Source: Geminicoccaceae bacterium
GTDB lineage: Bacteria; Pseudomonadota; Alphaproteobacteria; Geminicoccales; Geminicoccaceae
Reading direction: 5' to 3'
Assembly (NCBI GenBank): GCA_023512415.1
Contig: JAILZQ010000011.1
Span: 1-35,053, forward strand
DNA length: 35,053 nt
Shown: in pieces, positions 1 through 35,053 of the stretch
Layout of the letters: every line of letters begins with the position of its first letter
Position numbering within the stretch: the stretch's first letter is position 1
Made by a program: the position numbers and the translations under genes
Notes under the pieces: model-generated
Databases searched by the model: none
Seen by the model: the letters and a program-made list of their open reading frames with translations, nothing else
What the model was told of the DNA's origin: nothing

Positions 1-334
1 GAGCCGTCGGTGCGGCCGGCGCCGCCGGCGCAGCGGCAGGTGCGGCCGGCGCCGCGGGCGCAGCGGAGGGTGCGGCCGGGGGGGTGCTCGCGGCGGGGGT
101 CGGGGCCTGCGGGACGGCCGCTGGAGGCGGGGGAGCGGTCGGCGCGGCCGCGAGCGGTCGGCCGACCACCGGTCGGCTGCGCTTCACCTCGACCGCCACC
201 GGCTTGCTCCGCCCGTGGCTGAAGCTCTGGCGCACCACACCGCTCTCGACGGTCTTCTTGAGCTCGATCCGCGGCGGCGCCGTGCGGGCGATGCCGATCC
301 GCGGATTCTTGTCGTCGCCCTTGACGTCGGTCAT
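1..334 (-). CDS. infB: Translation initiation factor IF-2, N-terminal part (cut by window edge)
   Basis: IF-2 is the GTPase that brings fMet-tRNA to the 30S subunit and promotes subunit joining. Only the first 111 codons lie here; the GTPase and tRNA-binding domains are outside the window. The start is ATG at 334-332, overlapping the ylxR stop as ATGA. The residues after the start include ELKKTVESG and RQSFSHGRSK, the N-terminal block typical of alphaproteobacterial IF-2. From about residue 58 the chain becomes an Ala/Pro-rich linker that runs into tandem repeats at the edge. The gene is last in rimP-nusA-ylxR-infB within the window, which is the usual order. The identity is secure from the block and the context, although no catalytic motif is visible. 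Length and C-terminus are unknown. Confidence 0.9.
   Translation of the reverse strand, partial: MTDVKGDDKNPRIGIARTAPPRIELKKTVESGVVRQSFSHGRSKPVAVEVKRSRPVVGRPLAAAPTAPPPPAAVPQAPTPAASTPPAAPSAAPAAPAAPAAAPAAPAAPTA
11..80 (-). repeat. 30-bp tandem repeat inside infB (Ala/Pro linker)
   Basis: Two near-identical 30-bp units lie at 11-40 and 41-70, and the first ten bases of a third follow at 71-80. Ten codons per unit keep the IF-2 frame, and each unit encodes only alanine and proline. The array may continue beyond the window edge. It lengthens the flexible linker between the N-terminal block and the rest of IF-2. Confidence 0.8.
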
Positions 335-981
335 CGATCGTCACCGCCCTCTTGCGTTCCGCTCCCGCCCGGCGCCGACGGCCGGGTGCCCCGGACGAGC
401 CCCTCCAGCCGGACGAGCTCGCGCTCCAGCCGACGAGCGAGGCCACCCGCCTCGACCGCGACGTACACCAGCTCGTCGCGCCCCAAAGCGCGGCCGAGCT
501 CGGCCCGCTCCAGGCTGGAAAACAGCGGCACGTCGCCGGCGAGGCGACGCAGTTTGAGTGCCTGGCTCCCGGCGTCGCGAGCCGTCAGCACGAGGCCGAC
601 CCCGCCCGCCTCGAGCGCCGCCTCGACTTGCTCGAACCCGACCACCACGCAGCCGGCGCGCCGGGCGAGGCCCAGCAGGTCGAGGCAGCGCCGGCGGACC
701 GCTGCCTCGACGCGCTCGGCCAGATCGGCCGGCGGTCGGGCCGCGGTCGCGGCCGCCTTGGCGAACAGGTTGCGTCGCACGGCCTCGGTCAGCGCCGACC
801 GCTCGGCGGTGATCCAGAGGCCGCGACCCGGCAACCGCTCGTCGACGTCCGGGACGACCGTCCCGTCCGGCGCCAGCACGAAGCGGACCATGCGCGCCCG
901 CTCGCCCGCTCGGTGTGCGACGAGACAGCGGCGGCGCCCGCCGCCCGATTCGAGCTCGATCGAAAGGGCCTCGCCGGTCAC
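331..981 (-). CDS. ylxR: YlxR (DUF448) domain fused to L7Ae-like RNA-binding domain
   Basis: The 216-residue protein has an N-terminal YlxR/DUF448 domain (about 1-85: RRCLVAHR near residue 15, then a GTVVPDVDERLPGRGLW core). This is followed by an L7Ae/L30e-type fold (about 95-185: LLGLARRAGCVVVGFEQVE, then VGLVLTARDAG). Both domains are RNA-binding families. YlxR homologues sit between nusA and infB and are thought to affect transcription or RNase P. The start is GTG at 981-979, overlapping the nusA stop as GTGA. A longer frame from 1032 exists but would overlap nusA by 55 bases. The stop overlaps the infB ATG as ATGA. The two-domain form is common in alphaproteobacteria. The molecular role in this organism is inferred from family and context only. 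Confidence 0.9.
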   Translation of the reverse strand: MTGEALSIELESGGGRRRCLVAHRAGERARMVRFVLAPDGTVVPDVDERLPGRGLWITAERSALTEAVRRNLFAKAAATAARPPADLAERVEAAVRRRCLDLLGLARRAGCVVVGFEQVEAALEAGGVGLVLTARDAGSQALKLRRLAGDVPLFSSLERAELGRALGRDELVYVAVEAGGLARRLERELVRLEGLVRGTRPSAPGGSGTQEGGDDR

Positions 982-2525
982 GCTGATGCCGCGGCCTCCT
1001 GCTCCTGGGCCGCCGCCGGCGGCTCGATCCACCCGAGACGGACGCGTGCGTCCATCACCACCTCACCCGCCGCCTCGGGCCCGAGCCCCGAGCCCGGTAG
1101 CATCTCGGCGAGCTCGTCGCCGGCCAGATCGGCCAGATCCTCGAGCGACTTGACCCCCTGGCGGGCGAGCTTGACGATGCTCTCGAGGTCGAGCCGGTCG
1201 TAGGTCAAGAGGTCATCGGCCACGCCCAGCGCGCGCGCCTCGGCCTCGAGCGCCTGTCGACGCTCCTCGAGCCAGCTCTGGGCGCGTTCTTTGAGGGCGG
1301 CCGCGATCTCCTCGTCGAAGCCCTCGATCTGGGCGAGCTCTTCCTCGGGCACCGCGGCCAGCTCCTCGATCGAGGAGATACCCTCGCTCGCGAGCAGCTG
1401 GGCGATGACCTCGTCGACGTTGAGCGCCGTCGTGAACAGCTCGGTGAGCTCCTTGAACTCGCGCTGGCGACGCTCGGAATCCTCGCTCTCCGAGACGATG
1501 TCGATGTCCCAGCCGGTGAGCTGGCTCGCCAGCCGCACGTTCTGACCGCGCCGGCCGATCGCGATGTGCTGCATGTGGTCGGGAACGATCACCTCGATCC
1601 GCTTCGCCTCCGGGTCGAGCACGACCTTCGACACCTCGGCCGGGGCCAAGGCGTTGCAGACGAAGGTCGCGGGATCGGGCGACCAGGGGATGATGTCGAC
1701 CTTCTCGCCACCCAGCTCTTGGACCACCGCCTGGACGCGCGAGCCGCGCATCCCGACACAGGCGCCCACCGGGTCGATGCTGCCGTCCTTGGAATAGACC
1801 GCGATCTTGGCACGCGAACCGGGATCGCGGGCGCAAGCTTTGATCTCGATGATCCCGTCGTAGATCTCCGGCACCTCCTGTTCGAACAGCTTCATCATGA
1901 AGCCCGGATGGGTGCGGGAAAGGAAGATCTGTGGGCCGCGGCTCTCGTGCCGCACGTCGTAGACGTAGGCTCGGATGCGGTCCTTCACGTGGAAGATCTC
2001 GCGCGGGATCAGCTCCTCCTGGCGGATCATCGCCTCCGCCCGCCCGAGATCCACGAGGATGCCCGAGCGTTCGACCCGCTTGACCTCGCCCACCACGATT
2101 TCGCCGATCCGATCTTTGAAGTCGTTGTATTGGCGCTCGCGCTCGGCGTCGCGCACCTTCTGCACGATCACCTGCTTGGCGCTCTGCGCGGCGATCCGGC
2201 CGAGATCGATCGGCGGCAGCGGCTCCAGGATGTGGTCGCCCACCTGTGCCGCCGGGTTGCGCTCGCGCGCCTCCTCGAGGGTGATCTGCTTGGCCGGGTC
2301 TTCGACCGTCTCGACCACCTCGAGCTCGCGATAGAGCTTGATCTCGCCGGTTCGCCGGTCGATCTCGGCGACGATTTCGTGCTCCTGACCGTATTTGCGA
2401 CGGGCGGCCGTCTGCACGGCCTGCTCCATCGCCGCCACCACCTCCGCGGTGCTGATGCCCTTCTCCTGGGCGACCGCCTCGGCCACCCGCAACAGCTCGC
2501 CGCGGCCGAATCCGGTGGTCTCCAT
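978..2525 (-). CDS. nusA: Transcription termination/antitermination factor NusA
   Basis: NusA binds RNA polymerase and nascent RNA, stimulates pausing and intrinsic termination, and takes part in rRNA antitermination. The 515-residue product shows the N-terminal polymerase-binding domain (about 1-130), an S1 domain (about 135-200, GEIVVGEVKRVERSGILVDL), and two KH domains (about 205-350, with GACVGMRGSRVQAVVQEL and IAIGRRGQNVRLASQLTGW). Acidic helix-hairpin-helix repeats follow at the C-terminus (about 365-500). I chose ATG at 2525-2523 because GAGGGG lies about five bases upstream; an adjacent in-frame GTG at 2528 is possible. It lies 15 bases after rimP, and its TGA overlaps the GTG start of ylxR. 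Confidence 0.97.
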   Translation of the reverse strand: METTGFGRGELLRVAEAVAQEKGISTAEVVAAMEQAVQTAARRKYGQEHEIVAEIDRRTGEIKLYRELEVVETVEDPAKQITLEEARERNPAAQVGDHILEPLPPIDLGRIAAQSAKQVIVQKVRDAERERQYNDFKDRIGEIVVGEVKRVERSGILVDLGRAEAMIRQEELIPREIFHVKDRIRAYVYDVRHESRGPQIFLSRTHPGFMMKLFEQEVPEIYDGIIEIKACARDPGSRAKIAVYSKDGSIDPVGACVGMRGSRVQAVVQELGGEKVDIIPWSPDPATFVCNALAPAEVSKVVLDPEAKRIEVIVPDHMQHIAIGRRGQNVRLASQLTGWDIDIVSESEDSERRQREFKELTELFTTALNVDEVIAQLLASEGISSIEELAAVPEEELAQIEGFDEEIAAALKERAQSWLEERRQALEAEARALGVADDLLTYDRLDLESIVKLARQGVKSLEDLADLAGDELAEMLPGSGLGPEAAGEVVMDARVRLGWIEPPAAAQEQEAAASA

Positions 2526-2540
2526 CACGTCCCCTCTCCC

Positions 2541-3044
2541 TCACCCGGTCCGTCGGCGGGTCCGCGCCGCGGCCGGCATCGGCTCGGCCAACAGCTTCGC
2601 CCGTCGCACGGCGGCGAGCGGCACGTCGACCGGCCCGTCTTCGGCTTCGATCGTCACGGTCGTACCGTCGCAGCCCACCAGCCTGCCGGTGAACCGCCGC
2701 CGCCCGCCGATCGGCTCCTCCGTCTCGATCCGCGCCCGCTCTCCGGCGAACCGACGGAAATGCTCGGCCGTCACGAGCGGCCGCTCGATCCCCGGCGAAC
2801 TCACTTCCAAACGATAAGCCTGTGGGATCGGGTCCGCCACGTCGAGGACGGCCGAGACGGCGTGGCTGATCGCCGCGCAATCCTCGACCGTCATCGGCCG
2901 GGCATGGTCGCGTGGCTCGGCCGTGATCTGCAACGTCGGACGGCCACCGCCCACGAGGCGCACCTGCACGAGCTCGAAGCCCATGGCGGCGAGCGTCGGC
3001 TCGATGAGCGCGGCGAGGTCGGTGGAGGACGAGATCCCTGTCAA
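2541..3044 (-). CDS. rimP: Ribosome maturation factor RimP
   Basis: RimP assists assembly of the 30S subunit. The 167-residue product has the RimP N-terminal alpha/beta domain (about 10-85, with MGFELVQVRL and the diagnostic YRLEVSSPGIERPL at about residues 77-90). The C-terminal SH3-like domain follows (about 95-150, FTGRLVGCDGTTVTIE). No ATG or GTG exists upstream in this frame, so a TTG at 3044-3042 is the likely start. It has no convincing ribosome-binding site, so the start is less certain than the identity. It opens rimP-nusA-ylxR-infB and is preceded by a structured leader of about 90 bases. Confidence 0.93.
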   Translation of the reverse strand: MTGISSSTDLAALIEPTLAAMGFELVQVRLVGGGRPTLQITAEPRDHARPMTVEDCAAISHAVSAVLDVADPIPQAYRLEVSSPGIERPLVTAEHFRRFAGERARIETEEPIGGRRRFTGRLVGCDGTTVTIEAEDGPVDVPLAAVRRAKLLAEPMPAAARTRRRTG

Positions 3045-3057
3045 ACGGACACGCCAA

Positions 3058-3083
3058 AGAGAGCGGGCGACAACCCACTCTCT
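3058..3083 (-). terminator. Strong hairpin between trmB and rimP (terminator or leader attenuator)
   Basis: The minus strand has a 10-bp stem, AGAGAGTGGG against CCCGCTCTCT, with a single G-T wobble and a six-base loop. It is followed directly by TTT. It lies 13 bases before the rimP start. It could end metK-trmB transcripts, or regulate entry into rimP-nusA-infB. The T-run is short, so function is inferred from shape only. Confidence 0.5.
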
Positions 3084-3111
3084 CCTGAAACAGTCGGAGT
3101 AGGAGCTGGCC

Positions 3112-3142
3112 TCTATATGGCGCCGAACCCGCCCTCAGGCAA
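3112..3142 (-). promoter_or_regulatory. Candidate promoter for rimP-nusA-ylxR-infB
   Basis: On the minus strand TTGCCT (3142-3137) and TATAGA (3117-3112) are 19 bases apart, within an AT-rich patch (CATATAG) that stands out in this GC-rich DNA. Transcription from here would place the 3058-3083 hairpin in the rimP leader. The spacing is longer than ideal. Confidence 0.3.
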
Positions 3143-3935
3143 GCCCGATCCGCTCGATCTCCCGCCGCCGGCAGCGGAAATAGACCGGCCGACGACCGGC
3201 CGCCAACGCCTTCGCCTCGTAACGGGTGATCGGTCGGTCGGACCAGGGCGTCCGCCAGTCGGCCGCCCGCTCGGCCAGCCATTCGAGCCGCGGCTCACCC
3301 AGGATCGCCTGGAGCATCCAGCGCGCATAGCCCGGATCGTCGGTCGCCAGACGCAACTCGCCGCCCGGGGCCAGCACGCGGGCCATCTCGGCCACCGTCG
3401 CCGGGGCCACGATCCGCCGCTTGTGGTGCCGCGCCTTGGGCCAGGGATCGGGGAACAGCACGTCGATCCGGGCGAGGGAGGCATCGGGCAGCGCCCGCAG
3501 CAAGAGCCGCGCGTCGTCGACCAGGATCCGGACATTGTCGAGGCCGCGCGCCTCGATCCCCGCGAGCAGCCGGGCCACGCCCGAAAGGAACGGCTCCACC
3601 CCCAAAAAGCCCTGCTCCGGGTGGGCGATCGCCTCGGCCTCGAGATGTTCGCCACCGCCGAAACCGATCTCGAGGCGCACCGCCTCGACCGGCCGCGCGA
3701 AGAGCGCACGCGGCTCCAGCCGGCCGACCTCGGGCAGGGCGATCGCCAGGCGCGGCAGGAGCGTCTCGAGCAGCCGCTTGCGCCCCGGCCGCAGCCTGGG
3801 CCCGACGCGCCGGCCGTAGATCAGCCGCCGGCGGGTCGGCGCACCACTCTCGGCGAGGTCGGGCCCGGCCTTCTCCGACCCCGTGCCGCTGCCGGCTGCC
3901 GGCTCGGCCTCAGTTGAAGGCGCGGCGCAGCTCAT
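3135..3935 (-). CDS. trmB: tRNA (guanine-N7-)-methyltransferase TrmB
   Basis: TrmB methylates N7 of G46 in the tRNA variable loop, using SAM. The product has 266 residues. The SAM-binding Rossmann motif [10 protein letters not shown] is at about residues 92-101. [15 protein letters not shown], the family signature with the substrate-binding PDPWPK, lies near 165-180. [11 protein letters not shown] near the C-terminus is also characteristic. No start codon is available between the metK stop and the conserved region, so translation probably begins at ATG 3935-3933, overlapping the metK end by 26 bases. The first 40 residues are low-complexity and poorly conserved. The pairing with metK, which makes the SAM it consumes, is standard in alphaproteobacteria. 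Confidence 0.93.
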
Positions 3936-5085
3936 CCACGAGGTCGCGACGTTCCCAAGAGAAACCGCCGTCGCTCTCCGGTGCGCGTCCGAAATGGCCG
4001 TAGGCCGCGGTCCGCGCATAGATCGGTCGCGACAGGCCCAGATGCAAGCGGATGCCGCGCGGCGAAAGATCGACCAGCTCGCGCAAGGTGCGGCCGAGCC
4101 GCTCCTCGTCGACCTCGCCGGTGCCGAGCGTGTCGACATAGAGCGAGAGCGGCTTCGAGACCCCGATCGCGTAAGCGAGTTGGATCAAGCATTTGCGGGC
4201 GAGCCCCGCGGCCACCACGTTCTTCGCGAGATAGCGGGCGGCATAGGCCGCCGAGCGGTCGACCTTGGTCGGGTCCTTGCCGGAGAAGGCCCCGCCGCCG
4301 TGCGGGGCGGCCCCACCGTAAGTGTCGACGATGATCTTGCGGCCGGTGAGCCCGGCATCGCCGTCCGGCCCGCCGATCACGAATTGACCGGTCGGGTTCA
4401 CGTAGAACTCCTCCTCGGAGCACATCCAGCCCTCGGGCAGAGCCGCCAGGACGTAGGGCCGAACGATCTCGCGCACCTCCGCGGGCTTGAGGCCCTCTTT
4501 GTGCTGGGTGGAGACGACGATGGCCGTGGTCCCGACCGGCCGACCACCAACGTAACGCAGCGTGACCTGGCTCTTGGCGTCCGGCCCGAGCTCCGGGAGC
4601 TGGCCGGCGTGGCGAGCCGCGGACAAGCGCCGCAGGATCTCGTGGGCGTAGTGGATCGGCGCCGGCATGAGTTCGGGCGTCTCGTCGCAGGCATAGCCGA
4701 ACATGATGCCCTGATCACCGGCCCCCTCGTCCTTGCCGGCCGCCGCGTCGACGCCCCGGGCGATGTCCGGCGACTGCTCGTGCAGCAGCACGTCGATCTG
4801 CGCCTCGTGCCAATGGAAGCCCTTCTGCTCGTAACCGATCGACTTGATCGCCATCCGCGCCACGTGGCGGATCAGATCGGGCGTGATCCGGCTGTTCGGC
4901 CCCGGCCGGCACTCACCGGCGATCACCACCCGATTGGTGGTGGCGAGCGTCTCGCAGGCGACCCGCGCCTCCGGATACTCGGCCAAGAACAGATCGACGA
5001 CCTCGTCGGAGATTCGGTCGCAAACCTTGTCCGGATGGCCTTCCGAGACGGATTCGCTCGTGAACAGGTAATCGGACGCCGGCAT
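3910..5085 (-). CDS. metK: S-adenosylmethionine synthetase MetK
   Basis: MetK makes SAM from methionine and ATP in the cytosol. All signatures of the family are visible in the 391-residue product: [14 protein letters not shown] at 14-27, [12 protein letters not shown] at about 121-132, and [16 protein letters not shown] at about 262-277. The start at ATG 5085 is preceded by AGGAGA. The frame is open further upstream to 5154, but those residues are not conserved. The gene follows the small XRE regulator and overlaps trmB at its end. A 91-base leader with two hairpins precedes it (see the separate entry), so expression may be controlled at the RNA level. Confidence 0.97.
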
Positions 5086-5103
5086 CGGGGAGCGGTCTCC
5101 TGG

Positions 5104-5148
5104 AAAAGAGCGCGAGCGCGCTGGAGGCGGCCCGGATGAACCGCCGCC
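5104..5148 (-). promoter_or_regulatory. Structured leader of metK with terminator-like hairpin
   Basis: On the minus strand, in the direction of transcription, there is a GGCGGC/GCCGCC stem-loop (5148-5126). A short AGCGC-GCTC-GCGCT hairpin follows (5122-5109), and then CTTTT (T-run at 5107-5104), just before the metK ribosome-binding site. A GC-rich hairpin plus T-run so close to a start suggests attenuation or occlusion of initiation. I could not match it to a named SAM riboswitch class by eye. Confidence 0.35.
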
Positions 5149-5149
5149 G

Positions 5150-5180
5150 GGCATAAGACAGGAACCGGCCGGCCGGTCAA
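5150..5180 (-). promoter_or_regulatory. Candidate metK promoter
   Basis: CTTGACC, close to the alphaproteobacterial -35 consensus CTTGAC, has its TTGACC at 5180-5175 on the minus strand and covers the stop codon of the XRE gene. A TTATGC/TATGCC element follows 18-19 bases later (5156-5150). If used, the first leader hairpin would overlap the transcription start, so this promoter and that hairpin may be mutually exclusive readings. Confidence 0.3.
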
Positions 5181-5671
5181 GCCGAGCTTCGCTCGCCCGG
5201 GCGCAGCGCCGTGCTCGCCTCGCTCACCGCCCGGATCAGCTCGTACAGCCGACGCCGCAGCAGCGGATCGGCGATCGCGTTGAACGCACGCACGAGCTCC
5301 AGGGTCTCCCGCCGATCGACCGAAGGTGCGGCCGGCGCGGCCTCGGGTCGCCGCTCCGGCTCGAACACGAAGCCCACGCCCGGCTCGGCGAGCCCCGGCC
5401 CCGAGGCGGCCGCAGGGGTCTCGACCAAATCTTCGAAGAACCAGGCGACCGGGACATCCAAGATGGCCGCCAGCCGCCACAGCCGGCCGGCACCGATCCG
5501 GTTGGCGCCGCGCTCGTATTTTTGGACCTGCTGGAAGGTCACACCCAAAAGCTCGCCCAGCCGCTCCTGGCTCAAGCCCATGAGCGCTCGGCGCAGCCGC
5601 AGGCGACGGCCGACGTGCCGGTCGACCGGGTCCACCTCCTCTGCCCGCCACGACCTCGGCGATGTGCTCAC
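5177..5671 (-). CDS. XRE-family helix-turn-helix regulator (lnt-metK intergenic type)
   Basis: This is a 164-residue DNA-binding protein. The HTH lies at about 17-75 ([18 protein letters not shown], then [19 protein letters not shown]), followed by [11 protein letters not shown] as in the XRE family. A variable linker leads to a C-terminal helical segment ([20 protein letters not shown]). The start is GTG 5671-5669, overlapping the lnt stop as GTGA. A longer start at 5713 would intrude 46 bases into lnt. A regulator of this size between lnt and metK is conserved in many alphaproteobacteria. Its target genes are not known from sequence; the adjacent metK is an obvious but untested candidate. 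Confidence 0.88.
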
Positions 5672-7227
5672 GGCCGGGCCCGCCCCGCGTCGGTTCCGCG
5701 CCAGAGGTGCCACGCGAGGCCGGCGAAAACAACCAAAAATAGCATTAGCGTCGAGATGCCGCTCGTTTTTCGGTAGAACGGCGGATGCGCCAACCGGGCG
5801 GGGAGCGGGACGTCGAGCACCCCCGTCGCACCGAGGCCGAGCCTCGCGACCTCGCGACCGAGCGCGTCGGTCACGAGCGAGATCCCGGTGTTGGCCGCGC
5901 GGACCAGCGGCAGACCCTCCTCGACGCTCCGCAAAGCAGCCATGGCCGCGTGTTGGTAGGGACCGGAGCTGTGCCCGAACCAGGCGTCGTTGGTCAGGTT
6001 CAAGAGGAAGTCGGGTCGGTCGATCGGGTCGATCGCCCGACCCGGGAAGATCGCTTCGTAGCAGACGAGCGGACCGAACGCCGGCAGGCCGGCGAGCCGG
6101 ATGGTCCGCCGCCCCGGCCCCGGGACGAAATCGATCGTGCCGTGGGTGAGCTTCTCGAGGCCGATCCGCTCGAGCACCGCCCGCCAGGGCAGGTACTCGC
6201 CGAAGGGCACGAGGTCCACTTTGTCGTAGCGGCCGACGATCCTACCCGCTTCGTCGAGGGCGAACACGGAATTGGCCGCGACCGGCGGTTGGCGCTCGAG
6301 CTCGAAGCGATCGCCGCCCGTGACCAGATAGCCGCCGCGCGGCGCCGCCTGGCCCAAGAGCTCGCGGACCACGGGCTCGCGCTCGATCTGGTACGGCACC
6401 GCGCTCTCGGGCCAGACGACGAGGTCGATCGGTCCCTCGGCCGGTTGAGCCGAAAGCTCGAGATGGCGGCGGAACCATGCCGCCCGCTTGTCCGGGTCCC
6501 ACTTGTGGTGCTGCTCGATGTTGGCCTGGACGATCCGGATCCGCGCGCCCGGCGCCGGCTCGGGCCCCAAAAGGGCGAGCCGAGCCGCGCCGCCGGCGGC
6601 GAGCGCCAAGAGCAACAGCGCAGCCGCCGCCGGACCTTTGCGGGGCCGCGAGTCGGGCGCCAAAAGGGCGGCGCCGGGCAGGATGGCGATCGCCGCGGTC
6701 CAGAGGGTGAGCCCCGGGCTGCCGATCCAGGCGGCCGGCTGGAGGAGCGCGGGCCAAGGCGCCCAGACGATCGCGAGCGGGTTCCAGGTGAAGCCCAAGA
6801 GAACGGCCTCGCGCAGGCCGTCGGTGACGGTCCAGGCGAGCGCCAGGGCGAGGGCCGCGGCGAGCGGCGAGCGCCAGGAGCGAACGGTGGCGAGCATGGC
6901 CGCGGCCAACGGGAAGAGCGCGTTGAGCGCGGCGAGCCCGACGACCGCCGGTACGGCGAGCGCGCCGAACCGTTCGGGATCGGTGAAGAAGGCGATCCCC
7001 ACCCAATAGAGGCCCGCGAGGTGCCAACCGAAGCCGAAAGCGAAGCCGCGTGCCGCCACCCCGGCCGGGCTCCCCGCGGTCCGGAGGAGGGCGAGCCAGA
7101 GCGCGAAGGCCAAAAGTGCGGGAACGAGGTGGACGGGTGGCAGGGCGAGCGTGGCGACCGCGCCGAGCGCGAGGCAAGCGAGCAGCGGCCGGATCCGGCC
7201 GGCGCGCGTGCGAGCCGACCCGCTCAA
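5668..7227 (-). CDS. lnt: Apolipoprotein N-acyltransferase
   Basis: Lnt adds the third acyl chain to the N-terminal cysteine of lipoproteins at the periplasmic face of the inner membrane. The 519-residue product has about seven hydrophobic segments (five or six N-terminal, one at the C-terminus) flanking a nitrilase-type domain (about 228-485). The catalytic triad is visible as E274 (WPES), K336 (YDKVDLVPFGEY) and C389 (LVCYEAIFP). The start is TTG 7227-7225, overlapping the corC stop as TTGA. The frame is open much further upstream, but that part lies antisense or out of frame to corC and ybeY. The gene sits in ybeY-corC-lnt, as in many proteobacteria. The Lol transporter genes that act on its products are at the far end of this window. 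Confidence 0.95.
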   Translation of the reverse strand: MSGSARTRAGRIRPLLACLALGAVATLALPPVHLVPALLAFALWLALLRTAGSPAGVAARGFAFGFGWHLAGLYWVGIAFFTDPERFGALAVPAVVGLAALNALFPLAAAMLATVRSWRSPLAAALALALAWTVTDGLREAVLLGFTWNPLAIVWAPWPALLQPAAWIGSPGLTLWTAAIAILPGAALLAPDSRPRKGPAAAALLLLALAAGGAARLALLGPEPAPGARIRIVQANIEQHHKWDPDKRAAWFRRHLELSAQPAEGPIDLVVWPESAVPYQIEREPVVRELLGQAAPRGGYLVTGGDRFELERQPPVAANSVFALDEAGRIVGRYDKVDLVPFGEYLPWRAVLERIGLEKLTHGTIDFVPGPGRRTIRLAGLPAFGPLVCYEAIFPGRAIDPIDRPDFLLNLTNDAWFGHSSGPYQHAAMAALRSVEEGLPLVRAANTGISLVTDALGREVARLGLGATGVLDVPLPARLAHPPFYRKTSGISTLMLFLVVFAGLAWHLWRGTDAGRARP

Positions 7228-8138
7228 GCGGCCGGTCGGGCGAGGTCGCCCCCCGCCTCGTCGGCGCGCGTGCGGCGCACGCTCACGCGCTTGATCCGCC
7301 GTGGATCGGCGTCGAGCACCTCGAACCGCACGCCCGAGGGATGCTCGACCACTTCGCCGCGCGCCGGCACCCGGTCGACGAGCGCGAAGATGAGGCCGGC
7401 CACGGTGTCCGCCTCGTCGCGCTCGTCTTCCCCCAAAAGACGCAGACCCAGCCGTTCCTCGAGTTCCTCGAGGTCGAGCCGCCCGTCCACCTCGAGGGTC
7501 CCGTCCGGCCGCTCGACGAGCTGCGGGGTCCGTTGCGCGGCGCGCTCGTCGGCGATCTCGCCCAAGAGCTCGCTCACCACGTCCTCGAGGGTGACGAGAC
7601 CGTCGGTACCGCCGAACTCGTCGACCACCACCGCGAGGTGCTGACGGCTGGTCCGCAGCTCCAAGAGCAGCTCCAGAACCCGCATCGAGGGCGGCACGAC
7701 CGGCACTTGGCGAACGATCCGCTCGAGCACGAAATCGGCACCGTCGCCCCAATAGTCGAGCAAGTCTTTGAGATGGACGATGCCGATCACTTCGTCGAGG
7801 GTCTGGCGGTAGACGAGGAGCCGGGAATGGCCGGCCGTGCGCATCGCGGCCACGACCTCGGCGAGGCTCGCCTCGACCGGTACCGCCTTGACGTCCGAGC
7901 GCGGCACCATGATGTCGGCGACCTCGAGCTCGCCGAAGGACAGGGCCCGTTGGACGAGTGCACGCTCCTCCTCGGACAGCCGCCGGTGCTCGCCGCCTTC
8001 GGTCTCCTCGAGGATCTCTTCGAGGGTCCGGCGCAGCGAACCCTCCTGCTCCGGGCCCAGAGCGAGCTCCCGCAGCCGGCGCAAGAGCCCCTCGAGCAGC
8101 GAGGGGGGCGGGCCGTTGCGCCGCGGCAGGGGCCTCAA
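7224..8138 (-). CDS. corC: CorC/HlyC-family CBS-domain protein
   Basis: This is a cytoplasmic 304-residue protein of the CorC (hemolysin C-like) family, associated with magnesium/cobalt homeostasis. It has a CBS pair (about 70-195: ADIMVPRSDVKAVPVEASL, then GIVHLKDLL, and VVDEFGGTDGLVTLEDVV) and a C-terminal transporter-associated CorC_HlyC domain (about 210-290). The N-terminal transmembrane CNNM/DUF21 domain of the longer relatives is absent, as expected for the CorC type. The TTG start (8138-8136) overlaps the ybeY stop as TTGA. It has GGAGG seven bases upstream inside ybeY, which makes this start convincing. The exact substrate or partner is not defined. Confidence 0.9.
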   Translation of the reverse strand: MRPLPRRNGPPPSLLEGLLRRLRELALGPEQEGSLRRTLEEILEETEGGEHRRLSEEERALVQRALSFGELEVADIMVPRSDVKAVPVEASLAEVVAAMRTAGHSRLLVYRQTLDEVIGIVHLKDLLDYWGDGADFVLERIVRQVPVVPPSMRVLELLLELRTSRQHLAVVVDEFGGTDGLVTLEDVVSELLGEIADERAAQRTPQLVERPDGTLEVDGRLDLEELEERLGLRLLGEDERDEADTVAGLIFALVDRVPARGEVVEHPSGVRFEVLDADPRRIKRVSVRRTRADEAGGDLARPAA

Positions 8139-8644
8139 GGCACCGCCTCCAGGGCGTACGGATCGGCGATCCCGAGGTCGGCGAGGATCCGCCGCTCGAG
8201 CGCCTCCATGGCCTCGGCCGCTGCCGGCTCCTCGTGATCGTAGCCCAAGAGGTGCAAGGTGCCGTGCACGACGAGGTGCGCCAGGTGGTCGGCGAGCGGC
8301 TTGCCGGCCGCCGCGGCGTCCCGCGCGCTCGTCTCGAGGGCGATCGCGATGTCGCCGAGCGGCCAGGGGCAGTCGGTGGGGACACCCGGTGCTCGCGGAC
8401 CGGCCGGGAACGACAGGACGTCGGTCGGCGCGTCCTTGCCGCGGAAGCCGCGGTTGAGCGCGCGGACCGCCGCATCGTCGGTCAAGAGGACGGTCACCTC
8501 GGCCGGAGGGCCCGGAGGGCCCACCACGCGAAGGGCGGTGGCCACGGCACTCCGGCAGATGGCCTCGGGATCGGTGACGGCCCTGTTCCAGCCTTCGGCC
8601 TCGACCGTCACCTCGGTCGGGTGAGAGCTACTGTCGCTGTCCAT
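8135..8644 (-). CDS. ybeY: Endoribonuclease/rRNA maturation factor YbeY
   Basis: YbeY is a zinc-dependent endoribonuclease involved in 16S rRNA 3'-end maturation and ribosome quality control. The 169-residue product carries the metal-binding H-x3-H-x5-H motif at H127, H131 and H137 (VVHGTLHLLGYDHE). It also has the conserved LNRGFRGKDAPTDVLSFP at about 63-80. The start is ATG 8644, overlapping the end of phoH by 17 bases. The stop overlaps the corC TTG. Neighbouring phoH and ybeY are among the most conserved bacterial gene pairs. Confidence 0.95.
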   Translation of the reverse strand: MDSDSSSHPTEVTVEAEGWNRAVTDPEAICRSAVATALRVVGPPGPPAEVTVLLTDDAAVRALNRGFRGKDAPTDVLSFPAGPRAPGVPTDCPWPLGDIAIALETSARDAAAAGKPLADHLAHLVVHGTLHLLGYDHEEPAAAEAMEALERRILADLGIADPYALEAVP

Positions 8645-9676
8645 CGCTCGAGCCGGACGCCCGCCGCGGGCGTCGTCTCTCTCCTTCCGCGAGCGGCTGC
8701 TCGGCAGCAGCGGGGCCTTCGTAAGCCTCGATGATCGGCGTGACCAGCGGGTGACGCACGATGTCGCTTCGATCGAAGTGGACCGTGGCGATCCCCGGCA
8801 CGTGGGCGAGCCGGGCGACCGCGTCGGCGAGGCCCGAAGGGGTGCCGGGCGGCAGATCGGTTTGCGTCGGATCGCCCGTGACGACCATCCGCGACCCTTC
8901 GCCCATCCGGGTGAGGAACATCTTGAGCTGCGCGGGCGTGGTGTTCTGCGCTTCGTCGAGGATGACGAAAGCGTGGCTCAAGGTCCGCCCCCGCATGTAG
9001 GCCAAGGGCGCGATCTCGATTTGGCCGCTGTCGATCCGCAGCTGGACCTTGCCCTCCGGCAGCATGTCGCGCAGCGCGTCGTAGAGCGGCCGCAGATAGG
9101 GATCGACCTTCTCCTTCATGTCACCGGGAAGGAACCCGAGCCGCTCGCCGGCTTCGACCGCCGGCCGCGAGAGGATCAGCCGCTCGACCCGGTGCTGTTT
9201 GAGGAACGACACCGCCATGGCAACCGCCAGGTAGGTCTTGCCCGTACCGGCCGGCCCGAGCGCGAACACCAGCTCGAACCGCTCGAGGGCGCGCAGATAG
9301 GCGAGCTGGTTGGCCGAGCGGGCGACGATCAGCTTGCGGTCGGTGCGGATGGCGTAATGCTCGGCCCGATCGGCCGGGCCGACCTCACCGCGGCGCATGC
9401 GGAGCGCCGCGTCGACCTCCTCTCGGCCGATCGCGAGGCCTCGGCGGAGCTGGCCGTAGAGGTCCTCGAGCACGGCCGCGGCGGTTTGCACGTCGGCGTC
9501 GCTGTCGCCCTGGATGAACACCTCGTTGCCCCGGCTGACGATCGTCACCGGCAGCTTCTGCTCGATCCGCGCGAGGTTCACGTGATGCTGGCCGAACAGC
9601 ACGGCACAAGCCGCGTTGTCGTCGAAATGGACTCGTCGGCTGGCACCGCGCGGGCTGTCGAGTGGATTCGAGGTCT

Positions 9677-9680
<4 letters not shown>
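8628..9680 (-). CDS. phoH: PhoH-like ATPase (PhoH/YbeZ) with apparent CTG start
   Basis: This is a P-loop ATPase of the PhoH/YbeZ family that works with YbeY in RNA metabolism. The 350-residue product shows Walker A GPAGTGKT at 142-149 and Walker [10 protein letters not shown] at about 238-246. FDDN near residue 19 is a hallmark of the family N-terminus. To include this N-terminus no ATG, GTG or TTG is available. The best start is CTG 9680-9678, which overlaps the miaB stop as CTGA and has GGGGAGGGG about five bases upstream. An internal GTG 26 codons in would remove conserved residues. Termination is at TAG, rare in this window. A much longer open frame upstream is antisense-like noise over miaB. 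Confidence 0.92.
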
Positions 9681-11035
<1,355 letters not shown>

Positions 11036-11111
11036 CGGCCGGCCGTCTGGGGCATCGGGCCTCGCCTTGCAGATGGGCCCGGATCGCCGAAGATCAACGG
11101 CCCCGGCGCCT

Positions 11112-11140
11112 CTTATAGCGGCAAACGCCCGGCGCGCGAA
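11112..11140 (-). promoter_or_regulatory. Candidate miaB promoter
   Basis: A good -10 element (CTATAAG, TATAAG at 11117-11112) stands out in the 146-base mucR-miaB gap. TTCGCG lies 17 bases upstream as a weak -35. It would give a leader of roughly 70 bases for the miaB-phoH-ybeY-corC-lnt run. Confidence 0.35.
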
Positions 11141-11143
11141 GAC

Positions 11144-11175
11144 CGCCGGCCGACACCCCGTGGCACCGGCCGGCG
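11144..11175 (-). terminator. Inverted repeat after mucR (possible terminator)
   Basis: A perfect 9-bp inverted repeat (CGCCGGCCG-type arms at 11144-11152 and 11167-11175, with a 14-base loop) starts six bases after the mucR stop. No T-run follows, so if it terminates transcription it would probably need Rho or act as a 3'-end stabiliser. Confidence 0.35.
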
Positions 11176-11181
11176 TTCGGC

Positions 11182-11613
11182 TCAGGCCGCCGGCCGGCGG
11201 CCGCGAGCCCGGGGCTTGGTGCCGAGCCCGATCTTCTTGGCGAGGTTCGAGCGTTGCTCGGCGTAGGCCGGCGCAACCATCGGGTAATCGTCGGGAAGAC
11301 CCCAGCGCTTGCGATACTCGTCCGGCGTCATGTTGTATTTCGTCTTCAGATGGCGCTTGAGCATCTTGAGCTTTTTGCCATCCTCGAGGCAGATGATGTA
11401 GTCGGGCATCACCGACTTTTTGATCGGAACAGCCGGGACGGGCTTCTCCGGAGCTTCCTTCTGCTCCTCGACACCTTGCGTGGCCAGGCTCGAGTACACC
11501 AGCTTGATGAGCTGCGGGATGTCGGCCACCGCGACCGTGTTGTTCGAGAGGTGTGCGGACACGATCTCGGTGGTCATGGACAACAGCTCGTTCGGGCTTA
11601 TCTTCTCGGTCAT
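11182..11613 (-). CDS. mucR: MucR/Ros-family transcriptional regulator
   Basis: The 143-residue protein resembles MucR/Ros over its whole length. It has an N-terminal oligomerisation region ([21 protein letters not shown]) and the DNA-binding zinc-finger-like domain at about 70-125 ([15 protein letters not shown], then [15 protein letters not shown] and [12 protein letters not shown]). MucR proteins are H-NS-like gene silencers in alphaproteobacteria. Compared with Ros, the second Cys is Asp (C75-x2-D78), H88 is kept, and the last His is replaced by K92/Y93. Zinc binding is therefore doubtful, as in the zinc-less members of the family. The start at ATG 11613 fits the family N-terminus. Upstream codons to 11709 are open but not conserved. 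It is divergent from the tusA-like gene. Confidence 0.93.
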
Positions 11614-11658
11614 TCCAGCGGATCCCCAGCAGCCGAGTAAACCGGCGGTCGCCGTCGC

Positions 11659-11686
11659 ACCATATGAGGGTCGCGCCAAACCGCAA
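11659..11686 (-). promoter_or_regulatory. Candidate mucR promoter next to an A/T tract
   Basis: TTGCGG (11686-11681) and TATGGT (11664-11659) are 16 bases apart on the minus strand, 45 bases before the mucR start. Just upstream lies a short A/T-rich tract (CTTTTTTGAT at about 11690-11699). MucR proteins favour AT-rich sites and often repress their own gene, so this tract is a plausible autoregulatory site. Confidence 0.4.
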
Positions 11687-11717
11687 GCGCTTTTTTGATC
11701 CGCTGACAAGAAGGTCG

Positions 11718-11972
11718 ATGGAAGTGAGCGAGACGACGCACGAACTCGACATCACCGGCGAGGTCTGCCCGATGACCTTCGTCCGCACCAAACTTCGCCT
11801 GGAGCGGATGGCCGAGGGCGAGATCCTCCGCATTCGGCTGCGCGACGGGGAGCCCTTGGCGAACGTGCCGCGCGCGCTGGCCGATCACGGGCACGAGATC
11901 CTGCGGCTCGAGGCCGCGGGCGAGGCGGTCTGGATCCTCGAGGTCAAGAAGCGGGGCCGGCTGCCGCGTTGA
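11718..11972 (+). CDS. TusA/SirA-family sulfurtransferase-like protein
   Basis: The 84-residue protein has the TusA fold signature: [20 protein letters not shown] with the sulfur-carrier cysteine C17 in a CPM motif, then GEILRIRL and a final strand ILEVKKRGR. TusA-family proteins relay persulfide sulfur for tRNA thiolation, molybdenum cofactor synthesis or other sulfur transfer; which of these applies here cannot be told. ATG 11718 has AGAAGG three bases upstream, a rather short spacing; a GTG two codons later is an alternative. It is divergent from mucR, and its last 29 bases overlap the end of rimI tail-to-tail. Confidence 0.85.
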
Positions 11973-12513
11973 GCGGCGCGCCGAGCACGGCGCGGCCGCC
12001 GGGCGCGAGCACCCGGTCGAGCTCGCAGCGCATCGTGTGCGCGCCGACCCGGCTGCCGTCGGCGCGTTGGTAATAGTCCGGCCGGAGGCCGACGATCTCG
12101 AAACCGTGCCGCGCGTAGAGACGCTGCGCCGCGTGGTTGTCGACCGCGACCTCGAGGAACATCAACGTGGCCCCGGCCTCGCGCGAGCGCGCCATGGCGG
12201 CGCGCAGCAAGGCCGAGCCCACCCGCCTCCCGCGCCAGGGCGGCGCCACGCCCAAGGAGAGCAGCTCGCTCTCGTCGCGGGTCACTCGGCAGATCGCGAA
12301 GCCCACGCCGCGCAGCGCGTCGAGCCCGCCGAGCCCGCCCTCGTAGAGCCGGGCGATGAGCCCGAAGCCACCGGGAAGGGCGAGGAGATGGGCGAGGTCG
12401 GCGCGGCTCCAGGGCTCGCTGAAGCAACGTCGGTGCAGCCGCGCCAACCGGCCGAGGTCGAACGGGCCGACGGGCTTGACGGCGACCGTCCCGGGACGGC
12501 GCAGGCCGAGCAT
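11944..12513 (-). CDS. rimI: Ribosomal-protein-alanine N-acetyltransferase-like (RimI, GNAT)
   Basis: This is a GNAT acetyltransferase of 189 residues. The acetyl-CoA loop is recognisable as LGVAPPWRGRRVGSALL (about 97-113), followed by FLEVAVDNHAAQRLYARHGF (about 127-146), typical of RimI, which acetylates the N-terminus of protein S18. The start is ATG 12513, one base after the tsaB stop. The pairing tsaB-rimI is widespread. The C-terminal 35 residues are Ala/Pro/Arg-rich, longer than usual, and run into the convergent tusA-like gene. The substrate is inferred from family and neighbour; another GNAT role is possible. Confidence 0.87.
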   Translation of the reverse strand: MLGLRRPGTVAVKPVGPFDLGRLARLHRRCFSEPWSRADLAHLLALPGGFGLIARLYEGGLGGLDALRGVGFAICRVTRDESELLSLGVAPPWRGRRVGSALLRAAMARSREAGATLMFLEVAVDNHAAQRLYARHGFEIVGLRPDYYQRADGSRVGAHTMRCELDRVLAPGGRAVLGAPLNAAAGPAS

Positions 12514-12514
12514 C

Positions 12515-13186
12515 TCAGGCCGCGACCACGAGCGGACGGCCGGCCTCGAGCCGAGCGTCGGGCGCCCGCAGATAGAGCGGCCGGACGGCCGAACCGGCCA
12601 CGGGCGCGATCCCGCGCGCCGCCCGCGCCGCCGCCGCCCGAGCGACGGCCAGGGCATCCAATCGGACCCGTAAGGCCGGCGGGCCGGCCCAGTCCTCGAG
12701 GTCGACCAGCACGACCCGCTCGGCCGCGCGGGCCGCCGCCAGAGCAGCGTCGCGCTCGAGCAGCGCGGGAGGGCCCTGGGGGACCGCGTGGGCATCGAAT
12801 CGCTGGACCGCGAAGCTGTCGCGCCCGCCCGGGCCGAGCACGAGAAGCGGGCTCCCTTCGGCCTGCGCCACCGTTTCGGCGGCCAGCTCCAGAACGCTCG
12901 GGGCGTAGACGGGCGAACCGGCGGCGAGCGCGAGGGCCCGGACCGCCGCGACCGCGGCCCGGGTCGCGGTGAAACTGCCGGGGCCGGTCGCCACGGCTAG
13001 CGCCTCGAGGTCGGGGAAGTCGAGCCCGGCCTCGGCCAAGGTTTCGCCCACGAGCGGTGCGAGCGCTTCGGCGCGCGCCCCCGGGCGCGCCCGCTGGAGC
13101 GCCCGGCCGCTCGCGTCGAGCAGCGCGACCTCCGGCCCCGCCGGAGCCATCCGCAGCGCCAAAAGCCGCACGTCGCGCCGGCTCAA
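12515..13186 (-). CDS. tsaB: tRNA threonylcarbamoyladenosine biosynthesis protein TsaB
   Basis: TsaB is the inactive ASKHA-fold partner of TsaD in t6A37 synthesis on tRNA. The 223-residue product keeps the central ATGPGSFTATRAAVAAVRAL block (family form GPGSFTGLR-G), here slightly divergent. N-terminal strands are present (LLALRMAPAGPEVALLD), and PLYLRAPDA lies near the C-terminus. The start is TTG 13186-13184, overlapping the nfuA stop as TTGA. It stands directly before rimI. Its partners tsaD and tsaE are not in the window. Confidence 0.9.
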   Translation of the reverse strand: MSRRDVRLLALRMAPAGPEVALLDASGRALQRARPGARAEALAPLVGETLAEAGLDFPDLEALAVATGPGSFTATRAAVAAVRALALAAGSPVYAPSVLELAAETVAQAEGSPLLVLGPGGRDSFAVQRFDAHAVPQGPPALLERDAALAAARAAERVVLVDLEDWAGPPALRVRLDALAVARAAAARAARGIAPVAGSAVRPLYLRAPDARLEAGRPLVVAA

Positions 13187-13734
13187 CCGACCGCGCGCAC
13201 CTCGATCACGTCGGGCACGTAGTAGCGCAGCAGGTTCTCGATGCCGGCCTTCAAGGTCATGGTCGAGGAGGGGCAGCCCGAGCAGGCGCCACGCATCTGG
13301 AGATAGACCACGCCGCGCTCGAAGCCCCGGAAGACGATGTCGCCGCCGTCGCGGGCCACCGCCGGCCGCACCCGGGTCTCGATCAGCTCCTTGATCTGCG
13401 CCACCACCGGATCGTCCGAGGCGGTCTCCTCGACCTCCCCCTCGGCCCCCTCGGCGAGCACCGGATCACCCGAGAGATAGTGCTCCATGAGGGCGCCGAG
13501 CACGGCCGGCTTCAGTTCGTGCCACTCGACCCCCTCCTGCTTCGTGACGCTCACGAAATCGGCGCCCAGATAGACGCCGCGCACACCGTCGACGGCGAAG
13601 ATCCGGCTCGCCAGCGGCGAGACCCGGGCCGCCTCGGCATCGACGAACTCGGCCACCCCTTTCGCCAGCACGGTCCGACCGGGCAGGAACTTGAGGGTGG
13701 CCGGATTGGGCGTGGGCTCGGTTTGGATGAACAT
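13183..13734 (-). CDS. nfuA: NfuA/Nfu-type iron-sulfur cluster carrier
   Basis: The 183-residue scaffold/carrier protein delivers Fe-S clusters. An Nfu N-terminal domain (MFIQTEPTPNPATLKFLPG, about 1-90) is followed by a NifU-like C-terminal domain with the cluster-binding CxxC at C151/C154 (GACSGCPSSTMTLK). This N-domain type (as in mitochondrial NFU1) is typical of alphaproteobacteria. The start ATG 13734 agrees with the conserved N-terminus. It lies 66 bases after the DUF2333 gene and is overlapped at its end by tsaB. A client in the window would be MiaB, a two-cluster enzyme; that link is inference. Confidence 0.95.
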   Translation of the reverse strand: MFIQTEPTPNPATLKFLPGRTVLAKGVAEFVDAEAARVSPLASRIFAVDGVRGVYLGADFVSVTKQEGVEWHELKPAVLGALMEHYLSGDPVLAEGAEGEVEETASDDPVVAQIKELIETRVRPAVARDGGDIVFRGFERGVVYLQMRGACSGCPSSTMTLKAGIENLLRYYVPDVIEVRAVG

Positions 13735-13800
13735 GCGCGTCTCCCGGCTCGATCCCTCGACATGGCGCGGCCGCGCGCCGACCGCAAGGCCGCCCCTGCG

Positions 13801-14766
13801 TTACTTCTGCAGGACGTTCACGACCTCGTAGAGCTGGAAGCGGGCGAGCAGCAAGAGATAGCCCTGGGCCAACAGATGGTTCGGCCAGAACTGGCCGTCG
13901 GGACGGCCGTTGGCGACCACCCAGGGCTGCAATGCCGCCGCCCTACCGAGGCTCGCGAGCATCTGCTCCCAGACCCGGGCGAGGCCCCGCTCGCGCAAGA
14001 TGCCCTCCATGTCGCGGCCCAGCTCGCGCAAGAGGACGTGGTAGGCGTAGAGGCGGCCCTTGTTGGCGTAGAAGAGATCGTCGGCGTCCCAGTCGTACCA
14101 GGCCCCGCTGTCGGCCAGCGCCTTCTGGTCGACAGCCGCCGCGGCCGCGCCGAGATCGGCGGCGATCCGCTCGAGCGTCGCCATGAGATTGTCGGCCCGG
14201 CGCTCGAAGGTCGCCTCGCCGCGCGCGAGCCGGGTATTGTACCGCTCGAGGTCGTCGATCGCCCGGCGGTACTGGCTCTCCGAGGAGGGCTGCACCGGTG
14301 TCGCGGACCATTCGAGGAACCAGACGTCGCCCGGATAGTTGAGCCGGCCGGCGGCCCCTTCGGCATCCGGGTCGACTTGGCTCGTGCCGCGAACCCGCGA
14401 GAGATGGTCGCGAAGCTCGATCGCGAAGCGGGCGACCGCCGCGACGATGCCCTGCTGGAAGTTGGGCATGTTGTCGAGCAATGTGGTCGGCTGGAACCAG
14501 GGGTCGTTCGCGGTCCAGCGGTGCATCTCGACCTCGCGCCGGACGAGGAGTGCGGCCACCGCCACCGCCCGGCTCGCCGGCGGCGCCACCTCGATCGTCT
14601 CGCCGATCGACGGGTCGTCATCGATCCGATGGAACCAGAGCGCACCGACCACGTAGTAGAGCGCGACGAGCCCGATCAGGAGGGCCGGCAGGAGGAGCCA
14701 GGCGAGGCCACGGCGGCGGGAGGTGGGGGCCGAGGTGGACGGCTCGCTCGCCAAGTTCGTGCTCAA
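13801..14766 (-). CDS. DUF2333-family membrane-anchored protein
   Basis: The 321-residue protein has one N-terminal transmembrane segment (about 21-43, [20 protein letters not shown]). A large, probably periplasmic, mostly helical domain follows. Features matching DUF2333 are [40 protein letters not shown] and a C-terminal [20 protein letters not shown]. The function is unknown. The TTG start (14766-14764) overlaps the trpS stop as TTGA. A second in-frame TTG lies four codons on, and the best GAGG is too close to the first, so the exact start is uncertain. It stops at TAA, the only TAA in the window. Position between trpS and nfuA gives no functional clue. Confidence 0.82.
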
Positions 14767-15758
14767 ACCTCGAGGAAGCCGACGCGGTCGTAGACCTCGG
14801 CGAGGATCGGCTCGGCGATCGCCCGGGCCCGCTCGGCACCATCGGCGAGCACGCGATCGACGTGCTCGGGGTTGGCCAAAAGCCCGCGCATCTCGGCGTT
14901 GATGGGGGCGAGCTTCTCGACGCACAGTTCGGCGAGCTTGGTTTTGAAGGTCGAGAAGAGGGTCGTGCGGAACTCTTCCTCGACCTCGGCGCGCGGCCGA
15001 TCGGCGAGCGCCGCGTAGATGGTGAGCAAGTTGGTCGCCTCGGGCCGGTTCTTCTCGTCGACCCACACCCCCTCGATACTGTCGGACTTGGCGCGCCGGA
15101 TCTTGGTGGCGATCGTCTCGGCGTCGTCGGTCAGGTTGATCCGCGACTGGTCGGAAGGATCCGACTTCGACATCTTCTTGGTGCCGTCGCGCAACGACAT
15201 GACGCGCGTCGCCTCGCCCAGGATCATGGGCTCGGGCAGCGGGAAGAACCCCTCGGCGAAGCGGCGATTGAACGAGGCCGCGATGTCGCGGGCGAGCTCG
15301 AGATGTTGCTTCTGGTCCTCGCCCACCGGGACGTGGGTGGCCTTGTAGGCCAAGATGTCGGCAGCCTGCAGGACCGGATAGGCATAGAGGCCCACCGGTG
15401 CGTTCTCGCGGTCCTTGCCGGCCTTCTCCTTGAACTGGGTCATCCGGTTGAGCCAGCCGAGCGGGGTCACGCAGTTGAACACCCAGGCGAGTTGCGCGTG
15501 CGCCGGCACGTGGCTCTGGACGAACAGAATCGAACGCTTCGGGTCGATGCCACAAGCGAGGAGCGCGGCCGCGACCTCCCGCGTGTTCGCCCGCATCGCC
15601 GCGGGATCGTGGACGGTGGTGAGCGCGTGCTGGTCGACGATGCAATAGATGCAGTCGAACTCGTTCTGCAGCCGAACCCAGTGCCGGATCGCGCCCAGAT
15701 AATTGCCGAGATGGATGCCGCTCGTGGGCTGGATGCCGGAAAAGACGAGACCACGCAT
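14763..15758 (-). CDS. trpS: Tryptophanyl-tRNA synthetase
   Basis: This class I synthetase charges tRNA-Trp. The 331-residue length is normal for bacterial TrpRS. The HIGH-like motif is PTSGIHLGN at 11-19, and KMSKS is at 195-199 ([13 protein letters not shown]). [16 protein letters not shown], the tryptophan-binding region, is at about 145-160. The start is ATG 15758, immediately before [11 protein letters not shown]. It lies 89 bases after murJ, and its end overlaps the DUF2333 gene. Confidence 0.97.
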
Positions 15759-15847
15759 GGCGGGACGAATCCGGAAGCTGGGAGCCGCGCTCGGTGCCGG
15801 GCCGGGCGGCGAACGGGCCCCCTGACCATCACGTGGCCCGGGGCCTG

Positions 15848-17419
15848 TCAAGCCGCACCCCCGCTGCCCGTGCCGGCCGGTGCCGTGGGACGGCGGACGA
15901 GGGCGGCACGGATCTCGCCGAGGTCGGCCGCCCCGACCAGGTGCACCCCCGTCAAGTAAAGGCCAGCGGCAGCAGCGATCGTGAGCGCGAGCCCCGAGGC
16001 CGTCGCGATCGCCGCGACCTCCCCCACCGCGAGCAGGAGGAGCAGAGCCAGCACGAGGTTCGAAGCTGCGAGGCGCAGCGCGCGGCCGCGCAGGCGCGGG
16101 CTCGGCTCGAAGGCACCGCGGCGGGCGAGGAGGAACGCCAAGAGCCCGGCGTTGAGCCAGCTCGCGGTCGAGGTCGCAAGGGCGATCCCGACATGGCCCC
16201 AGGTCCCGATCGTGGCGAGGATCACCCCGACGTTTGCCGAAAGGCAAAGCGCCGCCACCACGACCGGGGTCTTCGTGTCCTCGCGCGCGAAGAACCCGGT
16301 CGCCAGGACCTTGATGAGCACGTAGGCGGGCAGGCCGAGGGCGAAGGCGGCGAGGGCCGCGGCGGTCGCCTCGGCGGCGGCCCGGTCGAAGGCGCCGCGC
16401 TCGAACAGCACCGTGACGATCGGCCCCGCGAGCGTGCCGAGCCCGACCGCGGCCGGCAGGCTCAACAGGAGCGCGAGCTCGAGCGCGCGGTCGAAATTGT
16501 ACCGGGCCGCCTCCTCGCGGCCGCCCCGGAGCTGGCGGGACAAGAGCGGCAGGAGGGCGGTGCCGAGCGCCACCCCGATCAGCCCCAAGGGCAGCTGCAC
16601 GAGCCGATCGGCGTAGAACAGGTAAGAGACGGCACCGGTCGGCAGGTGCGAGGCGAACCAGGTGTCGATCACGAGGTTGAGCTGGTAGACGCCGGCGCCG
16701 AGCGCGCCGGGCAGGACGAGGCGCCAGAGCCGCGCGAGCCGGACGCGGTCGGCTGGCCCTGGCCAACGCGGCCAAAGCCGCCAGCCCGCACGAGCGGCGA
16801 CCATCGAGAGGGCGCCGAACTGGAGGACGCCGGCGGCCAACACCCCCCAGGCGAGCGCATGGGCGGTACTCGAGCGGGTCGCGACGGCGAGGCCGATCGA
16901 AGCGACCAGGGCCAAGTTGAGGAGGATCGGAGCGAACGCGGCGGCGGCGAACCGGCCGATCCCGTTGAGCACGCCGGAAACGAGCGCGGCGAGCGAGATC
17001 AGCATGAGGTAGGGGAAGGTCAGCCTGGAGAGTTCGACCGCGAGCAGGTAGCGCTCCGAAGCGGGTTCGAAGCCGGTGGCGAGCGCCCGCACGAGCCACG
17101 GCATGGTGAGCTCGGCAACGAGCACCACCGCGGCCAGGATGGCGATCATGACGGTGAGCGCGTGGCTCGCGAAGGCGCGCGCCGACTCCGCCCCCTCCTG
17201 CTCGAGGGTCCGGGCGAAAAGGGGCACGAAGCCGGCGTTGAAGGCCCCCTCGGCGAACAGCCGGCGGAGCATGTTGGCGAGCTTGAAGGCGACGAAGAAG
17301 GCGTCGGCCGCCGCCCCGGCGCCGAGCACGGCTGCGATCAGAACATCGCGCAAAAAGCCCAGGATGCGCGAAGCGAGCGTGAGGCTGCCGACGGTCGCCG
17401 CCGCCCGGACCAGGTTCAT
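15848..17419 (-). CDS. murJ: Lipid II flippase MurJ
   Basis: MurJ is a MOP-superfamily flippase that exports the peptidoglycan precursor lipid II. The 523-residue product is hydrophobic throughout, with about 14 transmembrane helices. It shows the family N-terminus ([20 protein letters not shown], then [20 protein letters not shown] and FVPLF), with the conserved arginines near 18, 24 and 52-53. [11 protein letters not shown] at about 378-388 is also characteristic. The start is ATG 17419-17417, overlapping the glnD stop as ATGA. The order glnD-murJ-trpS is common in alphaproteobacteria. Confidence 0.96.
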
Positions 17420-20160
17420 GGCGCGCTCGTGGCCTCGACCCGGGTCCCGGCGAGCGCCTCGCGCAGGCGTTTTTCGACGCGGGCGAGCTTGCTCTTGCTC
17501 GTGATCTTCATGCCGAAGACGTCTTTGACGTAGAACACGTCGACGACCCGCTCGCCATACGTTGCGATGTGCGCGCTCTGGATCACGATGCCGAGCTCTT
17601 TGAGGGCTTTGGCGAGATCGTAGAGGAGCCCCGGGCGGTCCCGGCCGTTGACCTCGATGACCGAGAGCGTGCGGCTCGCGGCGTTGTCGACCAGTACCCG
17701 CGGCTCGACCTCGAAGAGCCGCGTGCGGGTCGGCGGCGCGCGGCGAGCGAGCTCGCGCTCGAGCCAGGAGGGATCGGCGAGCGCCCGCTCGATGTTGCGG
17801 CGGATCCGCTCCAATCGTGGCGGATCGTCGATCGCCTGCGCGCTCTCGGCATCCTGGAAGCCGAGCACGTCGAGCGCCATGCCGTCGGTCGTGGTGACGA
17901 TGTGGGCGTCGACGATGCTCGCCCGGCTGACCGCCAGGGCGCCCGCGATCTCGAGGAACAGCCCGGGATGGTCGGCCGTGTAGATCAGGACCTCGGTCCG
18001 GGCCCGGAAGGTGTCGACCCGGAAGTCGATCGTGAGCTTGGCCCCGGTGCGGTCGGCATTGCGGATCAGCGCCGCGTGGCGGATCTGCTCCTCGAGGGGG
18101 AAGCCGACCCAATAGCGCGGGTCGAACCGCTCCTCGTAGGCGGCGATCTCCTCGCCGGTCCAAGGTTCCTCGCTCGCCGTAGCCAAGGCCCCGGCGAGCT
18201 TCGCGCGCGCCGCTTCCGCCCGGGCTGCCCGCAGTCCCTCGGCGTCGCCGGTCTGCATCACGGTCGAGGCGGCGTTGTAGAGATCGCGCAGGAGCTGACC
18301 TTTCCAGCCGTTCCAGACGTTGGGGCCGACCGCGCGGATGTCGGCCGCGGTCAACACCAAAAGGAGCCGCAGACGCTCGGGTGACTGGACGATCGCGACG
18401 AAGTCCTGGATGGTCTTGGGATCGTCGAGATCGCGCTTGAACGCGACGTCGCTCATCAGGAGGTGATGGCGAACCAGCCAACGAACGGTGTCGGTCACCG
18501 CTTCGCCGGTTCCGAGGCGGCGGCACAAACGTTCGGCGATCTCGGCTCCGACCTCGCTGTGGTCGCCACCGCGACCCTTGCCGAGATCGTGGCAGAAGGT
18601 CGCGAGGAACAGCTCGGTACGGGTCAAGAGCTTGGGCATGATCGAGGTGGCGAGCGGCAGCTCGCCCGCGAGTTCGCCACGCTCGATCTGGCCGAGGACC
18701 CCGATCGCCCGGATCGTGTGCTCGTCCACCGTGTAGACGTGGTAGAGATTGTGCTGCATCTGGGCGACGATCCGGCCGAAATCCGGCACGAAACGTCCGA
18801 GCAGACCGGCCTCGTTCATCCGAGCGAGCGCGAGCGCGGGATCCTTGCGCGAGGTCAGCATCTCGAGGAACAGGCGGTTGGCCACCGGATCGGCGCGCAG
18901 CGCCGCATCCACCCGCCGCAGGCTCTGGCCGAGCGCGGTCAAGGCCTTCGGGTGGATGTCGAGCTCTTTTTCCTGGGCCAAGTGGAAGAGCTCGAGCATC
19001 GCCACCGGCCGGCGCTCGAACAGATCGGGCTCGGCCAGAGCGATGCGGGCACCGTGGATCTCGAACCCGCCGATCCGGCGACGGCCGAACCCGAAGCGCG
19101 GCAGCCGGAAGCGTGTCCGCCGCTGATGCTGGTCCTCGAGCGCGGCGCACACGATCCGGGTCAACGCCCCGACTTCCTTGGCAACGAGATAGTACCGCTT
19201 CATGAAGCGCTCGACCGGACGCTGCTTGCCGTGGGCGCGGAAGCCCATCCGGCGAGCGATCTCGGGTTGCAACTCGAAAGTGAGCCGCTCCTCGGCGCGC
19301 CCGGTGGTCCAGTGCAGATGGCAGCGCACGGCCCAGAGGAACCGCCTCGAGCGGCGGAAGGTGGCGAGCGCGCGTGGGGTGAGGACGCCCTTGTCGACGA
19401 GCTCGGCCGGCTCCTTCACGCCGTAGAGGAAGCGACCGATCCACATCAACGTCTGGAGGTCCCGCAGCCCGCCCTTGCCCTCCTTCACGTTGGGCTCGAG
19501 CAGGTAGCGGCTGTCACCGGTTCGTCGGTGCCGTTCGTCGCGCTCGGCGAGCTTGGCTTCGATGAATTCGGGGCCGTGGCCGAGGCGGACCTCGCGGTCG
19601 TAAGCCCGGACCAGCTCCTCGTAGAGAGCCCGCTCGCCCCAGAGGAACCGGGCTTCGAGCAGGGCGGTGCGGACCGACAGGTCCTCCTTCGCGAGCTTGA
19701 TCGATTCGGCGACCGTGCGCAGCGCGTTGCCGACCTTGAAGCCGAGGTCCCACAGCCGGTGCATGAGGAACTCGGTCATCTGCTCGACGTAGGGCGCCGG
19801 CTTGTAGGGGTGCAGGAACAAGAGGTCGACGTCGGAGAACGGGGCGAGCTCGGCGCGGCCGTAACCACCGACGGCGATCACCGCGAGCCGCTCGCAGGTG
19901 GTCCGGTTGGCGCTGCCGAACAGCCGCCGGTCGGCCCAATCGAGGGCGCCGCGGACGAGCTCGTCGACCAGCTCGGCGAGCTCGCGATGGACCTGCTCGG
20001 GTGCGCCACCCGCCTCGAAGAAGCTGCGGATCGCCGCTCGACCCTCGGCGAGCCGCGCGGCCAGCGTCCGATCGAGCTCCTCGAGCGTAGGGGCGGCGGC
20101 ACCGAGGGGGGCTGCGAGCGGTGGGCGGACCGCCGCCGGTGGGACGAGCGCGGCCGCCAC
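17416..20160 (-). CDS. glnD: Bifunctional uridylyltransferase/uridylyl-removing enzyme GlnD
   Basis: GlnD senses glutamine and uridylylates or deuridylylates PII proteins. The 914-residue product shows the nucleotidyltransferase motif [20 protein letters not shown] at about 98-117. It also shows a GlnD linker region, an HD hydrolase domain ([17 protein letters not shown] near 505), and two C-terminal ACT domains ([16 protein letters not shown] and [17 protein letters not shown]). Of two neighbouring starts, GTG 20160-20158 has GAGG seven bases upstream, while TTG 20166 would leave only one base of spacing; I take GTG. It heads glnD-murJ-trpS and is divergent from the ccm operon. All domains are present and no key motif is missing. 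Confidence 0.95.
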
Positions 20161-20224
20161 GCTCAAACCTCGATCCGACCAGAGGCCGCGCCGCTCGCGC
20201 CACCCCGTCGCAGGCGGCCTGTCC

Positions 20225-20252
20225 TTGTCTGCCGCACCTCGGCTGCTATCCT
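20225..20252 (+). promoter_or_regulatory. Candidate promoter of the ccm operon with overlapping inverted repeat
   Basis: TTGTCT (20225-20230) and TATCCT (20247-20252) are 16 bases apart, about 40 bases before ccmD. A perfect small inverted repeat, CTTCC-G-GGAAG (20251-20261), covers the end of the -10 and the probable start point, and could be an operator. Confidence 0.4.
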
Positions 20253-20294
20253 TCCGGGAAGCTTGGCTTCACGGCTCGGGTCGGAACGGGAGCG

Positions 20295-20519
20295 GTGCGC
20301 GACTTCCTCGCCATGGGTGGATACGGGGCGTACGTGTGGGCGGCGTACGGCATCACGCTCGCCGTGCTGCTCGGCCTCTTCTGGCAGAGCTGGTACCGGG
20401 CGCGCAAGCGCACCGCGGAAGCCGAGCGTCTGCGCGCCGAACGGCGGGCCGAGGCGCGCCGCCCACGCCGGCCGATCGTCGCCGAGCGGCGGCCGGCGGC
20501 GCCGCCCGCCGAACACTGA
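20295..20519 (+). CDS. ccmD: Heme exporter protein CcmD
   Basis: CcmD is a small single-span membrane protein that helps release holo-CcmE from the CcmABC complex. The 74-residue product begins MRDFLAMGGYGAYVWAAYG, the conserved N-terminus of the family. One helix follows (about 16-34), then a highly charged Arg/Glu/Ala tail that is longer than in many homologues. The start is GTG 20295 with GGGAG just upstream; an internal ATG at 20313 would lose conserved residues. It is the first gene of ccmDEFGHI. ccmA, ccmB and ccmC are not adjacent. Confidence 0.88.
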   Translation: MRDFLAMGGYGAYVWAAYGITLAVLLGLFWQSWYRARKRTAEAERLRAERRAEARRPRRPIVAERRPAAPPAEH

Positions 20520-20537
20520 GCGAGCGGAGCGCGGAGG

Positions 20538-20993
20538 ATGCGCCTGCGCAAGCGGCAGCGGATCGTTCTCGTGGCGCTGGTCCTGCTCCTGGGTGCCGGT
20601 TCGGCCGCCCTCGTCCTGGCCGCACTGGGCGAAAAGGTCTCGCTCTTCGTGGCCCCGAGCGACCTCGCCGCCGGCCCGCTCGAGCCCGGCAAACGGTTGC
20701 GCCTGGGCGGGCTCGTGGAACCCGGCAGTGTCATGCGCGGCACCGACGGAGAGGTCCGTTTCGCGGTCACCGACGGCGCCCACAGCGTGCCGGTCGTCTA
20801 TCGCGGCGTTCTCCCCGACCTGTTCCGCGAGGGCCAGGGCATCGTCACCCAGGGGCAGATCGACGCGAGCGGGGTGTTCCGAGCGAGCGAGGTCCTCGCC
20901 AAGCACGACGAGACCTACATGCCCAAAGAGGTGGCCGAAGCCCTCAAGCGCTCCGGCCATTGGAAAGACGGCTCGACGGGGGCGCCGAAATGA
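20538..20993 (+). CDS. ccmE: Cytochrome c maturation heme chaperone CcmE
   Basis: CcmE binds heme covalently in the periplasm and hands it to the CcmFHI ligation machinery. The 151-residue protein has an N-terminal anchor (about 8-30). A beta-barrel domain follows, with [13 protein letters not shown]. The heme-binding histidine H123 lies in AKHDETYMP, with Y127 also conserved. It is 18 bases after ccmD, and its stop overlaps the ccmF ATG. The length is normal. Confidence 0.96.
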
Positions 20994-22969
20994 TCGCCGA
21001 ACTCGGCCACTTCGCGCTCGTCTTGGCCTTCGCGGTCGCCCTCGTGCAAGGCACGCTGCCGCTCTTGGGCGCCGCCCGGCGCGATGCGACGCTCGTCGCC
21101 GTGGCACCACCCGCAGCCCTCGTCCAGCTCCTGCTGATCTCGATAGCCTTCGGCGCGCTCGTCCACCTCTACATCGTCTCCGATTTCTCGGTCGCCAACG
21201 TCGCGGCCAATTCGCATCAGTCGAAGCCACTCGTCTATCGGATCAGCGGCGTTTGGGGCAACCACGAAGGGTCGCTCCTGCTCTGGGTTTGGATCTTGGC
21301 GCTGTTCGGCGCCGCGGTCGCCGCCTTCGGCCGCAACCTCCCCGTCCTCTTCAAGTCCCGAGTGCTCGCGATTCAGGCCCTGATCGGCGTCGGTTTCCTC
21401 GCCTTCATGCTGTTCACCTCCAACCCCTTCGAGCGGCTCGACCCGGCCCCGCTCGAGGGCCGCGGGCTCAACCCGATCCTCCAGGACCCCGGCCTCGCGA
21501 TGCATCCGCCGATGCTCTATTTGGGCTATGTCGGCTTTTCGACGACCTTCTCGTTCGCGATCGCCGGGCTGCTCGAGGGGCGCATCGACCCTTCCTGGGC
21601 GCGCTGGCTCCGGCCCTGGACACTCGCCGCCTGGACCGCCCTCACCCTCGGCATCGCGCTCGGCTCCTGGTGGGCCTATTACGAGCTCGGCTGGGGCGGC
21701 TTCTGGTTCTGGGACCCGGTCGAGAACGCCTCCTTCATGCCCTGGCTCGCCGGGACCGCGCTCCTCCATTCGGCGATCGTCGTCGAGAAGCGCGACACGT
21801 TGAAGAGCTGGACGATCCTGCTCGCGATCTTGACCTTCGCCCTCTCGCTCCTGGGCACCTTCCTCGTCCGCTCCGGCGTGTTGACCTCGGTGCACGCTTT
21901 CGCCTCCGACCCGGCGCGCGGCGTCTTCATCCTGGCTCTGCTGATCGTGGCCGTGGGCGGTGCCCTCGCCCTCTACGCTTGGCGGGCACCGTCGCTGCAA
22001 GGCGGTGGGATGTTCGCGCCGGTCTCGCGCGAGGGTGCCCTCCTGCTCAACAATCTCCTCTTGGCCTCGGCCACGGCGACCGTCCTCCTCGGCACGCTCT
22101 ACCCACTGGCGCTCGACGTCGTGGGCGGCCCCAAGATCTCGGTCGGCCCGCCTTACTTCAACGCCACCTTCGTGCCGTTGATGATCCCGCTCTTCCTCGC
22201 CTTGCCGATCGGCGCCGTCCTCGCCTGGAAGCGCGCCGACCTCGTCGGCGCGGTACAACGGCTCTGGCTCGCCGCCCTGGTGACCGTCGGGCTCTCGATC
22301 GGTCTCGTCCTCGTGAGCGATCTCGAGCTCGGCTTGTCGCTGATCGGCTACGGCCTCGGCCTCTGGCTCATCCTGGGTTCGCTCGCCGATCCGTTGAGCC
22401 GCGCCGCGCCCGCGGGCGGCGGCTTCGGCCGCTTCTGGCGCCGCCTGATCGGGCTGCCGCGGGCGTCTTGGGCGATGGTCGTGGCGCATGTGGGGCTCGG
22501 CGTGCTGGTGATCGGTGTGACCGCCACCTCGACCGGGCAGAGCGAGCGGATCCTCTCGATGCGCCCGGGTCAGACGGCGGAAATCGCCGGTTACGCGGTC
22601 CGCTTCGAGGGTGTGCAAGAAGTGCGCGGGCCGAACTGGATCGCCCAGCGTGGGACCTTCACCGTGAGGCGGGACGGCACGTTCGTGACCGAAATCGCCT
22701 CCGACAAGCGCTTCTTCGTCGTCGAGCAACGGCCGACGACCGAGGCCGGGATCCACACCACGCTCTGGCGCGATCTCTACTTCGTCCTCGGGGAGCCCGC
22801 CCCCGATGGAGCCTGGACCGTCCGCCTCTACCACAACCCACTCGTGGCCTGGATCTGGGGTGGTGCCGTGCTGATGGCCCTGGGCGGGCTCCTCTCGCTC
22901 TCCGATCGCCGGTTCCGGGTCGGCGCACCGCGCCCGGCCCGCACCGCGGTGGCGGTGCCGGCCGAATGA
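20990..22969 (+). CDS. ccmF: Cytochrome c heme lyase subunit CcmF
   Basis: CcmF is the large membrane subunit that reduces and transfers heme from CcmE to apocytochrome c. The 659-residue, roughly 15-helix protein carries the WWD-type signature [15 protein letters not shown] at about 235-249. Conserved periplasmic histidines are also seen ([13 protein letters not shown] near 88-100, and [13 protein letters not shown] near 170-182). The start is ATG 20990-20992, overlapping the ccmE stop as ATGA. The end overlaps ccmG in the same way. No irregularity is seen. Confidence 0.97.
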
Positions 22970-23538
22970 GCACCCGGATCGGGGAGCCCTCGGCGACGCG
23001 CGCGCCCCGCCGCGGGTGGCTCTACCTCTTGCCGGTGCTGCTGTTCGCCGCGGTCGGCGTGTTCCTCGCGCTCGGCCTCGGGCGCGACCCGCAGACCCTG
23101 CCCTCGGTGCTGATCGACAAGCCCGCACCCGCCTTCGCCTTGCCTCCCCTGCCCGGGCGCGACGAGCGCGGCTTCTCGAGTGCCGACCTCGGCGGGCGGC
23201 CGATGCTCGTGAACGTCTTCGCCTCCTGGTGCGTGCCCTGCCGGATCGAGCATCCGGTGCTCGACCAGCTCGCCCGCGAAGGTGTGACGATCCACGCGAT
23301 CAACTACAAGGACGCGCCCGACGACGCCCTCGCCTTCCTCCGCTCGCTCGGCGATCCGTTCACCCGGATCGGGACCGACCGCCAGGGCCGGGCCGCGATC
23401 GACTGGGGGGTTTACGGGGTCCCGGAGACCTTCGTGATCGACCGTGACGGGCGGATCCGCTACCGCCACGTGGGGCCGTTGCAACCCCGCGACCTCGAGC
23501 GGACCGTTCGGCCTCTCCTCGCGGAGCTCGGCCGGTGA
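22966..23538 (+). CDS. ccmG: Thiol:disulfide interchange protein CcmG/DsbE
   Basis: CcmG is a periplasmic, membrane-anchored thioredoxin-like reductant that keeps the apocytochrome CxxCH cysteines reduced. The 190-residue product has an anchor at about 17-38. The thioredoxin active site is WCVPC (C89, C92), and a cis-proline region is seen in YGVPETFVIDRDG. The start is ATG 22966-22968, overlapping ccmF. Its stop overlaps the GTG of ccmH. Confidence 0.96.
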   Translation: MSTRIGEPSATRAPRRGWLYLLPVLLFAAVGVFLALGLGRDPQTLPSVLIDKPAPAFALPPLPGRDERGFSSADLGGRPMLVNVFASWCVPCRIEHPVLDQLAREGVTIHAINYKDAPDDALAFLRSLGDPFTRIGTDRQGRAAIDWGVYGVPETFVIDRDGRIRYRHVGPLQPRDLERTVRPLLAELGR

Positions 23539-24026
23539 ACCGCAAGCGCCTCGCGGTCGCTCTCCTCGCGGTCGGGATCCTCGCAGCGGGGCCCGGCTCC
23601 GCCGCCACCTCGCCCGACGAGATCCTGCCGGACCCCGCGCTGGAGGCGCGCGCCCGTGCCCTCGGCAAGGAGCTCCGCTGCCTCGTCTGCCAGAACCAGT
23701 CCATCGACGATTCCGACGCGCCGCTCGCCAAGGATCTGCGGCGGATCGTGCGCGAGCGCCTCGTCGCCGGCGACAGCGACGCCGCGATCAAGCGGCACCT
23801 CGTCGAGCGCTACGGCGACTTCGTCCTGCTGCGGCCACCGGTGAAGCCGGCCACCTGGCTGCTTTGGCTCGGGCCGTTGCTCGTGCTCCTCGCGGGCGGC
23901 GGCCTCGTCCTCGCGTTCCTGCGCCGACGGCGGACCGCGCCGGTCGAGCCGCCCGAGCTCGACCCGGCCGAGCGGCAGCGGCTCGAGATGTTGCTCGCGA
24001 GCGACCCACACAACCGTCCGGCATGA
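23535..24026 (+). CDS. ccmH: Cytochrome c maturation protein CcmH
   Basis: CcmH holds apocytochrome c through a thiol pair during heme ligation. The 163-residue product has a signal sequence (about 1-24). The LRCLVCQNQSI motif has redox cysteines C49 and C52. A C-terminal transmembrane helix lies at about 107-128 and is followed by a cytoplasmic tail. The start is GTG 23535-23537, overlapping the ccmG stop as GTGA. This is the single-domain CcmH type that needs a separate CcmI, which is the next gene. Confidence 0.96.
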   Translation: MNRKRLAVALLAVGILAAGPGSAATSPDEILPDPALEARARALGKELRCLVCQNQSIDDSDAPLAKDLRRIVRERLVAGDSDAAIKRHLVERYGDFVLLRPPVKPATWLLWLGPLLVLLAGGGLVLAFLRRRRTAPVEPPELDPAERQRLEMLLASDPHNRPA

Positions 24027-24976
24027 GCACGTTCCTCCTCGCTACCGGGCTGCTCACGCTCGTGGCGCTCGCCGCCTTGGCGTGGCCCCTCCTGCGCCGC
24101 ACCAGTCGAGAGGGCGAGCGGCCCGAACTCGCGGTCTACAAGGACCAGCTCGCCGAGCTCGAACGCGACGTCGCACGTGGCCTGATCGGTCCGGAGGAGG
24201 CGGCGGCCGCACGGCGCGAGATCGAGCGTCGGCTGCTCCGGGCCGCGACCACGTCCGGCCCGGCGCTTTCCTCGGGCCGCCTCGGCAGAGCGGTGCTCGG
24301 CGCGTGCCTCGTGCTCGTGCCGGCGATCGCCGGTCTCACCTACGCCCGGCTCGGCGCGCCGCATATCCCCGACCAGCCGCTCGCGGCCCGCGCGCTGCCC
24401 CCGCCGCAGGGGCCCGACATCCGGGAGATGGTGGCCCGGCTCGAGCAGCGGCTGGAGCGCGAGCCCACGTCCCTCGACGGCTGGCTCCTGCTCGCCCGCT
24501 CGAAGGGCGCCCTCGGCGACCCCCTGGGCGGTATCGCGGCCGCGCGCCGTGCCCTGGCCCTGGCGCCGAATTCGACCGTCGCGTCGATCACGCTCGCCGA
24601 GCTTCTGATCCAAGCCGGCGGTGGGGTCGTGCCGGCCGAGGCCCGCGAGCTGCTCGAGGCCGTCCGCGCGCGTGAGCCCGGCGAGCCCCGCGTCGCCTAC
24701 TATCTCGGCCTCGCCGCGGCGCAGAGCGGCGACGGCGAGCGCGCGCTCGCGACCTGGGAAACGCTCCTCGCCGAAGCGGCACCCGACGCCCCCTGGCGTG
24801 CCGCGGTCGAAGCGGCGATCCGTGAGGCCGGCCGGGCGAGCGGGATCGAGGTCGAGGCGATGCTGGATCGCGCCCGATCGCGGGCGAGCGAGGGCGCGTC
24901 TCGGTCCGCGCTCGCCGCCGAGGGAACGGTGCGGGGCGGGCCCGCGGCCGACAGCGTGCCCCCCGAGGTCGCGTAG
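24023..24976 (+). CDS. ccmI: CcmI, N-terminal part ending at a premature TAG
   Basis: CcmI is the TPR-containing apocytochrome c chaperone of the ligation complex. The 317-residue open part contains the first helix (about 2-22), the cytoplasmic loop (RPELAVYKDQLAELERDVARG, then AAARREIERRLL), the second helix (about 90-108) and the first TPR units (about 125-245). The start is ATG 24023-24025, overlapping the ccmH stop. The frame ends at TAG 24974-24976. Translation of the following DNA in the same frame continues to look like CcmI, so this stop seems to lie inside the ancestral gene. The N-terminal membrane domain could still work alone; in Rhodobacter the two domains of CcmI have separable roles. 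See the next entry. Confidence 0.85.
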   Translation: MSTFLLATGLLTLVALAALAWPLLRRTSREGERPELAVYKDQLAELERDVARGLIGPEEAAAARREIERRLLRAATTSGPALSSGRLGRAVLGACLVLVPAIAGLTYARLGAPHIPDQPLAARALPPPQGPDIREMVARLEQRLEREPTSLDGWLLLARSKGALGDPLGGIAAARRALALAPNSTVASITLAELLIQAGGGVVPAEARELLEAVRAREPGEPRVAYYLGLAAAQSGDGERALATWETLLAEAAPDAPWRAAVEAAIREAGRASGIEVEAMLDRARSRASEGASRSALAAEGTVRGGPAADSVPPEVA

Positions 24977-25459
24977 CTCGCCCGGGCGATCGCCGCCCTG
25001 CCGGCAGAGGAGCGCGCGGCCTCTATCCGCGGCATGGTCTAGTGTATCGAGGCGCGGCTCGAGGCGAACGGCGGCGACGCCGAGGGATGGGTCCGGCTCG
25101 GCCGCGCGCGGGTGGTCCTGGGCGAGGCCGAGAAGGCACGCACCGCCTTCGCCCGCGCCTTGGCGCTGCGGCCCGACGACCCCGCCATCCTTTCCGATTA
25201 TGCCGGAACCCTGCTCGGTCCGGCGGATACGGCGAGCGGCTTGCCCGAGGTGGGCGCGGAGGCGCGGGCGGCCTACGAGAAGCTCGCGCTCTTGGCCCCC
25301 GACGATCCCGAGCCTTGGTGGTATCTCGGCATCGCCGCGCTGCAGGGCGGTCGCCCGGACGAGGCCCGGCGGCACTGGCGGCGCGTCCTTTCGCTCCTAC
25401 CCGAGACCCACCCCGAACGGGCTGCGGTCCAAGAGAAGCTCCGGGCACTCGGCGGGTAG
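24977..25459 (+). pseudogene. ccmI: C-terminal remainder of ccmI, separated by two in-frame TAG codons
   Basis: Reading on in the ccmI frame gives LARAIAALPAEERAASIRGMV, typical CcmI sequence between TPR blocks. A second TAG follows (25037-25039). Then comes an uninterrupted TPR-rich stretch (EGWVRLGRARVVLGEAEKAR, then FARALALRPDD, and YLGIAALQGGRPDEARRHWR) up to TAG 25457-25459. There is no frameshift. Codon usage stays as GC-rich at third positions as in intact neighbours, so decay must be recent, if it is decay. A GTG at 25112 could restart translation of a 115-residue TPR protein. TAG ends phoH and the DUF305 gene normally, so recoding of TAG genome-wide is unlikely. Confidence 0.75.
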
Positions 25460-25537
25460 GAACGCACCGGCACACTCGTTCCGCAGGTTTCCAGAGCCGG
25501 CCCGGCTCCGCTGCCGCGGCGAGCAGTGGGTCGGGTT

Positions 25538-25566
25538 CCTTGGGCGACTTCCGGGGAGGTCCAAGG
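25538..25566 (+). terminator. Two-part hairpin after ccm operon
   Basis: In the 239-base convergent gap between ccmI and moaE, CCTTGG (25538-25543) pairs with CCAAGG (25561-25566). An inner ACTTC/GAGGT stem sits with a CGGG loop, separated by a small bulge, and TTT follows. A smaller GAGCCG-GCC-CGGCTC hairpin lies at 25494-25508, and a 5-bp hairpin at about 25669-25683. These are plausible 3' ends for the ccm and moaE transcripts. No gene is seen in this gap. Confidence 0.35.
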
Positions 25567-25698
25567 TTTCCGGGCTACGGCTTGCACGGTCCTTTCGGGC
25601 GCAACGGCGACCTCTGCTCTGGCCGCCGATATGAGGTTCGGAACTTTACCCCCTCTTGGCAACCTCGACCCGAACGTGTCGGGAAAGGCTCGCTGCCT

Positions 25699-26151
25699 TC
25701 ACCGCTCCCAGCGGGCCGCTGCGGCGTCGTCGCTCGCCCGGGCTTCGACCCAGCGCGCGCCCGCGGGCGTTTCCTCGAGCTTCCAGAACGGGGCCTTGGT
25801 CTTGAGCCAGTCGATCAAGAAGGCGCAGGCTTCGAGCGCGGCGGCCCGGTGCGCGCTCGCGGTGGCGACGAGGACGATCGGCTCGCCGGGCAGCATCCGA
25901 CCGACGCGGTGGATCACCAGCACGTCGAGGAGCGGCCAGCGCGCCCTGGCCTCGGCCTCGATGCGGGCGAGCTGGCGCTCGGTCATCCCGGGATAGTGCT
26001 CGAGGGTCATGGCGAGAACGGGCTCACCGCCGTGCTCGTCGCGCACGAGGCCCGTGAAGCTCGCGACCGCACCGACATCGCTCCGGCCGCGGGCGAAAGC
26101 GGCGAGCTCGGTCGCCGGATCGAAGCGTCCCTCGACGACCCGGACCGTCAT
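25699..26151 (-). CDS. moaE: Molybdopterin synthase catalytic subunit MoaE
   Basis: MoaE converts cPMP to molybdopterin using sulfur from thiocarboxylated MoaD. The 150-residue product has GAVASFTGLVRDEHGG, the central LEHYPGMTERQL, VIHRVGRMLPGE, and the catalytic-region DWLKTKAPFWKLEE motif with its essential lysines. The start is ATG 26151-26149, overlapping the moaD stop as ATGA. It is last in uvrC-pgsA-moaD-moaE. Confidence 0.96.
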   Translation of the reverse strand: MTVRVVEGRFDPATELAAFARGRSDVGAVASFTGLVRDEHGGEPVLAMTLEHYPGMTERQLARIEAEARARWPLLDVLVIHRVGRMLPGEPIVLVATASAHRAAALEACAFLIDWLKTKAPFWKLEETPAGARWVEARASDDAAAARWER

Positions 26152-26399
26152 CCGCCCGTGACCGGTGGGAAGAACGCCACCTCGCGGGCGCCTCGGAGGG
26201 GCCGGTCGTCGTCGGCGAACTCCTGGTCCACCGCTGCTCGGACCACGCCCGGAGCGGCACAGGCCTCGGCGAAGCGCGGGTGCCGTTCGCCGAGCCAAGC
26301 TTTGAGGCGGCCCACCGTGGTCACCTCGGGGGGCGGGTCGAGCTCCTCCTCGGCCAGCCCCACGCGCTGCTTGAGCCAGGCGAAATACCGTATCCGCAT
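26148..26399 (-). CDS. moaD: Molybdopterin synthase sulfur carrier subunit MoaD
   Basis: This is an 83-residue ubiquitin-like protein. It begins MRIRYFAWLKQRVGLAEEEL and ends FFPPVTGG, with the C-terminal Gly-Gly that is adenylated and thiocarboxylated by MoeB-type enzymes. The length is typical. The start is ATG 26399, 16 bases after pgsA. It is translationally coupled to moaE. Confidence 0.96.
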   Translation of the reverse strand: MRIRYFAWLKQRVGLAEEELDPPPEVTTVGRLKAWLGERHPRFAEACAAPGVVRAAVDQEFADDDRPLRGAREVAFFPPVTGG

Positions 26400-26415
26400 C
26401 CCTCGAACGCCCCGC

Positions 26416-27012
26416 TCAACGGGTCGGACTGATGCCGCGGGCCGGCCGCAATGGACCTTCGGCCCGGTCGGCCAGCATGTGCGCCACGCTTCTGTGAATG
26501 TAATCCCAGCCCGTGACGATCGTCAAGATCGCCGCCGCCCACAGACCCCAAAAGCCGACGTCCGGGACGAACAGCCACCAGGGCCCGGCATCGCCCACGA
26601 TCAAAAACCCGAGCGCGGTCATCTGCACGGCCGTCTTCCACTTGGCGAGCCGGCTCACCGGCAGGACGAGCCGCGCTTCCGCGAGGTATTCGCGCAGGCC
26701 CGAGATCAGGATCTCGCGCATGAGGATCACGAGCGCCGGCAGAACCGGAGCGCGGTCGAAGGCCACGAGCAGGAGCACCGTGGCGGCCACCAGGAGCTTG
26801 TCGGCGACCGGGTCGAGCCAGCGGCCGAGGCGGGAGTGTTGGTCGAGGTTGCGGGCGAGCCAGCCGTCCAGATAATCGGTGGAGGCGGCGATCGTGTAGA
26901 CCGCGCAGGCGAGCCAGCGGGCCCAGGCGCCCTCGACGAAGAACAAGCCGACGAGCACCGGGATCAACCCGATGCGCACGAACGTCAGAAGGTTGGGCGG
27001 GCTCGTCAGCAT
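26416..27012 (-). CDS. pgsA: CDP-diacylglycerol--glycerol-3-phosphate 3-phosphatidyltransferase
   Basis: PgsA makes phosphatidylglycerol phosphate in the inner membrane. The 198-residue product has the CDP-alcohol phosphotransferase motif TDYLDGWLARNLDQHSRLG plus RWLDPVADK (about 45-73), with the expected spacing of aspartates. Four to five transmembrane helices are present. N-terminal NLLTFVRIGLIPV is typical. It lies 16 bases after uvrC. The uvrC-pgsA pair is strongly conserved in proteobacteria. Confidence 0.96.
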   Translation of the reverse strand: MLTSPPNLLTFVRIGLIPVLVGLFFVEGAWARWLACAVYTIAASTDYLDGWLARNLDQHSRLGRWLDPVADKLLVAATVLLLVAFDRAPVLPALVILMREILISGLREYLAEARLVLPVSRLAKWKTAVQMTALGFLIVGDAGPWWLFVPDVGFWGLWAAAILTIVTGWDYIHRSVAHMLADRAEGPLRPARGISPTR

Positions 27013-27028
27013 GGCACGGTCGCTTCAC

Positions 27029-28915
27029 TCAGCCGCTGTCGTGAAAGTGATCGTAGATCGCCTTCGCGACGGCTTTGTTGATGCCGGGCACCCGCTCGAG
27101 GTCGAGCAGGCCGGCCTGCGCCACGGCGCGCGCCGAGCCGAAATGCTGCAGCAGCGCCCGCTTGCGCCGCGCCCCGATGCCGGGCACCGCATCGAGCACG
27201 GAGCGGGTCACCTCCTTCGCCCGGCGCCCCCGATGGGTGGCGACGGCGAAGCGGTGCGCCTCGTCACGCAAGCGTTGCAAGAAGTACAGGACGGGGTCCT
27301 TCGGGTCCAGCGCGAAAGGCTCGCGCCCGGCCATGAAGAAGCGCTCCCGGCCCGCCTCCCGCTCCGGACCCTTGGCGATCGCCAGGACCGCGAGATCGCC
27401 GAGCCCGAGATCCTCGAGCACGGCCGTGGCGGCGGCGAGCTGGCCGGCACCGCCGTCGACCAGCACGAGATCCGGCCAACCGGGCCGGCTGCGTTCCGGA
27501 TCTTCTTCGAGCAGGCGAGAAAAGCGCCGCTCCAGGACCTCGCGCATCATCGCATAGTCATCACCGGGCGAAGCGTCCCGCTTGATCCGGAAGGTGCGGT
27601 AAGCGCGCCGGTCGAAGCCTTCCGGACCGGCCACGATCATCGCGCCGATCGCGTGCGCGCCCTGCACGTGGCTGTTGTCGTAGACCTCGATCCGCCGCGG
27701 CGGCGCTTCGAGCCCGAGCCGGTCGGCGAGCTCCTCGAGCAGCTCGGCCCGGGTGCCGAGTTCGGCGAGCCGCCGGGCGAGCGCCTCCTGGGCGTTCTTG
27801 ACGGCGAGCTCGACCAGCCTCCGCTTGTCGCCGCGCTGCGGCACCTGGATCGCGACCTTCCGGCCGGCCCGAACCCCGAGCGCCTCGGCCAACAGCTCCG
27901 GCTCGGGGACCGGCTGGTCGAGGAGCAGGAGCGCAGGCGGGCTGCGCTCGGTGTAGAATTGGGCGATGAACGCCTGGAGGATCTCGGCCGGCTCGCTGCC
28001 CCTGGTGTGTGCCGGGAAATAGGCGCGGTTCCCGAAGTTCCGGCCGTCCCGGTAGAAAAACACCTGGATGCAGGCCTTACCGCCCTGGATCGCGAGGGCG
28101 ATCACGTCGGCATCGGCCACCGCGTCGGTGTTGATCCCCTGCCGGCTCTGGATGTGCGCCAAGGCCTTGAGCCGGTCGCGGTAGACCGCCGCGCTCTCGA
28201 AGTCGAGCCGCTCGGCGGCCGCCTCCATCTCGGCCTTGAGCCGCTCCTGGACGTCGCGCGAGCGCCCAGCCAGGAACTCCCGGACCTCCTCGACCAGGCG
28301 GCCATAGTCTTCCGCCGAGATGCGGCCCACGCAGGGTGCCGTGCACCGCTTGATCTGGTAGAGCAGGCAGGGCCGCGACCGGCTGTCGAACACCGTGTCC
28401 TTGCAGGATCGGAGCGGAAACGCGCGCAACAGCGCGTTCAAGGTCTCGTTGACCGCGCCCGCCGAGGCGAACGGGCCGAAATACTCGCTACCCGGCCGCT
28501 TGGCGCCGCGGTGCTTGTGGAGTCGGGGGAAGGGGTGGTCGCGGCGCAGCGCGATGAAAGGAAAGCTCTTGTCGTCGCGCAGGACGATGTTGAAGGCCGG
28601 CCGCCAACGCTTGATCAGGTTGGCCTCGAGCAGGAGGGCCTCGACCTCGCTCGCGGTCGTGACGACTTCGAGGGCGCGCGTGAGCGCCACCATCCGCTGC
28701 AGGCGGGCCGAAAGTTTGCCCGGCTGGGCGTAGGCCGCGACGCGTTTCTTGAGCGAGGCGGCCTTGCCGACGTAGAGCAGCTGCCCTTTCTCGTCGAGCA
28801 TGCGGTAGACGCCCGGCTCGTTCGGCAGCGTGGCGAGCTGCCGCCGGATGAGCTCCGCGCCCTTGGGCGCAGCGTCGTCGCTGGCCGGCGCTCGGGCCTC
28901 GAGAAGGTCGGGCAT
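27029..28915 (-). CDS. uvrC: Excinuclease ABC subunit C
   Basis: UvrC makes both incisions in nucleotide excision repair. The 628-residue product has a GIY-YIG domain (about 28-110: GVYRMLDEKGQLLYVGKAASL). The Cys-rich patch is CKDTVFDSRSRPCLLYQIKRC. A UVR (UvrB-binding) motif lies near 205-240, then the RNase H-like domain (EVYDNSHVQGAHAIGAMIV, then PDLVLVDGGAGQL), and a C-terminal double helix-hairpin-helix (VLDAVPGIGARRKRALLQHF, then VPGINKAVAKAI). The start is ATG 28915. A CTTGACC element lies about 30 bases before it, next to the hairpin at 28952-28978. Confidence 0.97.
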   Translation of the reverse strand: MPDLLEARAPASDDAAPKGAELIRRQLATLPNEPGVYRMLDEKGQLLYVGKAASLKKRVAAYAQPGKLSARLQRMVALTRALEVVTTASEVEALLLEANLIKRWRPAFNIVLRDDKSFPFIALRRDHPFPRLHKHRGAKRPGSEYFGPFASAGAVNETLNALLRAFPLRSCKDTVFDSRSRPCLLYQIKRCTAPCVGRISAEDYGRLVEEVREFLAGRSRDVQERLKAEMEAAAERLDFESAAVYRDRLKALAHIQSRQGINTDAVADADVIALAIQGGKACIQVFFYRDGRNFGNRAYFPAHTRGSEPAEILQAFIAQFYTERSPPALLLLDQPVPEPELLAEALGVRAGRKVAIQVPQRGDKRRLVELAVKNAQEALARRLAELGTRAELLEELADRLGLEAPPRRIEVYDNSHVQGAHAIGAMIVAGPEGFDRRAYRTFRIKRDASPGDDYAMMREVLERRFSRLLEEDPERSRPGWPDLVLVDGGAGQLAAATAVLEDLGLGDLAVLAIAKGPEREAGRERFFMAGREPFALDPKDPVLYFLQRLRDEAHRFAVATHRGRRAKEVTRSVLDAVPGIGARRKRALLQHFGSARAVAQAGLLDLERVPGINKAVAKAIYDHFHDSG

Positions 28916-28951
28916 TGCTTTCGGTTTTGGGTTGCGCCCCGGCGGCGGTCA

Positions 28952-28978
28952 AGCGGGGGCGGCCCGGCCGCCCCCGCT
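28952..28978 (-). terminator. Terminator hairpin after the DUF305 gene
   Basis: A perfect 11-bp inverted repeat, AGCGGGGGCGG against CCGCCCCCGCT with a five-base loop, lies six bases after the DUF305 stop and before uvrC. Only TT follows on the minus strand, so it may need help from Rho, but it is the most stable hairpin seen in the window. Confidence 0.6.
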
Positions 28979-28984
28979 GCGAGC

Positions 28985-29434
28985 CTATTTGCCGAGCCGC
29001 TCGAGGATCGCCCGCATCTGGGCGATCTCGGCCTCTTGGACGCGGATGATCTCCTCGGCGAGCTTCCTGACCTCCGGGTCCTTGCCGAAGGCCAGCACCA
29101 CCTTGGCCATGTCGATGGCACCTTGGTGATGCGGGATCATGCCGCGCACGAAATCGACATCGGCGTCGCCCGTGAAGTCGATCGCCATGTCGCGGTGCAT
29201 CCGCTCGTTCGCCGCCTTGAAGGCCGCGGTCGCGGGTGAGTCGGTGGCCCCGGCCGATCCTCGATGCGCCCCGTGCCCCGGCATCGTGTGAGACTGGCCC
29301 TGCATCATGGGCATCTGGCCCTGCATGCCCGGCCCGTGCTGCATGTGCGGCATCGGCCCCTGGGCGGCGAGTCCACCCGGAACCGCCAAGGCGAGCACGC
29401 CGGCCAAGGCCATCATCGTTCTGTTCCTCGACAT
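28985..29434 (-). CDS. Secreted Met/His-rich DUF305 protein
   Basis: The 149-residue protein has a signal peptide (about 1-24, ending GGLAA). A Met/His/Gln/Gly-rich segment follows (about 26-60: many MQG, HM and MPGH units). The DUF305 ferritin-like helical domain contains [16 protein letters not shown] and ends [17 protein letters not shown]305 proteins are often found with copper-handling genes. Metal binding by the Met/His segment is a reasonable inference, not proven. I chose ATG 29434, which has GAGGAA seven bases upstream; a start 13 codons earlier would precede the signal peptide. It ends with TAG. It lies 72 bases after the Cys-rich gene, probably in the same transcript. Confidence 0.88.
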
Positions 29435-29506
29435 CGTTCGTTCCTCGAAGCTGAAGGTCGTGCGGGAATGCACCCGCTCGCCGGTCCGCCACGACCGGCG
29501 GCGGGG

Positions 29507-29872
29507 TCAGCTCACGAGGCAGTGCGGCGGCGGGCGCCAGGGCCCGTCGCCCAACAGTCGCCCGGCGAGCCGGACGACCCCCGGCCGGTATCGATCCGCC
29601 GGCGGTTCCGGAGCGCGAGCCTCGACCTCGGCGAGTGCCACCGGGCAGTGGGCGAGGCAGCAGTTCGGCGTACAGCAGGCGGCCACCGCACCGACCGGTG
29701 GGGGATCGACAGCGGCCGAGAGCCACCCATCGTTCGCCCGTGGCATCGGCGCCTGTGCCACCTCCGCCGCCGAGCCGTGCGGGCAGGGTGCAGCGAACCC
29801 GGAACGCCCGGCGAACCCACCGAGCAGGAGGATCGCGAGCAGCCAGAGGACGAGAGGCCGAGCCGTCGCCAT
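29507..29872 (-). CDS. Small secreted cysteine-rich protein, function unknown
   Basis: I do not recognise a named family for this 121-residue product. It has a clear signal peptide (about 1-28: PLVLWLLAILLLGGFAG, then GFAA). It has seven cysteines: C30, a CC-x3-CC-x3-C cluster at C66/C67, C71/C72 and C76, and C118. H75 lies inside the cluster and H117 next to C118. The Pro/Ala-rich remainder has low complexity. The regular cluster and the DUF305 neighbour suggest periplasmic metal (possibly copper) binding or a disulfide-rich fold; this is inference. The start is ATG 29872. As an uncharacterised small ORF in GC-rich DNA it is less certain than its neighbours, but the signal peptide and Cys pattern argue that it is real. 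Confidence 0.65.
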   Translation of the reverse strand: MATARPLVLWLLAILLLGGFAGRSGFAAPCPHGSAAEVAQAPMPRANDGWLSAAVDPPPVGAVAACCTPNCCLAHCPVALAEVEARAPEPPADRYRPGVVRLAGRLLGDGPWRPPPHCLVS

Positions 29873-30134
29873 GACGCGATCCTAGCCGAGGTAGCCCGAG
29901 CCGTCAGCCGTCAGGGTGGTGGTGTCAGGGGAAACGGGCGGACCCGCTCCGCACCGAACACGTGCGGCCGCGCGCAGCCCGCCCGAACGGGCGAGCCGGA
30001 GGTTCGCGTGACGCGCTTCTACGGGACCGCCGGCTGGGGTATCGTGCGTGTTCGACCTGCGTTCAGGCGCGGTGCTTGACCGCGGGCCGCCGGATGCGCG
30101 AGTGAACGGCGAACGATCAATCGGAGGTAGAGAG
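29873..30134. other. Divergent intergenic region between Cys-rich gene and hisE-like gene
   Basis: No gene is seen in these 262 bases. A CGCCC-GAAC-GGGCG hairpin lies at about 29979-29992. A CTTGACC element (TTGACC at 30076-30081) could be a -35 for the plus-strand gene, but no good -10 follows. A strong ribosome-binding site (GGAGGT, 30123-30128) ends the region. Confidence 0.5.
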
Positions 30135-30521
30135 TTGCCCCGACCTACCCCTTCGAGGCCGGCGCCCCCCGGGGAGCCGCTCCACGGACTGGCCGCGGCA
30201 CTCGCGCGGCTCGAGCACGACCTCGTGCTCGTGCGAGCCGAGCCGCGGCGGGCACCGCGGACCGCGCGGCTCCTCGAGGAAGGTGTCGCCAAGATGGCCA
30301 AGAAGGTGGGCGAGGAAGCGATCGAGCTGGCGCTCGATGCGGTCCGCCGCGACCGCCATGCGGTCATCGGCGAGACCGCCGATCTCCTCTACCACCTCGT
30401 CGTGCTGCTCGACGAGCTGGGCATCGGCTGGACCGAGGTGGCCGAGGAGCTCGAACGTCGGCGCGCTCGGCTCGGCATCGCCGAGAAACTGCCCAAGGTC
30501 CCGGCCGAGCCGACCGCCTGA
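30135..30521 (+). CDS. Phosphoribosyl-ATP pyrophosphatase-like protein (HisE/MazG fold)
   Basis: The 128-residue protein is similar to HisE: RTARLLEEGVAKMAKKVGEEAIELALDA, with the metal-binding ExxE, then ETADLLYHLVVLLDELGI with the second acidic pair. HisE hydrolyses phosphoribosyl-ATP in histidine synthesis. The start is TTG 30135 with GGAGGT seven bases upstream; the frame is open back to 30048, but that part is not conserved. It is longer at both ends than typical HisE (about 105) and stands alone, far from other his genes. It may be the true HisE or a paralogue acting on another nucleotide. It ends six bases from the convergent EamA gene. Confidence 0.78.
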   Translation: MPRPTPSRPAPPGEPLHGLAAALARLEHDLVLVRAEPRRAPRTARLLEEGVAKMAKKVGEEAIELALDAVRRDRHAVIGETADLLYHLVVLLDELGIGWTEVAEELERRRARLGIAEKLPKVPAEPTA

Positions 30522-30527
30522 GCCCGT

Positions 30528-31445
30528 TCAGCCGGCCCCGGCGCGCAGGATCGTGACGACGGCGAGCGCCACGAGGGCTTGGCCCGCGAGCTCCTGCGGG
30601 CTCGGCCGCTCGCGGAACAGCCGCCGCGAGACCAGGAGCGCCATCAGCATCTCCACCAGTCCGAGCGTCCGGACCGAGGCGGCCGGGGCGAGCGCGAAGG
30701 CGGTGAACCAGCCGGCCGAAGCGAGCGCCCCCATCGTCCCGGCCCAAAGCGAGGTTCGCCAGGCGCGCAGCACGGCCGTCACCACCGGCCGATCCCGGAG
30801 CCCGAGCCAGGCGAGCAGGACGAGGCTCTGCAGCGCCTGGGCCAAGAGGAGAGCCCAGGCAGCGGCCAGCAGCGAGCCGGGCCCACCCGCGGCCAGGATC
30901 GCGGCCCGATAAGCGACCGCCGCGAGGGCGAAGCCCGCTCCGGTCGCGAGGCCGCGCCAGGCCAGCGCCGCAGCCTCCGCACCGAGCAGATCGCGCGGCC
31001 GGAGGCCCTTACCCGAGAGGAGGAGCACCCCGGCGGTGGCGAGCAGCACCGCGAACCAGCCGAGCGGCCCGAGCACGTCGCCGAGGAGGAGCCGGCCGGC
31101 TATCGCGATCAAGAGGATCTCGGTCTTCGACCAGGCGACCCCGACCGCGAAATTCCGCCGGCCCATGAGGTCGAGCAGGAAGAAGGTGGCGAGGATCTGC
31201 GCGACGGCGCCGATCGGCAGCCAGAGCAGGAGGGCTGGCGCCAGGGGTTCGATCGGCGTCGGGGCCAGGACCGCTACCGCCACCAGCAAGAAGAGGCTGG
31301 CCGGCAGAGCGTAGAGGAAGCGAACGAGCGTGGCGCCGACCCCGCCGAGCTCGGCCACGAGCCCCCGCTGCAGGGCGTTGCGTGCGGTCTGCGCCGCGGC
31401 CGCGGCGATCGTCGCCGGGATCCAGAGCCAGGACGGCAGGATCAT
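30528..31445 (-). CDS. EamA/DMT-family transporter
   Basis: The 305-residue membrane protein has about ten hydrophobic helices arranged as two repeats of five, as in the drug/metabolite transporter superfamily. Each half ends with a pattern of the EamA type ([18 protein letters not shown] near 130, and [17 protein letters not shown] near 290). The substrate cannot be predicted. ATG 31445-31443 overlaps the lolD stop as ATGA, so it is translationally coupled to the Lol transporter genes. That is unusual company; in many relatives dnaE follows lolD. Confidence 0.85.
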
Positions 31446-32137
31446 CCCGGGGCGGGCTCGACCCGGCCCTCGACCAGCCGCCAGATCCGGTCGGTCCGGC
31501 GGGCGAGCTCGGGATCGTGGGTCACGATCAGCACCGCCGCCCCCGCCTCCCGCACGACCTCGAGGAGGAGGGCGAAGACCTCCTCGGCGGTGTGCGGGTC
31601 GAGGTTGCCCGTGGGCTCGTCGGCGAGGACGAGGCCGGGGCGGTTGGCGAGCGCGCGGGCGATCGCCACGCGCTGCTGTTCGCCACCCGAGAGCCGTCCC
31701 GGGCGGTGGTCGAGCCGCCCCTCGAGGCCGAGCCGGGCGAGGAGCTCGCGGCCCCTGGCCTCGGCCGCCTTCCGTCCGGCACCGGCCAGAAGCTGCGGCA
31801 GGAGGACGTTCTCGAGCGCGGTGAAGTCGGCGAGGAGATTGTGGAACTGGTAGACGAAGCCGATCCGTGCCCGCCGCAGCCGTGTCCGTTCGGCATCGGA
31901 GAGCCCGCTCGCAGCCCTGCCCTCGATCACGACCTCACCGGCGGTCGGCCGCTCGAGCAGGCCCGCGATGTGCAGGAGGGTCGATTTCCCGGATCCCGAG
32001 GGCCCGACGAGGGCCGCCAGCGTCCCGGCCTCGAGCGCGAGATCGACGCCTTTGAGGATCTCGAGCGTGACGGTGCCCTGGACGAAGCGCCGCCGGATCC
32101 CGGCGAGCCGCAGCACGGGCTCCGAAGTCGCGCTCAT
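31442..32137 (-). CDS. lolD: Lipoprotein-releasing system ATP-binding protein LolD
   Basis: LolD is the ATPase of the LolCDE complex that extracts outer-membrane lipoproteins from the inner membrane. The 231-residue product has Walker [10 protein letters not shown] at 45-53, a Q-loop at FVYQFHNLL, the ABC signature [15 protein letters not shown] and Walker [13 protein letters not shown], then an H-loop in [23 protein letters not shown] is typical of LolD. It overlaps the permease gene upstream and the EamA gene downstream by ATGA. Confidence 0.95.
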
Positions 32138-33378
32138 TCGTAGCGGAGCGCTTCGACCGGATCGAGCCGGGCGGCACGCAGCGCCGGGTAGATCGTCGCG
32201 AGGAACGAGAGGACGAGGCCCATCGCCACCACCCGGGCGGTCGCACCGACCTCGACCCGGGCCGGGAGCTGGGACAAAAAGCGGATCTCGGCCGCCCAGA
32301 GCTCGGCCCCGCTCAACGCCTCGAGGCCTTGGCGGATGGTGTCGACGTTGAGGGCGAAGGCGAGACCGAGGACGAGCCCCGCGAGCGTGCCGACCACCCC
32401 GAGCGCGGCGCCGGCGAGGAAGAAGATGCGGACGATGGCGGCCCGGGTGGCACCCACCGTGCGCAGGACGGCGATGTCGCGACCCTTCGAGCGGACGAGC
32501 ATGGTGAGGCCGGTGACGATGTTGAACGCGGCCACCAGGATGATCAGCGTCAAGATCAAGAACATGACGTTGCGCTCGGTCTCGAGCGCGGCGAAGAAAT
32601 GCCGGTTGAGCTGCTGCCAGTCGACCAGCCGCCCGGTGCCGCCGGTGGCGGCCAACAGCCCCGGCCGCAGCTCGCGGATCCGTTCGGGATCCTCGATCAT
32701 GATCTCGACGGCGCTCACCCGGTCGGTGAGGTCGAGATAAGTCTGGGCGTCGGGCAAAGCCAGGAAAACGAAGCTCGAGTCGTACTCGAACATCCCGACT
32801 TCGAAGATCGCCGCGACCTCGAAGCTGCGGATCCGCGGCACCGTGCCGAAGGGTGTGGCGGTACCTTTGGGCGAGATGAGCGCGAGCCGGTCGCCGAGGT
32901 CGAGGCCCATCCGCTGGGCGAGCCTCGAGCCTACGGCGATCTTCCCGCCCGCTTCCAGAGCGGCGAACGAGCCCTGCCGGACGGCCCCGGCGAAGATGGC
33001 ACGCGCGGCGAGCTCCGCCGGCCGCATGCCGCGCAGCACGACCCCGGCCGACACGCCGTTGGCGGTGGCCATCGCCTGGCCCTCGGCATAGGGGACCGCC
33101 TCGACCACGCCCGGCACGGCGCGCAGCCGCGCGGCGATCGCGTCGAAGTCGGCGAGACCTTCGGGCCCGGCCACGACCGAAGCGTGCCCGTTGAAGCCGA
33201 GCACGCGGCCCAACAGCTCGTGGCGGAAGCCGTTCATGACCGCCAGCACGACGATCAGCGTGCCGACCCCGAGGGCGATGCCGATCAGCGCGAAGGCGGC
33301 CACGAGCGAGACGAAGCCCTCGCCCTTGCGCGGCCGCAGGTAGCGGAACGCGACCAGCCGCTCGGCCGGGTTGAGCAT
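32134..33378 (-). CDS. lolC: Lipoprotein-releasing system permease LolC/LolE
   Basis: The 414-residue permease has four transmembrane helices: one N-terminal (about 25-50) and three C-terminal (about 270-405). A large periplasmic MacB-like domain lies between them. The diagnostic N-terminus is [42 protein letters not shown] and a terminal [15 protein letters not shown] are also seen. Only one permease gene accompanies lolD, as usual in alphaproteobacteria where a single LolC/E-type (LolF-like) protein may form a homodimer. The start is ATG 33378, directly after the proS stop codon. Confidence 0.94.
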
Positions 33379-34668
33379 TCAGCTCTCGAGGCGAGGGAGT
33401 AGGGCCTCGGGTGCGAGCTCGGTCCGCGCTCCCGTGCGCCGTTCCTTGAGCTCGACTTTCCCCTCCTTGACCCCGCGCGGCCCGACCGTGACCTGGAAGG
33501 GCAGGCCGATCAGGTCCATGGTCGCGAACTTCACCCCGGCCCGCTCGTCCCGGTCGTCGTAGAGGACCTCGATCCGGGCGGCTTGGAGACGCGCGTAAAG
33601 ATCGTCGGCCATGGCGGTGCAGGCCGGATCGTCCGGGCGCAGGTTGACGAGGCCGACCTGGAACGGGGCGACCGAGCGCGGCCAGACGATCCCGTGCTCG
33701 TCGTGATGGGCCTCGATGATGGCACCCACGAGGCGCGAGACGCCGATCCCGTAGGAGCCCATCTCGACCTCGACCTCGCGGCCGTCCGGGGCGGTCACCG
33801 TCGCGCCCATCGGCTTCGAGTACTTGGTCCCGAAATAGAAGATGTGGCCGACCTCGATCCCGCGGCCGGTCCTGAGCCGCTCGGGCGGCACCGGGCAACG
33901 CTCCGGATCGTGCTTGTCGTCGGTCGCCGCGTAGAGGCTCTCGAGCCGCCCGACGTCGAGGTCGGGGGCGGCGAAATCGATCTCCTCGAAGGCGCGGTCG
34001 TAGAACACGTGGCTCTCGCCGGTCCGGGCGAGGATCTGGAACTCGTGGCTCATGTTGCCGCCGATCGGCCCGGATTCGGCCTGCATCGGAATGGCGGTGA
34101 GACCCATCCGCCGGAACGCGCGCAGATAGGCCAAGAACATCGCCCTGTAGGAACGCCGGGCACCCTCGGCGTCGAGATCGAAGCTGTAGGCATCCTTCAT
34201 GAGGAACTCGCGGCCGCGCATCACACCGAACCGCGGCCGGATCTCGTCGCGGAACTTCCATTGGATGTGGTAAAGGTTGAGCGGCAGCTGGCGATAGCTC
34301 TTGACGTGCCGGCGGAAGATGTCGGTGACGTTCTCCTCGTTGGTCGGACCGTAGAGCATCTTGCGCTCGTGCCGATCGAGGATCCGCAGCATCTCCGGTC
34401 CGTAGGCGTCGTAGCGACCACTCTCGATCCAGAGATCGGCGGGCTGGATCGTCGGCATCAAGATCTCGATCGCGCCCGCGCGGTCCATCTCCTCGCGGAC
34501 GATCTGCTCGATCTTCTTGAGCACGCGGAAGCCGAGCGGCAGCCAATTGTAGATGCCGGCGGCGAGCTGCTGGATCATGCCCGCGCGGAGCATCAGCCGA
34601 TGCGAAACGATCTCGGCTTCGGCCGGGGCTTCTTTGAGGACGGGCAGGAAATAGCGGGAAAGGCGCAT
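33379..34668 (-). CDS. proS: Prolyl-tRNA synthetase, short alphaproteobacterial type
   Basis: This class II synthetase charges tRNA-Pro. The 429-residue length and the lack of the roughly 180-residue INS editing domain between motifs 2 and 3 mark the alphaproteobacterial form. Motif 1 (about 45-75, [18 protein letters not shown]), motif 2 (about 140-165, [20 protein letters not shown]) and motif 3 ([18 protein letters not shown]) are visible, followed by the anticodon-binding domain. The start is ATG 34668, directly before [12 protein letters not shown]. The frame stays open upstream to the window edge (see the next entry). It stands before lolC-lolD, a conserved order. Confidence 0.96.
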
Positions 34669-35053
34669 GGCTCGCAGGCTCGCGGTCGACGGCCGGCGCA
34701 CTCTAGTGGCCGCTCTTCGGGGTCGCAACCGAGGCCCGGGCCGGCCGGGCTCCGTGGCCCGGACCCGCGCCGGCAGCAAGAGCACCGGGAACCCGTCGAA
34801 GTCGAGTGCTCGGGCACCGGTCGTGACGGGCTTCCCGTTCGGCTCGGCGAGACCGAAAAGGAAGGGGGCTCCGGGATCGGTCCGGTCCTTGCCGACCGCG
34901 ACCAGGACGGGATCCTGCCGCCCGTCGAGAAAGCGCCGCCGCTCCTCGGGTCCGAGCGCCTCGCGGGTGACGAGAGTCCAGGGTTCGGCGTGCGTCGGGG
35001 GCCAGCGCGACGGCAGCCGGCTACGCGGGACGAGGTAGAGCTCGAACCTCGGC
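34669..35053 (-). CDS. Open frame upstream of proS, partial, unknown protein
   Basis: On the minus strand the proS frame has no stop from the window edge to the proS ATG. From 35052 to about 34770 it reads like protein, with strong third-position [20 protein letters not shown], then [20 protein letters not shown] and [16 protein letters not shown]. After that the translation turns Arg/Pro-rich and noisy. A neighbouring frame ends at TAG 34705-34703. I do not recognise the family. It is probably the 3' end of an upstream gene whose stop is missing or lies in another frame; a real fusion to ProRS is unlikely. Confidence 0.4.

Follow-up and report, generated by a model that had tools for sequence, protein, structure and literature searches.

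A cysteine-rich ORF upstream of copM in a Geminicoccaceae bacterium is a candidate CutF-like copper-sensing leader

A short cysteine-rich ORF lies directly upstream of a copM gene in a Geminicoccaceae bacterium, and we consider that it is probably a CutF-like leader, whose nascent exported product would sense copper and control the translation of copM. The locus is contained in a 35,053 nt stretch of DNA (contig JAILZQ010000011.1 of assembly GCA_023512415.1), referred to here as the window. The first-pass annotation had proposed that the two gene products could be an undescribed two-protein copper-handling unit. The copper connection is upheld by the family of the downstream protein, the co-occurrence of the two genes and the conserved cysteines, but the idea of an undescribed two-protein kind is not. 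A regulatory CutF-like leader fits the locus better than a stable partner protein does, because of a C-terminal PWRPPP motif, a spacing of 40–41 residues from the last cysteine to the last proline, and complementarity between each leader RNA and its cognate copM ribosome-binding region. The leader product could, in addition, bind copper in the periplasm as a second function.

Leaders of this kind are already known, namely CutF, CruR and CopL. New here are the copM target, the WRPPP form of the motif, the spacing and the RNA complementarity. The term DUF305 was counted zero times in the main texts of PMC9973294, PMC8456105, PMC9426467 and PMC12992588. The neighbouring genes listed in the supplement to the CutF paper may include it. 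Among the matches listed in our literature searches, no paper connected DUF305 to leader ORFs, as judged from titles and term counts. This reading places a secreted Cys-rich protein that had no name in the field of nascent-chain metal sensing, with CopM as the target, and its two measurable signatures (the 40–41 residue spacing and the cognate complementarity) could be used to find such leaders without sequence homology.

The locus and its downstream gene

We confirmed two adjacent ORFs on the minus strand, a Cys-rich ORF of 121 aa (29507–29872) followed by a DUF305 gene (28985–29434). Both are as originally described, the first with a CC-x3-CC-x3-C cluster at residues 66–76 and the second encoding an exported-looking, Met/His-rich DUF305 protein. 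The pair is flanked by a divergent plus-strand ORF (30048–30521) that we take to be hisE-like and, on the other side, by a minus-strand ORF (27029–28915) that is presumably uvrC-like, both names being assigned from the sequence. The hairpin that follows the pair, in the interval before the uvrC-like ORF, has a perfect G+C stem of 12 bp (28952–28978, minus strand) and is indeed the most stable of the window's 14 simple hairpins, counted as those with a perfect stem of at least 8 and a loop of 3–8; it was absent from the output of a terminator scan of positions 28850–30150. Three features go beyond the earlier description: the C-terminal WRPPP of the leader, a hairpin in the intergenic region (29479–29500, minus strand; perfect stem of 8 bp, loop of 6 nt) that ranks fifth by stability among the 14, and the complementarity of the leader RNA to the copM ribosome-binding region.

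A consensus scan of positions 28850–30150 found no sigma-70-like promoter. A promoter-like CTGACG-17-TAGGAT (29873–29907, minus strand), uncalled by that scan, stops 6 nt short of the leader ATG, and the transcript of the leader might therefore itself be leaderless.

The downstream protein matched Pfam DUF305 at 2.8e-17 and NCBIfam CopM (NF049983) at 122.1 bits, above the cut-off of 90, and this HMM score places it in the CopM family of copper metallochaperones. The likely start codon of copM is the ATG at 29434, not the GTG at 29473, with a Shine–Dalgarno-like GAGGA (29442–29446, minus strand) beginning 12 nt upstream; the queries used in our copM searches started one codon past this ATG (29431 instead of 29434). 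The CopM protein of Synechocystis, as portrayed in PMC4335983, is rich in Met and His and binds copper; it resides in the periplasm, is partly secreted and takes part in copper resistance. The window protein resembles it in being exported-looking and Met/His-rich, in its HH motif and in scoring above the CopM cut-off, but differs from the protein of PMC4335983 in having one DUF305 stretch rather than two and in being preceded by a leader ORF.

A divergent leader with a conserved cluster and proline motif

The leader begins with a hydrophobic stretch that, read from the sequence, resembles a signal peptide (approximately residues 1–28; 29789–29872, minus strand). Its cysteines are at positions 30, 66, 67, 71, 72, 76 and 118, five of them in the cluster CC-TPN-CC-LAH-C (residues 66–76; 29645–29677, minus strand), and PPP occupies residues 114–116 of 121, within the C-terminal WRPPP (residues 112–116; 29525–29539, minus strand) that we propose as an arrest motif.

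The leader matched no family in Pfam or NCBIfam. Specifically, the window protein and three orthologues showed no match to Pfam PF11162 (DUF2946) up to E = 10, and the window leader had no NCBIfam match up to E = 10, including the CopL family NF033807. A direct search with the leader protein in 96 related genomes (that of the window included) returned two clear relatives only, with E values of 7.7e-24 and 5.1e-15, and a tblastn search of plasmids with the window leader and one rhizobial leader gave no match. The other five genus genomes all contain copM, and the remaining genus leaders were located by reading upstream of each copM. A leader precedes copM in 6/6 genus genomes, although that of genome G002 is cut by a contig end. 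The gap between the leader stop and the copM ATG is 72 nt in the window and 57–72 nt in five of the six.

The genus leaders share only 25–52% identity with the window leader and their bodies are divergent. The invariant alignment columns are C67, C72, H75, C76, L80, P88 and the block P111-W112-R113-P114-P115-P116. The CC-x3-CC-x3-C pattern to which the first-pass annotation drew attention is therefore present but is not the conserved unit, since C66 and C71 vary; the putative metal-binding motif is C72-L-A-H75-C76 (CxxHC), whose C72, H75 and C76 are invariant in all six sequences. Conservation of the cysteines and co-occurrence with DUF305, the two points on which the earlier proposal had been made to depend, thus both hold in the six genomes. 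Across the genus the codons of PWRPPP differ at the third position (Arg as CGC, CGA or CGG, and each of the Pro codons) while the residues are unchanged, which means that the peptide is under selection.

It is conceivable, though improbable, that the product of the Cys-rich ORF binds or chaperones copper(I) as a stable protein of the periplasm and acts together with CopM, with the proline motif serving the protein itself. The conserved CxxHC, the signal-peptide-like N-terminus and the co-occurrence with CopM would all be expected of such a protein. The pattern of conservation argues otherwise, as the cluster, the C-terminal WRPPP and the spacing between them are kept in a body that diverges, and a stable binder leaves unexplained the cognate RNA complementarity beyond the Pro codons. 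One genus member is also awkward for a stable binder: in genome G004 the leader frame (L035) stays open beyond PWRPPP and runs 145 nt into copM, which is read in a different frame, so that, unless the assembly is in error, the protein would carry a long unrelated tail. In this ORF the last cysteine is still 41 residues from the last proline, and its Trp codon is 104 nt from the start of copM, compared with 96–105 nt across all six genomes. If it is not an assembly error, the read-through is consistent with a leader mechanism that is set by the pause site rather than by the stop codon.

The PWRPPP pattern CCNTGGCGNCCNCCNCC occurs at 28 places in the six genus genomes, compared with 10 for the reversed pattern. 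Twenty-two of the 28 are not before copM, and some of these could be further leaders of this type.

Association of CutF-like ORFs with copM

To describe leaders outside the genus we used a detector for ORFs of at most 150 aa with a hydrophobic N-terminus, PP in the last 15 residues and at least two cysteines, on the same strand as copM and with a stop codon positioned from 600 nt upstream of the copM match to 30 nt inside its start. Such two-cysteine CutF-like ORFs preceded 33 of 134 non-genus copM loci, compared with four hits in approximately 1,639 control windows, which were the remainder of the same DNA on both strands. The hits comprised 4/9 loci from other genera of the family, 5/45 from the class (one of which, L072, looks like chance) and 24/80 named loci. 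Without the cysteine condition the detector found 38/134 loci and 18 hits in control windows, and an earlier, slightly different version of the detector found 20/80 named loci, compared with five hits in approximately 1,545 windows. The association of the leader with copM is not due to chance.

The 45 class loci were the strongest of 73 non-genus rows, the weaker 28 having been left out, and the named loci were the best 80 of 576, with possible genome overlap with the other sets of loci. All 24 named hits come, judging from their titles and on our own assumption about the grouping, from rhizobial-type genera or families, and they are therefore not independent. No leader of this kind was detected at 56/80 named and 40/45 class loci. 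Because most copM loci have no detected leader, the CutF-like leader appears to be an optional control of copM.

Among the rhizobial copM leaders, 3/7 matched the CopL family NF033807 at E values up to 1 (best 3.2e-6), and one scored 13.6 bits against DUF2946, below the cut-off of 23.7. A profile comparison of the window-genus and rhizobial leaders gave a probability of 15% over 13 columns, with no clear homology between the two.

In a subgroup of rhizobial leaders (L128, L129, L144, L147 and L171), a second cysteine pair, CPxC, directly follows the signal-peptide-like stretch, in addition to the pair at the fixed spacing. Ten further hits to the detector rule lie elsewhere in the named loci; two of these, L163 (spacing 40) and L121 (spacing 43), are not upstream of a copM match and are possibly leaders of other genes.

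A near-constant distance between cysteine and proline

In all six genus leaders, 40 or 41 residues separate the last cysteine from the last proline. The detector applied no selection on this spacing, and among its 33 two-cysteine hits, taken without further selection, the distance was 40 or 41 residues in 24 and 39–42 in 26, the other seven being 45 (three), 46 (one), 38 (two) and none (one). Because many of the rhizobial leaders are kin, there are fewer than 33 independent spacing events in this set. In the 37 leader–copM pairs used for the RNA analysis described below, the spacing was 40–41 in 30 and 39–42 in 32; one of the exceptions, L041, has a His at a distance of 40. In a subset of 23 proteins, the standard deviation of the cysteine-to-proline distance was 1.7 residues, compared with 9.6 for the distance from the N-terminus to the cysteine and 2.7 for that from the cysteine to the C-terminus.

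Published residue numbers give a distance of 43 residues for CutF (C73 to P116) and of 49 for CruR. A distance of approximately 45 residues is discussed by the CutF authors, in a section of PMC9973294, as putting the metal site in the SecY vestibule.

Complementarity between leader RNA and the copM ribosome-binding region

The RNA between the last Pro codon and a point just past the leader stop (24 nt; 29504–29527, minus strand) is complementary to the copM ribosome-binding region. In the window, the duplex between these 24 nt and the 24 nt before the copM start has an energy of -18.7 kcal/mol, which was equalled by 0.2% of 1,000 shuffles and by 0/106 windows along the leader. The corresponding shuffle fractions were 0.022 in G002, 0.042 in G004, 0.016 in G005, 0.11 in G001 and 0.665 in G003, the tail of which pairs no better than shuffles. 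Re-pairing leaders and copM genes within the six genus members alone gave a weak signal, with 48/720 arrangements as low.

A broader set of 37 pairs combined the six from the genus with 31 non-genus pairs, chosen by eye from the 38 detector hits (33 with two cysteines and five without). Among the 31 non-genus pairs the mean energy was -12.8 kcal/mol compared with -8.9 kcal/mol for shuffles, and 18/31 beat 90% of their shuffles. Over all 37 pairs, the cognate mean was -13.6 kcal/mol and the non-cognate mean -10.7 kcal/mol, with 0/20,000 re-pairings as low, a result that holds after correction for composition by subtracting each tail's shuffled energy. The tail was in the top tenth of its own leader's windows in 19/37 pairs, and at several loci the leader's own stop codon sits within the pairing arm. 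In an ungapped comparison of the last 80 nt, 35/37 pairs were below 60% identity, and rhizobial kinship remains in the set. A control with ordinary neighbouring gene pairs gave 2/7 below 0.1 (Fisher p 0.22 compared with 18/31), a sample too small at n=7, and the comparisons with windows of the same leader and with re-paired genes took its place.

Six hits were dropped as not leader-like: L053 and L089 (no spacing), L072 (no fitting cysteine), L088 (spacing 22), L104 (spacing 61) and L179, which may be a real leader, with a spacing of 38 and a duplex fraction of 0.586. L062 was also left out, by oversight; it has a spacing of 41 and a duplex fraction of 0.016, and nine bases at the end of the leader, TTTCTCCTG, can be read as facing CAGGAGAAA at the copM ribosome-binding site.

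Calculations of accessibility were mixed, and for this reason the proposed switch is supported by the cognate complementarity more than by the predicted accessibility of the Shine–Dalgarno (SD) sequence. The copM GAGGA of the window is mostly paired in the free RNA, with an unpaired probability of 0.20 that rose to 0.33–0.68 when the tail was removed or covered, depending on the fold bounds and on the amount covered: removal of 22–31 nt gave 0.33–0.63, removal of 19 nt left it unchanged, and other fold bounds gave 0.63–0.68. The window fold alone is unusually stable compared with shuffles (z -3.4), the other genus members ranging from -1.5 to +0.6. In 4/6 genus members the main pairing partner of the SD is the tail segment, G003 and G005 being the exceptions. 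Covering the tail frees the SD clearly in the window and in G005, partly in G001 and not in G003, and hardly in G002 (0.20 to 0.22) and G004 (0.24 to 0.29).

The prediction that the SD would be more hidden by its own tail than by a shuffled one failed on average. Over the 37 pairs the native tails did not reduce SD accessibility relative to shuffled ones (0.38 compared with 0.39; lower in 18/37, p = 0.89). Covering the tail raised the mean accessibility modestly to 0.46, with an increase of more than 0.05 in 19/37.

A model for copper-responsive translation of copM

By analogy with CutF, we propose that translation of the leader would bring the nascent chain to SecYEG through its signal-peptide-like N-terminus. 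By the time that the RPPP codons are being read, the CxxHC motif, some 40 residues back, would have emerged and could bind copper(I), and copper on the cluster may prolong the pause at RPPP. The paused ribosome would then cover or melt the RNA past the Pro codons, freeing the copM ribosome-binding region for translation; without copper, the chain would be released and degraded and copM would remain masked. Copper is more likely to turn copM on than off, since the CopM of Synechocystis has a role in copper resistance. RxPP cores with Pro in the variable position have been cited as arrest-inducing, and RPPP is among the RAPP-like motifs searched for in work described in part of PMC10987492. Against an arrest at this motif, the Pro motif of CutF alone gave no stalling in a LepB assay, according to a section of PMC9973294.

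The identity of the ligand deserves separate consideration. A cluster of cysteines can bind more than one kind of soft metal, or can form disulphides, which is compatible with a leader that senses zinc, silver or the periplasmic redox/disulphide state and that differs from the one proposed here in ligand alone, with the same pause-and-open mechanism. The membership of the target in the CopM family makes such a ligand unlikely, as does the tendency of CutF-like proteins with cysteine motifs to precede mostly copper genes (parts of PMC9973294).

Extending the copper-sensing leader beyond the genus, we lean slightly towards the view that many alphaproteobacterial copM genes are under sequence-divergent leaders that share two features: a metal-binding Cys or His 40–41 residues from the last Pro of a PP(P) arrest motif at the C-terminus, and RNA directly following the Pro codons that is complementary to the cognate ribosome-binding region. 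If so, the 40-residue spacing would be a ruler set by the ribosome tunnel plus the translocon, and, as no clear homology was detected between the window-genus and rhizobial leaders, the design would have been either reused or repeatedly evolved.

Relation to known leader peptides

The CutF-like class has been defined by a length below 150 aa, a signal peptide, PP in the last 15 residues, a close gene on the same strand and, mostly, a cysteine motif (as set out in part of PMC9973294). The window leader has the corresponding length (121 aa), terminal PPP, short gap to a same-strand gene and CxxHC. In Rhodobacter capsulatus, CutF carries C69xxH72C73 and ends in PEPEGPPPRL, and CutO, encoded downstream, requires both elements for its production, as reported in sections of PMC8456105. 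The model put forward there and in parts of PMC9973294 is that the nascent chain, passing through SecYEG, binds copper and pauses at the Pro motif, and that a hairpin covering the ribosome-binding site of cutO is opened by the paused ribosome. The window leader shares with the CutF of cutFOG its length of approximately 120 aa, CxxHC, a C-terminal Pro run, a copper gene downstream, RNA structure over the ribosome-binding site of that gene and a similar Cys–Pro distance (43 residues, compared with 40–41 in the genus), and its signal-peptide-like N-terminus may correspond to the signal peptide of CutF. It differs in its target, which is copM rather than the multicopper oxidase gene cutO, in its ending (WRPPP with a tail of 5–7 residues in 5/6 genus members, compared with GPPPRL) and in its extra cysteines 4–10 residues before the last one, the comparison with CutF being made through published residue numbers.

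The output of SecM is the RNA unmasking of the next gene, as is proposed here for the copM leader. A further likeness to SecM and RAPP-type arrest peptides, as far as these are covered in parts of PMC12992588 and PMC10987492, is an RxPP-like core close to the C-terminus of an exported leader, for which WRPPP is the putative arrest motif; the input here, however, would be metal and not export activity. CopL (NF033807) is likewise a leader-like protein of copper genes, and some rhizobial copM leaders match it whereas the window protein does not.

The CruR leader of Bordetella has CxxC and RAPP, and acts with the opposite polarity through Rho (sections of PMC9426467); arrest at its RAPP has been demonstrated in vitro, according to part of PMC12992588. 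CruR, a DUF2946 protein (Bordetella pertussis bp2923), resembles the window leader in having a cysteine motif and, near the C-terminus, an RxPP core at conserved spacing, and its upstream ORF senses copper, as is proposed for that of the window. The window leader differs from it in carrying CxxHC in place of CxxC and in a spacing of 40–41 instead of 49. It is possible in principle that the copM leader works in the same way, so that arrest at RPPP sustains transcription past a Rho-dependent terminator and copper, by relieving the arrest, lowers copM expression. RPPP does conform to the RxPP core seen in the RAPP of CruR, and DUF2946-type ORFs exist elsewhere in the genus, scoring over the cut-off in 2/6 genomes. 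We nevertheless regard a CruR-type leader as unlikely here. The window leader has no Pfam DUF2946 match; its gap to copM is short (57–72 nt in 5/6 genus genomes, compared with 162 nt for CruR); its complementarity to the ribosome-binding region of copM argues for control at the level of translation; and a copper-tolerance protein should rise with copper and not fall. An hhalign comparison of the genus leaders with the genus DUF2946-type ORFs gave a probability of 0.3%, with no clear homology.

Finally, the genome from which the window derives contains a separate DUF2946-like ORF (L192, G000:C178; 1494–1817, minus strand) that scores 21.6 bits, narrowly below the threshold of 23.7, and has RPPGRGPP near its end. 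It is followed on the same strand by ORFs that we named by eye as YcnI-like and PCuAC-like. As a DUF2946-like ORF also precedes these genes, it is possible that the bacterium uses two kinds of leader.
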